A stretch of DNA of 64,000 nt from NCBI RefSeq assembly GCF_002355635.1, contig NZ_AP017558.1:1984001-2048000 (forward strand), given 5' to 3'. The notes under the pieces were generated by a model that was not told the origin of the DNA, did no database searches, and worked only from the letters and a program-made list of their open reading frames with translations. A program made the position numbers and the translations under genes. Shown piece by piece: positions 1 through 64,000 of this stretch. Origin of the DNA: Halopenitus persicus. GTDB lineage: Archaea > Halobacteriota > Halobacteria > Halobacteriales > Haloferacaceae. Numbering within the stretch: the first letter of the stretch is position 1; each line of letters opens with the position of its first letter.

Positions 1-878
1 GCCCCATTGGTCCCCTCGATCGACGATTCATCCGCGCTCGTCCGCGCGGAATCCTCCGCGGGCCACTCCCCGTGCTTCCGTGTCGGAGCCTCGCCCGTGT
101 CGCCGGCGTCGGCGTCGAGGATGACGCCGTCGTCGGTCACGCCGTCGGCGGCGTCCGGATCGTCCGTTGACGCGTCCGATCGCGTCGCCGTCGCTCCTGG
201 CGTCTCGTCGGCGGCGCTCGTCCCGCCATCCGGGTCGTCGTCGGGCTCGTCGGCGCCGATCAGTTCGGCACCGTCGTCCGGGCCCGCGTCGCCCGGATCC
301 TCGTCCGACGAGGTGGTTTCGATCGGGTCCGCGATCGGTGGTTCCCCGCCGCCAGCATCGGGATCGACGTCGACCTCCGCGGAGCCGTCCCCTTCGACCG
401 TGATCCCGTGGTCGTCCGTCGGCGAGTTCTCGCTCGGTTCGATCGCGTCGGCGTTCGCCACGTCGGTCTCCGTCCCGGCGGCGGTGTCGCGGGTGGTCGT
501 GCCGATGATCTCCGCGTCGTCCGCCGTCGATCCGGTTCCGACGCCCGTGCTCGATTCGGTCGGCGATCCGGCCGTTTCCTCCTCGTCGACGGTCACCGCG
601 GCGTCCGGCTCGTCGTTTCGACCGGACCGGGGCGTCTCGACCGCATCGCCGGCTCCCGCGTCGGCGGGCGTCTCCTCCCGATCGACGCGATCCGCCTCCT
701 CGGTGAGCCGGTCAAGGGAGGTCACCTCGGTGTTCTCGCTGACGATCTGCGACTCGCCGCAGCGGTCACACCGCTTCACCTCGCGGACGGTCACGACGAC
801 CTGTTCCCCCTCCTCCTCGCGCTCACGCTCGAGTTCCGGCTCCCCGAAGTCGTGTCCGAGCAGACACCTGAGTCCCAT
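1..878 (-). CDS. Acidic haloarchaeal zinc-ribbon protein (partial, continues off left edge)
   Basis: The minus-strand frame from the ATG at 876-878 is open to the edge of the window, giving at least 292 residues. The first 60 or so residues are compact, with a CDRCGES cysteine pair near residue 37 and a Cys at position 5, suggesting a small zinc-binding head. The rest is a very long low-complexity tail of Asp, Glu, Ala, Ser and Thr, typical of halophile linkers. It resembles the haloarchaeal DUF7093-type proteins. No enzymatic motif is visible. A TATA-like T-run lies 27 nt upstream of the start, fitting a leaderless transcript. The plus-strand reading frame over the same bases is its shadow. 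Confidence 0.7.
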   Translation of the reverse strand, partial: MGLRCLLGHDFGEPELEREREEEGEQVVVTVREVKRCDRCGESQIVSENTEVTSLDRLTEEADRVDREETPADAGAGDAVETPRSGRNDEPDAAVTVDEEETAGSPTESSTGVGTGSTADDAEIIGTTTRDTAAGTETDVANADAIEPSENSPTDDHGITVEGDGSAEVDVDPDAGGGEPPIADPIETTSSDEDPGDAGPDDGAELIGADEPDDDPDGGTSAADETPGATATRSDASTDDPDAADGVTDDGVILDADAGDTGEAPTRKHGEWPAEDSARTSADESSIEGTNG

Positions 879-902
879 TTACCGTGCCCTGTGCGGTCCG
901 AA

Positions 903-912
903 CGTAAAAAAC
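903..912 (-). promoter_or_regulatory. TATA-like element of the acidic zinc-ribbon gene
   Basis: The minus strand reads CGTTTTTTACG about 27 nt before the ATG at 878. This is the usual spacing for a haloarchaeal leaderless promoter. Confidence 0.4.
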
Positions 913-1065
913 GTCGCCGTCGGCGTCCGACGGGCGGCGGACGAACCGAGCGCAAAACCGTCCCGAAACCGGAACTGCTCGGCCCGTCCGGTGTGCGGCG
1001 CGGTCCGAGTCCGGTGTGCGTTCAGCCCGAAACCCGTATCCCCTCCGGTCGACAACTCACGCGCG

Positions 1066-2079
1066 ATGGACTGTGACAAGTGCGGCGCCGACGCGGTGAC
1101 CCACGCGGCCTACTCCGGGGCCCATCTCTGTGGGGAGCACTTTCGCCGGTCGGTCGAGAAGCGCGTCCGACGACGCGTTCGCGAGGACGGCCTGCTCGCT
1201 CCGGACGCCACCCCGGACGACCCCGATCGATGGGTGATCGGCCTCTCCGGCGGCAAGGACAGCGTCGTTCTCGCGACGATCCTCGAGGAGACGTTCGGTC
1301 AGGACCCCCGCGTCGAGCTCCTCGGCCTGACGATCCACGAGGGGATCGAGGGCTACCGCGACGAGAGCCTCGCTGCCTGTCGCGAGCTGACCGACGACCT
1401 CGGGATGCACCACGAGGTGGTCTCCTACGCCGAGGAGTTCGGCGTCGAGATGGACGACGTCGTCGAGACCGACCCGGAAAACATGGCTGCCTGCGCCTAC
1501 TGCGGCGTGTTCCGGCGCGACCTCCTCGAGCGGTACGCCGAGGAGCTCGACGCCGACAAGCTCCTGACCGGCCACAACCTCGACGACGAGGCGCAGACGG
1601 CGCTGATGAACGTCCTCGAGGGGGACGTCCGCCAGATCGCCAAACACTTCGACGCCTCGCTCGGGCCCTTCGGCGATCGGGACTCGGGACCGGCCGACGA
1701 GCCGGAGCCGGACGCCCGTGCCGAATCGGACCACTTCGTTCCGCGCGCGAAGCCGCTCCGGGACGTCCCCGAGAAGGAGGTCGCACTCTACTGTCACCTT
1801 CGCGATCTCCCATCGCACATGGCCGAGTGTCCACACGCCGCGGAGGCCTATCGCGGCGAGATCAAGTCTATCCTCCACGAGCTCGAGGAGTCTCACCCGG
1901 GCACGCGTCACTCGATCATGGCCGGCTACGAGGAGATCGCGGGGATCGTCGCCGACCGCTATCGCGAGGACGGTGACGACGACGACGCCGACCTCGGCGA
2001 GTGCGCCGAGTGTGGCTCGACGACGAGCCGCGAGGTCTGCCGGAAGTGTCGGCTGATCGAGTCGATCGAGGCGGTCTAG
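1066..2079 (+). CDS. ncsA: tRNA 2-thiolation protein NcsA (CTU1/TtuA family)
   Basis: PP-loop ATPase that adenylates U34 of tRNA so that a sulfur can be inserted. In Haloferax it works with the E1-like UbaA and the ubiquitin-like SAMP2. The 337-residue protein has an N-terminal CDKC pair (residues 3-6), the PP-loop SGGKDS at 61-66, the CAYC pair at 143-146 that marks the TtuA/CTU1 catalytic core, and a C-terminal CAECG/CRKC zinc ribbon from about 313. The start at 1066 is chosen because the N-terminal zinc finger begins there; the open frame upstream to base 7 is antisense to the neighbouring gene. A seven-T tract follows at 2116-2122. A SAMP2-like sequence lies in this window at 40 kb. Confidence 0.9.
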   Translation: MDCDKCGADAVTHAAYSGAHLCGEHFRRSVEKRVRRRVREDGLLAPDATPDDPDRWVIGLSGGKDSVVLATILEETFGQDPRVELLGLTIHEGIEGYRDESLAACRELTDDLGMHHEVVSYAEEFGVEMDDVVETDPENMAACAYCGVFRRDLLERYAEELDADKLLTGHNLDDEAQTALMNVLEGDVRQIAKHFDASLGPFGDRDSGPADEPEPDARAESDHFVPRAKPLRDVPEKEVALYCHLRDLPSHMAECPHAAEAYRGEIKSILHELEESHPGTRHSIMAGYEEIAGIVADRYREDGDDDDADLGECAECGSTTSREVCRKCRLIESIEAV

Positions 2080-2115
2080 CGGCTGTGGTCGTCGGCCCTC
2101 TGCGGTCGTCGGCCC

Positions 2116-2122
2116 TTTTTTT
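2116..2122 (+). terminator. T-tract, candidate terminator after ncsA
   Basis: Seven consecutive T residues follow the GC-rich direct repeat GTCGTCGGCCCT, 37 nt after the ncsA stop. Archaeal intrinsic termination relies on such T tracts. Confidence 0.4.
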
Positions 2123-2146
2123 ACCGGTCGCCGGCGAGGACCGGAT

Positions 2147-3007
2147 ATGACGCGAGGAACATCCGACGACGACCGGCAGGACGGCGGGGACCGACGGGAC
2201 GACGGCGACGCCCAACGCGACGGCGACGGACGACTCCACGATGAGGCCGTGATCCTCACGGGCGCCAGTCGTGGGCTGGGCGCCTCGATGGCCACGCAGT
2301 TCGTTCGTGAGGGCGCGAACGTCGCGCTCACCGCGCGTGGCGAGTCGGACCTCCGCACCGTCGCCGAATCGGTCGCCGACGCGCCGGGCGACACGATCGT
2401 CGTCCCCACCGACGTGACCGACGAGGCGGCGGTCGCCGCGCTCGTGGAGGCGACCGTGGATGCGTTCGGCGAGGTAACCGGGCTCGTGAACAACGCGGGG
2501 ATCGGAACGCTGAGCCTGCACGACGAGCGACGCACCGTCCTGGAGACCGAGTCCGCGGACTGGCGTCGGATCCTCGAGGTCAACCTGACGGGCTCGTTCC
2601 TCTGTGTTCGACACGCCGTTCCGGAGCTGCTCGACGCCGGCGGCGGAAACGTGATCAACGTCTCCTCCGGGCTGGGACGACGCGCGGCGCCCGGCTGGGG
2701 CCCCTACGTCGCCTCGAAGTGGGGACTCGAGGGGTTCAGCCGCACGCTGTCCGACGAGATCGCGGACGCGGGCGTGAACGTCAACTGTCTCGACCCCGGC
2801 GGCCGGGTCGGGACGCGTTTCTGGGATCACCTTCCCGAAGGGGAACGGGACGACGTCCTCGAACCGGACGTGATGGACGAGGCGGCGACCAGGCTGCTCG
2901 CGCAGGGATCGGGCGGGGTCACCCGCGAGTCACATCCCGCCGCGGAGTGGGAACGGCGGCTGGATCGGGACGGATCGGCGTCGAACGAAGAGGCGAACGG
3001 GAAGTGA
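2147..3007 (+). CDS. SDR-family NAD(P)-dependent oxidoreductase
   Basis: Classical short-chain dehydrogenase of 286 residues. It has the dinucleotide-binding TGASRGLG motif near residue 38, the NNAG motif near 115, and the catalytic triad Ser174 (NVSS), Tyr187 and Lys191 (YVASK). The first 30 residues are an acidic low-complexity extension with no family counterpart, so the true start could lie further in. Substrate cannot be read from the sequence; FabG-like or glucose/3-hydroxyacyl dehydrogenase roles are both possible. It stands alone between ncsA and the convergent ybjQ gene. Confidence 0.85.
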   Translation: MTRGTSDDDRQDGGDRRDDGDAQRDGDGRLHDEAVILTGASRGLGASMATQFVREGANVALTARGESDLRTVAESVADAPGDTIVVPTDVTDEAAVAALVEATVDAFGEVTGLVNNAGIGTLSLHDERRTVLETESADWRRILEVNLTGSFLCVRHAVPELLDAGGGNVINVSSGLGRRAAPGWGPYVASKWGLEGFSRTLSDEIADAGVNVNCLDPGGRVGTRFWDHLPEGERDDVLEPDVMDEAATRLLAQGSGGVTRESHPAAEWERRLDRDGSASNEEANGK

Positions 3008-3016
3008 CCTGCCACG

Positions 3017-3346
3017 CTAGCGCGGGCGGGTGCTGACCGCCGTCCCGGAGAGATTGACCCACAGCATTCCCTCGCCCATCTCCTCGTAGTCGAAGGACGC
3101 GCCCACGACCGCGTCGGCGCCGCGGTCGGCGGCCTCGTCCTCGAGGTCCGCGATCGCCTCGATCCGTCCGGTCTCGATCTTCTTCTCGTAGGACCCGCTG
3201 CGTCCGCCGACGACGTCCCGAATGCCGGCGGCGATGTCGCTGACGACGTTCGCGCCGATGACCGCCTCGCCGGACACCACGCCGTGGTACGTCGTTATCT
3301 CGCGGTTCTCCAGGCCGTCCGTCGTCGTGATCGTGACGTCGGTCAT
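3017..3346 (-). CDS. YbjQ/UPF0145 family protein
   Basis: Small soluble protein of 109 residues matching the YbjQ (DUF74) family, which forms pentameric beta/alpha rings of unknown biochemical role. Recognisable features are the N-terminal TTTDGLENREI strand, the Gly-rich VVSGEAVIGANVVSD segment, the YEKKI element and the GADAVVGASFDYE core. Length is normal for the family. It converges on the SDR gene with 9 nt between the stops, and nothing nearby indicates a pathway. Confidence 0.85.
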   Translation of the reverse strand: MTDVTITTTDGLENREITTYHGVVSGEAVIGANVVSDIAAGIRDVVGGRSGSYEKKIETGRIEAIADLEDEAADRGADAVVGASFDYEEMGEGMLWVNLSGTAVSTRPR

Positions 3347-3467
3347 ACGGCGGGACTACGCCGTGAACGATGATAACTGTGCGTGACGCACCGACTGGCC
3401 GGTCGCCCTCGAACGAGACGACCGGGACGGTGAGCGCCGAACGCGAGGGGGACCGAATGCGGCACCG

Positions 3468-3989
3468 TTAAAGCGAACTGCCGTTCGAGTCCGTTTCGGC
3501 GATCCGCCGGATCCGGTCGACGCCGTCGGTCTCCTCGATGACCTCGACGACGGCGTCGGGCACGAGGGTCTGCCAGTCGCGGTCGTGGATCATCCGCTCG
3601 CGCAGTTCGGTTCCCTCGAGAACGTCGCGCCGGAACATCGGCGACTGCCGGACCTCGACGCCGGCCTCCTCGAAGAGCCGGATGACGAGCGGGTTGTTCG
3701 AGTAGGCGACCTGGAACGCCGGCGACATGCTCTGGACGTGGCTGACCCAGACGGAGTTGCGTTCGAGGTCCTCGATCGGAACGACGTAGGTCGTGAGGTC
3801 GAGGTCCTCGACCGCCTTCGTCACCATCATCACGCGTTCGCCCGCGGTGAAGGGGTTCCGCGTGGAGTGTGAGTCGCCCGCGGACCCGATGCCGAGGACG
3901 AGCTCGTCGACCTCCTCGGCGATCTCCTCGACCATATGGAGGTGGCCGTCGTGAAACGGCTGGAAGCGGCCGATGTAGAACCCCCGCAT
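3468..3989 (-). CDS. nadM: Nicotinamide-nucleotide adenylyltransferase NadM
   Basis: Archaeal NMN adenylyltransferase of 173 residues making NAD from NMN and ATP. It opens with the nucleotidyltransferase signature GRFQPFHDGHL (residues 6-16), whose HxGH-type motif binds ATP. It also has the STRNPFTAGERVMM segment characteristic of the archaeal enzymes. The start at 3989 is preferred over longer frames because the conserved first strand MRGFYIG begins there and a TATA-like TTTAATACC lies 27 nt upstream. The C-terminal 15 residues are variable. It is divergent from lonB. Confidence 0.9.
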   Translation of the reverse strand: MRGFYIGRFQPFHDGHLHMVEEIAEEVDELVLGIGSAGDSHSTRNPFTAGERVMMVTKAVEDLDLTTYVVPIEDLERNSVWVSHVQSMSPAFQVAYSNNPLVIRLFEEAGVEVRQSPMFRRDVLEGTELRERMIHDRDWQTLVPDAVVEVIEETDGVDRIRRIAETDSNGSSL

Positions 3990-4010
3990 ATCCGGACCTA
4001 CCGGCGGGAT

Positions 4011-4020
4011 GGGTATTAAA
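4011..4020 (-). promoter_or_regulatory. TATA box of nadM
   Basis: Minus strand TTTAATACCC centred about 27 nt before the ATG at 3989, supporting a leaderless nadM transcript and its short start. Confidence 0.5.
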
Positions 4021-4110
4021 GACGGCGAGTTCAGTCCGCTGCCGTAATGGCGTTCGATAGCGCCTCTCGTGGCCGTTCTCGACCGCTTCGACGACAACGG
4101 TGAGGGGAGA

Positions 4111-4119
4111 AAGTATATC
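4111..4119 (+). promoter_or_regulatory. TATA box of lonB
   Basis: The sequence AAGTATATC is the most AT-rich stretch between nadM and lonB. It would place the transcript start near 4142, leaving a leader of about 18 nt before the ATG at 4160. Confidence 0.4.
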
Positions 4120-4159
4120 AATCGCCGTCACCTCGATCCAAACAGCGACGAACGATTCT

Positions 4160-6526
4160 ATGAGCAACGAGAAGGACGAGAACGAGCGCCCCACCGAGCA
4201 CGGGGCACCCCCCTCCGGGGCGGGCGATCCGGCGGCACCGGCCGACCGCGAGAGCGACGGTGACGACCACGGACGTCCGGACGCGGACGGGGACACATCC
4301 GAGGAATCGACCGATCAGGGCCGAAACGGCGATCCGACTGCGGCCGACGATCGCCCCGCCGACGACGGGTCGGCTACCGGCGATCGGCCCGCCGCCGACC
4401 GGATCGACGACGACCCGGACGGGACCGGTTCCGAGGAGGACCCCGACGGGATGATCTATCCCGGCCCGGACTCGAACGGCGCGCTCACGACCGAGATATC
4501 GGAGGACGCCCCCACGGAGGGTGAAACACCCGACGCGACCCGGGACCGCGGGGAGCCCGAGGACGATCGACCGTCGATCGAGGAGCTCGGCAGCGACGTG
4601 GAGGTCCACGGCGCCGAGGTCGAGGAGGAGCCCGACGAGGACGATCTCCTCGGCGGCCTCAAGGTCGACTCGACCGAGGACATCGAGATCCCCGACCGGC
4701 TCGTCGACCAGGTCATCGGGCAGGAACACGCCCGCGACGTCATCATCAAGGCGGCCAAGCAGCGCCGCCACGTGATGATGATCGGCTCGCCGGGAACCGG
4801 CAAGTCGATGCTCGCGAAGGCGATGGCCGAGATGCTCCCGAAGGAGGAGCTACAGGACGTCCTCGTCTACCACAACCCCGACGACGGGAACAACCCGAAG
4901 GTCCGGACCGTTCCCGCCGGCAAGGGCGAACAGATCGTCGACGCCCACAAGGAGGAGGCGCGCAAGCGCAACCAGATGCGCAGCTTCCTGATGTGGATCA
5001 TCATCGCCGTCGTGTTGGGCTACGCGCTCATCATCGCCGGCCAGATCCTCCTCGGCATCATCGCGGCCGGCGTCATCTGGCTCGCGTTCCGGTACATGAA
5101 CCGCGGGTCCGACGCGATGATCCCGAACCTGCTCGTGAACAACGCGGACACGAAGACCGCCCCGTTCGAGGACGCGACCGGTGCCCACGCCGGCGCGCTG
5201 CTGGGCGACGTCCGCCACGACCCCTTCCAGTCCGGCGGGATGGAGACCCCCTCCCACGACCGCGTGGAGGCCGGAGCCATCCACACGGCGAACAAGGGCG
5301 TGCTGTTCATCGACGAGATCAACACCCTCGACATCCGCAGCCAGCAGCACCTGATGACGGCGATCCAGGAGGGCGAGTTCTCGATCACCGGCCAGTCCGA
5401 GCGCTCCTCGGGCGCGATGGTCCAGACCGAGCCCGTCCCCACGGACTTCGTGATGATCGCCGCCGGGAACCTGGACGCGATGGAGAACATGCACCCGGCG
5501 CTGCGCTCCCGGATCAAGGGCTACGGCTACGAGGTGTACATGGAGGACACGATCGAGGACACCCCGGAGATGCGGCGGAAGTACGCCCGCTTCGTGGCCC
5601 AGGAGGTCTCCAACGACGGTCGGCTCCCCGAATTCACCGCGGAGGCGATCGAGGAGATCATCCTCGAAGCGAAGCGCCGCGCCGGCCGGAAGGGCCACCT
5701 GACGCTGCTGTTCCGGAACCTCGGCGGGCTCGTCCGCGTTGCCGGCGACATCGCCCGCGGCGAGGGTGCGGAATACACCACCCGCGATCACGTGCTCCAG
5801 GCGAAGGGACGTTCACGCTCGATCGAGCAGCAGCTCGCCGACGACTTCATCGAACGGCGGAAGGACTACGAGCTGCAGGTCTCGGAGGGGCACGTCGTCG
5901 GTCGCGTCAACGGTCTCGCCGTGATGGGCGAGGACTCCGGGATCATGCTGCCCGTGATGGCCGAAGTCACGCCCTCCCAGGGCCCCGGCGAGGTGATCGC
6001 CACCGGCCAGCTCAAGGAGATGGCGCAGGAGGCGGTCTCGAACGTCTCGGCGATCATCAAGAAGTTCTCCGACGAGAACATCTCGGAGAAGGACATCCAC
6101 ATCCAGTTCGTCCAGACCGGCCAGCAGGGAGTCGACGGTGACTCCGCGTCCATCACGGTCGCGACCGCCGTCATCTCCGCGTTGGAGAACGTCGGCGTCG
6201 ATCAGAACCTGGCGATGACGGGGTCGCTGTCGGTCCGGGGAGACGTCCTCCCTGTCGGCGGGGTCACCCACAAGATCGAGGCCGCGGCGAAGGCCGGCTG
6301 TGACCGCGTCATCATCCCGGCCGCCAACGAGCAGGACGTGATGATCGAGGACGAGTACGAGGAGATGATCGAGGTCATCCCCGTCAGCCACATCAGCGAG
6401 GTGCTCGACATCGCGCTGGAGGGCGAGGGGGAGAAGGACTCGCTCGTCTCCCGGCTCAAGTCGATCACCGGCTCGGCGCTGAAGGAACAGGGCGTCGCGA
6501 ACCCCTCCAACCCGAGCCCGCAGTAG
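4160..6526 (+). CDS. lonB: Membrane-anchored ATP-dependent protease LonB
   Basis: Archaeal Lon of 788 residues, an essential AAA+ protease in haloarchaea that controls membrane and regulatory proteins. Order of parts: an Asp/Glu-rich N-terminal region of about 150 residues, Walker A GSPGTGKS (209-216), a hydrophobic insertion with two membrane spans (about 275-312) between Walker A and Walker B, Walker B LFIDEIN (about 381-388), and the C-terminal serine protease domain with Ser662 (DGDS) and Lys705 (THKIEAA). The two membrane spans inside the ATPase module define LonB. The start at 4160 gives MSNEKDE; the frame extends upstream, but the TATA box lies inside that extension. The acidic N-terminus is unusually long. 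Confidence 0.95.
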   Translation: MSNEKDENERPTEHGAPPSGAGDPAAPADRESDGDDHGRPDADGDTSEESTDQGRNGDPTAADDRPADDGSATGDRPAADRIDDDPDGTGSEEDPDGMIYPGPDSNGALTTEISEDAPTEGETPDATRDRGEPEDDRPSIEELGSDVEVHGAEVEEEPDEDDLLGGLKVDSTEDIEIPDRLVDQVIGQEHARDVIIKAAKQRRHVMMIGSPGTGKSMLAKAMAEMLPKEELQDVLVYHNPDDGNNPKVRTVPAGKGEQIVDAHKEEARKRNQMRSFLMWIIIAVVLGYALIIAGQILLGIIAAGVIWLAFRYMNRGSDAMIPNLLVNNADTKTAPFEDATGAHAGALLGDVRHDPFQSGGMETPSHDRVEAGAIHTANKGVLFIDEINTLDIRSQQHLMTAIQEGEFSITGQSERSSGAMVQTEPVPTDFVMIAAGNLDAMENMHPALRSRIKGYGYEVYMEDTIEDTPEMRRKYARFVAQEVSNDGRLPEFTAEAIEEIILEAKRRAGRKGHLTLLFRNLGGLVRVAGDIARGEGAEYTTRDHVLQAKGRSRSIEQQLADDFIERRKDYELQVSEGHVVGRVNGLAVMGEDSGIMLPVMAEVTPSQGPGEVIATGQLKEMAQEAVSNVSAIIKKFSDENISEKDIHIQFVQTGQQGVDGDSASITVATAVISALENVGVDQNLAMTGSLSVRGDVLPVGGVTHKIEAAAKAGCDRVIIPAANEQDVMIEDEYEEMIEVIPVSHISEVLDIALEGEGEKDSLVSRLKSITGSALKEQGVANPSNPSPQ

Positions 6527-6557
6527 GGCTCGTCCCCGAGGGGCGCTGGTTTTTCGA

Positions 6558-7442
6558 ATGCCGAACTGGACCGGATTCACGATCGCAAGCGTCGGTCTCA
6601 CCCTCGTTCTGCTGGCGTTGACCCGCCGGTCGCAGGCCGTCCTGAAGGATCTCCGGGTCGTCGACGACGTGGACTCGCGGACGGAGGACGGTTCGAACGC
6701 CGGCGAGATTTCGGAGGCAGCCACGGCGTCGGCGGCCGACGCGACCTCGGAGACCGACGCGACGTCGGCGTCCGCTTCCCCCCACGACACGGGCTCGGCT
6801 CACGGCTCGTCCGCGGGCGACCGCGCTCCGACGATCACCACGCGACTGCTCCTCGCGAACGTCGTCGTCTCACAGGGCCTGTTCCTGGTCGCGGTCGTGG
6901 CGCTCGTGTGGTGGTACGACGTGCCGATGTCGACGCTCGGCCTTCCGCCGGAGTTGCTCGTCGTCCGCTCGGTCGGAGACGGCGTCCTCGCGGGGGCCGC
7001 CGTGGCCGTTCTGAACGAGCTCGGCGCGGGGATCGGGCGTCGGGTCGGACTGCCGGGCCCCGAACGACTCCGTGAGTCGCTGGCGCCGACGGACGCGGTC
7101 GAGTGGGCGGTGCTGCTCGTGGTCGTTCTGCCCACGATCGCCGTCTTCGAGGAACTCCTGTTTCGCGGCGTCCTGATCGGCGCCTTCGCGGCTGGGCTGG
7201 GCATCACCCCGTGGCTGCTCGTCGCCGGATCCGCGCTCGCGTTCGGCCTCGGACACGGCGCACAGGGCCCCCTGGGCGTGACCGTGACCGCGGTTCTCGG
7301 AACGGTTCTCGGCGGTCTCTTCGTCGTCACCGGCTCCCTCGTCGTCGTGGCCGTGGCTCACTATGTGATCAACGCGGTCGAGTTCGTCGTCCACGAGGGG
7401 CCGGTCGAGTCCTCGGACGTCGGCGCGTGGTTCGCCCGGTGA
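6558..7442 (+). CDS. CPBP-family intramembrane metalloprotease
   Basis: Polytopic membrane protein of 294 residues with the CPBP (CAAX protease/bacteriocin-processing, Abi) signature: EELLFRG at 198-204, a later FGLGHG, and a final VAHYVINA helix supplying the remaining metal-binding residues. The first membrane segment is followed by an Ala/Asp/Ser-rich loop (about residues 36-90) that looks like a halophile linker. Homologues cleave prenylated or peptide substrates inside the membrane; the substrate here is unknown. It follows lonB by 31 nt, so the two may be co-transcribed. Confidence 0.85.
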   Translation: MPNWTGFTIASVGLTLVLLALTRRSQAVLKDLRVVDDVDSRTEDGSNAGEISEAATASAADATSETDATSASASPHDTGSAHGSSAGDRAPTITTRLLLANVVVSQGLFLVAVVALVWWYDVPMSTLGLPPELLVVRSVGDGVLAGAAVAVLNELGAGIGRRVGLPGPERLRESLAPTDAVEWAVLLVVVLPTIAVFEELLFRGVLIGAFAAGLGITPWLLVAGSALAFGLGHGAQGPLGVTVTAVLGTVLGGLFVVTGSLVVVAVAHYVINAVEFVVHEGPVESSDVGAWFAR

Positions 7443-7456
7443 GGGCGCCGATCGCT

Positions 7457-8320
7457 TCACTCCGTGGTTTCGTCACTCCCGCACACCCGCGATCCACCCG
7501 GGTGAACGCGACAGACCGTCGGATCGTAGCCGGCGTCGGACAGGCCGGTTCCGAGCGCGAAGACGGTCCGACCGAGCATCGCCATCGACGCCTCGCCGCC
7601 GACGTCGTCGACCAGGTCGATCGCCTCCGCGACCGCCGGCACGAGCAGCCCGGCCTCGCGCGCGAACGTTCTCGAGGCCTCCATCAACGTCGACAGCGTG
7701 GGCTCTCCCTCCAGGGTCGTCAGCGCGCGCTCGCCGGCGGTCGAGAGGTCCGCGGTGTCGTCCTCGAGGACCGACTCGGTCGGCAGCTCGCCGAAGGTGA
7801 CGTACTCGACGCGTGTGGTCGCCGGAATCCCGTCGAGCGTGCCGTAGCCCGGTGCACCCGGCTCGAGACGGATCGGGGCCCCGCCGCGGGCCTGTGCGAC
7901 GACGTCGCCGAGCCCGGTTCCGGCCTCGACCTCGGCGGCGTGGGCGATCCGGATCAGATCGTTCTCCGACCGTCCGATCCCGAGCGCGTCGGTTGCTGCG
8001 AGGGCGGTTCCGAGCGCCGCCGCTCCCGAGACGCCGAACCCGGCGCCGATCGGGAGATCGGTCTCGATCGCGACGCGTGCGTCGACGTCCAGCGTCGAGA
8101 GGACGAGCGTTACCGGATCGATCGTGGTCGACTCGCCGTTCACCGTCTGTCTCGCGGTCGCGTCCGGCTCCGTGACCGGATCGACGGTGACCGTCACGCC
8201 GTCCGAGACCGTGAGTCCCGCGCCGCGGGAACCCGCCGCGTGGACGTTCCGGTCCGGATGGGGGCTGAAGAACGCCGTGACGTGTCCGGGGACGAACGCG
8301 CTCGACGGATCGCCGGTCAT
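7457..8320 (-). CDS. Pantoate kinase (archaeal CoA pathway)
   Basis: GHMP-fold kinase of 287 residues. The glycine-rich nucleotide loop PIGAGFGVSGAAALG near residue 90 and the N-terminal FVPGHVTAFFSP strand match archaeal pantoate kinase. That enzyme phosphorylates pantoate before phosphopantothenate synthetase joins beta-alanine, replacing the bacterial PanC/PanK route. Length fits the family. Bases around the start codon are duplicated 23 nt upstream (8314-8328 and 8337-8351). It lies directly downstream of aspS on the same strand, 32 nt away. Confidence 0.85.
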   Translation of the reverse strand: MTGDPSSAFVPGHVTAFFSPHPDRNVHAAGSRGAGLTVSDGVTVTVDPVTEPDATARQTVNGESTTIDPVTLVLSTLDVDARVAIETDLPIGAGFGVSGAAALGTALAATDALGIGRSENDLIRIAHAAEVEAGTGLGDVVAQARGGAPIRLEPGAPGYGTLDGIPATTRVEYVTFGELPTESVLEDDTADLSTAGERALTTLEGEPTLSTLMEASRTFAREAGLLVPAVAEAIDLVDDVGGEASMAMLGRTVFALGTGLSDAGYDPTVCRVHPGGSRVCGSDETTE

Positions 8321-8352
8321 TCGAACGGATCAGCGTCGGTCATTCGAACGGG

Positions 8353-9666
8353 CTAGGGGCTGAGCCGCTGGCGGTCACGCGGGAACAGCACCGCCTCGCG
8401 GATGTTCTCGAGGCCCAGCATCGTCATCACGAGACGCTCGGCGCCGATGGCCCAGCCGGCGTGTGGGGGCATCCCGTACTTGAACATCTTGGTGTAGTAC
8501 TCGAACTCCTCGGGATCGAGCCCCTGCTGTTCGAAGCCGGCGATGAGCTCCTCGTAACGGTGTTCACGCTGGCCGCCGGAGACGAGTTCCATCCGCGGAT
8601 GCATCAGGTCGAAGCCGGTCGAGAGCGTCTCGTCGCCGTCGTAATCCTTGATGTAGAACGGCTTGATCTCGGAGGGCCAGTCGGTGATGAAGTAGTGTTC
8701 GCCGACGTCCTCACCGAGCGCGTGTTCACCCTCGGTCGGGAGGTCGTCACCCCACACGAGCTGGTCGTCGAGTTCGCCGGTGGCGTTGATCCGTTCGATG
8801 GCCTCCTCGTAGGTGAGCCGCGGGAACGCCTCCGCCGGCGGCGCAAAGGAGTCCTCGAGACCGAGGGCCTCGAGCTGCGGGCCGCAGTTCTCGGCGACCG
8901 CCTCGTAGGCCGACCGGATGACCGACTCGCAGACGTCCATCGCGTCCTCGTGGTCACAGAAGGCGCCCTCGAAGTCGATCGAGGTGGCCTCGTTGAGGTG
9001 TCGCGGCGTGTTGTGCTCCTCGGCGCGGAATATCGGCCCGATCTCGAAGACGCGCTCGAGACTCGAGCCCGCCGTCAGCTGCTTGAACAGCTGCGGCGAC
9101 TGGTTCATGAACGCCTCCTCGCCGAAGTAGGTGATCGGGAAGAGCTCGGTGCCGCCCTCGGTGCCGGTCGCAACGATCTTCGGGGTCGTGATCTCCGTGG
9201 CGTTCGCCTCGCGGAAGGCCTCCCGCGCCGCGCGGAAGATCTCGCCGCGGATCTCGAAGACGGCCTTGACCTCGTCCTTCCGCAGGTCGAGCGTCCGGTT
9301 GTCGAGCCGGGTCGACAGCTCCGCGTCGACCTTTCCGGAGGGGTCGAGCGGCAGCTCGGTGTCCGACTCCGCGAGCACGTCGACGGAGTCCGGGGTGATC
9401 TCGACGCCCGTCGGCGCGCGTGGCTCCTCGTCGACGGCGCCGGTCACCGCGATCACCGACTCGCGTGCGACCCCGAGGCCCGTCTCGACGAGCTCGTCGT
9501 CCATCTCGTCCTTCTCGAACTTGACTTGGATCCGGCCCTCGGTGTCCCGGAGAATGAGAAACGCGATGCCACCGAGGTCCCGGACCTCGTGTACCCAGCC
9601 GGCGACCGTGACGTGATCGCCCGGCTCGGCGTCGGACGTGTACGTGCGGTCTTCGAGTCCGTGCAT
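8353..9666 (-). CDS. aspS: Aspartyl-tRNA synthetase (archaeal type)
   Basis: Class IIb synthetase of 437 residues, the normal archaeal/eukaryotic-type length without the bacterial insertion. The N-terminal OB fold (about 1-105) binds the anticodon. The catalytic domain carries the class II motifs, including motif 2 ([18 protein letters not shown]) and motif 3 near the C-terminus ([11 protein letters not shown]). Many archaeal members also charge tRNA-Asn for later amidation; discrimination cannot be decided here. A TATA-like CTTTTAAG sits 27 nt before the start, so translation is probably leaderless. Confidence 0.95.
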
Positions 9667-9689
9667 ACCTCCCCGTTCCGGGGAGAAGG

Positions 9690-9697
9690 CTTAAAAG
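9690..9697 (-). promoter_or_regulatory. TATA box of aspS
   Basis: Minus strand CTTTTAAG centred 27 nt upstream of the aspS ATG. A 24-bp near-direct repeat (GACTCCGCCACCC twice) follows immediately at about 9711-9748. Confidence 0.5.
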
Positions 9698-9781
9698 ACG
9701 TTGATTCCGACTCCGCCACCCGGAGGGACGCTGACTCCGCCACCCAGAAGTTTCAGTACGCCGCGCCCATAACGTCCGAGT

Positions 9782-10354
9782 ATGTTGCACCGGTTGCGGC
9801 CGTGGATCGCCGCCGCGCTGGCGCTCGCGATCGTCGGGCTCGGCCACGCGTATCTGCGGCGGTGGGGCCGCGGACTCGTCTGGCTGTTCACCGTCGTGGG
9901 TGCGTCCGTCGTCCTCCACTCCGTCAACGACGTGGAGCCCGTGAACCCGCTCACGAACCCCGAGGGCGTCCCTGCCGTCGTGTTGATTCCCATCACTGCC
10001 CTCGTCCTCCTGTCCGCCATCGACGCCTACGTGTTGGGACGACGGGACCGCGATCGTGCTCGGACTCAGGCCCGAGCCGCCGTCGTCGGCGACGGAACGG
10101 ACGACCGGTCGATGAACGGTCCCGCCGATCCTCCATCCGGGACGTCCGACCGTTCGTCCGGCAACGGACCGACCACGACCGGAACCGAACGCCCCCCGAC
10201 GCGAAACGCGGTCCCGGCGACGCCGACGGAGACTCCGGCGGTGACCTGTCCGCACTGCGGCAAGGAGACCGACGCGGAGCTCGACTTCTGCCACTGGTGT
10301 ACCGAACCGCTGCCGACCGACGGGGAGGGGGACGGAACCGGCGCCGTCCGGTAG
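9782..10354 (+). CDS. Membrane protein with C-terminal zinc ribbon
   Basis: Protein of 190 residues. Two or three hydrophobic segments occupy roughly residues 8-28, 35-52 and 68-88. A polar Pro/Thr-rich linker follows, and then a short zinc ribbon CPHCGKETDAELDFCHWC near residues 156-173. This layout (few membrane helices, linker, terminal zinc ribbon) is common among haloarchaeal conserved hypotheticals. No catalytic motif is visible; the ribbon suggests protein or nucleic-acid contact on the cytoplasmic side. Confidence 0.75.
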   Translation: MLHRLRPWIAAALALAIVGLGHAYLRRWGRGLVWLFTVVGASVVLHSVNDVEPVNPLTNPEGVPAVVLIPITALVLLSAIDAYVLGRRDRDRARTQARAAVVGDGTDDRSMNGPADPPSGTSDRSSGNGPTTTGTERPPTRNAVPATPTETPAVTCPHCGKETDAELDFCHWCTEPLPTDGEGDGTGAVR

Positions 10355-10384
10355 GACGGCGACTCGCGAGCTGACCGAGCTTCC

Positions 10385-10927
10385 TCACTCTGCTCCGTCG
10401 GCCGGCTCCCGCCGCTCGACGAGTTCGTTGTTCTCCAGCGTGAGTACCGTCTCGCCGTCCTGATTGGTCACCGTGATCGCCTCGTGGATGATCCCGGCAG
10501 CGGGGTTGCTCTCGGAGGGGCGCGTGTCCAGGATCTCGAACGCGACCGAGAGCGTGTCGCCCGGTCGAACCGGTGCGTGCCAGCGCACGTCGTCGATCCC
10601 GAGCCCGGCGATGACCGCCCGGTCGCCACGTGCCGCGTCGACGAGCAGGCGGACCGACAGCGACAGCGTGTGGTAGCCGCTGGCGATGACGTCGCCGTAG
10701 GGGCTCTCGGCGGCGGCCTCGGGATCGGTGTGAATGTCGAGCGGGTCGTACTCCTGGGCGAACTCGAGGATCTCCTCACGCAAAATCGTCGTCGACCCGC
10801 ATCGTGTGACGGTTCCGGGCTCGACGTCCTCGAAGTAGATCGTGTCGTCATCGTCGTTCGAAGCCGTGTCGTCGCCGCGTGCCGCGGCGTCCTCGTTTGA
10901 CATCGTTCCGTCGGATCGATCGGTCAT
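10385..10927 (-). CDS. MaoC-like (R)-hydratase/dehydratase
   Basis: Hot-dog-fold protein of 180 residues. The hydratase signature is visible as FAQEYDPLDIHTDPEAA, with catalytic Asp and His, followed by SPYGDVIASGYHTLSLSVRLL. Such proteins hydrate trans-2-enoyl-CoA or act on related thioesters, in polyester or fatty-acid metabolism. The start at 10927 is uncertain: an in-frame ATG at 10903 (MSNEDAAA) fits better with family length, and the frame opens further upstream into a repeat array. The N-terminal 30 residues are acidic and unconserved. Confidence 0.8.
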   Translation of the reverse strand: MTDRSDGTMSNEDAAARGDDTASNDDDDTIYFEDVEPGTVTRCGSTTILREEILEFAQEYDPLDIHTDPEAAAESPYGDVIASGYHTLSLSVRLLVDAARGDRAVIAGLGIDDVRWHAPVRPGDTLSVAFEILDTRPSESNPAAGIIHEAITVTNQDGETVLTLENNELVERREPADGAE

Positions 10928-10980
10928 ATCGCGGCATATGGAAACCGGAGTCAAGCCGGTTCCGCTTCCGAATCGGGAAG

Positions 10981-11111
10981 GTTTCGCATCCGATCCGAGG
11001 TCGTTTCGCATCCGATCCGAGGTCGTTTCGCATCCGATCCGAGGTCGTTTCGCATCCGAGCCGGGGCGTTTCGCATCCGAGCCGGGACGTTTCGCTTCCC
11101 GACCGGGATCG
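10981..11111. repeat. Six-copy 21-22 bp tandem repeat
   Basis: The unit GTTTCGCATCCGATCCGAGG plus TC is present three times identically with period 22. Three diverged copies of 21, 21 and 22 bp follow. The array fills the space between the divergent MaoC gene and the membrane protein at 11165, just upstream of the likely TATA element of the latter. Confidence 0.85.
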
Positions 11112-11164
11112 CGTATCTCTTTATGGACGTATCCGTGATCACACCCAAGAGGTCGACCCAGCGT

Positions 11165-11935
11165 ATGTCATCCGACACCGACGCCGCCGCGTCCCGGTCG
11201 ATCGACCCGGGCGAGTCACGCATCGGTCGCGCGCTTGCGAGCACGGCGGCCCGCTTCTCGGCCGCCGCCGACGAATCCGCGATCCTCGGCGTCGCCCGTC
11301 GGGGACTCGACCGTGCGGGCGACGCCGCGACCGACTCGACGCTCGCGGACGGCGGTCGGTTTCTGGTCCGGGCGACCCGGCGATCGTGGTTGTTCCGGTG
11401 GCTCACCGCCGAGCCCGAGCCGGAGGTGATCGTGATCGACCTCCGGGAGACGTGGACCGTGGGACCGGTCATTCGCCTGATCGACTACCTGTTCGACCGC
11501 CTCGCGGGCGGCGTGACCGATTCGCGGGTCGTCGCGCTCGCGAACGCGGTTCACGCCGAACTCCGCGCTGCACCCCTCCAAGTCGCCGGGATCGTCGCCA
11601 TCGGTGCCGGCATTGCGACCCTGGGCGCGTCGACGATCGGCGGCGGACCGGTCGTCGGCGCCTCGACCGTCCTCGCGCTCGCGCTCGTCGCGGGCGGCGC
11701 GCTCGCGCTCCGGGACGACCGGTCGTGGGCGGCGCTCCGGGAGACGAAACCGGTCGAGCTGCTCGTCGCCGCGCTCGAACCGCCCGACCCGCCGGCCGGT
11801 ACCGACGATGTCGGGGACCAGACCGCCGCGAACGAACCCGCCGCTAACCACGCCGCTGCCACTGACCACGCCGCTGCCACTGACCACGCCGCTGCCACTG
11901 ACCACGTCGATCACGCCTCGGACGAGCGCCGGTGA
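11165..11935 (+). CDS. Haloarchaeal membrane protein of unknown function
   Basis: Protein of 256 residues that I do not assign to a named family. Residues 1-120 are amphipathic and moderately charged. Two hydrophobic helices follow (roughly residues 142-180), rich in Gly/Ala. The C-terminus ends in a low-complexity tail containing HAAATD three times, encoded by a perfect 18-bp tandem repeat. The start at 11165 (MSSDTDAA) is preferred to the ATG at 11123, because a TTTATG element at 11118 would place the transcript start near 11145. It may be co-oriented with uppP. Confidence 0.65.
   Translation: MSSDTDAAASRSIDPGESRIGRALASTAARFSAAADESAILGVARRGLDRAGDAATDSTLADGGRFLVRATRRSWLFRWLTAEPEPEVIVIDLRETWTVGPVIRLIDYLFDRLAGGVTDSRVVALANAVHAELRAAPLQVAGIVAIGAGIATLGASTIGGGPVVGASTVLALALVAGGALALRDDRSWAALRETKPVELLVAALEPPDPPAGTDDVGDQTAANEPAANHAAATDHAAATDHAAATDHVDHASDERR
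11848..11901 (+). repeat. In-frame 18-bp tandem repeat, three copies
   Basis: Perfect copies of CCACGCCGCTGCCACTGA at 11848, 11866 and 11884 encode the repeating hexapeptide ATDHAA near the C-terminus of the membrane protein. Confidence 0.9.
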
Positions 11936-11970
11936 TCGAACCGTTCCGGCTCGCCGCCGGGATCGACGCC

Positions 11971-11977
11971 GCTTAAG
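11971..11977 (+). promoter_or_regulatory. TATA-like element of uppP
   Basis: The motif GCTTAAG lies about 28 nt upstream of the GTG start at 12003 and supports that leaderless start. Confidence 0.4.
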
Positions 11978-12002
11978 TGTCGCCGCGTCCCCTCTCCCGA
12001 TA

Positions 12003-12830
12003 GTGACTCTCACGGAACTCGCCGTGGCGGTCCTGGCCGGGATAGTCCAGGGGGTCGTCGAATGGCTCCCGGTCTCGAGCCAGGGCAACCTCGCGTTGGT
12101 GCTCACCGCCGTCGGGACGGACCCACAGGTCGCCCTCCAACTCGCGCTGTTCCTGCAGGTCGGAACGACCCTTTCGGCGGCGACCTACTACCGGTCGGAC
12201 ATCGCGACCGCGTTCGCCGCGGCACCGGGGTGGCGGCCTCGATCGGCGTACGACGCGGACAACGCGATCGTTTCGTACGTGATCGTCGCCTGTCTGATGA
12301 CCGGACTCGTCGGCATCCCCTTATATATCTTCGCCGTCGATCTGGCGGGCCAGCTCACGGGCGGCGTCTTCATCGCCGCCATCGGCGTCTTACTGTTGCT
12401 CACCGGCGCGCTCCAGCTGGCCTCCGAGTCGGTCGCGATGGGCGGACGGGAGACCCCGACGCTCCTCGATTCCCTGCTCGTCGGCGGCGTCCAGGGCGTC
12501 GCGATCCTCCCCGGCGTCTCCCGGTCGGGCGTCACCACGAGCGCGCTGTTGTTCCGTAGCTACGAGCCCCCGGCCGCGTTCCGGCTCTCGTTTCTGTTGT
12601 CGATTCCCGCGAGCCTCGCCGCAGCCGCGCTGACGGTCGCCGGCGCCGGGGGTCTCCCCGGAATCAGTCCCGTGGCGGCGGCCGTCGCGCTCTCGGTCAG
12701 CGCCGTGGTCGGCTACCTGACGATCGACGCGTTGATGCGGGTCGTCGAGCGCGTTCCCTTCTGGGCCGTCTGCGTCGCCCTCGGAACCCTCGCGATCGTC
12801 GGCGGCGGCGTGGTCTCCGTGATCGCGTGA
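12003..12830 (+). CDS. uppP: Undecaprenyl/polyprenyl-diphosphatase UppP (BacA)
   Basis: Integral membrane phosphatase of 275 residues recycling the polyprenyl diphosphate carrier; in haloarchaea the lipid is probably dolichol-type. Both family signatures are present: GVVEWLPVSSQGNL near residue 18 and PGVSRSGVTTS near 170, which contain the catalytic Glu, Ser and Arg residues. Seven to eight hydrophobic helices are visible. Translation must start at GTG 12003, since no suitable ATG precedes the first helix; the open frame upstream is a shadow of the previous gene. The 3' end with its stop codon is duplicated just downstream. Confidence 0.9.
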   Translation: MTLTELAVAVLAGIVQGVVEWLPVSSQGNLALVLTAVGTDPQVALQLALFLQVGTTLSAATYYRSDIATAFAAAPGWRPRSAYDADNAIVSYVIVACLMTGLVGIPLYIFAVDLAGQLTGGVFIAAIGVLLLLTGALQLASESVAMGGRETPTLLDSLLVGGVQGVAILPGVSRSGVTTSALLFRSYEPPAAFRLSFLLSIPASLAAAALTVAGAGGLPGISPVAAAVALSVSAVVGYLTIDALMRVVERVPFWAVCVALGTLAIVGGGVVSVIA

Positions 12831-12858
12831 CGGTATGGTCTCCGTGATCGCGTGACGG
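12811..12858. repeat. Duplicated uppP 3' end
   Basis: The 23-nt sequence TGGTCTCCGTGATCGCGTGA plus CGG, which contains the uppP stop codon, recurs at 12836-12858 with a period of 25. Confidence 0.9.
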
Positions 12859-12967
12859 CAACACCCGACCATCGCGTGCTGGTCCTCGCCCCGCATACGC
12901 CACTCATCCCGCACGTATTGGTGCGCCCGCGGGGATCGTCGATCGTCGAACACCCATTCCCCGATCG

Positions 12968-13003
12968 TTTCGTAAACCAGAATTCTAAAGTGGGTTTACG
13001 AAA
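12968..13003 (+). promoter_or_regulatory. Inverted repeat operator upstream of bioY (BirA-type)
   Basis: Perfect 11-bp inverted repeat TTTCGTAAACC - 14 nt - GGTTTACGAAA, ending 10 nt before the bioY ATG. Half-site sequence and 14-nt spacing closely match the biotin-repressor consensus TTGTAAACC-N14/15-GGTTTACAA described for bacteria and archaea. It overlaps the AT-rich stretch expected to hold the promoter, so bound repressor would block transcription of bioYMN when biotin is plentiful. Confidence 0.75.
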
Positions 13004-13013
13004 ACGGTCGCGT

Positions 13014-13595
13014 ATGTCAACCGCCACGGAGTCGGTCGACCTCGTCGGTCACGAATCGACACGAAACCTCGCCCGCGCGGCGCTGTTTGCGGCGCTCGTC
13101 GGTGCGTTCGCGTACGTCTCGTTCCCCGTCCCGCTCTCCCCCGCGCCGGTCACGCTGCAGGTCCTCGGCGTCTTTCTCGCCGGGGTGCTGCTCGGCCCGG
13201 TCTGGGGTCCGGCGGCGCTTGGAATCTACCTGGCTGCCGGTGCCCTCGGCGCGCCGGTCTTCTCCGGCGGCGCGGGCGGGCTGGGCCATCTCGTCGGCGC
13301 GACCGCCGGCTACCTCTGGTCGTATCCGGTCGCGGCCGGCGTCGTCGGCCTCGCCGTCCACCGCGGAACCACGCTTCGGGACCTCGAGACGGTCGGCGTT
13401 CCGACGCTGGTCGGCGGGCTGATCGCCGGGACGGTCGTCATCTACGCGGTCGGCGTGACCGGGCTCGCGCTCGTGCTCGGGCTCGACCCCGTCGAGGCGG
13501 TCGTGCAGGGCGCGCTCGTCTTCCTCCCGGCCGAGGCCGCCAAGATCGCGGCCGCGGTGGGGGTCGTGCGTTCGGACTCCCTGGCCGCGGCATGA
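13014..13595 (+). CDS. bioY: Biotin ECF transporter S component BioY
   Basis: Substrate-binding membrane subunit of 193 residues with about six hydrophobic helices. It shows the BioY hallmarks: VSFPVPLSPAPVTLQ in the first third, GAPVFSGGAGGLGHL in the middle, and the closing region before the AEAAKIAAA helix. It captures biotin and docks on the EcfT/EcfA energising module encoded by the next two genes. The stop overlaps the ATG of bioM by 4 nt, indicating translational coupling. The start at 13014 follows the operator directly; the longer upstream frame would read through it. Confidence 0.92.
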   Translation: MSTATESVDLVGHESTRNLARAALFAALVGAFAYVSFPVPLSPAPVTLQVLGVFLAGVLLGPVWGPAALGIYLAAGALGAPVFSGGAGGLGHLVGATAGYLWSYPVAAGVVGLAVHRGTTLRDLETVGVPTLVGGLIAGTVVIYAVGVTGLALVLGLDPVEAVVQGALVFLPAEAAKIAAAVGVVRSDSLAAA

Positions 13596-14284
13596 TAGCG
13601 GTCGACGCGGTGACGCTCGACCGCGGCGGCGTTCGCGCCCTCGATGACGTCTCGCTGACGATTCCGGACGGCGAGTGTACCATCCTCGCCGGCGCGAACG
13701 GCGCCGGCAAGACGACGCTCGTTCGGACGTTCAACGGACTGGTCACGCCGGATTCGGGTACCGTTCGCGTGAACGGGACTCCCGTCGAGGCGGATCCGCT
13801 GGCCGCCAGACGCGCGATCGGGATGGTGTTTCAACACCCGCGTGACCAGATCGTCGCCGCGACGGTCGCCGCGGACGTCGCCTTCGGTCCGGAGAACCTC
13901 GGTCTCGACCGCGAGACCATCGAGGATCGGGTCGACGACGCCCTCGAAGCGGTCGGGCTCTCGGACCGGCGGGACGGCCGCGTGGATGAGCTGTCGGGCG
14001 GGCAGCGTCAACGGCTCGCGATCGCGGGTGCGCTCGCGATGCATCCGTCCCATCTCGTGCTCGACGAGCCGTTCACCGGCCTCGACGCCGCCGCCCGTCG
14101 GTCGGTCCGATCCCGCCTCGCGGCCCTCCACGAGGAGGGGACGAGCGTGGTCATCGTCACCCACGACCCGCGATCGGTCCGCGATCTCGCGGACCGGATC
14201 GTGGTCCTCGCAGACGGCGATATCGCGGCCGTCGAGAACGGGGACGTCGACATCGGCTCGTCGCTCCACGTCGATCCCGAATGA
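13592..14284 (+). CDS. bioM: ECF transporter ATPase BioM (EcfA)
   Basis: ABC ATPase of 230 residues energising biotin uptake. It contains Walker A GANGAGKTT (about 35-43), the Q-loop GMVFQHPRDQIVA typical of CbiO/EcfA, the signature LSGGQ (134-138), Walker B LVLDEP (about 155), and the switch His in VTHD. Its start overlaps bioY and its end overlaps bioN by 4 nt each, so the three are one tightly coupled operon. A single ATPase gene suggests a homodimer. Confidence 0.92.
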   Translation: MIAVDAVTLDRGGVRALDDVSLTIPDGECTILAGANGAGKTTLVRTFNGLVTPDSGTVRVNGTPVEADPLAARRAIGMVFQHPRDQIVAATVAADVAFGPENLGLDRETIEDRVDDALEAVGLSDRRDGRVDELSGGQRQRLAIAGALAMHPSHLVLDEPFTGLDAAARRSVRSRLAALHEEGTSVVIVTHDPRSVRDLADRIVVLADGDIAAVENGDVDIGSSLHVDPE

Positions 14285-14997
14285 CGGTCGCGTACGTTCC
14301 GGACGACTCCCGCTTTCACCGACTCGATCCGCGGTCGAAGCTGTTCCTGCAGGTCGCCTTCGCGGCGGCCGCGTACGCGTACACCACGCCGCAGGGGTTG
14401 GCGGTCCTCTCCGCTCTCGCCGTGGGCTGCGTGTGGGCCGCCGGCGGAACCGTCCGGGAAGTTGCGTGGGGCTACCGCTGGAGCGCCCCGTTCCTTCTCG
14501 TGGCGCCCGTCGTCGCGGGGATCACCGTCGGGCCGCCCTGGATCCGGACCGCGGACGCGTTGACGACCGGGCTTGCCAGCTACCGGGTCGGGATCGTGTT
14601 GCTCGTCGCGGGCTCGTTCGTCCGGTCGACACCGGTCCGGGAGTCGCGGGCGGCCCTGCAATGGTTGGTTCCCGGACGGCCGGGTCGGGTCCTCGGCGTC
14701 GGCGTCGCACTCGTCTTCCGGTTTCTGCCGCTGCTTCGTCACGACCTCGCGAGCACGCACGCGGCGGTCCACGCGCGGTGCGGCGCGGAGCGGCCGGTCC
14801 ATCACCGGATGCGGATCGTGGCGGTCGCCGGGATCGCTCGCGCGCTCGGGCGGGCGGACCGTCTCGCGACCGCGCTGACGGCGCGGTGTTTCGCGTGGAA
14901 CCCGACGCTTCCCCCGCTTCGGTTCTCGCGGGCCGACGTCCCGGTGGTGCTGCTCGCGACGGGGCTGTTCATCGCCGCGATCGTCGCGGTCGCGTGA
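14281..14997 (+). CDS. bioN: ECF transporter transmembrane protein BioN (EcfT)
   Basis: Energy-coupling membrane subunit of 238 residues with four to five hydrophobic helices. The cytoplasmic region carries the two Ala-Arg-type coupling motifs, in HARCGAERPVHH (about 162) and TARCFAWNP (about 199), that contact the ATPase. The N-terminal HRLDPRSKLF is also typical of EcfT/CbiQ. It is the last gene of bioYMN. A 22-bp perfect direct repeat begins 3 nt after the stop. Confidence 0.88.
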   Translation: MTVAYVPDDSRFHRLDPRSKLFLQVAFAAAAYAYTTPQGLAVLSALAVGCVWAAGGTVREVAWGYRWSAPFLLVAPVVAGITVGPPWIRTADALTTGLASYRVGIVLLVAGSFVRSTPVRESRAALQWLVPGRPGRVLGVGVALVFRFLPLLRHDLASTHAAVHARCGAERPVHHRMRIVAVAGIARALGRADRLATALTARCFAWNPTLPPLRFSRADVPVVLLATGLFIAAIVAVA

Positions 14998-15000
14998 CTC

Positions 15001-15044
15001 CTTCGGATACTGGCGGTGGTCACTTCGGATACTGGCGGTGGTCA
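15001..15044. repeat. 22-bp perfect direct repeat after bioN
   Basis: CTTCGGATACTGGCGGTGGT plus CA occurs at 15001-15022 and again at 15023-15044, immediately after the bioN stop codon. Confidence 0.9.
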
Positions 15045-15074
15045 GTCGTGCGACGGCCGCCGGATAGTGGCAAG

Positions 15075-15080
15075 ATTTAA
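15075..15080 (+). promoter_or_regulatory. TATA-like element of the Fe-S oxidoreductase gene
   Basis: ATTTAA lies about 28 nt upstream of the ATG at 15106, consistent with a leaderless transcript. Confidence 0.45.
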
Positions 15081-15105
15081 CACCCGATCGACGGTCGGTT
15101 GAAGT

Positions 15106-17379
15106 ATGCTACCGCTGCAGGCGACTCGCGAGACGTTCTGGACGATCTCACCGACGGGTAAAGCCGTCTTCTACGTACTGGCGACCGTTGCGATCCTCGT
15201 GCTCGCGTACGGGGTCTACGCGCGCTTCGCCCGGTACGCCGCCGGGCGCGAGGCCTCGGTGGACCGGCTCTCGGACCTCCCCGAACGGATCGTGGCGGCG
15301 ACGCGGATCGTGGCGACCAACCGCAAGCAGTTCGACCGCGACCGCTATGCCGGGGTGATGCACACCTTCGTCCTCTGGGGCTTTCTCGTCCTGCTGATGG
15401 CGACGACCATCCTCTTCATCGACATGGACCTGTACGGTCCGCTCACCGGCAACTCCTTCTGGACCGGCGAGTTCTACCTCGCCTACCAGTTCGTCGTCGA
15501 TGCGTTCGGACTCCTGTTCGTCGTCGGCGTCGGGATGGCCCTGTGGCGGCGCTACTGGACGCACAACGCGCGGCTGTGGGGCAAGCACACCTCCCTGGAG
15601 GACGACGCCTTCGTCTGGTCGCTGTTCCTGCTCGGGATCGGCGGCTTCCTCGCGGAGGCGGTCGCGATCATCGGCCAGCCCGACCGAGCGACCGAGTCGG
15701 TCAGCTTCATCGGCCTCACGATGGCGACCGGGCTCGAGACGGCCGGCCTCACGCCCGATCTGGCGGCCGCGATCTATCCGGTCATCTGGTGGCAACACGC
15801 GCTGCTCGCGCTCGCGTTCGTCGCGTGGATCCCCTACGCCAAGCCGTTCCATATGCTCTCCTCGTTCGCGAACGTGGTGGCCCGCGACGAGAACGCCGGC
15901 GCCCGTCTCCCGAACGTCCCCGCGGACCTCGACCACACGAACGCCGAATCGCTCGACGACTTCACCTGGAAGGAGCTGCTCGACCAGGACGCCTGCACGA
16001 AGTGCGGCCGGTGTTCCTCCGTCTGTCCCGCGAACGCGTCCGGACGCAACCTCGATCCCCGCGACGTGATCCTCGATCTGAAGGCGTACCGCGAATCCGT
16101 CGCGGACGACCCCGTCGTCGGCCGGTCGCCGGACGCGGTCCCGCCCCGGGCCGACGAGCTCGACGGCGGCGCGGTCGCCGACGGCGGCAGCGCGACCGCG
16201 GAAACGGTCCCGATCGTCGCCGAGGAGGGCGGCGTGATCGCCGCGGAGTCGATGGAGTCGTGTATGTCCTGTATGGCCTGTATGGACGCCTGTCCCGTCG
16301 ACATCGAGCATCTCACCTCGTTCACCCGGCTCAACCGCCAGCTCACCGACGAGGGGGCGCTCGACTCGAACCTCCAGGACGTCTTCCAGGACGTGATGAG
16401 CACGGGCAACACCTTCGGCGACTCCCCGGACGCCCGCGGCGACTGGACCGAGGACCTCGCGTTCGAGGTCGACGACGCCCGCGAGACCGAGGTGGAGTAT
16501 CTCTGGTACGTCGGCGACTACCCGAGCTACGACGACCGCAACAAGAAGGTCGCCCGCGCGCTCGCGAAGCTGTTCGAGCAGGCCGGCGTCGAGTTCGGGA
16601 TCCTCTTCGACGACGAGAAGTACGACGGCAACGACGTCCGCCGGATCGGCGAGGAGTTCCTCTACCTCGAGCTGGCCGGCCACCACGTCGAGACGTTCGA
16701 GGACTGCGAGTTCGAGACGATCGTCTGTACGGACCCGCACTCGTACAACACGATGAAAAACGAGTATCCCGAGCTCGACTTCGAGGAGTTCGCGGACGAC
16801 CCGATGATGCCCTTCGAGTACGACGAACGGTGGAACGCCGACGGCGAGATCGACGTGAAACACTGGACGCAGGTCGTCGAGGAGCTCGTCACCGACGGCC
16901 GCCTCGGGCTCTCGGGTAACGAGCTCGACTACACGGTGACCTACCACGACCCGTGTCACCTCGGCCGGTACAACGACGAGTACGAGGCCCCCCGCGAGCT
17001 GATCCGCGCCACCGGCGCCGACCTGCGGGAGATGCCGCGCTCTCGGTCGGACTCGTTCTGCTGTGGCGGCGGCGGGGGCGGACTCTGGATGGAACACGAC
17101 GAGGAGACGAAGCCGAGCGAGGAGCGGCTCCGCGAGGCGCTCGAGGACACCGACGCCGGCGCCGCCGTCGAGAAGTTCGTCGTCGCCTGTCCGATGTGTA
17201 CCACGATGTTCGAGGACGGCCGCAAGACCGGCAACTTCGAGGACGACATCGAGGTCGTCGACGTCGCGGAACTCCTGATCGAGGCCCTCGAGACCGCGGG
17301 AAAACTTCCCGACGCGTCCTCGGATGAAGTCTCGGCCGGCGACGGGGCCGCCGACGGCGGTCCGGCCGCCGCGGACTGA
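15106..17379 (+). CDS. Membrane-bound Fe-S oxidoreductase (HdrDE/EtfD-like)
   Basis: Large protein of 757 residues fusing a NarI/HdrE-like membrane domain with an HdrD/GlpC-like soluble domain. About five membrane helices fill residues 20-265. Two ferredoxin clusters follow, CTKCGRCSSVC (about 297) and CMSCMACMDAC (about 386), and two CCG cysteine-rich domains near the C-terminus (DPCHLG about 617, FCCGGGGGG about 652, CPMC about 696). Such proteins pass electrons between a soluble donor and the quinone pool. The mycobacterial relative EtfD serves electron-transfer flavoprotein; etfBA and an acyl-CoA dehydrogenase lie elsewhere in this window. The assignment to ETF is inference. Confidence 0.85.
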   Translation: MLPLQATRETFWTISPTGKAVFYVLATVAILVLAYGVYARFARYAAGREASVDRLSDLPERIVAATRIVATNRKQFDRDRYAGVMHTFVLWGFLVLLMATTILFIDMDLYGPLTGNSFWTGEFYLAYQFVVDAFGLLFVVGVGMALWRRYWTHNARLWGKHTSLEDDAFVWSLFLLGIGGFLAEAVAIIGQPDRATESVSFIGLTMATGLETAGLTPDLAAAIYPVIWWQHALLALAFVAWIPYAKPFHMLSSFANVVARDENAGARLPNVPADLDHTNAESLDDFTWKELLDQDACTKCGRCSSVCPANASGRNLDPRDVILDLKAYRESVADDPVVGRSPDAVPPRADELDGGAVADGGSATAETVPIVAEEGGVIAAESMESCMSCMACMDACPVDIEHLTSFTRLNRQLTDEGALDSNLQDVFQDVMSTGNTFGDSPDARGDWTEDLAFEVDDARETEVEYLWYVGDYPSYDDRNKKVARALAKLFEQAGVEFGILFDDEKYDGNDVRRIGEEFLYLELAGHHVETFEDCEFETIVCTDPHSYNTMKNEYPELDFEEFADDPMMPFEYDERWNADGEIDVKHWTQVVEELVTDGRLGLSGNELDYTVTYHDPCHLGRYNDEYEAPRELIRATGADLREMPRSRSDSFCCGGGGGGLWMEHDEETKPSEERLREALEDTDAGAAVEKFVVACPMCTTMFEDGRKTGNFEDDIEVVDVAELLIEALETAGKLPDASSDEVSAGDGAADGGPAAAD

Positions 17380-17416
17380 TCTAACCGTCGCGGACTGATC
17401 TAACCGTCGCGGACTG
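17371..17416. repeat. 19-bp tandem repeat spanning the stop codon
   Basis: GCGGACTGATCTAACCGTC is repeated at 17371 and 17390, with a partial third copy to 17416. The first copy contains the terminal Ala-Asp-stop codons of the Fe-S oxidoreductase gene. Confidence 0.9.
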
Positions 17417-17449
17417 CTTTCGTCCGGTCGCCGCCGACCGTACTGATCG

Positions 17450-18496
17450 TCACGATCCTTCGACGATCGCTGCGATCCGGTCGATCGCGGCGTCGATGGC
17501 CTCGCGGTCGACGTCGAGGTGCGTCGTGAATCGAACCGTGTGTTCGTCGAACTCGACGCCGCCGATCCCCGCGTCCGTGCACGCTTCGAGGAAGGTCGCG
17601 GCGGTGTATCCCGTCCCCGATACGTCGACGACCACGATGTTCGTCTCCGGATCGGCCGCCGCCAGTCCCTCGAGGTCGTCGAGCCCGCGTGCCAGCCGGG
17701 TCGCGTTCGCGTGGTCGTCAGCCAGCCGGTCGACGTTCTCCAGCGCGCACAGCCCGGGGGCGGCGATCAGCCCGGCCTGGCGCATCCCGCCGCCGAACAG
17801 CTTTCGGACGCGGCGTGCCTCCTCGATGAACGGCGCCGTCCCGGCGAGCACGGAACCGACCGGCGCGCCGAGCCCCTTCGAGAGACAGACCATCACGCTG
17901 TCGACGGTCTCCACCAGATCGGACGCGGGCGTATCGAGCGCGACCGCCGCGTTGAACAGCCGTGCGCCGTCGACGTGGACGGGAACGTCGTGGTCGCGGG
18001 CGACCGCCGCCGCGTCGTCGATCCGTGCCTTCGGGATCGCCCTGCCGCCGCGGTAGTTGTGCGTGTTCTCGAGCGCGAGCAGACCGGTTCCGGGACGGTG
18101 GAGGTCGCGGTCGATGAGCCCCGTCTCGATCCGTTCCGGCGTCGGAACGCCCCGTTCCCCGGCGTCGATCGCCCGGGTCTGGACGCCCGAGAGTGCCGCC
18201 GCGCCGCCCAGCTCCCACCGGTAGATGTGTGACTCCGCCTCGAGCAGCACCTCGTCGCCCGGGTTCGTGTGAACCTGGACGGCGATCTGGTTGCCCATCG
18301 TCCCCGATGGAACGTAGAGGGCCGCCTCCGTTCCGAGCTGCTCGGCGACGCGGCCCTCGAGCTCGTTCACCGTCGGGTCCCCGCGATAGACGTCGTCCCC
18401 GACCTCGGCGGTCGCGGCCGCTTCACGCATCGCCGCGGAGGGACGCGTCACCGTGTCCGACCGGAGGTCGACGTCGAGATCCGGTTTCGGTTCCAT
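17450..18496 (-). CDS. ltaE: Low-specificity L-threonine aldolase / PLP-dependent beta-eliminating lyase
   Basis: Fold-type I PLP enzyme of 348 residues that cleaves L-threonine or allo-threonine to glycine and acetaldehyde. The N-terminal [17 protein letters not shown] and [15 protein letters not shown] segments are diagnostic of threonine aldolases. The PLP lysine is Lys207 in [12 protein letters not shown], and [15 protein letters not shown] supplies the cofactor-ring Asp. Length is typical. It converges with the Fe-S oxidoreductase gene and stands alone; glycine supply is the likely role. Confidence 0.9.
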
Positions 18497-18630
18497 ATCG
18501 ATCGGTTCGCATACACGGGCTTAGTGGTGCCGGCCACGGGATCGGATCGAGTCGGGCTGCCGGATTCGCCTCGGCCGAGAGAATCAACTTCTTGACACGA
18601 TCGATGTCCGACGCACCCGACGTACCGGCC

Positions 18631-18798
18631 ACTCGACGACCGACTCACTCGACGACCGACTCACTCGACGACCGACTCACTCGACGACCGACTCACTCGA
18701 CGACCGACTCACTCGACGACCGACTCACTCGACGACCGACTCACTCGACGACCGACTCACTCGACGACCGACTCACTCGACGACCGACTCACTCGACG
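18631..18798. repeat. Ten-copy 16-bp tandem repeat
   Basis: Ten identical copies of ACTCGACGACCGACTC run head to tail from 18631 to 18790, with half a copy after. There are no unique spacers, so this is not a CRISPR. The array ends inside the stop codon of the minus-strand DCC gene, and its unit resembles that gene's last codons (GTCGAGTGA). It occupies most of the gap between that gene and ltaE. Confidence 0.95.
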
Positions 18799-19148
18799 TC
18801 CGAGCACGACCGGACACGGCCCCAGATCGCGCGCCGGTCGGCGACGAACCGGTACCCGCGCTCGCGGATCCGCCGCCAGCACGGGAGCCGGCGTGCCGCG
18901 TTCATGGCGCGCCGCCAGCCCGGGCCGAACCGGGCGACCACGCGCTCGAGCGCCTCGCCGCAGGAGTAGACGGCCTCGTCGGTCAGGAGGTGCATACAGG
19001 ACTCGAACTCCGCCGGGAGCCGGGCTCGCTGGTCGGGCGAGAGATCCCCGAACCCGACCGGCTCGAACTCGCCGTGGCGCAACGCGATCCGGACGCACCA
19101 CTTACAGAACCCGCAGTCGTCGTCGTAGACCAGGCGTGGCGTCGCCAT
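18789..19148 (-). CDS. DCC-family thiol-disulfide oxidoreductase-like protein
   Basis: Protein of 119 residues matching the DCC (DUF393) family, named after the N-terminal motif seen here as YDDDCGFCKWC (residues 7-17). Thioredoxin-like redox activity is predicted for the family from this CxxC but has not been well shown. The C-terminal Trp/Arg-rich region (GPGWRRAMNAARRLP, WRRIRERGY) is typical. The start at 19148 (MATPRLVYDDD) is chosen; a longer frame overlaps the upstream yhhQ gene. The stop codon abuts a 16-bp tandem array. Confidence 0.82.
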   Translation of the reverse strand: MATPRLVYDDDCGFCKWCVRIALRHGEFEPVGFGDLSPDQRARLPAEFESCMHLLTDEAVYSCGEALERVVARFGPGWRRAMNAARRLPCWRRIRERGYRFVADRRAIWGRVRSCSDVE

Positions 19149-19246
19149 ACCGGCAGGTTGGCTGCGGTTCGGCTTGGCGCTTTGGGTCAGAACCGGCCCG
19201 TCGTCGACCTCGCTCCTCGAGTCGGACGCGGGTGCCGAACCGGCCG

Positions 19247-19966
19247 TCACCCGCGAACCGCGCGGACGACGAGATAGACGAACGGCGTGTCGACGACCGC
19301 GATCAGCAGCTTCAGCAGGTACTGGCCGAGGATCAGGGACACGACCACCGCGGTCGGCAGCGTGACCCCGATCCCGAGGACCGTCGGCGCGAACACGAAC
19401 GCCACCCCGACGAAGATCACGGTGTCGATCGCCTGGCTCGTCGCGGTCGAGGCCAGGTTGCGCAGCCAGAGGTGGGCGCCGTCGGTCCGGTCGCGGAGCG
19501 CGTGGAAGACGATCACGTCCCAGTTCTGGCTCACCAGATACGCCAGCAGACTGCCGGCCACGATGTTCGTCGCGGGGGCAAGCGCCGCCGCGAACGTCGC
19601 CGCGAACTCGGGGTCGTCCGCCGGGGCGGCGATCGTCGACCAGACGAGCGCCAGCACGACGAAGTTCATCGCGAACGCGACGTTCACCATCACCTGCGCC
19701 GCCCGCCGCCCGTACAACTCGGCGTAACAGTCGGATGCGAAGAACGTGAGCGCGTACGCCAGCGCCGCGCCCGGTAGCGCGATCTCCGGCCCCACGACCG
19801 GCAGCGTGACCGGCAGCGGGATCGCGAGGATCTTCGCGGCGGTCAGCTGTGCGGTCACGAGCGCGGTCACGAACAGCGCCAGGAGGCCGACCTGTCCGAT
19901 CGCCGCCGTGCTGGTCGGATCCACGGTCGTGCCGGCCACGCCGGACGACGACCCCGAGTTACGCAT
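19247..19966 (-). CDS. YhhQ/VUT family queuosine-archaeosine precursor transporter
   Basis: Integral membrane protein of 239 residues with about six helices. Features of the vitamin-uptake-type YhhQ family include ALTFFASDCYAELYG and LRNLASTATSQAIDTVIF (the conserved polar TSQxxDT motif). Members import preQ0/preQ1 or related deazapurines; haloarchaea need preQ0 for archaeosine in tRNA. The ATG at 19966 overlaps the RHH gene stop by 8 nt, so the two are translationally coupled and the longer start at 20002 is unlikely. Confidence 0.85.
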   Translation of the reverse strand: MRNSGSSSGVAGTTVDPTSTAAIGQVGLLALFVTALVTAQLTAAKILAIPLPVTLPVVGPEIALPGAALAYALTFFASDCYAELYGRRAAQVMVNVAFAMNFVVLALVWSTIAAPADDPEFAATFAAALAPATNIVAGSLLAYLVSQNWDVIVFHALRDRTDGAHLWLRNLASTATSQAIDTVIFVGVAFVFAPTVLGIGVTLPTAVVVSLILGQYLLKLLIAVVDTPFVYLVVRAVRG

Positions 19967-20219
19967 CGCTCGCTCCGTCGTCCGAACCATCGACGTTCGC
20001 ATCGGCCGAGTCCGGATCGGCGTTCGCGTCAGCGGCTCCCGAATCGGCGTCCGCCTCGAGCCGCCCGTGTCGCTCGTCGATCTCGTCGAGCCGGTCCAGC
20101 GTCTTTCGGATCGACGCCCGAACCGCGTCGCTGCGGTTCACGAACTTCCCGTCGTCGCCGACGTGTCGATCGAGGTCGTTCAACAGCTCCTCCGGGATGT
20201 CCACGCTCACCTTGGGCAT
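19959..20219 (-). CDS. Ribbon-helix-helix (CopG/NikR-like) DNA-binding protein
   Basis: Protein of 86 residues. The first 45 form an RHH domain: MPKVSVDIPEELLNDLD gives the beta-strand and helix 1, and FVNRSDAVRASIRKTL gives helix 2. The tail is low-complexity acidic and Ala-rich. RHH dimers bind short palindromes. Its coupling to the yhhQ gene suggests it could regulate precursor transport or its own operon; no effector domain is present. An AATAATAG TATA element lies 28 nt upstream. Confidence 0.85.
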   Translation of the reverse strand: MPKVSVDIPEELLNDLDRHVGDDGKFVNRSDAVRASIRKTLDRLDEIDERHGRLEADADSGAADANADPDSADANVDGSDDGASDA

Positions 20220-20242
20220 TAGTTACTCACCTTCTAGAGACT

Positions 20243-20250
20243 CTATTATT
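20243..20250 (-). promoter_or_regulatory. TATA box of the RHH-yhhQ operon
   Basis: Minus strand AATAATAG about 28 nt before the ATG at 20219, consistent with a leaderless transcript. Confidence 0.5.
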
Positions 20251-20398
20251 TGCTACCTGAACAACGGCGGTCGGTGCTGACTGTCTAAATACTCGCATAG
20301 TATTCTTGTAGGAATATCTTCGGCAAGAAATTAAAAACGCTCCGTTCCTCACCGTCGCTCTCGGGCAGGAATATAACCGTTTTTCTGATTGGCATCCG

Positions 20399-20850
20399 GT
20401 GATGGAGCGACCGCCACGCGATCCCGACCAGGGTATCGTCGATCGCCGAATGCTCGGGCTCGTTGGGGGAGCCGGTACAGTATCGACGGTGGTCGTGCTC
20501 GGGTTGATGTTCTCCACTCTCGGTGGGGCGGCCGCAATCACGCCGTACGTGATGACGATGGTGTTCACGGGGTTTGTCGCCCTTGAATTCGAGAAGCTGT
20601 ACGTCATCCGCTGGCTCCGAGAAACGCCGACGTTCTCGAATCCGTGGCTCGCATTCGCGGTCGGCGTTTCGGTGCTGCTTCAGCTGGCCGTTCTGGATAC
20701 CTCGCTCAATCAGTACTTTGGAACGGTATCGCTGGGCCTCGCCGACTGGCTACTTCTTGGTACTGTACTTGCCGTCACACTTCCCGGGTACTTCGTTGTC
20801 GTCACTGCGAACAAACGGTATCTCCCTCTTGTCTCAATGGACGGTGACCC
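20399..20850 (+). pseudogene. C-terminal remnant of a P-type cation-transporting ATPase
   Basis: About 150 codons match only the last membrane module (Cation_ATPase_C) of calcium-type P-type ATPases. The fragment opens with MERPPRDPDQGI, which in intact pumps follows helix M6, and then shows three to four hydrophobic helices including FTGFVALEFEKLYVIR. The A, P and N domains and the DKTGT phosphorylation motif are absent; the upstream bases are AT-rich and do not continue the homology. The frame runs on past about 20850 into sequence antisense to the next gene. It is most likely a truncated relic left by deletion or recombination. Confidence 0.75.
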
Positions 20851-20855
20851 CCCGA

Positions 20856-21560
20856 TTAGGATCTCATCGAACTCCCGAGTCCAACCAAGAGAGCCATCAA
20901 TACGGAGCCAACGAAGACTATCCAACCACTTCCAACCAATACAGCTCCAGTTACGCCCGGGAACTGTTCCATGAGAGGGACGAATATTCGCAGGTCAGTA
21001 CCGATTACCAAGAGTGCTCCCACGACGTCGAAACCGAGATCAACGGCGGTGTCGCGCCAGCCGTAATGGATCAGTACAGGCTCGATGTCGAATCGCTCGC
21101 CGACTTCACGTGCAACCAGTTCGATCAGTTCCCAGAAGACACCGATTGCGAAGGTGGACACGACAGTCACAGTGACGACTAGTCCAGATGAGTTACCGAT
21201 TCCGGCTATATCCGGAAGAGTGACGATAACGCCAGCATAGAGTAGTGCTGCGACGAGTGCAGCGGAAACGGTATGAGTGAGGTGATCCCACCACCATATT
21301 GATTCGTATAGGCCTAGCATGCCAAGCGAGTGGAGGAATCCAGCGGCTGCAAGCCATACTGGGAGTACTGATCCAAATAGCACACTTCGAGTGAGAATCA
21401 CCGGGAGTACGATTTCGACGACGACTGGAAGCAGAGCCAGAACAAACGCTGCCATTGCGTTAATGGCTGCGGCGACGTTCCGGCGTCGAACTGCCACGAT
21501 GAAGAGACCGAAAATGGCGCTCTGGAGCAAGAAGATCGCAAGTGCTGTGACAGTAGTCAT
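20856..21560 (-). CDS. DUF2238-like (YjdF-type) integral membrane protein
   Basis: Membrane protein of 234 residues with about seven hydrophobic segments. The conserved polar clusters WWWDHLTHTVSA, FWELIELVAREVG and DTAVDLGFDVVGALL match the YjdF/DUF2238 family, in which Asp, His and Glu sit at helix ends. Function is unknown. Codon use is noticeably less GC-rich than in the flanking housekeeping genes, like the other genes between 20.2 and 23.1 kb, which suggests transfer. Its stop lies against the ATPase remnant. Confidence 0.75.
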   Translation of the reverse strand: MTTVTALAIFLLQSAIFGLFIVAVRRRNVAAAINAMAAFVLALLPVVVEIVLPVILTRSVLFGSVLPVWLAAAGFLHSLGMLGLYESIWWWDHLTHTVSAALVAALLYAGVIVTLPDIAGIGNSSGLVVTVTVVSTFAIGVFWELIELVAREVGERFDIEPVLIHYGWRDTAVDLGFDVVGALLVIGTDLRIFVPLMEQFPGVTGAVLVGSGWIVFVGSVLMALLVGLGSSMRS

Positions 21561-21665
21561 CAGCTCTTCACATTTGAGTTTGATCTGGAATAGTCAAGGT
21601 CCTTTGGTAGGTGCGTATCTGAGCTCCGATCGAGGTTATATGCTGAACAGGCGCAATCCCACGGA

Positions 21666-23060
21666 TCACCGGGTTCGCTTCCGGAGTTCCCAACCCACTC
21701 CCGCAAAGACGAGCAGGAGACCGACAGCGACCAGCAACCCGAGCGGCCCGGTTCGAGCGTGATCGACGACCAGTCGCCATGCCGGGCGAGCGATGCCGAC
21801 AGCCCGGGCGGCGGTGACGACGACGAGGACGACCGGGATCAGATACCGAACCAAGGGATAGAGCCGACCGAGGTTTTCGCGGATCGTCTCGAGATCAGCA
21901 ACCCAGACGAAGACGAACACGATACACAGCGCCGAGATGGGCAATGCGAACGTCCCGACCGACTCGTCGATTACGTCCAGAACCGGCCGTCCTGCGACAG
22001 CCAGATCGACGGGACTGTAACTCAACGCCGAGGGAACGCCGGCCACGAACACCCCTCCCGTCAACAGAAGTGTCGCACGCGGACGGGAGAGCCGCGTCGT
22101 GTTCTCTGCGGCGGCGACGCCGACCTCGAGGAGTGCGACGGATGACGACAGCGCGGCGAAAAAGAGCAGTCCGAAGAACGCGACCGCGATGACTCGACCG
22201 AACGGCATCGTCGCGAAGGCGGTAGGCAGCGTCGTGAACGCCAGTTCCGTCCCAAGAGTCGGCTGGAGGCCGAAGCTGAATACGATCGGGAAGATGACGA
22301 GGCCAGCGATGATGGCCGCCCCGATATCGGCGATCGTGACCAGCAACGACGATCTGAACAGGTCCGTTGCCTCGTCGACGTAACTTCCGTAGGTGAGCAT
22401 GATCCCTTGGCCGACGGACATCGAGAAGAAGACCTGTCCAAAGGCCGCACTCCAGATTCCCAGCTCCGTGAGCACCGAGAAATCCGGGGTGAACAGGAAG
22501 GCAGCGGCCTGCTCCCACTCGGATAATGTGGTCGCGTACAACGCAAGCGCGACGAGAAGCGCGAACACCGTCGGCATCACAATCTTCGACATCCGTTCGA
22601 TGCCGCCACGAACGCCCATTGAGACAACGAGCCCCGTAATCACCGTTGCGAGGACGAAGTACCCAACGGGGAGCCAGTTCGCGGTGAACGGCCCGAACGT
22701 CGTCTGTGAGCCGGCGAGCCACGAGAGGAAGAACCCGAGCACCCATCCTGTGAGCACGAGGTAATAGCTCAGGATGAGGAGCACCCCGCCGAGGATGAGC
22801 CAGCCGAGCGCCGTATACTCCGTATTGACTGATCGGAACGCGGAGACGACGTCCATCCGGAGCCGTCGGCCGATGGCGAGTTCGAGGACGAGCATCGGGA
22901 CGGCACAGACGAACGCCGCGAGCAGGTAGGGAACGAGGTAGGCACCACCGCCGTTCTGGCCCACGACTGCCGAAAACCGCCAGATATTCCCGAGGCCGAC
23001 GGCGGCTCCCACCGTCGCCAAAATGAACCCAAAGCCGGAGGACCACCGTGCCGTAGTCAT
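21666..23060 (-). CDS. Sodium-dependent transporter, NSS/SNF family
   Basis: Secondary transporter of 464 residues with 11-12 hydrophobic helices, the size of prokaryotic neurotransmitter:sodium symporters such as LeuT. Helix 1 contains the sodium and substrate site GAAVGLGNIWRF (about residues 19-30), followed by NGGGAYLVPYL. The helix 6 region carries FSMSVGQGIMLTYGSY. Homologues import amino acids or related amines with sodium; the substrate cannot be assigned. It lies in an AT-richer segment, and a small winged-helix regulator gene lies upstream on the same strand. Confidence 0.9.
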   Translation of the reverse strand: MTTARWSSGFGFILATVGAAVGLGNIWRFSAVVGQNGGGAYLVPYLLAAFVCAVPMLVLELAIGRRLRMDVVSAFRSVNTEYTALGWLILGGVLLILSYYLVLTGWVLGFFLSWLAGSQTTFGPFTANWLPVGYFVLATVITGLVVSMGVRGGIERMSKIVMPTVFALLVALALYATTLSEWEQAAAFLFTPDFSVLTELGIWSAAFGQVFFSMSVGQGIMLTYGSYVDEATDLFRSSLLVTIADIGAAIIAGLVIFPIVFSFGLQPTLGTELAFTTLPTAFATMPFGRVIAVAFFGLLFFAALSSSVALLEVGVAAAENTTRLSRPRATLLLTGGVFVAGVPSALSYSPVDLAVAGRPVLDVIDESVGTFALPISALCIVFVFVWVADLETIRENLGRLYPLVRYLIPVVLVVVTAARAVGIARPAWRLVVDHARTGPLGLLVAVGLLLVFAGVGWELRKRTR

Positions 23061-23168
23061 AGGCCGGTCTGTGTCCAGTAGGGACTTAAATACGGGTCGT
23101 CCGAGAGGTGGGGTAGTTGACCCAGTTTCGTCCCGACATAAGAAAACGATCGTGGCGCGTAGCGCCGA

Positions 23169-23468
23169 TCAGTCCGCACAACAGCAGGCCTCGCCCTCCT
23201 CGGCCGTGACCTCCGTCGCGGGCTCGGTGAGCTCATAGAGGTTCTGCCTGGCGTCCGCGAAGTAGACGTCCTCGTCGACGACCCCGATCCGCTCGAGCCG
23301 CTCGAGGGCGTACCGGACGGTCCGAGCCGACAGCATCGATTCCTCGACGATCCCCTTCTGTGTCAACGCGCCGTTGTATTCGAGCACCTTGAAGACGAGC
23401 TTCGCGCTCGGCGGGAGGTCCTCAAGGGTCTCGACGTCGTCGAGCGCGTCCTGTTCGGTTTCAGCCAT
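23169..23468 (-). CDS. Small winged-helix regulator with Cys-rich C-terminus
   Basis: Protein of 99 residues. After an acidic N-terminus, residues 20-75 form a MarR/ArsR-type winged helix (SAKLVFKVLEYNGALTQK, then SARTVRYALERLE as recognition helix). The final residues are EEGEACCCAD, three consecutive cysteines at the tail, which could bind metal or sense thiol oxidation. A CTTTATG element about 28 nt upstream indicates a leaderless transcript. The nearest same-strand partner is the NSS transporter, 108 nt downstream. Confidence 0.8.
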   Translation of the reverse strand: MAETEQDALDDVETLEDLPPSAKLVFKVLEYNGALTQKGIVEESMLSARTVRYALERLERIGVVDEDVYFADARQNLYELTEPATEVTAEEGEACCCAD

Positions 23469-23826
23469 TGTTCGTCTCGAAAAAGTACATCGTCATAAAG
23501 CTTGATGCGGACGAGCGATATCGACCGGATATCGGCCGGATCAGCCCCCGGATCGGGGATCATACAGGTAATATTTTCCTATAAAACGGTCGAGAACGCC
23601 CCGTGGACTGACCGATCAGTCAGCGTCGCGGCTCGCGCGCGCTCGACCGGGCCGGACTCCGACGCGGACGGCCGACCCGGCCGGAGACCGATGGGGCTCG
23701 CGGACAGGAACGGACGCGATCACCACGCCGATACGATCACGGCCGCCAACTGATACGGTCACGGCCGGGAGACGAACGCGACGCGGGAACGAACGGCTTT
23801 TCACCGCCGCCAGCGGACGCGTACCT
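23469..23826. other. Intergenic region without a recognisable gene
   Basis: 358 nt. It contains the promoter of the winged-helix gene (TATA near 23496 on the minus strand), an AT-rich stretch at about 23565-23590, and an imperfect duplication of the type GATACGATCACGGCC at about 23728-23766. Short frames on both strands show no family resemblance. Confidence 0.5.
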
Positions 23827-24135
23827 ATGAGCGACGACTCGGGGATCACGGGTCACGCCCGCGGCGTGGTCGTCACGACGATCGCCTGCCTGGCCGGGAT
23901 CGGTGCGGCGATCGTCTCGGCCGGCTACGTCGGGACGTCCCCGGCCGACGGGGGATCGACGACGGCACTGATCGTCCTGGCAGGGACCGTGCTCGTGCAG
24001 TTCCCGATCCTGAAGGTGATCGGCGTCGACGTCACCGACTTCGGCGTGAAGGACACGCTCTACGTGGCGTTTATGACCTTCACGCTGTGGTTCATCTCGT
24101 ACGCGATCCTTCTGAACGCGGGGGTGCAACTGTAG
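23827..24135 (+). CDS. EMC6-like membrane protein
   Basis: Protein of 102 residues with three hydrophobic segments (about 12-32, 45-62, 74-98). It resembles the haloarchaeal proteins annotated as EMC6-like, related to a subunit of the eukaryotic ER membrane protein complex that aids membrane insertion. The stop lies 4 nt before the ABCE1 start, so the two are co-transcribed. The surrounding genes encode SRP54 and FtsY, which fits a role in membrane protein biogenesis, though this is inference from context. Confidence 0.7.
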   Translation: MSDDSGITGHARGVVVTTIACLAGIGAAIVSAGYVGTSPADGGSTTALIVLAGTVLVQFPILKVIGVDVTDFGVKDTLYVAFMTFTLWFISYAILLNAGVQL

Positions 24136-24139
24136 CGGT

Positions 24140-25957
24140 ATGGCGGACGACAGCATCGCGGTCGTCGACCTGGACCGCTGCCAGCCCGACCGGTGTAACT
24201 ACGAGTGTATGAACTACTGCCCGCCCAACCGGACGGGCAAGGAGTGCATCACGCTGCGCGGGGAGGACGCCGCCGACGGCGACCCCGACCAGGTCCACAT
24301 CTCCGAGGAGATCTGCCTGGGCGAGACCTGCGGAATCTGCGTCGAGAAGTGCCCCTTCGACGCGATCGAGATCATCAACCTCCCGTCCGAGCTCGCGGAG
24401 GACCCCGTGCACAGATACGGCGAGAACGCCTTCTCGTTGTACGGCCTGCCGGTCCCCGAGTCGGGATCGGTGACGGGGATCCTCGGTCCGAACGGGATCG
24501 GGAAATCGACGGCGGTCCACGCGCTTGCCGGCGAGCTGACGCCGAACCTGGGCCAGCACGGCGAGGACGAGCCGGGCTGGGAGGCCGTCATCGACCGGTT
24601 CCGGGGCACCGAGCTCCAGACGTACCTCGAGACGCTGCAGGGGGGTTCGATCTCCGTCGCACGGAAACCGCAGTACGTCGACCAGATCCCCAAGCAGTTC
24701 GACGGCAACACGCGCGACCTGCTCGAACGGACCGACGAGCGCGGGGCGCTCGATGACCTCATCGACCGGCTGCAGATCCGGCCCGTGATGGACCAGGACA
24801 TCGACTCGATCTCCGGCGGCGAGCTCCAGCGCGTGGCGATCGCCGCCTGTCTGGCCCGCGACGCCGACTTCTACTTCCTCGACGAGATCACGCCCTACCT
24901 CGACATCGGCCAGCGGATGACCGCGGCCCGACTCATCCGCGAGCTCGCCGCGGACGACGACCGGTCGATGCTGGTCGTCGAACACGATCTGGCGATCCTG
25001 GATCTGCTCGCGGACACCCTCCACGTCGCCTACGGGGAGCCCGGCGCCTACGGCGTGATCACGGACCCGAAGTCGGTCAGAAACGGGATCAACGAGTACC
25101 TGAAGGGCTACCTCGACAACGAGAACATGCGGATCCGTCCGGACTCCATCACCTTCGAGGAGCACGCCCCGCGGGTCTCCTCGAAGGAGAACGTGCTCGT
25201 GGAGTATCCGGATCTCCGGAAGTCCTACGGCGCGGGCGAGTTCTCGCTCGAGGTCGACGGCGGAACCATCTACGAGTCCGAAGTGCTGGGCGTCGTCGGG
25301 CCGAACGGGATCGGGAAGTCCACGCTCGCCAAGCTGTTCGCGGGATCGCTCGAGCCGGACGAAGGATCCCTGGAGTTCGCGCTCGACATCGCCTACAAGC
25401 CGCAGTACATCGAGATCGACCAGCCGATCCGGGTCGACGCGTTTCTCTCGTCGATCACCGACCGCGTCGGTACCTCCTACTGGAACACGGAGATCGCCGA
25501 CCCGCTCCAGCTCGACCGGATCATGGAGCAGAACCTCACGGACCTGTCGGGCGGCGAGCGCCAACGCGTCGCCATCGCCGCGTGCCTCTCCGAGGATGCC
25601 GACCTGTACGTCCTCGACGAGCCCTCCGCACACCTCGACGTCGAACAGCGCGTGCAGGCGACCTCGGCGATCCGCCGCTACGCCGAGAACCACGACGCGA
25701 CCGTGCTCGTCATCGACCACGACATCTACGTGATGGACCTGCTCGCGGACCGCCTGATGGTCTTCGACGGCGCGCCCGCCGACCACGGCCACGCGAAGTC
25801 GCCACAGGAGATGCGCGCCGGGATGAACGACTTCCTGTCGGACCTGGATATCACCTTCCGGCGCGACGAGCGAACCGGTCGCCCGCGCATCAACAAACCC
25901 GAATCACAGAAGGACCGCGAGCAGAAGCGGACGGGCGAGTACTACTACTCAGTCTGA
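24140..25957 (+). CDS. ABCE1/Rli1 ribosome-recycling ATPase
   Basis: Twin ABC ATPase of 605 residues that splits ribosomes after termination and takes part in initiation. The N-terminal Fe-S domain contains CNYECMNYCPPNRTGKEC (about 15-32) and CLGETCGICVEKCPFDAI (about 56-73), eight cysteines for two 4Fe-4S clusters. Nucleotide domain 1 has GPNGIGKST (about 115-123) and SGGELQR; domain 2 has GPNGIGKST (about 387) and LSGGERQR. The hinge with Arg-rich segments at the C-terminus is complete. It follows the EMC6-like gene by 4 nt. Confidence 0.95.
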   Translation: MADDSIAVVDLDRCQPDRCNYECMNYCPPNRTGKECITLRGEDAADGDPDQVHISEEICLGETCGICVEKCPFDAIEIINLPSELAEDPVHRYGENAFSLYGLPVPESGSVTGILGPNGIGKSTAVHALAGELTPNLGQHGEDEPGWEAVIDRFRGTELQTYLETLQGGSISVARKPQYVDQIPKQFDGNTRDLLERTDERGALDDLIDRLQIRPVMDQDIDSISGGELQRVAIAACLARDADFYFLDEITPYLDIGQRMTAARLIRELAADDDRSMLVVEHDLAILDLLADTLHVAYGEPGAYGVITDPKSVRNGINEYLKGYLDNENMRIRPDSITFEEHAPRVSSKENVLVEYPDLRKSYGAGEFSLEVDGGTIYESEVLGVVGPNGIGKSTLAKLFAGSLEPDEGSLEFALDIAYKPQYIEIDQPIRVDAFLSSITDRVGTSYWNTEIADPLQLDRIMEQNLTDLSGGERQRVAIAACLSEDADLYVLDEPSAHLDVEQRVQATSAIRRYAENHDATVLVIDHDIYVMDLLADRLMVFDGAPADHGHAKSPQEMRAGMNDFLSDLDITFRRDERTGRPRINKPESQKDREQKRTGEYYYSV

Positions 25958-26009
25958 AACGAGAACGACCCTCCGCGACGGAGGTAACGGCCGGTTGCCT
26001 CGCGACGCC

Positions 26010-27410
26010 TCAGCCGAACGGCCCCTTGCCGCCGCCCATCATCCCGCCGAGGCCGCCGCCACCGCCGCCCTGTTCGAGCTTCTTCATCATCCGCTGCATG
26101 TCGCCGTCGCCCATCCCCTGGAACTGCGAGATGGTGCGTTCCATCATCTTGTGCTGTTCGAGCAGCTCCCGGACCGTCTCCTCCTCGATGCCGGAGCCGC
26201 GGACGATGCGTTCGACGCGCGACTGGCCGATGATCCGCGGGTTCTCGAGTTCCTCGTCGGTCATCGAGTCCATCGCCACCTCGAAGTCACGCATCCGGTT
26301 TTGGGTGACGTCCATCGCGTCGTCGGGCAGCTGGTCCATCATCCCGCCGCCCAGTCCGGGGATCATGTCCATCACCTGGTCGAGCGGCCCCATCTTGTTC
26401 ATCGTCTCCATCTGCTTTTGCATGTCCTTCAGGGTGAAGTTCCCCTCCAGGAGGTCCTCGGGGTCCCAGTCCTCCTCCTCGTCGCCGGTCTCGGCCATCG
26501 CGCGTTCGACGCGCTCGGAGAGTTGCTTGAGATCGCCCATCCCGAGCAGCCGGGAGATGAACCCGGAGGGTTCGAACCGCTCGATGTCCTGGACCGTCTC
26601 GCCGGTCCCGAGGAAGGCGATCGAGGAGTCGGTCTCGTTGACCGCGGTGAGGGCGCCTCCACCCTTGGCGGTCCCGTCCAGCTTGGTGATGACGACGCCC
26701 TCGATGCCGATCGACTGCTCGAACTGGCGCGCCTGCTCCTTGGCACCCTGACCGATCGCCGCGTCGAGCACCAGCAGCGACCGGTCGGGGTCGACGGTGG
26801 TCTCGATCGCCTCGATCTCCGCGATGAGGTCGTCCTCGAGCGCGTGGCGACCGGCGGTGTCGACGATGTGAACGTCCGCGTCGGCGGTCGCCTCGAGGCC
26901 GTCGCGGGCGATCTGTACGGGGTCCTCCCCGTCGGGGTCGCCGTAGAATTCGACCTCCGCCCGCTCGCACATCTGCTTGGCCTGGTCGTAGGCGCCCGGA
27001 CGGAAGGTGTCCGTCTGGATCACCGCGGGACGGAGTCCCTTCTTCGAGAACCACCAGGCCATCTTGGCGGCGGAGGTCGTCTTCCCCGACCCCTGCAGGC
27101 CCGCAAGCAGGATCGTCTGTGACTCCAGGGGCAGCTCGGTGGAGTCGCCGACCAGATCCACGAGCTCCTCGTAGACGATCTTGAGGACGTGGTCGCGGGC
27201 GGTCGTTCCGCCGGGGGGCTCCTCCTCGAGCGCGCGCGTTTCGATCGCGTCCGACAGCTCCATCACGAGGGAGACGTCGACGTCGGCCGACAGGAGCGAC
27301 CGCTGGATCTCCTTGACGATCTCCTCGACGTCGTCCTCGCTCAATCGGGACTTCCCCTGCAGCGTGTCGAGCGTGCCACGGAGGGAACTCCCCAGATCGT
27401 CGAGTACCAT
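26010..27410 (-). CDS. srp54: Signal recognition particle protein SRP54
   Basis: GTPase of 466 residues that binds 7S RNA and signal sequences and docks with FtsY. The N domain (1-95) is followed by the G domain with [10 protein letters not shown] near 107 (G1), [11 protein letters not shown] near 190, and [11 protein letters not shown] near 248 (G4/closing loop). The M domain (about 300-440) is Met-rich and contains the RNA-binding stretch [18 protein letters not shown]. The C-terminus ends in a Gly/Met-rich tail. It lies next to ftsY on the same strand. The 7S RNA gene was not found in this window. Confidence 0.96.
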
Positions 27411-27506
27411 TTACCCGCAGTAGGAGACCCGGACGCTAAAGGCTTTGTTCGTCGCGGTCGTCCGGCGAGGCCGCGCTGACGGTCATCCGGCGGCGGCGAA
27501 CGGACG

Positions 27507-28628
27507 CTACGCCTCGTCGTCGCCGAGGAGCCGATCGACCAGCCGCTCGGGGTCGAACCGCTCGAGGTCGTCGTAGCCCTGGCCGGTGCCGAGAAAGAGG
27601 ATCGGCTTGCCGGTGACGTACGCGATGGAGATCGCTGCCCCGCCGGAGGAGTCGGCGTCGGCCTTGGTGAGAATGGCGCCGTCGACCTCGGCCGCCTCGT
27701 TGAACTCCTCCGCGCGGGTGACCGCGTCCTGTCCGGCGACCGCCTCGTCGACGAACAGCGTGAGGTCGGGATCGACGACGCGGTCGATCTTCTCGAGCTG
27801 GGACATCAGGTCGTCCGAGGTGTGGAGCCGGCCGGCCGTGTCGCCGAGGACGACGTCGACGTCGTTGGCCTTCGCGTACTCCAGGCCGTCGTAGATCACG
27901 GCCGCCGGGTCGCCGCCCTGCTCGTGGCTGATGAGCTTGCGGTCGAGCCGGTCGGCGTGCTCGCGGATCTGTTCGTTCGCGCCGGCCCGATAGGTGTCGC
28001 CGTTGGCAAGCACCGAGGAGTAACCGCGGTCGGCGAGCCACTCCGAGAGCTTCGCGATCGAGGTGGTCTTGCCCACGCCGTTGACGCCGGTGAAGACGAT
28101 GGTGACTGGCTTGTCGGCCTCGGCGATCCGCTCCTCGAAGTCGAACTGGCCGACCGCGATCACGTCCAGCAGCGCGTCGTGCAGCGCCTCCTCGACGAGC
28201 TCGCCGGTCGTCTCGACCTGCTTGCGCGTCTCGCCGAGCATCGTCTCGCGAACGGTGTTGAGGATCGCCTCCGCGACGCTCATCTCGACGTCGCTTTCGA
28301 GCAGCGCCATCTCGAGGTTCCACAGCGGGTCCTCGAGGTCCTCCTCCTCGATGATGATGCGGCCGGTCGCGAACGCCTTCGCGCGCTGGAAGGTGCTCGG
28401 CTCCGCCCCGTCGGCGGACGCGTCCGTCTCGGCTGCCGGGTCGTCGCTCGCGGCGCCGGTAGCGCTGGTGGCGTCCGTGGCGTCGGCAGCCTCGCCCGCG
28501 GCTGGGTCCGCAGCCGCGTCGGCCGATGCGGAGTCCGACGCGTCGGCGGCCGCATCGCTCTCCTCCTCCGTGGTCTCCTCGACGTCCTTGCGGAAGTCGT
28601 TCAGCTTGTCCTTCAGTCCGTCAAACAC
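27507..28628 (-). CDS. ftsY: SRP receptor FtsY
   Basis: SRP-receptor GTPase of 373 residues that delivers ribosome-nascent chain complexes to the membrane. Residues 1-85 form an acidic Ala/Asp/Ser-rich A region, where the repetitive DAADATDATSATGAA-type composition is typical of halophiles. The N domain follows. The G domain contains GVNGVGKTTS (about 183), GDTAGRLH (about 263) and TKADADSSGGAA (about 322). Its partner srp54 follows by 96 nt. The start at 28628 keeps the conserved MFDGLKDKL amphipathic head. Confidence 0.95.
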   Translation of the reverse strand: MFDGLKDKLNDFRKDVEETTEEESDAAADASDSASADAAADPAAGEAADATDATSATGAASDDPAAETDASADGAEPSTFQRAKAFATGRIIIEEEDLEDPLWNLEMALLESDVEMSVAEAILNTVRETMLGETRKQVETTGELVEEALHDALLDVIAVGQFDFEERIAEADKPVTIVFTGVNGVGKTTSIAKLSEWLADRGYSSVLANGDTYRAGANEQIREHADRLDRKLISHEQGGDPAAVIYDGLEYAKANDVDVVLGDTAGRLHTSDDLMSQLEKIDRVVDPDLTLFVDEAVAGQDAVTRAEEFNEAAEVDGAILTKADADSSGGAAISIAYVTGKPILFLGTGQGYDDLERFDPERLVDRLLGDDEA

Positions 28629-28714
28629 GATGATCGCTCCTGGCTGGTCGGCGTTTGGATTCGAGCGTCACGTGACCGTCCCGTCGGCCTCGTCGATCGG
28701 GACCGGTCGGCGGG

Positions 28715-29173
28715 TTACTCGTCGTCGGCCTGCTGCTGCAGCTGCTGCATCTGCTGTTGTTGCATCTGCTGTTGCATCTGCTGGGCCTGCTGTTCGAGCT
28801 CGCTGCTCTCGTCCTCGAGCTCGTCGATCTCCGCCTGCGTCTCCTCGATGCGGTCGTCGAGGGCGTCCTGCTTCGTTCGCAGGGAGTCGATGGCCGCGTC
28901 CTGCTCCTGTTCCGCCGCGTAGTTGCCGCCGAGGGAGACGACGACCTCGTCGATGTCCTGGACCTCGGCACGGACGTGGGCCCCGCCGCCGAGGGGCACC
29001 TGGATCGTCGAGCCGGTCTCGAGGGTCTCGATGGCCTCGACCGCCTCGTCGATCTCGGTTTGTTCCTCGCGGTAGGACTGTACCTCCTCCTCCAGGGCCG
29101 TGATCTGCTCCTCGAGCGCCTGGAGTTCCTGGGAGAGCTGCTGGAGTTCCTGCTGTCCGCCGCCGCCCATCAT
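28715..29173 (-). CDS. pfdA: Prefoldin alpha subunit
   Basis: Chaperone subunit of 152 residues that forms a hexamer with beta subunits and hands unfolded proteins to the thermosome. Two coiled coils (about 10-50 and 95-135) flank the beta-hairpin core IQVPLGGGAHVRAEV and VVVSLGGNYAAE. The C-terminus is a glutamine/methionine run (QQQMQQQ type), longer than usual. Its start overlaps the L18a stop by 4 nt, showing coupling within the ribosomal operon. Confidence 0.93.
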   Translation of the reverse strand: MMGGGGQQELQQLSQELQALEEQITALEEEVQSYREEQTEIDEAVEAIETLETGSTIQVPLGGGAHVRAEVQDIDEVVVSLGGNYAAEQEQDAAIDSLRTKQDALDDRIEETQAEIDELEDESSELEQQAQQMQQQMQQQQMQQLQQQADDE

Positions 29174-29361
29174 GCTGCGGCCTCCTCGGCGGCTTCGATC
29201 CCGTCGAGCTGGATCTTCGTTCGTTTGACGCCGTGCTGGCTCCCGATCAGGGTGTACAGGCGGTCGCGAGCGACGTCCTCGTTCGGGGCCTCGACCGTCT
29301 TGGTGAACTCCTGGTGGCCGTGGCGCGTTCGGAACCGTCCGCTAACCGTGAAGTGACTCAT
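29170..29361 (-). CDS. Ribosomal protein L18Ae/LX
   Basis: Archaeal large-subunit protein of 63 residues (LX, also called L20e or L18a). The sequence MSHFTVSGRFRTRHGHQEF and the later RLYTLIGSQHGVKR match the family. The ATG at 29361 is chosen over a GTG two codons upstream. It overlaps pfdA by 4 nt and follows the aIF6 gene by 62 nt, in the order L39e-L31e-aIF6-L18a-pfdA-ftsY that is conserved in haloarchaea. Confidence 0.9.
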   Translation of the reverse strand: MSHFTVSGRFRTRHGHQEFTKTVEAPNEDVARDRLYTLIGSQHGVKRTKIQLDGIEAAEEAAA

Positions 29362-29423
29362 ATCCACGAATCCGGGAGGGACAGGGAAGTATCTTCCTAA
29401 AGGACGTCACGGGGATGGCGGCG

Positions 29424-30089
29424 TCACTCGACGAAGCCGAGCGTGTCCTCGATGCGTCCGAGCTCCGGGCCGGTCGTGTCCTCGCCGACGACGTAGCCGG
29501 CGTCGTTGGCGACGAGTCCGGACCCGACCAGCGGGCCGCCGTAGTTGATCGTTCCGAGGTCGGCGTAGACGTCGAGGTGCTCCTCGATCGCCTCGAGCTC
29601 CGCCTCCCGGGAGTTCGGGTGGCACAGCGCCCCCGTGTTGTTCGCCACCGCCGCGGTGCCGACGGTCCTGACGTCGCCGAGGTCGCCGCGCTGGACCGGA
29701 ACCTCGAGGACGTCGCGGACGAGCCGGACGGCCTCCCGGTCGAGATCGGGGTGAACGTACGCGCCGTAATCGTTCGCCAGGATCACGTTGCCGGCGGCGT
29801 TGAGCGTGCCGGGGAGTTCACGGACCTCGCGGTCGGCACCCTCCTCGATGCGTCGTTGCTCACGCTCGGTGGCCCGTTCGGAGACGACGACGCCGTTCTC
29901 GTTGCCCGTCGCGAGCGCGCCGACGGTGTTTGACCCGCCCACGGTGGTGGGGACGACGGTCGCCTCCAGCTCCGCGCCCAGATCCGACTGCAGGTCGTCG
30001 TCGATGTCCGGTCGTACCAGGAGGACGTCGTCCGTGACCCGTGCGAACACGCCGACGTACGACGACCCGACGAAGGACGTCCGTAGCAC
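29424..30089 (-). CDS. eif6: Translation initiation factor 6 (aIF6)
   Basis: Ribosome anti-association factor of 221 residues that binds the 50S subunit and blocks premature joining. The protein is built from five quasi-repeats of about 45 residues, each with a turn such as [44 protein letters not shown] and [11 protein letters not shown]. All five are present, so the protein is complete. The gap to the L31e gene is 6 nt. Confidence 0.95.
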
Positions 30090-30095
30090 GAACGG

Positions 30096-30374
30096 TTACT
30101 CCGCGTGCTCTGCTTCGACGATCGGCTCCTCGTCCTCGACGAATCGTGCGGCGCGGACGCGGAGGTCGCTCGGCGGGTTCTGTCGACCGTTGGCCCAGAC
30201 CGCCTCGTTGATGTTCGGGTCCAGGCGGACGTCGTCCTCCTCGACCGAGAAGTGCTGTGCGAGATGCGACCGGATCGTCCGCATCGCGTAGTCGGCGCGC
30301 TGCTGGACGGGCTTGTCCGAGATGCCGCCGATCGGGACCGTGATGACGCGTTCCTCGAAGTCGTTGGTGCTCAT
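30096..30374 (-). CDS. rpl31e: Ribosomal protein L31e
   Basis: Large-subunit protein of 92 residues near the exit tunnel. The features EERVITVPI, RADYAMRTIRSHLAQHF and LDPNINEAVWANGRQNPP are characteristic. A short acidic C-terminal extension (EDEEPIVEAEHAE) is a halophilic addition. It sits between the genes for L39e and aIF6. Confidence 0.95.
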   Translation of the reverse strand: MSTNDFEERVITVPIGGISDKPVQQRADYAMRTIRSHLAQHFSVEEDDVRLDPNINEAVWANGRQNPPSDLRVRAARFVEDEEPIVEAEHAE

Positions 30375-30384
30375 GTATCGGAAC

Positions 30385-30537
30385 CTACTCGTCGAGGTCG
30401 CTGCGCCGCCAGTTACGCCGCTTGGGGTTGCGGGTGACGTTCATGTTCGTCTTCATCATAACCCACGCCGGGACGCGCTGGTTCTGGCGCTCCTTCTTGG
30501 CCAGACGCTTCTTCTTGGCCTTCGATTTCTTACCCAT
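30385..30537 (-). CDS. rpl39e: Ribosomal protein L39e
   Basis: Very basic 50-residue protein lining the ribosomal exit tunnel. [19 protein letters not shown] and the [18 protein letters not shown] segments are those of archaeal L39e. The ATG at 30537 is chosen because the family begins at MGKKS; an ATG 14 codons upstream lies over the promoter. It is the first gene of the translation operon. Confidence 0.95.
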
Positions 30538-30561
30538 AGTGGCCCGTACTTTCCGCGGCGC

Positions 30562-30570
30562 GGTTAAAAC
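30562..30570 (-). promoter_or_regulatory. TATA box of the L39e-L31e-aIF6 operon
   Basis: Minus strand GTTTTAACC is centred about 28 nt before the L39e ATG, giving a leaderless operon transcript. Confidence 0.5.
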
Positions 30571-30636
30571 CTCTTCCATCCTGACCAGCCGGGGGAACGG
30601 CGAACGGAGAGGTAGTCGAGGAAGCGGTCGTCGCGG

Positions 30637-30939
30637 TCACACGCCCGACGCCCTGCCGATCGCGGCGGTAACCGTCCGCAACACGTCCCGACCCGGCGCC
30701 CGGTCCCGGACCGGCGCATCCCCGAGATACGACACCAGCGCGTCACGCAGCGCGGAGAGCTCGGCCGCATCGAACGGCTCGTCGTCCTCGATCTTTTCGA
30801 GCAGCCGACGTTCGACCGGCTGGGTCTCACCCGCCTCAGTCGCCTCGCGTCCCGAGCGAACGAGCGCGGCGTGTGCGACCCATGCCCCCTTCCGGGAGAG
30901 GTCGAGGGTCGTCGACCCCTCGTGAGCTGATGTCGTCAT
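30637..30939 (-). CDS. Conserved haloarchaeal hypothetical protein
   Basis: Protein of 100 residues with no membrane segment or cysteine. It is mostly helical in appearance: LSRKGAWVAHAALVRSG, PVERRLLEKIE, AAELSALRDALVSYL and GRDVLRTVTAAIG. It lies upstream of L39e on the same strand, a position I associate with a small conserved haloarchaeal protein, but I cannot assign a function. Acid balance and codon use are normal for a real gene. Confidence 0.65.
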   Translation of the reverse strand: MTTSAHEGSTTLDLSRKGAWVAHAALVRSGREATEAGETQPVERRLLEKIEDDEPFDAAELSALRDALVSYLGDAPVRDRAPGRDVLRTVTAAIGRASGV

Positions 30940-31123
30940 CGTGGGGCACTACGAACCCCGGGTGATAAAAGTATGTGTGTCATTACCACGGGGAGACGTC
31001 GGACTCGGCGGCCGGACGCCGTCGGGCTCGCTCGTCCGGCCGGATCGAGAACGCGGACGACTCGAGACCGCTGACCCGAGTGCGAAAACGGACGACCACG
31101 AGCGCGCAAGCGAATCGGGCGTG

Positions 31124-32302
31124 CTACTCGAAGGCCGCGATCCCGGTGAGATCCTGGCCCAGAATGAGGGTGTGGATGTCGTGGGTTCCCTCGTAGGTGT
31201 AGACCGTCTCCAGGTTCGCGAGGTGCCGCATCGGCGAGTAGTCGGTGGTGATCCCGTTGCCGCCGAGCATCTCGCGGGCCACCCGGGACTGCTCGCGGGC
31301 CATCCGGACGTTGTTCCGCTTCGCCATCGAGACGTGTTGCGGACGCAGGTCGCCGCGTTCCTTCAGCTCGGCGAGTCGATGGGCGAGCAGCTGGCTCGTC
31401 GTGATCTCGGTGGCCATCTCGGCAAGCTTCTGCTGTTGCAGCTGGAATCTGGCGATCGGGCCGCCGAACTGCTCGCGGTCGGTCGCGTACTCCCGAGCCG
31501 TCTCGAAACAGTCGCGCGCGGCGCCCACGGCACCCCATGCGATGCCGTAGCGGGCCTGCGTGAGACACGACAGCGGGCCCTTCATCCCCTCGACGTCGGG
31601 GAGGACGTTGGACTCGGGAACGCGGACGTCCTGCAGGTCGATCTCGCCGGTGATCGACGCCCGCAGCGACAGCTTCTCCGTGATCTTGTTGGTCGTTACG
31701 CCGTCCCGGTCGGTCTCGACGAGGAAACCGCGGACCGGGGCGTCATCGGCGTCGCCGTCCGTCGCCGAGCGGTCCCGTGCCCAGACGACCGCGACGTCCG
31801 CGATGGGTGAGTTCGTGATCCACGTCTTCGTGCCGTTGAGCACGTATTCGTCGCCGTCCTGCTCCGCGTGCGTCTCCATGTTCGACGGGTTCGACCCGTG
31901 CTCGGGTTCGGTGAGTCCGAAGCAGCCGACCGCCTCGCCCGTGCCGAGGTCGGGAAGCCACTCTTCCTTCTGGTCCTCGCTACCGAAGGCGTGGATGGGG
32001 TACATCACGAGCGCGCCCTGAACGCTGGCCATCGACCGCAGCCCCGAGTCGCCGGCCTCGAGCTCCTGCATCAACAGCCCGTAGGCCGTCTCCGAGACGT
32101 TCGGCGAGCCGTATCCCTCGAGATTCGGCGCGTAGAACCCGAGCTCCCCCATCTCGGGAATGAGATCGGTCGGGAACGTTCCCTCCTCGAAGTGATCGCC
32201 GATCTCGGGGCGGACCCGCTCGTCGACGAAGCGGCGGGCCGTGTCCCGGATCATTCGCTCCTCCTCGCCCAGCTCCGCCTCGAGTCCCACGTAATCGAGC
32301 AT
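31124..32302 (-). CDS. Acyl-CoA dehydrogenase, glutaryl-CoA dehydrogenase-like
   Basis: FAD enzyme of 392 residues with the full acyl-CoA dehydrogenase fold. CFGLTEPEHGSNPSNMET and TKTWITNSPIADV form the FAD/substrate-binding beta domain. The C-terminal YTYEGTHDIHTLILGQDLTG carries the catalytic Glu in the position and context of glutaryl-CoA dehydrogenases. It would feed electrons to electron-transfer flavoprotein, encoded at 61.6 kb. An ATCTTTTGCC element about 25 nt upstream suggests a leaderless transcript. A lysine/glutarate route is possible; BKACE at 37 kb acts on a related pathway. Confidence 0.88.
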   Translation of the reverse strand: MLDYVGLEAELGEEERMIRDTARRFVDERVRPEIGDHFEEGTFPTDLIPEMGELGFYAPNLEGYGSPNVSETAYGLLMQELEAGDSGLRSMASVQGALVMYPIHAFGSEDQKEEWLPDLGTGEAVGCFGLTEPEHGSNPSNMETHAEQDGDEYVLNGTKTWITNSPIADVAVVWARDRSATDGDADDAPVRGFLVETDRDGVTTNKITEKLSLRASITGEIDLQDVRVPESNVLPDVEGMKGPLSCLTQARYGIAWGAVGAARDCFETAREYATDREQFGGPIARFQLQQQKLAEMATEITTSQLLAHRLAELKERGDLRPQHVSMAKRNNVRMAREQSRVAREMLGGNGITTDYSPMRHLANLETVYTYEGTHDIHTLILGQDLTGIAAFE

Positions 32303-32426
32303 TGTTCGAACTCACGGCGACGACGGCAAAAGATGTTTGCAAACGAGTCACACGGACCTTCACGATCGATCGTCTGTGAAACCAGGGGCCCCGACGACAC
32401 GACGGGGGGACCAGTGGCGACACGTT

Positions 32427-32489
32427 CGAGAACCGGAACACCTCGAGAACCGGAACACCTCGAGAACCGGAACACCTCGAGAACCGGAG
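32427..32489. repeat. 17-bp tandem repeat, 3.6 copies
   Basis: CGAGAACCGGAACACCT is repeated from 32427 with period 17 and ends exactly at the stop codon (TCA at 32490-32492) of the minus-strand amidotransferase gene. Confidence 0.9.
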
Positions 32490-33230
32490 TCAGTCGTCCG
32501 CGCTCGATCCGGCGACCGATCGCTCGGTTCGCCGCGAGCGACCGGCGTCCTCGGAGACCCGCCGAACGTGGTCGGTGAAGTTCTCGAAGACCTGCTTGGC
32601 CTCACAGGCCGCCTCGTAGTTCTCGGGCGTGATCTCCGCTATCGCGGCGTCGACGCGGGCGTCGCCGATCCGGTCGCGCTTCCCGTCGGCGACGTCGGCC
32701 GCGGTCTCCATATCGTACTCGGGGTGGAACTGCAGCCCCCAGTTGTGGCCGGCACGGAAGGCGTGCACCCCGTACTCGTTCTCCGCGAGGAGCTCGGCGC
32801 CGGGCGGCAGATCGACGACGGCATCCCCGTGGGAGGTGAAGACGGTGAACTCCTCGTCGATCCCCGCGAAGATCTCGTCGCCGTGGTGGGTGATCTCCGA
32901 GTAGCCGAGCTCGAAATCGTCCATCCCGGCGACCCGCCCGCCGAGCGCCTCCGCGAGCACCTGGTGACCGTAACAGATCCCCAGCGTCGGGATCCCCCGG
33001 TCGGTCGCGGTGGCGACGTACTCGACCAGCGGCGGGATCCACGCCTCGTCCCAGTAGACGGAGGAACGGGACCCGGTGATGACGACGGCGTCGAAGTCGT
33101 ACCCGTCGGGCAGCTCCCCCTCGGCGGCGTGGAACTCGACGAGGTCGGCGTCCAGCTCCCGCCGGAAGTTCCGACGGGTGTTCGCGGCGTCGTGGGCCGC
33201 GTTGAGCAGTGCGACGCGGAGTCGTGTCAT
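32490..33230 (-). CDS. Class I glutamine amidotransferase (GMP synthase-like)
   Basis: Protein of 246 residues. The nucleophile cysteine is in GICYGHQVLAEALGG (near residue 81), and the His-Glu pair is in LQFHPEYD (near residue 168), so the glutaminase triad is complete. It stands alone without a synthetase domain, like the haloarchaeal proteins annotated as GMP synthase glutamine amidotransferase-like. The ATG at 33230 (MTRLRVALLNAA) begins the first beta strand; the longer frame is antisense to the hydrolase region. The final 20 residues are Arg/Ser-rich and unconserved. Confidence 0.85.
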   Translation of the reverse strand: MTRLRVALLNAAHDAANTRRNFRRELDADLVEFHAAEGELPDGYDFDAVVITGSRSSVYWDEAWIPPLVEYVATATDRGIPTLGICYGHQVLAEALGGRVAGMDDFELGYSEITHHGDEIFAGIDEEFTVFTSHGDAVVDLPPGAELLAENEYGVHAFRAGHNWGLQFHPEYDMETAADVADGKRDRIGDARVDAAIAEITPENYEAACEAKQVFENFTDHVRRVSEDAGRSRRTERSVAGSSADD

Positions 33231-33300
33231 TGCATCCGCGTAGCTGCCTGGGGGTGAAAACGGTTGTGTCCGTTCCGAACGCTGCCGTGACTCCGGACGG

Positions 33301-34089
33301 TCAGTCCTCGTCCCGGTCGGCGTGGTCGGCGAGCCAGCCGAGGAGCGCGTCGTTGAGCGCGCCCGAGGCCTCGATCCCGGCGAGGTGACCGACGTCCTCG
33401 ATCGGCCGAAACGTTCCCCGCGGAAGCCCGTCGGCGAGCCGGCGGCCGTGCTCGACCGGACAGACCGCGTCGGCGGTTCCGTGAAGCACGAGCGTCGGCA
33501 CGGTGAGCTCGTACAACCGGTCGGATCGGTCGGCGTCGGCCAACGCCGCTCGCTGGGCCGCAGCCGTCTCCGGCGGCGCGTCCTCCGCGATCCGCCAGTC
33601 GACGATCCGGTCGACTGCGTCGGGGTGCGCCGTGCGGAACCGGTCGGATAACAGCGCGGTCGTGGACGCCTCGACCGCGGCACGGTCCGTCGGGTCGGTC
33701 CATAGGGAGTCCGGATCCAGCGCGTCGCCGTCGGCCGGCGTGCCGATGACGGCCAGACTCCGAACGCGGGCGGAATCCATCGCGGTCGCGATCGCGATCA
33801 GACCGCCGAACCCGTACCCCACGAGGTGGACCGATCGGCTGCCGACCTCGGCGATGACGGCCTCCAGGTCGCCCACGAGGTCGTCGAAGGCGTACGGGCC
33901 CGCGGGCTCGTCCGACCGATCGATCCACCGGGGCTCGGGCGTCACCGCGGCGTACGGACCGGCGATCGCGCCGTGTTGCCAGGCGAATTGCCAGACGCCC
34001 AGCCCGACGTCGCCGACGAACACGACCGCCGGTCCCTCCCCCGCAATCTCGTACCGGATCGACACGGACCCGTTGACGGCAGATGGCAC
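33301..34089 (-). CDS. Alpha/beta hydrolase lacking the usual nucleophile
   Basis: Protein of 262 residues with the alpha/beta-hydrolase fold. The nucleophile elbow, normally GxSxG, reads VHLVGYGFGG, so the serine is replaced by glycine. The acid (LHGTADAVCP) and histidine (EDVGHLAG) positions of the triad appear kept. The cap region lies around residues 120-185. It may be a non-catalytic binding protein or use another residue; a sequencing error would need a Ser codon changed to GGG. It is 70 nt upstream of the amidotransferase gene on the same strand. Confidence 0.8.
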   Translation of the reverse strand: MPSAVNGSVSIRYEIAGEGPAVVFVGDVGLGVWQFAWQHGAIAGPYAAVTPEPRWIDRSDEPAGPYAFDDLVGDLEAVIAEVGSRSVHLVGYGFGGLIAIATAMDSARVRSLAVIGTPADGDALDPDSLWTDPTDRAAVEASTTALLSDRFRTAHPDAVDRIVDWRIAEDAPPETAAAQRAALADADRSDRLYELTVPTLVLHGTADAVCPVEHGRRLADGLPRGTFRPIEDVGHLAGIEASGALNDALLGWLADHADRDED

Positions 34090-34183
34090 GAACGTCGATC
34101 GGTCCGGGCGCGTGTTGACGGTTACGGAGATCGGTCGCGACGATCGATGGGTTCATTGACACGACCACACATATCGACCGCGT

Positions 34184-34390
34184 ATGCCACTGTGCGCCCG
34201 ATGTGACGAGGAACTCGAGGCGGGGGCCGGATTGCTCGCGCGGATCGGGATCGGGAGCCTCGACGGGTACGAATGTTCGACCTGCGGGACGCTGCTGTGT
34301 TCGGACTGTTTCAACGAGCGGACGCTCGAGCTGGCCGGGTCGACGCACGACCGCTGCCCGGCCTGCGAGGGAACGCTTCGAAAGCGGTGA
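34184..34390 (+). CDS. Small multi-cysteine zinc-finger protein
   Basis: Protein of 68 residues with four CxxC-type pairs: CARC (4-7), CSTC (about 30-33), CSDC (about 39-42) and CPAC (about 58-61). The pattern can bind two zinc ions, as in RING-like or treble-clef cross-brace domains. No other motif is present. It converges with alaS, with 51 nt between stops. Function unknown; protein or RNA binding is plausible. Confidence 0.75.
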   Translation: MPLCARCDEELEAGAGLLARIGIGSLDGYECSTCGTLLCSDCFNERTLELAGSTHDRCPACEGTLRKR

Positions 34391-34441
34391 CCGACGGCCG
34401 AGGGTCCGTCACGGCGGTGCCGGCACCACGGAAGCGCCCCG

Positions 34442-37246
34442 TTACGCTCGTCGGAGCGACCGAACCGTTTCGCCGGCCGCCTCGAGCGCGTCGTCGAGCG
34501 CGTCGACGTCGGGGCCGCCGCCTTGCGCGAAGTCCGGCGGGCCGCCCCCGCCGCCGCCGACCTTCCCCGCCAGCCGGCTCACGATCTCGCCGGCGTTGAC
34601 GTCCACGTCGTCCGGGACGCCGACGACGAACTGGGCGGACCCGTCGTGTCCGGATCCCAACACCGCGACCGTTCCCTCCTCGACCATCGCGTTCGCGGTG
34701 GCGCGGAGCTCCTCCGCGTCCGCGTCGAGCCGCTGGACGACGACCGTCACCCCGTCGAGGTCGATCTCCTCGGCGTCGGCGCCCCCCGAAGCGCGGGCGG
34801 CCGCGAGCTCGTCCGTGAGCCGATCGATCTCCTTGCCCCGTTCCTTCCACTCCTCGAAGAACCGCTCGGCCGTCTCCGGCACGTCGAGCGGGTCGACGTC
34901 GAGAACGTCGGCGGCGTCGTCGAGGGCGTCCTCCGTGCGCTGGGTCGCCTCCAGGGCGGCGGTTCCGGCCGCGAAGACGATCCGCTCGACGCCGTCCTGC
35001 ACCGGCTCCGTCTTGAGGACCTTTATCGCCCCGATATCGCCGGTTCGTCCGACGTGCGTTCCGCCGCAGGCCTGCACGTCGACGTCGCCGACGTGGATCA
35101 ACCGCACGTTCGTGCCCGGCGGGATGCCGCCCTGGTAGAGGTCGAAGCCGTGCTCGGCCTCCGCCTCGTGGCGGTGGGGCCACTCCTGGTCGACCGGGAT
35201 GTTCTCCATGACGAGCTCGTTGGCGACGCGCTCGATCGCCTTCACCTCCTCGCGGGAAACCCGCTCGTAGTGGCGGACGTCGAGCCGGGAGGAGTCGAGC
35301 CCCTTCTGGGCACCGGCCTGTCGGACGTGGTCGCCGAGCACCTCGCGGGCGGCGTGGCCGATGAGGTGGGTCGCCGTGTGGTGCCGCATCAGGCGCCGCC
35401 GCCGATCGCCGTCGACCTGTCCCCGAACGAACTCGCCCTTCCCGGGATCCCCGTCCGTCCGGTGGAGTACGACGTCGTCGACCGCCTGCACGTCGGTGAC
35501 CTCGACGGTCGTCTCGCCGGCCGTCAGGGTGCCGTGGTCGGCGGGCTGGCCGCCGCCCTCGGGATAGAACATCGTCTGGTCGAGGACGACGTCGTAGGCG
35601 TCACCGTCCTCCGGCCCATCGTCGTCGTCCGCCTCCACCTCGAGGACGTCGAGGACGACCGCCTCGAACTCCAGTCGGTCCTGGTCGTCGTAATACAGCT
35701 TCTCCGTTTCGGGCAGGTCCGCGATCCGGTCGTCGCGTTCGGCCGTTTCCTCGTCGACCGTCTCCTCGTGCCTGTCGGCCACGAGCCCGTAGAAGTCGTC
35801 GGGGACGTCGACGGTCGCACCGCGATCCGCCGCGATCTCGGCGACCATGTCCGGTTGGATACCGTGGGAGTCGTACAGCTCGATGAGCGTCTCCGTGGGG
35901 ATCGGGTCGCCGGTGCCGGCGTACTCGTCGGCAAGGGATTCGACCTTCCGGGCGCCGCGCTCGAGCGTCTTCCGGTACTTCCGCTCCTCGGTCCGGACGA
36001 TGTCGCGGATCGTGTCGCGGTTCTCGTAGCCGAGGCGTTCGGCCTGCATATCGACCAGCTCGTCGAGCGGGGCGTCGACCCCCACCGTGTCCACGAGCCG
36101 CTTGGTCCGACGGAGCACCATCCGGGCGAGGTAGCCGGTGCCGACGTTCGAGGGAACGATCCCGTCGCCGAACATGTACGCGAGCGTCCGGGAGTGGTCG
36201 GCGATCGCGTAGATGTCCTCGAGCGGCTCGAGGAGGTCGACCAGCTCGTCGACGTCGACGTCGAGCTTCTCGGCGATGTCGCCGCGTGCGGCCTCCATGT
36301 CGTCGACGTCGTCGATGTCGAGCCGGCCGGCGAGCTTCGCCGCCCGGTTGACGATCGCCCGCTCCTCGTCGGTGTAATCGATCCCGGCGTGCTCCTTCAG
36401 GAACTCGATGGCGTCGGGGTAGATCGCCTCGTAGACCGTGGCCGTTCCCTGGCTCATCCAGGTCCAGCGCTCGAGGCCGTACCCCGTGTCCACGATGTAG
36501 GTGTCCATGTAGGAGTAGGTGTTCCCGTCCTTGAGCTCGTAGTCGCCGTCGGGGTCCTGCTCCATACACATGAAGACGAGCGTGGCGAGCTCGGCACCCT
36601 TATAAATGACCTCGATCGCCGGGCCGGCGTTGCCGCCGCCGACCCAGGGGTCCTCGATGTAGGTGATCTCGTCGAGGTTCGCCCCCATCGAGTCGAAGAA
36701 CTCGTCGCAGTACTGGACCGTCTCGTCCTTCCAATAGACCTCGCCCTCGTAGGCGTACTCCTCGTCGGCGTCCTCCCGGACGTTGAACGCGTGGTGGGCC
36801 ATCATCTCGAAGGCCATCGTGTGCCGGCCCGTCTTGCCGACGTTGTCGATGTCCTGCATCCGGATGCAGGGCTGGGAGATCGCGAGCGGGTTCGCCGGCG
36901 GCGGCGTTTGTCCGGAGGTCACCAGGGGCTGGAAGTCGTATATCGACGCCTGCGTCAACAGGACGTCGTCGCGCCAGCGGTTCGCCGCGACCGGATACGG
37001 GTCGATCCGCTCGTGGTCGTGGCCCTCGAAGAAGGAGAGGAACGCCTCCCGCATCTCCTCGAGCGTATACGCCTCGTCGAACCCGGGATCGTCGATGAAG
37101 CTGTAGTCCGCACACGGCGGCTCCCCACAGGTGGTCCGGTCCGGGTCGCGCGTCCAGAAGTGGACGCCGCAGGAGGAACACTCCCGACGATGAAAGCCCT
37201 CCTCCTCGAAGTAATCGAGGCGATATTCGGCTTCGAGCGTGCTCAT
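34442..37246 (-). CDS. alaS: Alanyl-tRNA synthetase (archaeal type)
   Basis: Class II synthetase of 934 residues. Like archaeal AlaRS it has an extra N-terminal zinc-binding segment ([23 protein letters not shown], about 19-41). The catalytic core follows (about 60-330). The editing domain contains [11 protein letters not shown] (about 612) and the [13 protein letters not shown] motif (about 736), whose His and Cys residues bind the editing zinc. The C-terminal dimerisation domain ends with the Gly-rich [18 protein letters not shown]. All parts are present. An acidic insertion ([10 protein letters not shown]-like) lies in the middle. Confidence 0.95.
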
Positions 37247-37362
37247 TACCGTTGTGTGGCTGGCGTTCGGCCAAAAGGGTTCCGGGGTCGAACAGCCGGA
37301 GGCGAACGGGGTCCGATCGTGGGCCCCCGAGCCGAAAGCCGGACGCCGTCATACGTCGACCG

Positions 37363-37410
37363 CGCCGGGGGACGGTCGTCAAAACGCGCCGGGGGACGGT
37401 CGTCAAAACG
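37363..37410. repeat. 24-bp perfect direct repeat at the BKACE stop codon
   Basis: CGCCGGGGGACGGTCGTCAA plus AACG occurs at 37363-37386 and 37387-37410. The second copy contains the minus-strand BKACE stop codon, so the first is a duplicate of the gene's 3' end. Confidence 0.9.
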
Positions 37411-38338
37411 CGACGTTCGAGGCGCCTTTCAGGCCGAGGAACTCCCGAACCTCGTCGGGGGATGCGATCTCGCGGCCGGTGATCTCGCGGGTCTGGTGGA
37501 CCATCTTCTCGACGAGGTCCGCGTTCCGTTCCGCCAGTTCGCCCTTCCGGAGGTAGAGGTTGTCCTCCATCCCGACCCGAGCGTGGCCGCCCGCCGAGAT
37601 CGCCTGGGTCGTGAGCGGGAACTGCATCCGGCCCGCCCCGACCACCGAGAAGGAGTACCGGTCCCCGAACAGTCGCTCCGCGGTCCGGATCATGTGGGTG
37701 AGGTGTTCGGGATCGGCGCCGATCCCGCCGTGGATCCCCATCACGAACTGGAGGTGCAGCGGCGGGTCGAGGATCCCCCGGTCGAGGAAGTGTTTCGCGT
37801 TGTGGAGATGGCCCACGTCGTAACACTCGAGCTCGGGCATCGTCCCGTGCTCGGCGAACAGCGGGATGATCTGCTCGAGGTCCGCGAAGGTGTTCCGGAA
37901 GACGAACTCGCGGGTGTTCTCGAGGAACGGGCGCTCCCACTCGTACTCGAACTCGTCGTACGCCTCGAGGATCGGGTACAGACCGAAGTTGATCGACCCC
38001 ATATTACAGGAGGCCATCTCCGGCTCGAGCTCGGGTACGACCTGGACCCGTTCCTCGAGGGTCATGTTCGACCCGCCGCCGGTGGTCGGCTGCACGATCA
38101 CGTCACGGCGCTCCCCGATCCGCGTTGCGACCTCGCGGAACAGCTCGAGGTCGGGCGAGGGCTCGCCGGTCTCGGGGTCCCGCACGTGAACGTGGACGAT
38201 GCTCGCCCCGGCGTCGGCGGCAGCGACGGCCTCCTCGACGATCTCGTCGGGCGTGATGGGCAGGTGCGGCGACATCGTCGGGACGTGGATTGATCCCGTG
38301 ACTGCACACGTGATGATCGCCTTCTCGAACGAGCGCAT
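37403..38338 (-). CDS. Beta-keto acid cleavage enzyme (BKACE, DUF849)
   Basis: Zinc-dependent TIM-barrel protein of 311 residues. BKACE enzymes, first known from 3-keto-5-aminohexanoate cleavage in lysine fermentation, transfer an acyl group between a beta-keto acid and acetyl-CoA. Diagnostic segments are MRSFEKAIITCAVTGS, VHVHVRDPETGEPS (metal-binding His residues), QPTTGGGSNMTLEERV, and GGHARVGMEDNLYL near the C-terminus (metal Glu). The start at 38338 has a TATA-like element 27 nt upstream. Substrate remains undetermined from sequence. Confidence 0.9.
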   Translation of the reverse strand: MRSFEKAIITCAVTGSIHVPTMSPHLPITPDEIVEEAVAAADAGASIVHVHVRDPETGEPSPDLELFREVATRIGERRDVIVQPTTGGGSNMTLEERVQVVPELEPEMASCNMGSINFGLYPILEAYDEFEYEWERPFLENTREFVFRNTFADLEQIIPLFAEHGTMPELECYDVGHLHNAKHFLDRGILDPPLHLQFVMGIHGGIGADPEHLTHMIRTAERLFGDRYSFSVVGAGRMQFPLTTQAISAGGHARVGMEDNLYLRKGELAERNADLVEKMVHQTREITGREIASPDEVREFLGLKGASNVAF

Positions 38339-38360
38339 ACCCGACCCACCGAGGCGGGGG

Positions 38361-38370
38361 ATAAAAGCGC
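38361..38370 (-). promoter_or_regulatory. TATA box of the BKACE gene
   Basis: Minus strand GCGCTTTTAT lies about 27 nt before the ATG at 38338, supporting a leaderless start there rather than the longer frame. Confidence 0.5.
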
Positions 38371-38389
38371 TCCCCCCGGTCGGGGACGG

Positions 38390-38435
38390 CGGCGGTCCCG
38401 AAACGGCGGTCCCGAAACGGCGGCGGTCCCGGTTC
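38390..38435. repeat. 14-bp tandem repeat
   Basis: CGGCGGTCCCGAAA is repeated at 38390 and 38404, with a diverged third copy after, between the BKACE and rlmE genes. Confidence 0.8.
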
Positions 38436-38476
38436 CGGATTGACACCGGTCCCGGCCCCGAGACCGCGTGCGGCGG

Positions 38477-39277
38477 TTAGTCGACGCGCTCGGCGAAGCC
38501 GAACCGCGGCTTGACGTCGTCGACGACGATCTCGGCTGTCTCCCCGGTCTCGGCGCCGGGCACGAACAGCGTGTAGCCGTCGACCGTGGCGATCCCGTCG
38601 CCCTCGCCGCCGACGTCCTCGATCTCGACCGCGAGCCGGTCGCCAGCCTCGACGGGCGCGGTCATCCGACCCTTCGCGACGAGGTACACCTCCGAGGAGG
38701 AGTCGCGGGAGGCGGGCGGCGAGACCACGCGGACGTACTCGAACTCCGCCTCGATGTCCTCCTGAAGCGCCTCCAGATCCCGCCCCTGAAACACCTTGAC
38801 GACGAGGTCGCCGCCGGGCGCCAGGAGGTCCAACGCGACCTCGAACGCCTGCCGGGCGAGGTGGACCGAGCGGGCGTGGTCGAGGCCGTACTCGCCGGTC
38901 ATGTTCGGCGCCATGTCCGAGACGACCACGTCGGCGCCGCGCTCGCCGATCGTCTCGCGGAGCCGGTCCCCGGTCTTTTCCTCGGTCATATCGCCGCGGA
39001 TCGTCTCGACGCTCGCGACGTCCCCGTCGCCCCAGTCGTCCGCCTCCGGATCGAGATCCCGGATGCGCTGGAGGTCGACCCCGACCACGGTTCCGCCCGC
39101 CCCGACTCGCTCGGCGGCGATCTGTAGCCAGCCGCCCGGCGCCGCGCCCAGGTCGACGACCGTGTCGTTCCGGTCGAACAGCGAGGCGGTCTCGTCGAGC
39201 TGCCGAAGCTTGTAGGCGGACCGGCTGCGGTAGCCCTCCTGTTTGGATCGATTGTAGTACTCGTCCTTCCCCGTCAT
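38477..39277 (-). CDS. rlmE: 23S rRNA 2'-O-methyltransferase RlmE (FtsJ) with TRAM domain
   Basis: SAM-dependent methyltransferase of 266 residues acting on the ribosomal A-loop uridine. The N-terminal RSRSAYKLRQLDE precedes the SAM motif VVDLGAAPGGWLQ (about 41-53). VVSDMAPNMTG carries the catalytic Asp, and LVVKVFQG the catalytic Lys. Residues 210-266 form a TRAM domain (AGDRLAVEIEDVG, GIATVDGYTLFVPG), an RNA-binding addition typical of haloarchaeal RlmE. A TATA-like TTTTATA on the minus strand at about 39420 could serve it with a leader of roughly 120 nt. Confidence 0.93.
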   Translation of the reverse strand: MTGKDEYYNRSKQEGYRSRSAYKLRQLDETASLFDRNDTVVDLGAAPGGWLQIAAERVGAGGTVVGVDLQRIRDLDPEADDWGDGDVASVETIRGDMTEEKTGDRLRETIGERGADVVVSDMAPNMTGEYGLDHARSVHLARQAFEVALDLLAPGGDLVVKVFQGRDLEALQEDIEAEFEYVRVVSPPASRDSSSEVYLVAKGRMTAPVEAGDRLAVEIEDVGGEGDGIATVDGYTLFVPGAETGETAEIVVDDVKPRFGFAERVD

Positions 39278-39450
39278 GGATTCCTCCCCGGTTCCCGGAG
39301 GTCGCTCCGGGAACCGGTCGCCGACGAACGCGCGTTCATACCGATCCTGACGTCGTCGACCCGGAAAGGCACGTCGGATGGCCGTCGATCCGGCGTCGGC
39401 GCCCTCGTCTCACGGTCGAGTATAAAAGGTGGCCGGCGAACGGCGGGCGA

Positions 39451-40011
39451 TCATCCGCGGTCGGACGCCTCGACGTCGACGACGCCACGCAGCCGATCCG
39501 GCCCCTCGACCGGCTCGATCCGGAACCCGAGGTCGGCGTAGAACTCCCGCAGATCGCTTTCGAAGGCGGCCGTCAGTCGGTCGACGCCACGTGTCGCGGC
39601 CAGGTCGATCGCGGCCCGCACGAGCGCGGACCCGATCCCGGCCTCGCGTCGGTGGCGCGTGACGGCCACGGCGTCGATGTGAAGTCGACGCTCGTTCGCC
39701 AGATGACGGTCAGCGTCCGCCACGTGGCTGACCTCGTCGTCACGATATTCAAGCGAGAGCGCGCCGACGACGGTTCGCGTCCGCTCGCCCTCGGCCGCCG
39801 GGTCGGTCTCCGCCAGGAGCACGCGTCCGTCGTCGATCCCGGACCGAAGAATCTCGGCGTCGACCTCGAGCAGGGCGCCCTCGAGGACGCGGATCACGTC
39901 GACCGCGTCGTCCGCCCCGGCGCGGCGGACCCCGATCCCTGCGGGCAGATCGTTCGGTGGGGACCACGAGCCGCCGTCGGTGACGAGTCGCTCGCTGGTG
40001 GCGTGGGTCAC
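39451..40011 (-). CDS. GNAT-family N-acetyltransferase
   Basis: Protein of 186 residues with a GNAT domain. The acetyl-CoA binding region reads IDAVAVTRHRREAGIGSALVRAAI (motif A, with the R-x-x-G-I-G-S loop), and FYADLGFRIEP is motif B. The start is taken as the GTG at 40011, which overlaps the TGA of the SAMP2-redoxin gene by 4 nt (GTGA) and implies translational coupling. The first 25 residues are not part of the domain. Substrate unknown. Pairing with a ubiquitin-like fusion gene is notable, since lysine acetylation and sampylation could compete. Confidence 0.82.
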   Translation of the reverse strand: MTHATSERLVTDGGSWSPPNDLPAGIGVRRAGADDAVDVIRVLEGALLEVDAEILRSGIDDGRVLLAETDPAAEGERTRTVVGALSLEYRDDEVSHVADADRHLANERRLHIDAVAVTRHRREAGIGSALVRAAIDLAATRGVDRLTAAFESDLREFYADLGFRIEPVEGPDRLRGVVDVEASDRG

Positions 40012-40697
40012 GCGAACTTCGCCGCCTCCTCGAGGATCGCGTCGATCCCGGGTCGGTCGCCGGGGTGGGATCCGGTGTACCGCCAGAGGACCTCGGGCTC
40101 CCGGCGCAGGTCGACGAGGACGACCTCCGGCATCCGGCCGATCAGGTCGACCCGCCGGCCGATCGGCCCGAACCGACGCGACTGGCCGTACTGGCTCGCG
40201 ATCTCGGTCTCCGGATCCGCGATGAAGGGGTATGGAACGTCGTACTCGTCGACCCATTCGGCGGCCCGATCGCGGTTCTCCGGCAGGATCGACACCGCCT
40301 CGACGCCGGCCTCGCGGAGGGCATCGTGGTTCGAGACGACGGTCTTGACCTGGGTGCGACAGTTCCCGCAGAGGTGATCGCGGTGAAACAGCAGGACCGC
40401 GAGGTCCGACTCGAGGCCGGACAGGACGAACGGGTCCGGTCCCGAACCGACGTTCGCGCCCTCGAAGTCGACCGTCTCGGGCGCGTGGACGCGCCCGGAT
40501 CCGCCCTTGATGAGCCGGAGGACCGTCACGCGGTCGGCGTCGACGGCCCGGTCCTCGGGGACCGGCGACCCCTCGACGAGCGCGGCGGCCTCCTGGGGGC
40601 TGTAGCCCACCGACCGGATCAGGTCGGCGTAGGTGTCCTCGGGCTCGCAGGAGAGCTCGCGGGTCCCCTCGCCGACGACCTCGACGGTGACGTGCAT
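40008..40697 (-). CDS. SAMP2-like ubiquitin-fold modifier fused to a peroxiredoxin-like domain
   Basis: Protein of 229 residues. Residues 1-66 match the whole of Haloferax SAMP2 in length and pattern (HVTVEVVGE, TYADLIRSVG, PVPEDRAVDADRV, VLRLIKGG) and end in the Gly65-Gly66 that is normally the free C-terminus used for conjugation and sulfur transfer. The frame continues without stop through a short linker into a thioredoxin-fold AhpC/TSA-like domain (about 85-229) with a CGNC pair at 110-113, as in peroxiredoxin-like-2 proteins. No internal ATG or GTG lies near the junction. It is coupled to the GNAT gene. An rfc small subunit gene lies 1.6 kb away; from memory SAMP2 and rfcA are neighbours in Haloferax. 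Confidence 0.85.
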   Translation of the reverse strand: MHVTVEVVGEGTRELSCEPEDTYADLIRSVGYSPQEAAALVEGSPVPEDRAVDADRVTVLRLIKGGSGRVHAPETVDFEGANVGSGPDPFVLSGLESDLAVLLFHRDHLCGNCRTQVKTVVSNHDALREAGVEAVSILPENRDRAAEWVDEYDVPYPFIADPETEIASQYGQSRRFGPIGRRVDLIGRMPEVVLVDLRREPEVLWRYTGSHPGDRPGIDAILEEAAKFA

Positions 40698-40789
40698 ACC
40701 CGTGCTCGGGCCCGGATCGGGTTGAACCGATCGGTTCGAACGGCGGATCGGGACCCCGCCACTCACTCCGTATGGCCGGGAGGGGAACG

Positions 40790-41146
40790 TCACTCGAGCC
40801 AGTCCGCACCCCATTCGTCCAAAGCGTCGAACACGGGGCAGAGCTCGCTCCCCTTCTCGGTCAGCGTGTAGTAACTGGCGACCGGCGACTCCAGCTCCTT
40901 GCGGTTGTCGATGAAGCCGTCGTCCTCCAAGTCCTCGAGGACGCGGGACAGCGTGTACGAGCTCGCTCCGGTCGAGCGTTTGAGTTCGTTGAAGCGCTTT
41001 TCTCCTTCCCGGAGGTCGTTGAGGACGACGAGCGTCCACTTCGATCCCACCGCTTCGACCGCCCCGACGACGTTACAGACGTCGGCATTGCGCCGTTCGA
41101 CGTCGGACTGCCCCTCCGCGTCAGTTTCCGGTGGTTGGGTCGCCAT
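40790..41146 (-). CDS. HxlR-family transcriptional regulator
   Basis: Winged-helix regulator of 118 residues. It has the HxlR layout: an N-terminal cysteine (Cys24 in DVCNVV), the core VGSKWTLVVLNDLREGEKRFNELKR, recognition helix SYTLSRVLEDLEDDG, and wing VASYYTLTEKGSEL. The cysteine position corresponds to the thiol sensor of HypR/YodB/CatR-type members. It is divergent from the VOC dioxygenase gene, and a perfect palindrome lies between them. It is also 93 nt upstream of the SAMP2-redoxin gene on the same strand. Confidence 0.88.
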   Translation of the reverse strand: MATQPPETDAEGQSDVERRNADVCNVVGAVEAVGSKWTLVVLNDLREGEKRFNELKRSTGASSYTLSRVLEDLEDDGFIDNRKELESPVASYYTLTEKGSELCPVFDALDEWGADWLE

Positions 41147-41170
41147 AACCTGGTCACATAATTATAACCG

Positions 41171-41178
41171 TATCTATA
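41171..41178 (+). promoter_or_regulatory. TATA-like element upstream of the VOC dioxygenase
   Basis: TATCTATA on the plus strand would place the transcript start near 41200. On the opposite strand, the ATTATAA stretch at 41161-41167 may serve the hxlR gene. Confidence 0.4.
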
Positions 41179-41183
41179 AGTAG

Positions 41184-41197
41184 GTTTGGTACCAAAC
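41184..41197. promoter_or_regulatory. Perfect 14-bp palindrome, candidate HxlR operator
   Basis: GTTTGGTACCAAAC is its own reverse complement. It lies between the divergent hxlR and VOC genes, just downstream of the plus-strand TATA, where a bound repressor would block transcription. Confidence 0.6.
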
Positions 41198-41208
41198 TAG
41201 GTAACGTA

Positions 41209-41283
41209 ATGGAACTACGAAACGCGACGCTGCTCGCACTCGAAACCACCGTGACGCTCGATCCACGATGCCCGCGGAGATAG
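41209..41283 (+). CDS. Possible 24-codon leader peptide overlapping the VOC gene start
   Basis: An ATG at 41209, about 10 nt after the predicted transcript start, opens a 24-codon frame (MELRNATLLALETT...) whose stop lies 16 nt inside the VOC dioxygenase gene in another frame. If the transcript is near-leaderless, ribosomes would meet this ATG first and could couple to the downstream start. There is no homology evidence. Confidence 0.25.
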   Translation: MELRNATLLALETTVTLDPRCPRR

Positions 41284-42113
41284 ACGGAGTACCCCCGGAG
41301 ACGCACATCGGACGGACCGCGCTCACGGTGTCGGATCTCACGGGGATGGTCGACTTCTATCGGGACGTCGTCGGGCTCTCCGTGCTCAGTGACTCCGATT
41401 CGACCGCAGTTCTCGGCGTCGAGGGGACTCCGCTACTCGTATTGGAGCACGACCCGGATGCGCTCACCCGACACCGGTCGAGTGCGGGGCTCTTTCACAA
41501 CGCGTTCAGGGTTCCCTCACGCGAGGCGTTGGGCGACGCGTTAACCCGCGTGCAGGAGCGCTGGCAGCTCGGCGGCGCGTCGGACCACGGCGTGAGCGAG
41601 GCGCTATACCTCTCGGACCCGGAGGGCAACGGCATCGAGATCTACCGGGATTACCCACGGGAAGAGTGGCCCCGCAGCGACGACGGGACCGTTCGAATGG
41701 GCACGTATCCCCTCGATCTCGAGCCGGTGGTGGCCGCCGCCGCAGGCGAAGCGGGCCTGCCCGCCGAAACGGACGTGGGACACGTCCACCTCGAGGTGTC
41801 ATCGCTTGCGGAGTTTCAGGACTTCTACGTGGACCGGGTCGGGTTCGAGACGCAAACCTCCATGCCGGCCGCGCGTTTCGTCTCCGCCGGCGGCTACCAC
41901 CACCATCTGGGCGCGAACACGTGGAACCACCGGTCCGGTCCGGTCGCCGGCAGGGGGTTGTCGTGGTTCGAAGTGGTGCTTCCCGACGCGGCGGCGCTGG
42001 AGGCGCTTGCGGACCGGCTCGCGGACGGCGAGTATGCCGTCACCGAGGTGGACGACGGCGTCTCCGTCACGGGACCGGACGGGATCGAGGTCTGGTTCCG
42101 CGTCGGGACGTAG
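41268..42113 (+). CDS. VOC-family ring-cleavage dioxygenase-like protein (CatE type)
   Basis: Protein of 281 residues with two glyoxalase/VOC modules. Module 1 (about 10-128) has the metal-binding pattern HIGRTALTVSDL, HNAFRVPS and GNGIEIYRD. Module 2 (about 165-275) has GHVHLEVSSL, HHHLGANTW and GIEVWFRV. This two-module arrangement matches extradiol catechol-2,3-dioxygenases such as Bacillus CatE, controlled there by an HxlR-type repressor (CatR). Here too an HxlR gene is divergent. Role in detoxifying catechols or quinones is likely but inferred. Confidence 0.85.
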   Translation: MPAEIDGVPPETHIGRTALTVSDLTGMVDFYRDVVGLSVLSDSDSTAVLGVEGTPLLVLEHDPDALTRHRSSAGLFHNAFRVPSREALGDALTRVQERWQLGGASDHGVSEALYLSDPEGNGIEIYRDYPREEWPRSDDGTVRMGTYPLDLEPVVAAAAGEAGLPAETDVGHVHLEVSSLAEFQDFYVDRVGFETQTSMPAARFVSAGGYHHHLGANTWNHRSGPVAGRGLSWFEVVLPDAAALEALADRLADGEYAVTEVDDGVSVTGPDGIEVWFRVGT

Positions 42114-42253
42114 ATTCAGTGCCGTCCCGGCGGTACGTATAAACGATCGACCAGGTCGTGACGGAACGATCGGTCAGGCTGCGACGACCGATCGACGGCC
42201 AGCCGAGCCGGCGTCTCGGTTCGTTTATGACCCTGCCGACGGTGGTCTCTCGT

Positions 42254-45200
42254 ATGAGCGAGCCCGAGGAGCCGACGGACGCGGAGGCGGGGACGTCGGA
42301 CGTGGACGCCGAGGCGGAGACGTCGGCCGCCGCGACCGCGACCGGCCGGGAGATCTGGATCGAGAAGTATCGACCGCAGACGCTTGCGGACATCCACGGC
42401 CACGAGGACATCGTCGAGCGGCTCGAGAGCTACATCGAGCAGGACGACCTGCCGCACCTGCTCTTCTCGGGGCCGGCCGGCGTCGGGAAGTGCGTTACCG
42501 GAGATACGCCGGTGCTGACGGGCAGTGGCGTCCGTCGGATCGAGGACGTCGTCGGCGACGTCGAGGGGTTCGCTGCGCCGGGAAGCGATCTCATGGTCGC
42601 CACGCTGACGGCGGAAAACGATCTCGAGTACGTCTCGCCCTCGGACGTGTTCGCGAAGGACGCGGACGAGCTCGTGACGATCCGGACGCGGGACGGTGGC
42701 GAGTTTCGGGTGACGCCGGAGCACAAGCTCCGCGTCATCACCGAGGAGGGCTTCGAGTGGGTCGAGGCGGCGTCGCTGTCGGCCGACGACCGGATCGCAC
42801 GCCCCCGATCGGTTCCAGCACCCGATCCCACGGCACCTCCGGAACCCTCGACAGCCGATACCTCGACGCCAGCCGACTCCCCGACGTCGAATGGATCGCC
42901 CTCGTCTCCGTCCTCGTCTTCATCGCCAACTCCAGCCCCGTCGCTTCGGTGGTTCGACTCGATGGATCCGGACCGGACCGAAGTGAGGCTCTCGGCCGAT
43001 GCACTCGGAGATCACGCGGCGACGATCGGGACCGAGATCGACGAGCCGGTTCCGCTATCCCGGCTCCACGAGAGCGACCTCGAACCGGGGCAGTGGATCC
43101 CCGGGGTCGAGGAGATCGAGTACGTCGCGGCGAACGGCCGTCGGGCCCGCCCCATCACGCCGCCGACCACGATGACGCCGATACTTGCACGATTCGTCGG
43201 ACTCGCCATCAGCGAGGCGAGCATCGATAACGGGCAGATCAAGTTCTACAACACGGACGAGGGACTTCTCGACGCGTTCGAAGCCGCGGCGAAGGCGGTC
43301 TTCGACGTCGAAACGGTCCGCGGTCGCCAGCACGACGTCCCGTTCGTCCGGCTCGGGTCGAAAACGCTCACCCACTACCTGGAGTCGACCGTCGACGTCT
43401 TCGCGAGCGCAGCCGGCGGGTCGGGGATCGGGTCCGCGATCGTCTCCGCGGATCGGGACTCCCGAGCGGCGTTCCTGCGGGCGGTCTTCGATGCGGAAGC
43501 ACACGTGGATACGGGCGGCACGATCGAACTCATCCAGCGAAACCCGGACCACATCACCCTCGTATCCTACCTCCTCGCGACGTTCGGGATCCCGAGCCGG
43601 CGAGCGACGATGGAGAAAGCCGCCACGAACGGAACGGGGATCGAACGAACCTACCACGCGATATACGTCTCCGGGTCACGGGTCCTCCAGCGGTTCGAGT
43701 CGACGATCGGATTCTCGATCGACGAGAAGGCGGACCGGCTCGCCGATCACGCCGAAAAGACGTCGAACCCGAACCACGACACGATGCCGCGCCAGGCGGT
43801 GCTCCGGAAGCTCTGTGACCGTCTCGACCTCCGGGTGACGGACCACCTTCCGAGATCGCTGGATCCGGACACCCCCGGACGGGAACGCTACTGTGCGGCG
43901 TTGAACGACGTGATCGACGCGGCGACGGAGCGGATCGAGAACTGTCAACGCGCGCTCGAACGGCTCGACCGGATGGAGCCGCTGCTCGACGCCACGACGA
44001 GCCTGCCGGCGGCGTGGGTCGAGTCACGCGGGGCGCTGGCGCCAATCGAGACGCGTACGGAGATCGCCGAGTCGACCGGCGTGCGTTCCGATCGGCTGCT
44101 CGAGTGCAGCGACGGCCGCAGGACGCCGTATTCCTCACGAGCGCTCTCGATGCTCGAGGAACTCGATCGGCCGATCGAGGTCACCGCCGATCAGCCGATC
44201 GAGATCGGTGCCGATCAGCCAGGTGGTTCGACGGCCGACCGGCTCGACGGAACGATGCTGCAAACGGTCAAACTGGAACTTCGGACGTGTCGCGACCTGA
44301 TCGGCGCCACCGACGTCGAGATCACTGAGGGGCTCGAGTTCGGCCCGTCGGATCTGCGAAACCTGCTCGAAGCCGACGGACACGCCGTCCGCGTCGTGAC
44401 GCGGTTCGAAACCGTCGCCAACCGACTTCGGGAGGTCGCGCTCGACCGGCTGACGCTCGAGACGATCGAGTTGCTCGAGGAGGCCGCACGGATCGCGAAC
44501 GCCGACCTGTACTACGACCGCGTCGAGTCGGTCGAACGGACCGACGCCGACGAGCGGGTCTACGATCTGACGGTTCCCGGGACGCGAAACTACGTCGCCG
44601 GAAACGTTCCCACGGTGATGCACAACACCACCTCGGCAACGGCGATCGCCCGCGAGATCTACGGCGACGACTGGCGCGGGAACTTCCTCGAGCTCAACGC
44701 CTCCGACCAGCGCGGGATCGACGTGGTCCGGGACCGGATCAAGAACTTCGCGCGGTCGTCGTTCGGGGGGTACGAGCACCGGATCATATTTCTTGATGAG
44801 GCCGACTCGTTGACGTCTGACGCCCAGTCAGCGCTTCGGCGGACGATGGAGCAGTTCTCGGACAACACCCGGTTCATCCTCTCGTGTAACTACTCCTCGA
44901 AGATCATCGACCCGATCCAGTCGCGGTGTGCCGTCTTCCGGTTCTCGCCGCTGTCGGACGAGGCGATCGCGAGCCAGGTTCGGGAGATCGCCGCCGCAGA
45001 GGGGATCGAGGTGACCGAGGCGGGCGTCGACGCGCTCGTGTACGCGGCCAACGGCGACATGCGTCGCGCGATCAACTCCCTGCAGGCGGCCGCGACGACC
45101 GGCGAGGTCGTCGACGAACAGGCCGTCTACGCGATCACCGCGACCGCCAGACCGGAGGAGATCGAGTCGATGGTCACGGACGCGCTCTCGGGCGATTTCT

Positions 45201-45499
45201 CGAGGGCGCGCGCGACCCTGGACACGCTGCTCACAGAGACCGGAATGGCCGGCGGCGACGTGATCGACCAGCTCCACCGGTCGGTCTGGGAATTCGACCT
45301 CTCCGAGCGCGAGGCGGTCCGGCTGATGGAGCGGATCGGCCAGGCCGACTACCGGATCACCGAGGGCGCCAACGAGCAGGTGCAACTGGAGGCGTTGCTG
45401 GCCGCGCTCTCGCTGCCCGAGGAAGACGACGGGACGGCGACGGCGGGGGAGAGGGAACCGAAACCGGAACGCCGGGACGGACACGACGAGGGGGCCTGA
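42254..45499 (+). CDS. rfcS: Replication factor C small subunit, intein-interrupted
   Basis: Clamp-loader small subunit whose gene encodes 1081 residues, of which 712 are an intein; the spliced product would be 369 residues. The N-extein has an acidic head of about 40 residues, then [14 protein letters not shown] and Walker A GPAGVGK, where the intein sits before TTSA. The C-extein continues with [16 protein letters not shown], Walker [11 protein letters not shown], the arginine-finger region [16 protein letters not shown] and the collar domain. The ATG at 42254 is preferred because TTTATG lies about 30 nt upstream; longer frames run into the 5' region. The metallophosphoesterase gene follows by 9 nt. 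Confidence 0.95.
42491..44626 (+). other. Intein with LAGLIDADG-type endonuclease in RFC Walker A
   Basis: The 712-residue intein begins with Cys1 (CVTGDTPVL) and ends with HN before Thr (VPTVMHN/T). Block B is present as VTPEHKL with its Thr-x-x-His, and block F as [22 protein letters not shown] endonuclease occupies the middle: motif 1 [10 protein letters not shown] (about 235-244) and motif 2 [10 protein letters not shown] (about 327-337). Both keep an acidic residue but differ from the LAGLIDADG consensus. Two further insertions enlarge it: a Ser/Pro/Thr-rich linker near 110-155 and a 230-residue region after the endonuclease. Splicing residues look intact. Confidence 0.93.
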
Positions 45500-45508
45500 A
45501 CGTCCGCG

Positions 45509-46039
45509 ATGCTCACCGTCGTCTCCGACACCCATAGCACGGACGGTCATCGCCTCACGGGACGCACGCTGACCGCGGTTCGGGAGGCGGACGTCGTGAT
45601 CCACGCGGGGGATTTCCACCGCGAACCGGTCCTCGACGCGTTCGCCGCGGAGGCGGCCACCCTCCGCGCGGTGTCCGGAAACAACGCCGACGCCGCGATC
45701 CGCGACCGGCTGCCGGCCGATCGGACCGTCGAGTATGCCGGCCTCAGATTCGCGGTGACGCACACCAAACGCGGCGGCGAAACGGCGCTCGCGCTGTTCG
45801 GCCGCGAGCGTGCGGCCGACGTCGTGGTCTTCGGCCACAGCCACCGACCGACCGTCACGGAGACGGACGACGTGACGCTCGTCAACCCGGGGAGTCACGC
45901 ACAGCCGCGTGGGAACCGGGCGGCACACGCGGAGTTCGAGCCGGTCGACGGCGACGGCGTCCTCGAGGGGCGGCTCGTGACGCCGGCCGGGGACGTCTTC
46001 GAGCGGTTTCGGGTTCACGGGGACTCGATACGGGAGTGA
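45509..46039 (+). CDS. MJ0936/YfcE-type metallophosphoesterase
   Basis: Calcineurin-like phosphodiesterase of 176 residues. All metal-site motifs are visible: SDTHS (6-10), HAGDFH (about 32-37), SGNNAD (about 56-61), THTKRG (about 84) and FGHSHRP (about 112-118), then NPGSHAQPRG. Relatives hydrolyse bis-p-nitrophenyl phosphate; the natural substrate is unknown. It follows rfcS by 9 nt and is probably co-transcribed. Confidence 0.9.
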   Translation: MLTVVSDTHSTDGHRLTGRTLTAVREADVVIHAGDFHREPVLDAFAAEAATLRAVSGNNADAAIRDRLPADRTVEYAGLRFAVTHTKRGGETALALFGRERAADVVVFGHSHRPTVTETDDVTLVNPGSHAQPRGNRAAHAEFEPVDGDGVLEGRLVTPAGDVFERFRVHGDSIRE

Positions 46040-46667
46040 CACGCCCGAGGTGAGACGTCAGGAGTGACACTCGACCGACTCGACGGCAGGCCGGCGACAC
46101 GTGGGGTCGGTGGAGAACCGAGGCGGAGACGACGCTCCGGAGACCAACACGTCGAGAAGTGACGACACCGCGCTCGGCGGTCGAGACGGAGCACGGGCCC
46201 GACCGGATCGGATGCTTGGGCGGGTCGGTGGTGGGTGGGTGGGTGGGTGGGTGGGGGACACCGACCCGAATCGGTCCGACCCGACCACGGTATGGGTACG
46301 GGGGACGCGTCGTCGGCACACGACGCACATGGGGGATGTGGATCGTGGCGTGCTCGCGACGGTGGTGGTTCGTGGGTGTGATCGCGGCGGACGAATTCGG
46401 CGACGCGAGAACGCGCCGCGGCGTCACGACCGCGACCGGAGGGCCGAAGCGGGTGTCGCGGGTGAACCAACGGCCCCCGGGAGTATATACCCGCGTTAAG
46501 CACAAACGGCGATTTTAGCTACGTCGTTCGGCCTCGGCCCTCGGCGGCTCCCTCGGGAGCGCGACGCCCGCGACGACGGACCGCGACGCTCGGCCCGACC
46601 GCGAGTCTCGGGACGACACGGCGCGCCGAAACGCCTAACACCACGCCGGAAGTAACCCGGGGCAGAC
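46040..46667. other. 628-nt intergenic region with G-run repeat and promoter
   Basis: No convincing gene. A (GTGG)-type run at about 46228-46259 (GGTGGGTGGGTGGGTGGGTG) can form a G-quadruplex on the plus strand. A strong TATA-like GTATATAC at 46483-46490 probably drives the downstream microprotein-PiT transcription unit, leaving a leader of about 150 nt. Frames on either strand have unusual composition and no family resemblance. I saw no tRNA- or SRP-RNA-like sequence. Confidence 0.5.
46228..46259 (+). repeat. GGTG/GTGG microsatellite, G-quadruplex-prone
   Basis: Six to seven consecutive GGGT units at the centre of the intergenic region after the phosphoesterase gene. Confidence 0.85.
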
Positions 46668-46796
46668 ATGGACTCGCCCGATCCGCTGTTCGTCGGCCTG
46701 CTGATCGCGTTGGCGGCCTTCTTTCTCTTCGCGTATCTCCTCGTCCGGCGAACGCTGTTGAGCCTGCGGAAGGGCTACGAGGACGGACAACGGTAG
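46668..46796 (+). CDS. 42-residue membrane microprotein upstream of PiT
   Basis: Short frame MDSPDPLFVGLLIA... ending in YEDGQR with one central hydrophobic helix (about 8-30) followed by a basic cytoplasmic end (RRTLLSLRKGY). The stop is 2 nt before the ATG of the phosphate transporter, so it is almost certainly translated from the same mRNA. Small conserved haloarchaeal proteins of this kind exist; a role as transporter accessory is inferred only from position. Confidence 0.7.
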   Translation: MDSPDPLFVGLLIALAAFFLFAYLLVRRTLLSLRKGYEDGQR

Positions 46797-46798
46797 CG

Positions 46799-47995
46799 AT
46801 GGCGCTGGAAACCGCCGCCACGTTCGCCGTCGCGGGACTCGCGAGCCTGTTCATGGCGTGGGCGATCGGCGCGGGGTCGTCGGGGTCGACGCCGTTCGCG
46901 CCGGCGGTCGGCGCCAACGCCATCTCGGTGATGCGGGCGGGGCTCGTCGTCGGCGTCCTCGGCTTCCTCGGCGCGGTGCTGCAGGGAGCGAACGTCACCG
47001 AGGCGGTCGGAACGGAGCTGATCGGCGGCGTCACGCTTACCGCCGGCGCGGCGATCGTGGCGCTGCTCACGGCCGCCGCGCTCGTCGCGATCGGCGTCTT
47101 CACCGGCTATCCGATCGCGACCGCGTTCACCGTCACGGGGGCCGTCGTCGGCGTCGGTCTCGCGATGGGCGGGGCACCGGCGTGGGCGAAGTACACCGAG
47201 ATCGCCACGCTCTGGGTGCTCACTCCGTTCGTCGGCGGCGGGAGCGCGTACGTCGCGGCGCGCGCACTGCAGAGCGACCGGGGATCCGAACGGGCTCTGA
47301 CCGCGGTCCTTGCCGGGATCGTGGGCGTCATCCTCGGAAACATCGGGTTCGCGTTCCTCGGACCGGCGAACCAACAGGGATCCCTCGCGGGAACGTTCGG
47401 CACGAAGCTGCCGGTCGGGTCGTGGATCGGGATCGACCTCGGCCCGGTCCTGTTGACGCTCGCCTGCGCCGTGGTCGTCGGGTGCGTCGTCTATCTCGAC
47501 ATCGGGCGCGACCGGGACGGCGGCCAGCGGCGGTTTCTGTTGGCGCTCGGCGGCCTCGTCGCGTTCTCCGCCGGCGGGTCCCAGGTCGGCCTGGCGATCG
47601 GACCGCTGGTTCCGATACTCGACGACGCCGCGGTCCCCCTGTGGGCAGTCCTCGTCGGCGGCGGGACCGGGTTGTTGATCGGGTCCTGGACCGGGGCACC
47701 ACGGATGATCAAGGCGATCGCCCAGGACTACGCGTCGATGGGGCCACGGCGGTCGATCGCGGCGCTCATCCCGTCGTTCGCGATCGCTCAGACTGCGGTC
47801 GCGTTCGGGATCCCCGTCTCGTTCAACGAGATCATCGTCTCGGCGATCGTCGGCGCCGGCTATGCGGCCGGCGGATCCGGCGTCAGCAAGCAAAAGATGG
47901 GCTACACGGTGTTCGCGTGGATCGGCTCGCTGACGGTCTCGTTGGCGGTTGGCTTCGGTACATACTGGCTGCTGTCGACGGTTGGCGTCGTGTAG
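46799..47995 (+). CDS. PiT-family inorganic phosphate transporter
   Basis: Low-affinity phosphate:cation symporter of 398 residues with about ten hydrophobic helices in two inverted halves. The PiT signature repeats are seen as GSSGSTPFAPAVGANAIS (normally GANDxANAxGxxVG) in the first half and GFGTYWLLSTVG-type closing helices in the second. The first-half motif is degenerate in the GAND residues. The centre holds a loop around residues 160-215 with one hydrophilic stretch. It may be regulated by phosphate through the promoter about 300 nt upstream; no PhoU gene is adjacent. Confidence 0.8.
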   Translation: MALETAATFAVAGLASLFMAWAIGAGSSGSTPFAPAVGANAISVMRAGLVVGVLGFLGAVLQGANVTEAVGTELIGGVTLTAGAAIVALLTAAALVAIGVFTGYPIATAFTVTGAVVGVGLAMGGAPAWAKYTEIATLWVLTPFVGGGSAYVAARALQSDRGSERALTAVLAGIVGVILGNIGFAFLGPANQQGSLAGTFGTKLPVGSWIGIDLGPVLLTLACAVVVGCVVYLDIGRDRDGGQRRFLLALGGLVAFSAGGSQVGLAIGPLVPILDDAAVPLWAVLVGGGTGLLIGSWTGAPRMIKAIAQDYASMGPRRSIAALIPSFAIAQTAVAFGIPVSFNEIIVSAIVGAGYAAGGSGVSKQKMGYTVFAWIGSLTVSLAVGFGTYWLLSTVGVV

Positions 47996-48000
47996 CGTCC

Positions 48001-49392
48001 TCAGTTCGGGTCTGATTCCGGCGTCTGTTCGACCGCCGCGTCCTCCCCCTCGATCTCGGCGGCCGTCTCGGCGCCGTACTCGTCGGTGACGGTCACGCGA
48101 GCCTTCATGATCCGCGTGTTGTCGACGCGCTCGATCCGGATGTCGATCCCGTCGTAGGCGATCGACTCGCCCTCCTCGACGAGCCGGCCGGCGCGGTTGA
48201 ACACGAAGCCGGCGAGCGTCTCGAACTCCTGCCCCTCCGGGAGGTCGATTCCGAGCATCTCATTCACCTCGTCGATGTTGACCTCCCCCTGAACCATCGC
48301 GACGTTCTCGTCGATGAACTCGATCGGCTCGGGCTCGTCGCCCTCGAGGATGTCGCCGACGATCTCCTCGACCATGTCCTCCAGGGTGATGATCCCCTCG
48401 GTCGTGCCGAACTCGTCGATGACGATGACCATCTGGAGCCGATTGTCCTGCATCTCCTCGAGGAGCTCGTCCGCGTTCTTCGATTCGGGCACGTGCAGCG
48501 TCGGCTTGACGACGCGCTCCAGGGAGGGCTCACCCTCGGCGTACCGGAGCTCACGAACGAGGTCACGGACGGTGACGACGCCGACGATGTTGTCGAGGTT
48601 CCCCTCGTAGATCGGGACACGCTCGTGGTCCGACTGGACGCAGGTCTGGATCGCCTCCTCGACGCTGGCCGATTTCGGGACGGCGGTGACGTCGAGCCGC
48701 GGCGTCATCACCTCCTTGGCGATCGTGTTGTTGAACCGGAATATGCGGTCGAGCATCTCCCGTTCGTCCTCCTCGATGACGCCCTCGCGCTCGCCGGTCT
48801 GGATGATGTTCTGGATCTCCTCGCGGGTGACGTACGTCGACTCGATCGCCGCCCGACCGCCGGTGATCCGGTTGATGACGCGGGTGAGGTAATCGAAGAG
48901 GATCACCAGCGGGAGCAACAGCCATTCGGAGTACTGCAGCGGTCGAGCGATCCGCAGCGACCACGACTCGCTATGTTCGACCGCGTAGGACTTCGGCGCG
49001 GTCTCGGCGAACAGCAACACGATGGCCGTGATCCCGAACGTGGTGGCGACGATCGCCTGCCCCTGCGAGAGGTAGAAGCCGAACATCGACGTGGCGATCG
49101 CTGACGTCGCGATGTTGACGATGTTGTTGCCGACGAGGATCGTCACCAACAGTCGGTGTGGGTTCTCGCGGAGCTTCTGGACGGTCCGTGCCCCACGAAC
49201 GTCCTCCTCGACCAGGTTGTCGACGCGGTGTTTCGGCAGCGAGAACATCGCGATCTCCGAGGAGGAGAAGAAGGCGGACAGTCCCAGGAGCACGACGATC
49301 GCGAGGCATCCGAGGATCGTCCACGTCGTCGTGCTGACCGGCCCGACCTGGAGAAGCCCGGCGGCCAGCGGCGTATTCGGCGACAAGCCCAT
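48001..49392 (-). CDS. CBS-pair/DUF21 hemolysin-type membrane protein (CorC/CNNM family)
   Basis: Protein of 463 residues. Residues 25-210 form the DUF21/CNNM membrane domain with three to four helices, including FFSSSEIAMFSLPKHRV and VGNNIVNIATSAIAT. Two CBS motifs follow (EVMTPRLDVTAVPKSAS, about 225-340, with IPIYEGNLDNIVGVV), and then a CorC/HlyC domain (about 365-450). The family transports or regulates Mg2+ and other divalent cations, with the CBS pair sensing nucleotide. The ATG at 49392 is chosen over one eight codons upstream. It converges with the PiT gene with 5 nt between stops. Confidence 0.9.
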   Translation of the reverse strand: MGLSPNTPLAAGLLQVGPVSTTTWTILGCLAIVVLLGLSAFFSSSEIAMFSLPKHRVDNLVEEDVRGARTVQKLRENPHRLLVTILVGNNIVNIATSAIATSMFGFYLSQGQAIVATTFGITAIVLLFAETAPKSYAVEHSESWSLRIARPLQYSEWLLLPLVILFDYLTRVINRITGGRAAIESTYVTREEIQNIIQTGEREGVIEEDEREMLDRIFRFNNTIAKEVMTPRLDVTAVPKSASVEEAIQTCVQSDHERVPIYEGNLDNIVGVVTVRDLVRELRYAEGEPSLERVVKPTLHVPESKNADELLEEMQDNRLQMVIVIDEFGTTEGIITLEDMVEEIVGDILEGDEPEPIEFIDENVAMVQGEVNIDEVNEMLGIDLPEGQEFETLAGFVFNRAGRLVEEGESIAYDGIDIRIERVDNTRIMKARVTVTDEYGAETAAEIEGEDAAVEQTPESDPN

Positions 49393-49444
49393 TCTCGTTA
49401 CACCTGAGGGAGGCAACGGTTAAATGATTACGTCTGACGACCGG

Positions 49445-49528
49445 ACCATCGAGATCGGACCATCGAGATCGGACCATCGAGATCGGACCATCGAGATCGG
49501 ACCATCGAGATCGGACCGTCGAGATCGG
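49445..49528. repeat. Six-copy 14-bp tandem repeat
   Basis: ACCATCGAGATCGG occurs five times identically and once with one change (ACCGTC), head to tail, between the divergent CBS and glutaredoxin genes. Confidence 0.95.
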
Positions 49529-49623
49529 GACGCGAAGAGGAGCGACGCGATCGCGCGCCACGATCAGTTTGCCCGCGATCCGAGGACGACACGGTTACCC
49601 CTTCGGCGTTCCTATCGGGAGGT

Positions 49624-49890
49624 ATGCCCGACGAGACGACCGACATCACGCTGTATCGGCTGCAGGCGTGCCCGTTCTGCGAGCGGGTCGTCCGAACCCT
49701 CGATGAACTCGATCTGTCGTACCGCTCGCGGTTCATCGAGCCGATGCACTCGGAGCGAAACGTCGTCAAGCGCGTCACCGGCGCGCGAACGGTCCCCGCG
49801 ATCGTCGACGAGACCACGGGCGTGACGATGTCCGAGAGCGCAAACATCGTCGAGTACCTCGAGACGACCTACGGCGAGGGAGGCGCCTGA
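49624..49890 (+). CDS. Glutaredoxin-like protein
   Basis: Thioredoxin-fold protein of 88 residues. The active site is CPFC in LYRLQACPFCERVVRTLDEL (about 16-19), and the cis-proline loop is GARTVPAIVD, followed by the SESANIVEYLE helix typical of glutaredoxin and GST N-terminal domains. Haloarchaea use gamma-glutamylcysteine rather than glutathione, so that is the probable co-thiol. It ends 1 nt before the cysteine-free redoxin gene, forming an operon. Confidence 0.88.
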   Translation: MPDETTDITLYRLQACPFCERVVRTLDELDLSYRSRFIEPMHSERNVVKRVTGARTVPAIVDETTGVTMSESANIVEYLETTYGEGGA

Positions 49891-49891
49891 G

Positions 49892-50404
49892 ATGGTTGAC
49901 TTCGACGTCGTCGAGCTGCCGGAGACGGACCACGTCGCGGTCGGCGAGACTGCCCCCGACTTCACCCGCCCGCTCGTGAACACGGAGTTCTGGGAGGACC
50001 GATCGCTGTCGAGCCTCCTCGCGGACGGCCCGGTCCTGCTCGTCGCGTACCCGATGGACGGCGCCTTCCCGGCGACGTACGTCTGGAACGAGATCGCCGA
50101 CCGCGGCTGGACCGACGCGATCGACGTCGTCGGGATCGGTATCTCGACGCCCTACGAGCACGGGACGCTGCTCGCGGAGCGGGGTGTCGACGCGCGGCTG
50201 TTCTCGGATCCCGCCGCGTCGGTCCTCGAGGAGTACGGGGTCGCGAACGACCTCGACGGGATGACGGGGATCGTCGACGCCAGACCCGCCGTCTTCGCGA
50301 TCGACGAGGACCGAACCGTCCGCTACGCGTGGGTGGCCGACGAGCATCCCGAGTTCCCGCCCTACGACGCGATCGGCGAGGCGATCGACGACCTGACCGC
50401 CTGA
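49892..50404 (+). CDS. Cysteine-free redoxin-domain protein
   Basis: Protein of 170 residues with the AhpC/TSA fold: APDFTRPLVNTEFW at the start, LLVAYPMDGAFPATYVWNEI where peroxiredoxins carry the peroxidatic Cys, then VVGIGISTPYEH and RPAVFAIDEDRTVRYAWV. The protein contains no cysteine at all, so it cannot act as a thiol peroxidase. It is encoded directly after a glutaredoxin gene and before the Sua5 gene (8 nt gap), so it is probably expressed with both. A structural or non-redox role is inferred. Confidence 0.82.
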   Translation: MVDFDVVELPETDHVAVGETAPDFTRPLVNTEFWEDRSLSSLLADGPVLLVAYPMDGAFPATYVWNEIADRGWTDAIDVVGIGISTPYEHGTLLAERGVDARLFSDPAASVLEEYGVANDLDGMTGIVDARPAVFAIDEDRTVRYAWVADEHPEFPPYDAIGEAIDDLTA

Positions 50405-50412
50405 GTTCGCCG

Positions 50413-51063
50413 ATGAACGACCAGCCACGACCGCCGGACGAGGGAGACGCGGCGGCACACGAAACCCTTCCCGAGGACGTCCGGTCGGCGATCGACCGTG
50501 CCGAGACCGCGGTCAACGACGGCGACCTCGTCGTGTATCCCACGGAGACCGTCTACGGGCTCGGCGCCGACGCGCTCGACCCGGAGGCCGTGGAGCGCGT
50601 CTTCGAGACGAAGGGGCGAGACCGGTCGAAGCCGCTCTCGTTCGGCGTCAGCAGCGTCGAGGCGGCGCTCGAACACACGCGGCCGACCGAGTTGGAGGCC
50701 GCCTGTCTCCGCGAGTTCCTCCCGGGCCCGGTCACGGTGATCGTCGAGCGAGCGGCAACCGTCCCCGACGTGCTCACGGCCGGCCGCGACCGGGTCGGGA
50801 TCCGAGTCCCCGATCACCCGATCGCGCTCGCGCTGTGCGCCGCGGCCGGACCGATCACGGCCACGAGCGCGAACCGGTCGGGAACGGGCAGCGTTCGCCG
50901 GCTCTCAGAGCTCAGTCCGGAGATCCGTGACGCCGCGGCGGTCCTGATCGACGGCGGCGAGACGCCCGGAACCGAAAGCACCGTGGTCGAGCCCGAGACG
51001 GGGACGATCCACCGGCGCGGCGCCAACGCGGACGCGATCGCGGCGTGGCTCGACGACCGGTAG
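50413..51063 (+). CDS. L-threonylcarbamoyladenylate synthase (Sua5/YrdC)
   Basis: Enzyme of 216 residues making threonylcarbamoyl-AMP from threonine, bicarbonate and ATP for t6A37 of tRNA; the Kae1 complex finishes the modification. The YrdC core is clear: VVYPTETVYGLGADAL (about 41-56), GRDRSKPLSFGVSS with the KxR-type residues, PGPVTVIVER, RVGIRVPDHP and TATSANRSGTG. It lacks the extra C-terminal Sua5 domain, so it is the short YrdC form. The start at 50413 follows the redoxin stop by 8 nt. Confidence 0.9.
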   Translation: MNDQPRPPDEGDAAAHETLPEDVRSAIDRAETAVNDGDLVVYPTETVYGLGADALDPEAVERVFETKGRDRSKPLSFGVSSVEAALEHTRPTELEAACLREFLPGPVTVIVERAATVPDVLTAGRDRVGIRVPDHPIALALCAAAGPITATSANRSGTGSVRRLSELSPEIRDAAAVLIDGGETPGTESTVVEPETGTIHRRGANADAIAAWLDDR

Positions 51064-51096
51064 CGGGACGGTCGGAGCGCCTCCGTGCCCCCGTGA

Positions 51097-52044
51097 TCAC
51101 AACCCCAGCCGGGAGCGCAGTGACCGCGTCTCGGTGCCGCATTGGTCCCGATACTCGCAGGGCGGACACCGGTCGTCCGAGACCCGCGGCGGCGGTCCGT
51201 CGATCCCGCGAGCCGTCCGCAGAGCGCGTCGATAGGCAGCCTTCGTCCGGACCGTCAGCGAGACTTCACGGACCACGCCGACTGCCGGATACTCGACGAG
51301 AACGCGGGGGATCTCCCGCTCCCGTTCCCAGGCGAGCGCCTTGGCGATCGCGACCGCGCGAACGGTCTGCGGCTCCCAGACGCCCTGTTTCGGCGGCGTT
51401 CCGGGCGAGACGAGACACGGGATCGGCGGAGCACCGGCGTCGGCATCGCCGGCGTCATCGACGGACGAGCCGACGTCGTGGTCACCGGACGGAGTGGCGG
51501 CGGCGTCGGCACCGGACGGTTCGGTGACGTCGTTTCCGGAGAGCACCTTGTGCGCGATGCCATGGCAGGACCGGCCGACCAGAAACGCCCGCGTTCGGTC
51601 CGGGTTCGCAAGCGATCGCCACGGAACCCCGAACCGTTCTGCGAGTCCGCCATCGCGAAGCGCTCGGAGCCGCTCGCGGTAGACGGCAGGATGTGGATCG
51701 ATCGGACGATCGGACAGCGCCGCATCGTCCGCCGTGGCTAACTCCGGATACCGAAACGCGAGATCGATCCGGGACCGCTGTGCGTCGGGGATCGATCGGT
51801 CCGGCTCCTGCCGCGCGTAGTAGAGCTGGCGTGGGCAGTAGGCGGCGCGCGTCAGGTCGCCGAAGGCGACCGATCCCGACGGGATGCGGTGCGATCGGTC
51901 GGGCGACGACGTTATGGCGTCCGTCGAGGTCGGACCGGCGGCATCGGACGACTGCGGAGCGTCGGTCGTCGGCGCTGCGGTCGCGGCGTCCGGGACCGTT
52001 GGGGCTGGGGGGTCGGTGTCGGGCACGGGCCGTCTGCGGCGCAT
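51097..52044 (-). CDS. Solitary Cas4-like protein with apparently lost nuclease motif
   Basis: Protein of 315 residues. Its four cysteines are placed as in Cas4/Dna2 Fe-S nucleases: one in AAYCPRQLYYARQ (about 70) and three in the C-terminal CPPCEYRDQC (about 291-300). The RecB-type helix VWEPQTVRAVAIAKALAWE is present. In the region expected to hold the metal-binding Asp and ExK it reads PIPCLVSPGTPPKQ, with no acidic residue or paired lysine. The first 55 residues and about 198-225 are low-complexity. There is no CRISPR array or other cas gene in the window. It may be an Fe-S DNA-binding protein. Confidence 0.65.
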   Translation of the reverse strand: MRRRRPVPDTDPPAPTVPDAATAAPTTDAPQSSDAAGPTSTDAITSSPDRSHRIPSGSVAFGDLTRAAYCPRQLYYARQEPDRSIPDAQRSRIDLAFRYPELATADDAALSDRPIDPHPAVYRERLRALRDGGLAERFGVPWRSLANPDRTRAFLVGRSCHGIAHKVLSGNDVTEPSGADAAATPSGDHDVGSSVDDAGDADAGAPPIPCLVSPGTPPKQGVWEPQTVRAVAIAKALAWEREREIPRVLVEYPAVGVVREVSLTVRTKAAYRRALRTARGIDGPPPRVSDDRCPPCEYRDQCGTETRSLRSRLGL

Positions 52045-52143
52045 TCCGGTATAAACCGTCGGACCGAACGAATCCTCGAACGGGACCGACCAGACGCTCG
52101 GAAGGGGCGGAAGGACGTGAGGGGAGGACGGAACGGAAAGCGA

Positions 52144-52836
52144 TTAAAAGGAGACGTCGGTCTCGATGTCCTCGGCGGCCTCACGCAGTCCGTCCTCGCG
52201 GGCGTCGGTGGCGAGCGAGCGTTCGATGTCCGCGTCGGTGAGGAGATCGCGAAACTCGTCGCGGAAGCGGTGGTTCGCCCGCATCGAGGCGACGTCGGCC
52301 GCGGCGACGCGGCGGTATCGTCGGACCGTCTCGGGGTCGCTCGACAGCTCGGCGGCCAGCTCCTCGTCCGTGGCACCTGCGAGGACGAGCCGCTTCAGCT
52401 CGTCGTACGCGAAGGGAGCCTCGCGATCGGCGTCGGTGACGAGGTGGAGATCCATCCGCGCACGGAAGACGTCCGTCCCGTCGACGTGGGGGGCGGCGTC
52501 CGCCTCGGTGTCGGCATCGGCGGCTACCTCGATGTCGGCACTGGTTCCCTCGTCGAGATCGATCGAGTCGTCGTCGACGACCGCGGCGGCGATGGCCGCG
52601 TCGGTCTCGTCGGTGAAGTGGCCCCTGACGACGTGCTCGTAGGCGGCGTCGGAAAGGGACGTCGAGAAGTCGTACCGGTCGCGCATCGTCGCGATCAGTT
52701 CGGCGAGCCGCTCCCCGACCGTCGCGTCGTCGCGGTCGAGCAGGGATCCGCGGTCGGCCGTCCGTCCCTCGGTGACCGTCTCCGATCCGGTCGCGTCGAC
52801 GAACAGGTCCCGAAGCTCCGCGGTTTTCTCGTCCAT
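52144..52836 (-). CDS. Conserved haloarchaeal hypothetical protein with HTH-like segment
   Basis: Acidic soluble protein of 230 residues with no membrane helix or cysteine. Residues 1-80 are helical (MDEKTAELRDLFVDA, GERLAELIATMRDRYDF). Residues 80-130 are an Asp/Ala-rich linker. The segment YDELKRLVLAGATDEELAAELSSDPETVRRYRRV (about 145-178) looks like a helix-turn-helix. The ATG at 52836 begins the conserved-looking part; the frame extends upstream without support. Function unknown; DNA binding is a guess from the HTH-like segment. Confidence 0.65.
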   Translation of the reverse strand: MDEKTAELRDLFVDATGSETVTEGRTADRGSLLDRDDATVGERLAELIATMRDRYDFSTSLSDAAYEHVVRGHFTDETDAAIAAAVVDDDSIDLDEGTSADIEVAADADTEADAAPHVDGTDVFRARMDLHLVTDADREAPFAYDELKRLVLAGATDEELAAELSSDPETVRRYRRVAAADVASMRANHRFRDEFRDLLTDADIERSLATDAREDGLREAAEDIETDVSF

Positions 52837-52917
52837 ACGGCGGAACGAACGGGACAGGGAACCAAAAGCGTGTCCCCCCTGGAACGACCGGGTCACGGGG
52901 CGACGAAACCGGCAAGG

Positions 52918-53150
52918 GATACTCTTCGAGCCTTCTTGAAAGAAGTCTCCGTATGGAGGGGATACGTCACCTCGCCCTGAAGTCGGGGACGCTGAACGTG
53001 AATGACGGCACTCGCCTGCCGACCGATAGGGTCGGCCAGAACGGGAGTCCACCGACAAGCTCCGCCCTTGAGTGCGGAGGAGGTGACACGTGAACTGCCT
53101 CGGAGTCAAGCCCCGAGGCACTCGCCTTGTTATCTGTGGATCTCGTTAAC
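52918..53150 (+). mobile_element. Probable IS200/IS605-derived scar or PATE/MITE-like element
   Basis: About 230 nt of atypical sequence. A short hairpin CTTCTT-GA-AAGAAG lies at 52932-52945. An in-frame 46-codon piece (52953-53093) resembles the C-terminal tail of haloarchaeal IS1341-type TnpB, with DGTRLPTDRVGQNGSPP as the telling part. Right of its stop is an 8-bp hairpin TGCCTCGG - 9 nt - CCGAGGCA at 53096-53120, as at IS605 right ends. No TnpA, RuvC or zinc-finger part of TnpB remains. Non-autonomous palindrome-associated elements of this origin are known in haloarchaea. Confidence 0.45.
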
Positions 53151-53253
53151 CGGCTGTTTCGGTCAAGAAAATGTCTGTCGGATAGGATTCCAACAGAGCC
53201 GTGGACTAGTATCTCCCTCATACTTTACCGTGGGAGGCCATCTATCATTCAGT

Positions 53254-53664
53254 ATGCAGACACAACGAGCGACCGGTAGCGTACTTCTCGGCGCGGTCGT
53301 CTCGATCATCGCGGGCTTTCTGCCATTCGTGTCGTTCGTCGCACCATTGCTTGGCGGCGGCGTTGCGGGATACTTCCACCGCACCGGGCTGCGAGAGGGC
53401 GCAGGTGCAGGCGCACTTATGGGCGTATTTCTCTCTCTCCTCGGGGTAGTGCTCCAGATATTGGGGCCCGTTCTCCCTGCGTTCCCTGCAGCAGTCGTCC
53501 TCGGTCCGTGGGCACGTGGATTTGGACTCGGCATGTTGGATAGTATCGTCGCGATCATCGCCGCGAGCGCGATTTTACTCGTGATCGTCGGCGCAGTTGG
53601 CGGTGCCATCGGGGGCGCCCTCGCCGGGCGGCGAACACAGCAGACAAACGAAACAGTTGGATAG
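53254..53664 (+). CDS. DUF5518-like small membrane protein
   Basis: Membrane protein of 136 residues with three to four hydrophobic helices. The Gly-rich first pair (GFLPFVSFVAPLLGGGVAGYF, split by a short loop) and the following REGAGAGALMGVF match the haloarchaeal DUF5518 family of unknown function. Codon use is less GC-rich than the genome average. A CTTTACC element lies about 28 nt upstream. It directly precedes the Tat lipoprotein gene, whose ATG follows this stop with no gap. Confidence 0.75.
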   Translation: MQTQRATGSVLLGAVVSIIAGFLPFVSFVAPLLGGGVAGYFHRTGLREGAGAGALMGVFLSLLGVVLQILGPVLPAFPAAVVLGPWARGFGLGMLDSIVAIIAASAILLVIVGAVGGAIGGALAGRRTQQTNETVG

Positions 53665-54615
53665 ATGCCGATGCCACGAGCCAGCCAGGTCAACATAAAT
53701 AAGCAGTCCCGCCGCCGCTTCTTGAAAACGGTCGGAGCGACGCTATCCGTCGCGACCAGTACCGCGCTCGCAGGTTGCCAGGGACGTCCGTTCGGACCGG
53801 GCGCTAATTCCGCGTACTATCATGCATACGGGCCGTCACTGGATGTCGACTATGACACTGTTATGGACGCAGCCCGGGATGCAGGGTATACTGTTGACGA
53901 GCCGTACTACGTCGGAACGAAAGAGCCGGAAAGCGGGATCCATCCTGCTGGTCTTCCTGACCTTGACGACCGGTTCGGTCCCGACTACCGGGTGATGGGC
54001 GCGACGTTCTTCTATACACAACCGATTTTTCTCGAACTCTGGTTCGCAGCCGGAGACGAGCCGGTGACAGCATCAGTCTTCGACGACAGTTCCATGAGTG
54101 GCGATTTCGACGTCACGAGTTTGCCACCCGCCGACTGGTTAGTACCGCGATTGACCCTCGCCTTCGAGATGGATGATGCTCGGGCACGCGAGTATGTCGA
54201 GATGCTCAAGGACGCAATCAACGACGGCACGGATATCCCATCGGTCGAGGTCACAGAGGAGCCGGCGTTTTCCCGCACATATGAATCACTGACCGACGAG
54301 GCCACTGAGAGTAGTGGTTCAGAAACTTACGGGGATGGCTGGTACAAAATGACGTTCGTCCGCGAGGGAATTCGGTTGGCGACCATCGATCTCGTCGTCC
54401 AGAGCATGAAGATCAACCACCGCCGTGGGGAACACACCTATACAACCAAGCTCGACCGACTCGGTGGGTTCAACCTCAGGATCGAACTCCCGCCTCAGGA
54501 GGATATCCCCGAAGACGAGTACCAGGGGGTGTTCCGACAGATGTTCTCCGACATTGGGCTTCCGCCTGAGATAATTAATGACCTTACCTTCGAGTATACG
54601 CCCACCGTCTGGTGA
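53665..54615 (+). CDS. Predicted Tat-exported lipoprotein of unknown function
   Basis: Protein of 316 residues with a Tat signal (SRRRFLKTVGATLSVA) and a lipobox LAGC with Cys38, so it should be exported folded and anchored by lipid. The mature part is acidic, with no cysteine after Cys38, and contains an Asp/Glu-rich segment around 205-225. No enzymatic motif is recognised. The ATG abuts the stop of the DUF5518 gene, so they form a two-gene unit. Codon use is AT-richer than the neighbours, and an insertion-sequence scar lies upstream, both hinting at lateral acquisition. Confidence 0.75.
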   Translation: MPMPRASQVNINKQSRRRFLKTVGATLSVATSTALAGCQGRPFGPGANSAYYHAYGPSLDVDYDTVMDAARDAGYTVDEPYYVGTKEPESGIHPAGLPDLDDRFGPDYRVMGATFFYTQPIFLELWFAAGDEPVTASVFDDSSMSGDFDVTSLPPADWLVPRLTLAFEMDDARAREYVEMLKDAINDGTDIPSVEVTEEPAFSRTYESLTDEATESSGSETYGDGWYKMTFVREGIRLATIDLVVQSMKINHRRGEHTYTTKLDRLGGFNLRIELPPQEDIPEDEYQGVFRQMFSDIGLPPEIINDLTFEYTPTVW

Positions 54616-54624
54616 CAGACGAAT

Positions 54625-54927
54625 CTATTCGGAGTCGTTCAACTCGCGTGTTCGTCTGACCGCCGACCGGACGGTCAACGCGATCGTCACGAGCATCCCG
54701 CAGGTCACCGCCAGCACGACCGCGAGCAGCAGGAACCACCCCTCCGGTCCGATCACCGGATACTCGCGCGTTCCGGTGAAGGGGCCGAACGGCTCGAGCA
54801 GCCGAAACAGATACGCCCCGATCCCGACCGCGAGACCGACGCCGCCGCCGATCGTGGCGTTCCGTCGAACGTCCAGCGCCGTGAAGAAGGCCGACAGCGA
54901 CGCCCCCCCGGGTCGTTTCTCGCTCAC
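54625..54927 (-). CDS. Small two-helix haloarchaeal membrane protein
   Basis: Protein of 100 residues, starting at a GTG (MSEKRPGG when initiated). Two strong hydrophobic helices lie at about 27-45 and 63-86, separated by PFGPFTGTREYPVIGPEGW. It resembles a conserved haloarchaeal membrane family (DUF7536-type). The ORF opens further upstream to 55071, but that part is Arg-rich and antisense to the PfkB gene 5' region. Function unknown. Confidence 0.7.
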   Translation of the reverse strand: MSEKRPGGASLSAFFTALDVRRNATIGGGVGLAVGIGAYLFRLLEPFGPFTGTREYPVIGPEGWFLLLAVVLAVTCGMLVTIALTVRSAVRRTRELNDSE

Positions 54928-55062
54928 GTCCGGCCCTACCCGATGCTCGAGTATAGGTCCGTCGACGATTCCGCGCCGCCGCGGACGAACGTGCTCGTCC
55001 GTGCGGTGGGCCCGACGTCGAGCGCCACCACCCAAGTGGTCGCCCGCCGAATCGGCCACGTG

Positions 55063-56187
55063 ATGGGTCACCGGCCAGGGACGCGATCAGCCTATGGAGA
55101 TCTTCGCCGTCGGTTGCGCGGGGGGCCGCCCGGCGTCTCGATCACCGCGCTGCCGGACGGCTCGATCGACGTCCGCTGCCGGGTCGAGTTCGGCGCCGGC
55201 GGGGTCGTGCGCTCCCGCGAACGGTTCGGCGAGGCGATCGCCTCCGGCGCCCACAAGTCGGCTCGCCTGGTCCCGACCGCCCGCGACCCCGGCGGACAGG
55301 CGGTGAACCTCGCGCTCGGGGCTCGCGCGCTCGGAGCCGACGTTCGCCTCCTCGGCCACCTCGACGCCGAGGGGATGCCCCCGTTTCCGTTCCCGACCCA
55401 CTCCTTCGGGGTGCCGGCGACCGTCCACCTCCTCGAGTTCGCGGACGAGACGGTAATGCTGGCCGAGGAGTCCCCCGATCTCAGGTCCTGGGGATATTCC
55501 GAGCTATCGGCCGCGGTCGACGCGATGGACCGACCGCTCTCCGCCGACGTCGTCTGTTGGGGTAACTGGGTGTCCGTTCCCCGCACCACCGCGACCCTGC
55601 GGACCCTCGCCGATCGACGGGACTCGCTGCCGGGAACGCTCCTGGTCGACCCGGGCGATCTCGTCGATAGCGATCCCGACGCGATCCGGGACCTGTTCGA
55701 CGCCCTGGCGGCCCTCGAGTCGGTGACCGACGTCGTGTTCAACGCCAACCGTCGGGAGATCCGCGCGTGTGCAGCGGTTCTCGATCCCCCGATTCGGACG
55801 TCGGAGGACGGAGTTCGGGCGGATCCATCCGATCCCCGATCGGTCGAGATCGCCACCGCCGACGACGAGACCCAGCTCCGATCCCTTCGAGCCGCGACGG
55901 GACTCTCCGGCGTCGTGATGCACGCGGCCGACCGCGCCGTTATGACGACGACGGACCGCGAGTCGGTCGTCGCGGTTCCCAACCTCGAGACGGGACCACC
56001 GGTTCGCTGGACGGGCGGCGGGGACCGGTTCGGCGCCGGACTCGCGGTCGGACTCGGGGCGGGCTGGCCGCTCGAGACGGCGCTCGCCTGCGGCAACGCG
56101 GCCGCGTCCTACTACCTCACGCACGACCGTACCGGCGGGGCGGACGACCTCGCCGCGTTCCTCGCGGACGCTGCCCCGCCGAACTAG
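55063..56187 (+). CDS. PfkB/ribokinase-family sugar kinase
   Basis: Protein of 374 residues with a ribokinase-like fold. DPGGQAVNLALGARALGADVRLLGHLD (about 76-102) is the N-terminal substrate-binding PfkB motif. The C-terminal RWTGGGDRFGAGLAVGLGAGW (about 315-335) has the anion hole and catalytic Asp, with Gly-Gly-Gly-Asp-Arg in place of the usual GAGD. The start is uncertain; the ATG at 55063 precedes YGDLRRRLRG, which looks like the first helix. The frame extends upstream to 54943. Sugar substrate not assignable. Confidence 0.78.
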   Translation: MGHRPGTRSAYGDLRRRLRGGPPGVSITALPDGSIDVRCRVEFGAGGVVRSRERFGEAIASGAHKSARLVPTARDPGGQAVNLALGARALGADVRLLGHLDAEGMPPFPFPTHSFGVPATVHLLEFADETVMLAEESPDLRSWGYSELSAAVDAMDRPLSADVVCWGNWVSVPRTTATLRTLADRRDSLPGTLLVDPGDLVDSDPDAIRDLFDALAALESVTDVVFNANRREIRACAAVLDPPIRTSEDGVRADPSDPRSVEIATADDETQLRSLRAATGLSGVVMHAADRAVMTTTDRESVVAVPNLETGPPVRWTGGGDRFGAGLAVGLGAGWPLETALACGNAAASYYLTHDRTGGADDLAAFLADAAPPN

Positions 56188-56203
56188 CCCGAGTCACCCG
56201 TGA

Positions 56204-57013
56204 CTAGAACGGCGAGGACGTGCCGTCGTCCCGGCTTTCGTTCCCGTCCACGTCGTCGGTGTCGGCGCCTGCGTCGGCGTACACCCCGGTCGAGTCGGCG
56301 ACCCGATCGAGCCGGTCGGCGAGCGCCGACCCGAGATCGTAGGTGTCGCGGACGGTCCGTGCCAGGACGCCGTCGTCGTCGAACGCGACGAGCACGGCGA
56401 CGAACGCGTACGCAGTCGGCCGCAACAGGAACACGCCTCTGGCGGCACCGTCGCCGAGGCGCTCGTTGACGCGGGCGATCAGCGGTTCGATCGGGACCCG
56501 GCCGCGTTCGAGCTCGGCGAGGGTGTCCCGGTCGGACCCGTCGGGGAACAGGTAGAGCGCGCCGTTCGGCTCGCCGTCCTGGCCGCGAGTGGTCGTCGAC
56601 ACCACCGACTCGCCGGCGGCGCGCGCTCCCTCCCACGCCTCCGTCGCCGCCTCGAACATCCCCGTGACGTCGTCGGCGACGTAGATCCGCGTCCGGCGAA
56701 CGACGTCGTACTCGAGAAACCGAGCGGTACCGTCCGTCCAACCGATCGTCGCGTCGACGACGAATCCGGGCTCGAGAGCGGTCGTATCGGCTGCGTGATC
56801 CCCCTCGATCAACAACGGCGCGTACGCCTCGGCCGCGTCCGGGTCGTCCGGCGCGACCGGGTCGTCCGGGAGCTCGATCACGGTGAACGACGCTGTGGGG
56901 CCCCCCACGTCGGGCTCGGGACCATCCGACTCGGGACCATCCGACCCGGGGCCGCCGCTTCCCGTGCCGACGCGTCGTTGCACGCGAAACCGTCCCGACG
57001 TCGTCGGTTCCAT
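56204..57013 (-). CDS. Conserved haloarchaeal hypothetical protein (DUF6663-like)
   Basis: Soluble protein of 269 residues without cysteines. It opens with MEPTTSGRFRVQRR, then a 15-bp tandem repeat encodes SDGPE copies (about 22-33), followed by beta-rich sequence (FTVIELPDDPVAPD, GFVVDATIGW, FLEYDVVRRTRIYVAD) and a helical C-terminal half (LIARVNERLGDGAARG). It resembles DUF6663 proteins of unknown function. It is divergent from the methyltransferase gene, with 137 nt between starts. Confidence 0.7.
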   Translation of the reverse strand: MEPTTSGRFRVQRRVGTGSGGPGSDGPESDGPEPDVGGPTASFTVIELPDDPVAPDDPDAAEAYAPLLIEGDHAADTTALEPGFVVDATIGWTDGTARFLEYDVVRRTRIYVADDVTGMFEAATEAWEGARAAGESVVSTTTRGQDGEPNGALYLFPDGSDRDTLAELERGRVPIEPLIARVNERLGDGAARGVFLLRPTAYAFVAVLVAFDDDGVLARTVRDTYDLGSALADRLDRVADSTGVYADAGADTDDVDGNESRDDGTSSPF

Positions 57014-57150
57014 GTCCGAACCCAACCGGTCCGTTCTGATAAGCCGGTTGATCCGGGACCGGGCGTGTTGCTGCTCCAGGCGTCCGCCGCGTCGGTTCGC
57101 GGCCCGGATCCGCATCGTTATGGGGGCGCAGGTCGAACGGGTCGCCACGA

Positions 57151-57774
57151 ATGGGACTTCTGGAGGACAAGGGTCGCGCGCGGCTCTTCTACAAGTATCT
57201 CTCGACGGTGTACGACCGGATCAACCCCTTCGTGTGGGACGAGCGGATGCGCACGGAGGCGCTCGACTGGCTCGATCCCGCCGCCGACGACCGCGTCCTC
57301 GACGTCGGGTGCGGAACCGGCTTCGGGACCGAGGGGCTGTTGGAGCGCACCGACGACGTGCACGCGCTCGACCAGAGCGTCCACCAGATGGAGAAGGCGT
57401 TCGCCAAGTTCGGCACTCGCGACCGCGTGAAGTTCTATCGCGGCGACGCCGAACGGCTTCCGTTCGCCGACGACACCTTCGACGCCGTCTGGTCGTCGGG
57501 ATCGATCGAGTACTGGCCGCATCCGGTCGCCGGACTCCGGGAGATCCGACGCGTCGCCAAGCCCGGGGCGACCGTCCTCGTCGTCGGGCCTGACTACCCG
57601 AACTCCCGGCTGCTCCAGCGGCTCGCCGACGCGATCATGCTCTTCTATGACGCAGAGGAGGCCGACCGGATGTTCGAGGAGGCGGGCTATGAGACCTACG
57701 AGCACCACATCCAGCAGGCCAAACCCGGCAGTCCCAAGGCGATCACGACGGTCGCCACCGTCCCCGATCGATAG
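57151..57774 (+). CDS. Class I SAM methyltransferase, menaquinone-biosynthesis-like
   Basis: Methyltransferase of 207 residues. Motif I is VLDVGCGTGFGTEG (about 49-62), the acidic residue of motif II is in HALDQS, motif post-I is GDAERLPFADDTFDAVWSSGSIEYW, and VVGPDYPNSRLLQRLAD closes the core. The N-terminal YKYLSTVYDRINPFVWDERMR resembles plastoquinone/menaquinone methyltransferases (MenG, MPBQ type), so a quinone ring substrate is likely. Haloarchaea make menaquinone-8. Not part of a visible men cluster here. Confidence 0.82.
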   Translation: MGLLEDKGRARLFYKYLSTVYDRINPFVWDERMRTEALDWLDPAADDRVLDVGCGTGFGTEGLLERTDDVHALDQSVHQMEKAFAKFGTRDRVKFYRGDAERLPFADDTFDAVWSSGSIEYWPHPVAGLREIRRVAKPGATVLVVGPDYPNSRLLQRLADAIMLFYDAEEADRMFEEAGYETYEHHIQQAKPGSPKAITTVATVPDR

Positions 57775-57839
57775 GCTCAGCCGCCCCACCCATCCGCTGT
57801 ACTCGGTCTCAGCCGTACTGCCGCTACGGTCCGTCAGCC

Positions 57840-58460
57840 TTACGCTGCCGTCGCCGTCAGCCTTGCGACCGGTTGTTCGCCGTCGAACACCCGTAGCTCG
57901 ACGGTCGATCCCGGCTCCGGGACGGGATCGTTGGTTCCGGCGATCCGGAACGACGCGCGTTCCCCCGGCCCGAGCGTCGTCGTTCCCGCGCTGTTGAACG
58001 CGCCGGTCGGTCCGGGTTCGTAGCCGGCTGCCGAGAAGAACGGCACGGGCGGCTGCTCCCGCAGGGGATCCCCGTCAACCCGGATCCGGATCCGCAGGTC
58101 GGGAATCGACAACGCGTCGCCGCCGCGGTTGGTCAGCGTGACCGTCCGGTCCTGGACCGACAGCGACAGCGTCGCGGTCGGCGCGGGATCGATCGGGTCG
58201 ACCGCGCCGGTGACGAGCACCGCGGAGCCGCCGGCAAGCACCGTCGTGAGGAGTATCAGAAGGACGACGCCGATCGGGGCGAACGCGCGATCGGACCGGA
58301 TCGGCGATCGCGGCCCCTCACTGCTCGGCCGTCGTTCGTCACGCACCTCCGTTCGTCGTTCGTCACGCACCTCCGTTCGTCGTTCGCGATCGCCCGCCGG
58401 ATGCGGTCGGTCAGTCGGTCCCGATCGTCGGCCGTCGGTGAGTCGGATGGACGGGATCAT
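57840..58460 (-). CDS. Archaeal type IV pilin/archaellin-like protein
   Basis: Protein of 206 residues. After a charged N-terminal region with a doubled RTEVRDER octapeptide, residues 54-80 read SDRAFAPIGVVLLILLTTVLAG, close to the pilin N-terminal domain (normally AVSPVIGVILM). A class III signal peptide would be cut by PibD before the hydrophobic helix. The remainder is an extracellular beta-sandwich-like domain (ATLSLSVQDRTVTLTNRGGDALSI, LRIRIRVDGDPL). The signal peptide is abnormally long with the chosen start; a start near residue 50 is possible. Convergent with the methyltransferase gene. Confidence 0.65.
   Translation of the reverse strand: MIPSIRLTDGRRSGPTDRPHPAGDRERRTEVRDERRTEVRDERRPSSEGPRSPIRSDRAFAPIGVVLLILLTTVLAGGSAVLVTGAVDPIDPAPTATLSLSVQDRTVTLTNRGGDALSIPDLRIRIRVDGDPLREQPPVPFFSAAGYEPGPTGAFNSAGTTTLGPGERASFRIAGTNDPVPEPGSTVELRVFDGEQPVARLTATAA
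58355..58378. repeat. In-frame 24-bp tandem repeat
   Basis: The 24-bp unit starting GTCGTTCGTCACGCACCTCC is present at 58331-58354 and 58355-58378, with a further partial copy, and encodes the doubled RTEVRDER in the pilin-like protein. Confidence 0.85.
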
Positions 58461-58508
58461 ACGCCGTCTGCGTCGACTTCCGTCTAAAACCCTCGGAGGG
58501 ATTCGGGC

Positions 58509-59879
58509 TCACGAGGCCGTTTCGCCGTCGTCCGTCGGCTCGGGAATGCGCGGCGGATCCGTCGGACGTATCTCCGATATCCAGGCCACCCGCGGGTCGT
58601 CGACGATCGTCACTCGGTACGACCGGGCGGGCGAGAGCAGCCACAGCTGTCCCTCCTCGTTCGTCGTTCCGACCTCGACGCTGTCGTCGCTTCCGATCGC
58701 GACCGTCACGCTGGCGTTGGGGATCGGATCGCCCGTCGCTTGGTCGATCGCGGTCACCCGCACCGGGCCGGCGGGATAGCTCCGATCGACCGTGAGACCG
58801 ATCCCGTCCTGCGTGGTCGTGAGCGCGTCGCCGTCGGCGAACGTCTCGAGGTCACGTCGTTGGTGCTCGATGAAGACGTCGCCGTCCCCGGCGCTGACGA
58901 ACGTTCTGAGTCGGCCGCCATCGAAGGGGACGGTCACGCGGGTCACGCCGCCCGTTCCGAGCGTGTCCGCCGACCCGCTCCGTTCGTCGATGCGTGGATA
59001 TGCGGACAGGGTTCGTTCGAGCGCCCGCTGGCTATCGCGGCCGCTGCCGTCCGCGCTTCGATCCCAGCGGTCACCACGGTACACTTCCCGGAGGTATTGG
59101 TCGCCGTCGATCGCCGCGAGCACGACGACGTCGGCCCGCGTTTCGACGTAGATCCGATCCGGAGTGGTCCCTCCACGGAACGTCTCGAGCGCGTACTCGC
59201 GGACCGGCCCCGAGTAGACGTTCAGTCGGAAGGCAAGCGACTCGGTCCGGAGGGAGCTCCCCGCCGTCTCGTCGGCCAGCGCGGCCAACACCTCGAGTCT
59301 CGTTTGGAGAACCTCCGCCGTCGCCGCGATCCGTGCGAACTCGACCAGGAGCTCCTGGTCGCTCAACTCGCCGTTCGAGTGTGCCGCGATCGCTTGGCGT
59401 TGCCGCTCGTGGAGGCGGGCTTCCGCCCGTCTGATCGCGTCCTCGGCGGCCACGAGACGGTCGTTTCGTTCGCTCGCGGTGTCGGCGGCCTCGACGTGTG
59501 CGATTAGCTCCTCGGTCCTGATCGCGGCGGTCGTCTCGCCCGTTTCGAGCCGACTTGCCGGCCCGAGGCTCGCGCTGTGGTGTCGGATCGAGACCGTCGT
59601 CGGCTGGCCGATCGGCGGTCCCAGCACGTTGAGGCGCGTGTCGGTGCCGCTTTCCCCGGTATCGTTCCCGTCGGTGTCGTTGGTCTCGGTCTGTGGAACC
59701 GGCCCATCATCGTCCGCAAGCAGGCCGGGGATGTCGCTTCCGGCCTCCTCGCCGCCATCGGTCGTTCCGCCGCTTCCATCCGCGGGCGGGAGGACGGCGC
59801 CGCCTGCGGCGGACGCAAGCAGCAACAGCGCCGCGAACAGGACGGGGAGGGCCCTCATCGGACGGAGATCCGTCGGCAT
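58509..59879 (-). CDS. Secreted haloarchaeal protein of unknown function
   Basis: Protein of 456 residues with a Sec signal peptide (MRALPVLFAALLLLASAAGGA region, about 8-28) and an acidic Thr/Asn/Asp-rich linker (about 30-80). A helical, coiled-coil-like part follows (about 125-205, EDAIRRAEARLHERQRQ), and then a beta-rich domain. Near residue 395 a VTAIDQATGDPIPNASVTVAI segment resembles a carboxypeptidase-regulatory/Ig-like repeat. No membrane helix is seen at the C-terminus, so it may be released or held otherwise. It is divergent from the membrane-anchored HTH gene, with 145 nt between starts. Confidence 0.75.
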   Translation of the reverse strand: MPTDLRPMRALPVLFAALLLLASAAGGAVLPPADGSGGTTDGGEEAGSDIPGLLADDDGPVPQTETNDTDGNDTGESGTDTRLNVLGPPIGQPTTVSIRHHSASLGPASRLETGETTAAIRTEELIAHVEAADTASERNDRLVAAEDAIRRAEARLHERQRQAIAAHSNGELSDQELLVEFARIAATAEVLQTRLEVLAALADETAGSSLRTESLAFRLNVYSGPVREYALETFRGGTTPDRIYVETRADVVVLAAIDGDQYLREVYRGDRWDRSADGSGRDSQRALERTLSAYPRIDERSGSADTLGTGGVTRVTVPFDGGRLRTFVSAGDGDVFIEHQRRDLETFADGDALTTTQDGIGLTVDRSYPAGPVRVTAIDQATGDPIPNASVTVAIGSDDSVEVGTTNEEGQLWLLSPARSYRVTIVDDPRVAWISEIRPTDPPRIPEPTDDGETAS

Positions 59880-60024
59880 CGGTTAAAAAGTCCATCATCG
59901 TTCCACTCCCGATCGGTCCCCGCCGGCGGTCGACCCGCCCGAGTTCGGTTCCGAACGCCCGCAGTCGTGGGGGGGCCCGGCCGATGAAAAGGATTTTGCC
60001 ACGTGCACGTGACTGCACGCCTGT

Positions 60025-61458
60025 ATGCGGTGGCTCGCCCTCTGTGTCGTTTTCGCCTCCCTACTCCTCCTCGCCGGAGCACCCGCCGGCGTCGCTGCCG
60101 GTCTCGCGACGGACGGGTCCGTGGAGACCGATCCGTCGATCGCCGGCGATGACCGTTCGTCAGCGGCCGAGATAGCTGACGTCTCCGCTTCCGATCCCGG
60201 ACGGATCGCCGATTTCGACGCGTCGGCGTGGATGATCTTCGACGTCGACCTCCGGTCGACGCGCGAGGCCGACTGGACGGTCACGGTCCGATACGTCCTC
60301 GCGGACGCCAACGAGACCGCGGCCTTCGAGCGCGTCGCGGGCGGGTTCGAGGCGGGCGACGTCGGTCCTTCAGCCGACCTCTATCGTAACCTCGCGGCGG
60401 GCGCGTCGGAGGCAGCCGGTCGGGAGATGGAAATCGTCGACGTCGGCCGCGAGACGGCGCTCGATCGGGGGGTCGACCCGGACGACCTGTCACACCCCGA
60501 CACGGTCGAGAACGTCGAGGGGGAGACGGTCGCCGTCGGCGAGCTCCGACTGTCGTTCACCTGGACCGGGTTCCTCCGCGAGGACGGCGAGCAGCTCGTT
60601 CTGGACGACGCCCTCAGGACTTCGGACGGCGGGACGTGGATCCGGTCGCTCGACGCGAACCAGCGGCTGGTGATCCATCCGCCCGACGGGTACCAGGCCG
60701 ATTCGTTCCCCGGGATCGGTCTCTCCCTCGAGGACCGTGCGGTCGTCATCGAGGGGCCGCGGACCTTCGGACCGGACGACCGCATCGAGGTGGTCTACTC
60801 GCCGGCGCCCGGATCCATCACCGGGCCGCCCTGGCTGCTTCTGGCCGGCGCGATCGTTCTCGCCGCGGCGGTCATCGCGGTCGGTCTGGTCCGCTATCGT
60901 CGCCACGACGGGGCCTCGCCGGTCAGCGATGAGTCGACCGACGCCGGCGAGTCGGCCGGCGCGACAGCGAGCGAGACGGACGCCGACACGGCGAACGACT
61001 CGGACCCGTCTGCGGGGTCCAGGGGGACGGACTCCGCCGGCGGTACGGACGTGGGTGACGTGGGTGAGGTCGGACTGAGCGACGAGGAGCTCGGACCGGA
61101 TGCCGAGGGCGGGTCGGCGGACGCGTCCGGGTCGAGTGCGGGGAGCGAGTCGGATGACGGATCCGGGTCGAGTGCGGGGAGCGAGTCGGATGACGGATCC
61201 GGGTCGAGTGCGGCGACCCGATCGACGCCGGATCCGTCGTTGCTCTCCGATGAGGAGCGCGTCGAGGCGTTGCTCGACCGGAACGGGGGGCGGATGCGGC
61301 AGGCGGACATCGTCGAGGAGACCGGCTGGTCGGACGCGAAGGTCTCACAGCTGCTCTCCGCGATGGCCGAGGCGGACCGGATCGAGAAGCTTCGGCTGGG
61401 GCGTGAGAACCTCATCTCGCTCCCCGATCACGCGCCGACCGACGGCGACGAGGAGTGA
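60025..61458 (+). CDS. Membrane-anchored winged-helix regulator with extracellular domain
   Basis: Protein of 477 residues, type I topology: signal peptide (1-30), an extracellular beta-rich domain (about 65-255, WTVTVRYVLADANETAAF and later LSFTWTGFLR), one membrane helix (PPWLLLAGAIVLAAAVIAVGLV, about 267-288), an acidic low-complexity linker with a 36-bp repeat (about 300-405), and a C-terminal winged helix (DRNGGRMRQADIVEETGWSDAKVSQLLSAM, about 415-470). Such proteins could carry an outside signal to DNA, perhaps after proteolysis. The divergent secreted protein is a natural partner or target. Confidence 0.8.
   Translation: MRWLALCVVFASLLLLAGAPAGVAAGLATDGSVETDPSIAGDDRSSAAEIADVSASDPGRIADFDASAWMIFDVDLRSTREADWTVTVRYVLADANETAAFERVAGGFEAGDVGPSADLYRNLAAGASEAAGREMEIVDVGRETALDRGVDPDDLSHPDTVENVEGETVAVGELRLSFTWTGFLREDGEQLVLDDALRTSDGGTWIRSLDANQRLVIHPPDGYQADSFPGIGLSLEDRAVVIEGPRTFGPDDRIEVVYSPAPGSITGPPWLLLAGAIVLAAAVIAVGLVRYRRHDGASPVSDESTDAGESAGATASETDADTANDSDPSAGSRGTDSAGGTDVGDVGEVGLSDEELGPDAEGGSADASGSSAGSESDDGSGSSAGSESDDGSGSSAATRSTPDPSLLSDEERVEALLDRNGGRMRQADIVEETGWSDAKVSQLLSAMAEADRIEKLRLGRENLISLPDHAPTDGDEE
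61126..61213 (+). repeat. In-frame 36-bp tandem repeat
   Basis: Two perfect 36-bp units (61126-61161, 61162-61197) and a partial third encode SGSSAGSESDDG repeats in the linker of the membrane-anchored regulator. Confidence 0.9.
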
Positions 61459-61577
61459 CCGATCCCGAACATACTCGTCCACGTCCTCAGGGACCTCCGT
61501 CACGTCGCTCGATACGGAATGTCCAGACGACGACCGGTTTCGAAAGCCATTACACGGACTGGTGGTAGGTATTCACT

Positions 61578-62366
61578 ATGAAGGTGCTGGTAACCGTCAA
61601 GGAGGTGGCCGAGGTCGGCGACGACTTCGCGATCGAGGGAACCGAGATCGCCGAGAGCGACCTCGAGTACGACCTCAATGAATGGGACGACTACGCGATC
61701 GAGGCCGGCGTTCGCCTGGCCGAGGACGGGATCGCCGACGAGGTCGTCGCGCTCACGATCGGTCCCGAACGGTCCGAGGAGACGATCCGGATGGCGCTCG
61801 CGAAGGGTGCCGACCGCGCCGTCCGGGTCTGGGACGACGCGATCGCGGAAGCGTTTCTCGACGTCGACACGAAGGTCGACCTGCTCGAGGCGGTCGTCGA
61901 CGAGGAGGACCCCGATCTCGTGCTTACCGGCGTCCAGGCGGCCGACGACGCCTTCGGCGCGACCGGCGTCGCGCTCGCCGATCGGATCGGCTTCGAGCAC
62001 GCCGCCGTCGTCAACGACCTCGACCTCGACGCCGACGCCGGCGTCGCGAACGTCCGCCGGGAGCTCGAGGGCGGCGTGGAGGAGCTGACCGAGGTCGACG
62101 TTCCGGCCGTCCTGACGGTCCAGACCGGGATCAACGAGCCACGATACGCGAGCCTCCGCGGGATCCGACAGGCACAGCGCAAGGAGATCGCGACGAAGGA
62201 CCTCGCCGACATCGGCCTTTCGCCCGACGACGTCGAGGGTGCGCTGACCGTCACGAACATGTACGAGCCGGAAAGCGAGTCCGACGCGGAGATCATCGAG
62301 GGCGACCCCGGCGAGGCGGCCGGTCGCCTTGCGGAGGTCCTGCGTGAGAAGGGGGTTGATGCCTGA
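61578..62366 (+). CDS. etfB: Electron transfer flavoprotein beta subunit
   Basis: Subunit of 262 residues of the FAD/AMP heterodimer that accepts electrons from acyl-CoA dehydrogenases. The N-terminal MKVLVTVKEVAEVGDDF and YDLNEWDDYAIEAGVRLAE match EtfB. VLTGVQAADDAFGATGVALA forms the AMP-binding loop, and YASLRGIRQAQRKEI is the conserved signature near residue 195. Its stop overlaps the etfA ATG by one base (TGATG), so the two subunits are made together. The acyl-CoA dehydrogenase at 31 kb is a possible donor. Confidence 0.93.
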   Translation: MKVLVTVKEVAEVGDDFAIEGTEIAESDLEYDLNEWDDYAIEAGVRLAEDGIADEVVALTIGPERSEETIRMALAKGADRAVRVWDDAIAEAFLDVDTKVDLLEAVVDEEDPDLVLTGVQAADDAFGATGVALADRIGFEHAAVVNDLDLDADAGVANVRRELEGGVEELTEVDVPAVLTVQTGINEPRYASLRGIRQAQRKEIATKDLADIGLSPDDVEGALTVTNMYEPESESDAEIIEGDPGEAAGRLAEVLREKGVDA

Positions 62367-63325
62367 TGGCCGACCCCGCCGTCCTCGCCGTGGCCGAACA
62401 CCGTCGCGGCGAGCTGCGCGAGATCTCCCTCGAGCTACTCACGGCCGGCCGCGAGCTCGCGGACGCCATCGGCGGCGAGCTCCACGTCGCGGTCGTCTCC
62501 GGCGACGTCGAGGCGCACGCCGACTCGCTCAACCGCGAAGGCGTCGACGCGATCCACACGGTCGCGGTCGGCGAGGAGTTTGACCACTCCGTCTACCAGG
62601 GCGCCGTCGAGGCGCTGGTGGACGCACACGACCCGACGACCCTTCTCCTTCCCAACTCGGTCAACGGGCTCGATTACGCGCCCGCGGTCGCGGAGAGCCT
62701 CGGGGTCCCGCTCGTCACCGACGCGATCGACGTCGCCTATGACGACGCACTGACCGTGACCCGCGAGCAGTACGGCTCGAAGGTCGAAACGACCATCGAG
62801 GTCGACGGCGACCGGTTCGCGATCACGATCCGGGGCGGCGAGTGGCCGGCCGCGACGGGGGCCGGCGAGGCGACCATTGAGTCGTTCGACGCTGCCGTCG
62901 ATCCCGGCGAGTCCGGCGCGCGCGTCCAGGGGTACGAGGAGGTCGGCGACGGCGACGTCGACATCGCCGACGCGGACGTGCTCGTGTCGGTCGGTCGCGG
63001 GATCGAGGAGGAGGAGAACCTCGAGCTGATCTTCGATCTCGCGGAGGCGATGGGCGCGACGGTCTCGTCCTCGCGGCCGATCGTGGACAACGGGTGGCTG
63101 CCGAAGAACCGGCAGGTCGGTCAGTCGGGCAAGGTCGTGACGCCGGACGTCTACCTCGCTGTCGGGATCTCCGGAGCGGTCCAGCACGTCGCGGGGATGA
63201 AGGGAGCGGAGACGATCATCGCGGTCAACACCGATCCGAACGCGCCCATCTTCGACATCGCGGACTACGGCATCGTCGGCGATCTCTTCGAGATCGTTCC
63301 GGAACTCATCGACGACTTCGAGTAG
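62366..63325 (+). CDS. etfA: Electron transfer flavoprotein alpha subunit
   Basis: FAD-binding subunit of 319 residues. The N-terminal half (1-190) packs on EtfB. The C-terminal FAD domain carries VLVSVGRGIEEEENLEL, SSSRPIVDNGWLPKNRQVGQSGKVV and ISGAVQHVAGMKGAETIIAVNTDPNAPIFDIADYGIVGD, written here in pieces, the diagnostic EtfA signature. It lacks the N-terminal ferredoxin domain of bifurcating forms. Nearby there is no fixC/etfD gene; a membrane Fe-S oxidoreductase at 15 kb could be the acceptor. Confidence 0.94.
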   Translation: MADPAVLAVAEHRRGELREISLELLTAGRELADAIGGELHVAVVSGDVEAHADSLNREGVDAIHTVAVGEEFDHSVYQGAVEALVDAHDPTTLLLPNSVNGLDYAPAVAESLGVPLVTDAIDVAYDDALTVTREQYGSKVETTIEVDGDRFAITIRGGEWPAATGAGEATIESFDAAVDPGESGARVQGYEEVGDGDVDIADADVLVSVGRGIEEEENLELIFDLAEAMGATVSSSRPIVDNGWLPKNRQVGQSGKVVTPDVYLAVGISGAVQHVAGMKGAETIIAVNTDPNAPIFDIADYGIVGDLFEIVPELIDDFE

Positions 63326-63512
63326 CTCGCGTCGCTCGCCCGGCGCGCGGGCCGCCACGCCCGCACTCGATTCGGTCCCTTATGCGAGACCGCGAGGTCA
63401 AGACCGGTCCTGAAACCGGGTGGGATGTGACGCCCCGAGCGTCGGACGTATTCCGGTTCGTGTGGCAGTGCGTCCCGAAACCGCCGCTTCGAGCCGCCGC
63501 ATCGGAGGAAAG

Positions 63513-63521
63513 GGTATATAC
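63513..63521 (+). promoter_or_regulatory. TATA box of the HTH regulator gene
   Basis: GGTATATAC lies about 38 nt upstream of the ATG at 63555, giving a leader of about 12 nt. It supports the short start. Confidence 0.5.
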
Positions 63522-63554
63522 TCTCCCGGATGCAGAATCAATACGGAGAATCGG

Positions 63555-63890
63555 ATGTCGGGGGAAGACTTGATAGAGGTGCTCGGGAACAAGTACAACA
63601 CGGAGATCCTCGCGGCCGCCGACGACCCCAAGTCGGCACAGGAGCTCAGCGACGAGCTCGACGTCCCGATCGCGACGTGTTACCGCCGGATCGACGAACT
63701 GGAGGAGGCGGACCTGATCGAGCTACACGACCGGCCGCTCTCGGACGACCGTCGGCGGGTGAAGGTCTATCGACGGCGGGTCGACAGCGTCGTCGTGGAG
63801 TTTCACGACGGCGTCTCGATAGAGCTCACCGAGCGGACCAGCGCCGCGAACCGACTCGACGAGGCCTGGCGGAGCCTCTCGAACGCCTAG
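63555..63890 (+). CDS. ArsR/TrmB-like winged-helix transcriptional regulator
   Basis: Protein of 111 residues. The winged helix spans about 4-75: EDLIEVLGNKYNTEILAAAD, SAQELSDELDVP, recognition helix IATCYRRIDELEEADLI, and wing DDRRRVKVYRRR. The rest (VVEFHDGVSIELTERTSAANRLDEAW) may be a dimerisation helix. This is the compact form common in haloarchaea. The start at 63555 follows a clear TATA element; the frame extends upstream over the promoter. It lies downstream of etfBA, but its own promoter argues against strict co-transcription. Confidence 0.85.
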   Translation: MSGEDLIEVLGNKYNTEILAAADDPKSAQELSDELDVPIATCYRRIDELEEADLIELHDRPLSDDRRRVKVYRRRVDSVVVEFHDGVSIELTERTSAANRLDEAWRSLSNA

Positions 63891-63913
63891 CGTCCCGTCC
63901 GGGATCGGCACGC

Positions 63914-64000
63914 TCAGAAGGGCGATTCCGACCGCTCCATCATCGCGAACCCGCCGGCCTGGTCGTGGACGGTGAGTCCCCCCGCTCCGATCTCGAGCGG
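63914..64000 (-). CDS. C-terminal fragment of a gene leaving the right edge
   Basis: Minus-strand frame open from the window edge to a TGA at 63914-63916, giving the last 28 residues (ending FAMMERSESPF). The codon composition is typical of this genome, and the stop lies 24 nt from that of the convergent HTH gene. Too short to assign a family. Confidence 0.5.
   Translation of the reverse strand, partial: PLEIGAGGLTVHDQAGGFAMMERSESPF

Follow-up and report, generated by a model that had tools for sequence, protein, structure and literature searches.

Eukaryotes release ubiquitin from its precursors by a protease cut. Sampylation is usually described with modifiers that end at Gly-Gly. In Haloferax, SAMP2 acts in tRNA thiolation and isopeptide conjugation via its Gly-Gly tail (PMC4048286). 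Fusions of ubiquitin-like proteins (Ubl) that depend on a JAMM protease are known for MoaD-MoaE, and HvJAMM1 cleaved a linear SAMP1-MoaE fusion precisely after Gly-Gly in vitro (PMC4443979). In vivo, both the cleavage and the function of this fusion required HvJAMM1 (PMC4443979). CsJAMM processes SAMP precursors (PMC6043591). In addition, archaeal Urm1 also joins the peroxiredoxin Ahp1 in yeast (PMC7016264, PMC12645042). We found no HvJAMM1 cleavage of a linear SAMP2 fusion in the accessible literature. No report of a natural SAMP2 fusion, or of a redox partner of this type, was found in the mostly open-access journal literature searched.

We analyzed a 64,000-nucleotide stretch of Halopenitus persicus DNA, referred to as the window. 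A single ORF at 40008..40697 on the minus strand, stop codon included, encodes a 229-residue fusion of SAMP2 with a peroxiredoxin-like domain and is conserved in three Halopenitus. The earlier note had read residues 1-66 (40500..40697, minus) as a SAMP2-like ubiquitin-fold domain, and this was confirmed. The region matched the NCBIfam SAMP2 model NF041919 with 102.1 bits, above the equivalog cut-off of 70, and Pfam SAMP2 PF21965 with 96.9 bits. The solved Haloferax SAMP2 (PDB 2L32/4HRS) aligned with it through LIKGG. Gly65-Gly66 (40500..40505, minus) was encoded by GGC GGA and followed by TCC GGG CGC. The encoded protein lacked the very C-terminal Gly-Gly that is typical of SAMP2, since 163 residues followed in frame. 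A C-terminal Gly-Gly would hold for a cut, mature form only. The second part had been put at 160 residues with a CGNC pair; the CGNC domain was indeed present, and the length was corrected to 163 residues including an 11-residue linker.

The linker, residues 67-77 (SGRVHAPETVD; 40467..40499, minus), varied among species and lineages and measured 9-55 aa over all fusions. The AlphaFold model of the fusion had a mean pLDDT of 86.6 and a pTM of 0.65, with both domains confident. Residues 64-74 were the only run with pLDDT below 50, which suggested that the Gly-Gly, the probable cleavage site, sits in a flexible segment. The reading frame contained no stop codon at the junction. In addition, no in-frame ATG, GTG or TTG occurred between codons 57 and 135 of the window gene, so that internal initiation at the junction is implausible. 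The earlier note was right on both points.

The same full-length fusion was found in H. persicus and H. malekzadehii assemblies, in proteins 94% and 91% identical to the window protein. The frame was open in these three independent Halopenitus assemblies and in other genera (g20, g18 and g37). This ruled out a sequencing or frameshift error and meant that the fusion was not an artefact. The genome of the window, which is 99.5% complete, was also searched for an additional, free SAMP2 gene, and none was found. SAMP2 was present in 388 of the 394 genomes of the order, nearly always in one copy, and the other fusion-bearing genomes listed had one SAMP2 each. Since the sole SAMP2 gene is fused, active SAMP2 is possible only if a protease separates the two parts.

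The second domain, residues 78-229 (40011..40466, minus), belonged to the AhpC/TSA-Redoxin (peroxiredoxin/ResA-like) group by profile, fold and PDB sequence matches. AhpC-TSA (PF00578) matched residues 88-173 with 54.5 bits, and the Redoxin profile matched residues 78-221. Foldseek matched the domain to many peroxiredoxins, with E values down to 1e-9. By its modelled fold, of the AhpC-TSA type, the domain is a peroxiredoxin. Its best PDB sequence matches were ResA thiol-disulfide oxidoreductases, followed by peroxiredoxins. It carried Cys110-Gly-Asn-Cys113 (40359..40370, minus) in place of the standard PxxxT/SxxC peroxidatic motif. This CxxC motif was invariant in a sample of 12 sequences and variable within g37, where it was reduced to SxxC or CxxS in 7 of 16 fusions (L095, L097, L109, L111, L112 and L114; L091). 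The loss of one Cys meant that the pair was dispensable there and that a strictly CxxC-dependent role was not general.

Across haloarchaea, SAMP2 and the redox gene were often neighbours. In the 171 family and 394 order genomes searched, their arrangements formed a series, from genes about 50-130 bases apart (e.g. L043, L046, L053-L057) through overlapping genes (L024, L045) to fused ones. The 22 fused loci comprised three in Halopenitus, one each in genera g20 and g18, and 17 in g37, a genus of another family (f17) in which one of the 17 was disrupted near a contig end. An apparent fusion in another genome (G140, L104; 72% complete) was dropped because its SAMP2 part was out of frame before Gly-Gly. 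On the tree of the redox domain, the fused state needed four changes, and well-supported branches forced all four. By this tree, fusion of SAMP2 with the redox gene arose at least three times. Most simply, the fusion would have been gained three times (Halopenitus with g20; g18; g37) and apparently lost once within g37, in G082. This loss could instead be an assembly error. The sister rows of Halopenitus and g20 were adjacent unfused pairs, and the relatives of g18 had unlinked copies.

Conservation was then compared around the Gly-Gly. LRLIKGG was invariant in all 22 fusions, and both sequence and length varied after it. In g37, mean pairwise identity was 91.4% for SAMP2, 71.6% for the redox domain and 49% for the linker, which was 17-55 aa long. 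SAMP2 was also 91.4% conserved in g46, an unfused genus of the same family as g37. This meant that fusion had not relaxed the conservation of SAMP2. The dN/dS values among the three Halopenitus were based on few changes and were left out of the argument. Among 121 unfused SAMP2 loci, a non-random sample, the Gly-Gly was terminal in 84, and 37 (about 30%) had 1-17 extra residues. Because of these residues beyond Gly-Gly, tailed unfused SAMP2 would also need C-terminal trimming.

The genome encodes the SAMP2-related machinery. UbaA (E1) was identified by NF047750 (515.7 bits, cut-off 450), and a desampylase by NF041370 (151.7 bits, cut-off 130) with the JAMM motif E + HSH-x7-SxxD. An NcsA/TtuA-family tRNA thiolase was also present; a match to TIGR00269, the NcsA/TtuA-type tRNA thiolase family, lay at 1738-2067 of the window (plus), about 38 kb from the fusion. 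JAMM proteins were found in all 22 genomes searched for them, 21 of which were fusion-bearing. Three marks expected of a JAMM-processed Ubl precursor, namely a Ubl with Gly-Gly, further in-frame sequence and a JAMM protease in the genome, occurred together here.

The GNAT acetyltransferase gene (39451..40011, minus) is coupled to the fusion, as had been proposed, and its GTG start overlaps the fusion stop (GTGA). In most of the haloarchaeal loci sampled, a GNAT gene came next after SAMP2 or after SAMP2 plus the redox gene. The association of SAMP2 with GNAT (arCOG00535-GNAT) was noted earlier (PMC2948915), and the link is real and old. The proposal that an upstream HxlR regulator belongs to a stress-linked unit was rejected, as the distance to the HxlR gene is about 1.7 kb greater in the other two Halopenitus. 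Elsewhere in the window, at 42158-45499 (plus), an ORF resembled, from its translation, the replication factor C small subunit with an intein-like insert.

Other Gly-Gly modifiers of the genome were also extended. Two short-tailed proteins were found (L075:1480-1770 and L076:1474-1773, minus), a SAMP1-type protein with the tail VSGG+SRIADR and a second SAMP1-family protein with SVYGG+CVTTDPRR. A second Ubl fusion (L074:1156-1776, minus; C1 near 1347264-1347524 of the genome; also L217 and L224) joined a SAMP1-family protein ending in PPVAGG, through an in-frame variable linker, to a 90-residue protein with a Gly-Gly end of its own. This fusion to an operon neighbour was present in all three Halopenitus. 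In six other genomes with both genes, the two were adjacent and separate, lying in different frames in five and in the same frame with an intervening stop in one (g37). The partner may be arCOG06308, a Gly-Gly-ended TBP-like family reported beside a MoaD-like Ubl (PMC2948915). One Met in the linker, just before the partner, was present in the window genome and absent in both relatives, so an internal start is possible in that genome's PPVAGG fusion. A fourth Ubl-like protein ended in Cys-Cys. Since every Gly-Gly Ubl found in the genome was extended, no Gly-Gly modifier found there ends at Gly-Gly as encoded.

Of the two alternatives that the earlier note had left side by side, comparison gave good support to processing like a ubiquitin precursor and spoke against permanent wiring of the two domains. 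By analogy with the action of HvJAMM1 on SAMP1-MoaE, it is likely that the gene encodes a polyprotein-like precursor that the JAMM desampylase cleaves behind Gly66. In favour of this reading, the genome has no other SAMP2, the Gly-Gly is invariant, UbaA, the desampylase and the thiolase are retained, and many unfused SAMP2 have tails as well. In the proposed mechanism, a desampylase of the HvJAMM1 type would cut after Gly66. The cut would yield a mature 66-residue SAMP2, its Gly-Gly now exposed as UbaA requires. The other product would be a peroxiredoxin/ResA-like CxxC protein with Ser67 as its first residue. One round of translation would then supply the SAMP2 and Prx products of the old SAMP2-Prx-GNAT operon in equal amounts. 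The released SAMP2 would serve the same two processes as in Haloferax, tRNA thiolation and sampylation. Because SAMP2 chemistry uses a free Gly-Gly tail, fused SAMP2 cannot perform it. If cleavage is inefficient, some of the protein could act in its fused form.

Three other explanations were weighed. SAMP2 might have become a permanent docking or regulatory domain of the redox enzyme, no longer a free modifier or sulfur carrier. A genome without a free SAMP2 gene does not guarantee free SAMP2, and both domains were predicted to fold well in one chain. However, the Gly-Gly, needed by a free tail only, was invariant in every fusion, the conservation of SAMP2 was not relaxed relative to unfused g46, and UbaA, the desampylase and the NcsA-family thiolase were retained. 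Moreover, SAMP2 still ended in GGAV at the unfused g37 locus (G082, L116). We consider permanent fusion very unlikely. The precursor might otherwise be regulated, with redox state controlling cleavage and the peroxiredoxin-like domain gating free SAMP2 under oxidant stress. The samp2 and ubaA mutants of Hfx. volcanii are oxidant-sensitive, hypochlorite raises SAMP2 conjugates (PMC5587910), and conjugation of Urm1 to the peroxiredoxin Ahp1 is redox-dependent (PMC7016264). Such gating would nevertheless have to work without one Cys of the pair in nearly half of the g37 fusions, and it is not needed in general, as the genes are separate in most haloarchaea. It therefore appeared quite unlikely, if somewhat less so than permanent fusion. 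Finally, the redox domain could be made mostly separately via internal translation initiation, the fused frame being incidental. Neighbouring genes do overlap in related species (L024, L045), but the window gene lacks start codons between codons 57 and 135, and the C-terminus of SAMP2 would stay blocked. This explanation was hardly credible.

Following the precursor reading, the putative redox domain might share in SAMP2 chemistry, whether released or still attached. Its CxxC might reduce a UbaA-SAMP2 intermediate or take sulfur from thiocarboxylated SAMP2. SAMP2 and the domain would then form a dedicated archaeal equivalent of the Urm1-peroxiredoxin pair, with precursor cleavage providing the two in a one-to-one ratio. 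We offer this as a speculative idea that is rather unlikely to be correct. In the precursor reading, the genus Halopenitus and independent others would have to excise their only SAMP2 from a fusion. If the desampylase makes the cut, it would be a maturation enzyme and not a deconjugase alone. At the gene level, the fusion links a modifier of the Urm1 type to a peroxiredoxin-like protein, a kind of protein that is an Urm1 target in yeast, and it is directly testable in Haloferax.

Compared with known systems, the locus was closest in family to Haloferax volcanii SAMP2 (HVO_0202; 2L32, 4HRS), with which it shares the curated family, the LRLIKGG tail and the type of GNAT neighbour. However, H. 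volcanii SAMP2 ends at Gly-Gly, whereas the Halopenitus Gly-Gly is internal with a redox domain after it. Deinococcus MoaD-MoaE and the engineered SAMP1-MoaE (PMC4443979) resemble the fusion in that a beta-grasp sulfur carrier is joined via Gly-Gly to a partner from its own pathway and the same genome encodes a JAMM protease. In MoaD-MoaE, the modifier is MoaD instead of SAMP2, and the partner is MoaE instead of a peroxiredoxin-like protein; the Haloferax SAMP1-MoaE fusion is artificial, whereas that of Halopenitus is natural. Eukaryotic ubiquitin-ribosomal protein and Fubi-S30 fusions, and the Caldiarchaeum ubiquitin/SAMP precursors (PMC6043591), have the same order of an N-terminal modifier, Gly-Gly and then an unrelated extension or protein. 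These precursors need a processing protease, as the Halopenitus fusion would by analogy. Unlike in these ubiquitin-type precursors, the Halopenitus modifier is an Urm1/ThiS-type sulfur carrier and its partner is a redox protein. The pair formed by Urm1 and peroxiredoxin Ahp1 (PMC7016264, PMC12645042) likewise combines an Urm1-like modifier with a thiol-dependent enzyme of the AhpC/TSA type. In that case, the bond is a post-translational isopeptide bond, whereas SAMP2 and the redox domain are joined by a gene-encoded peptide bond.
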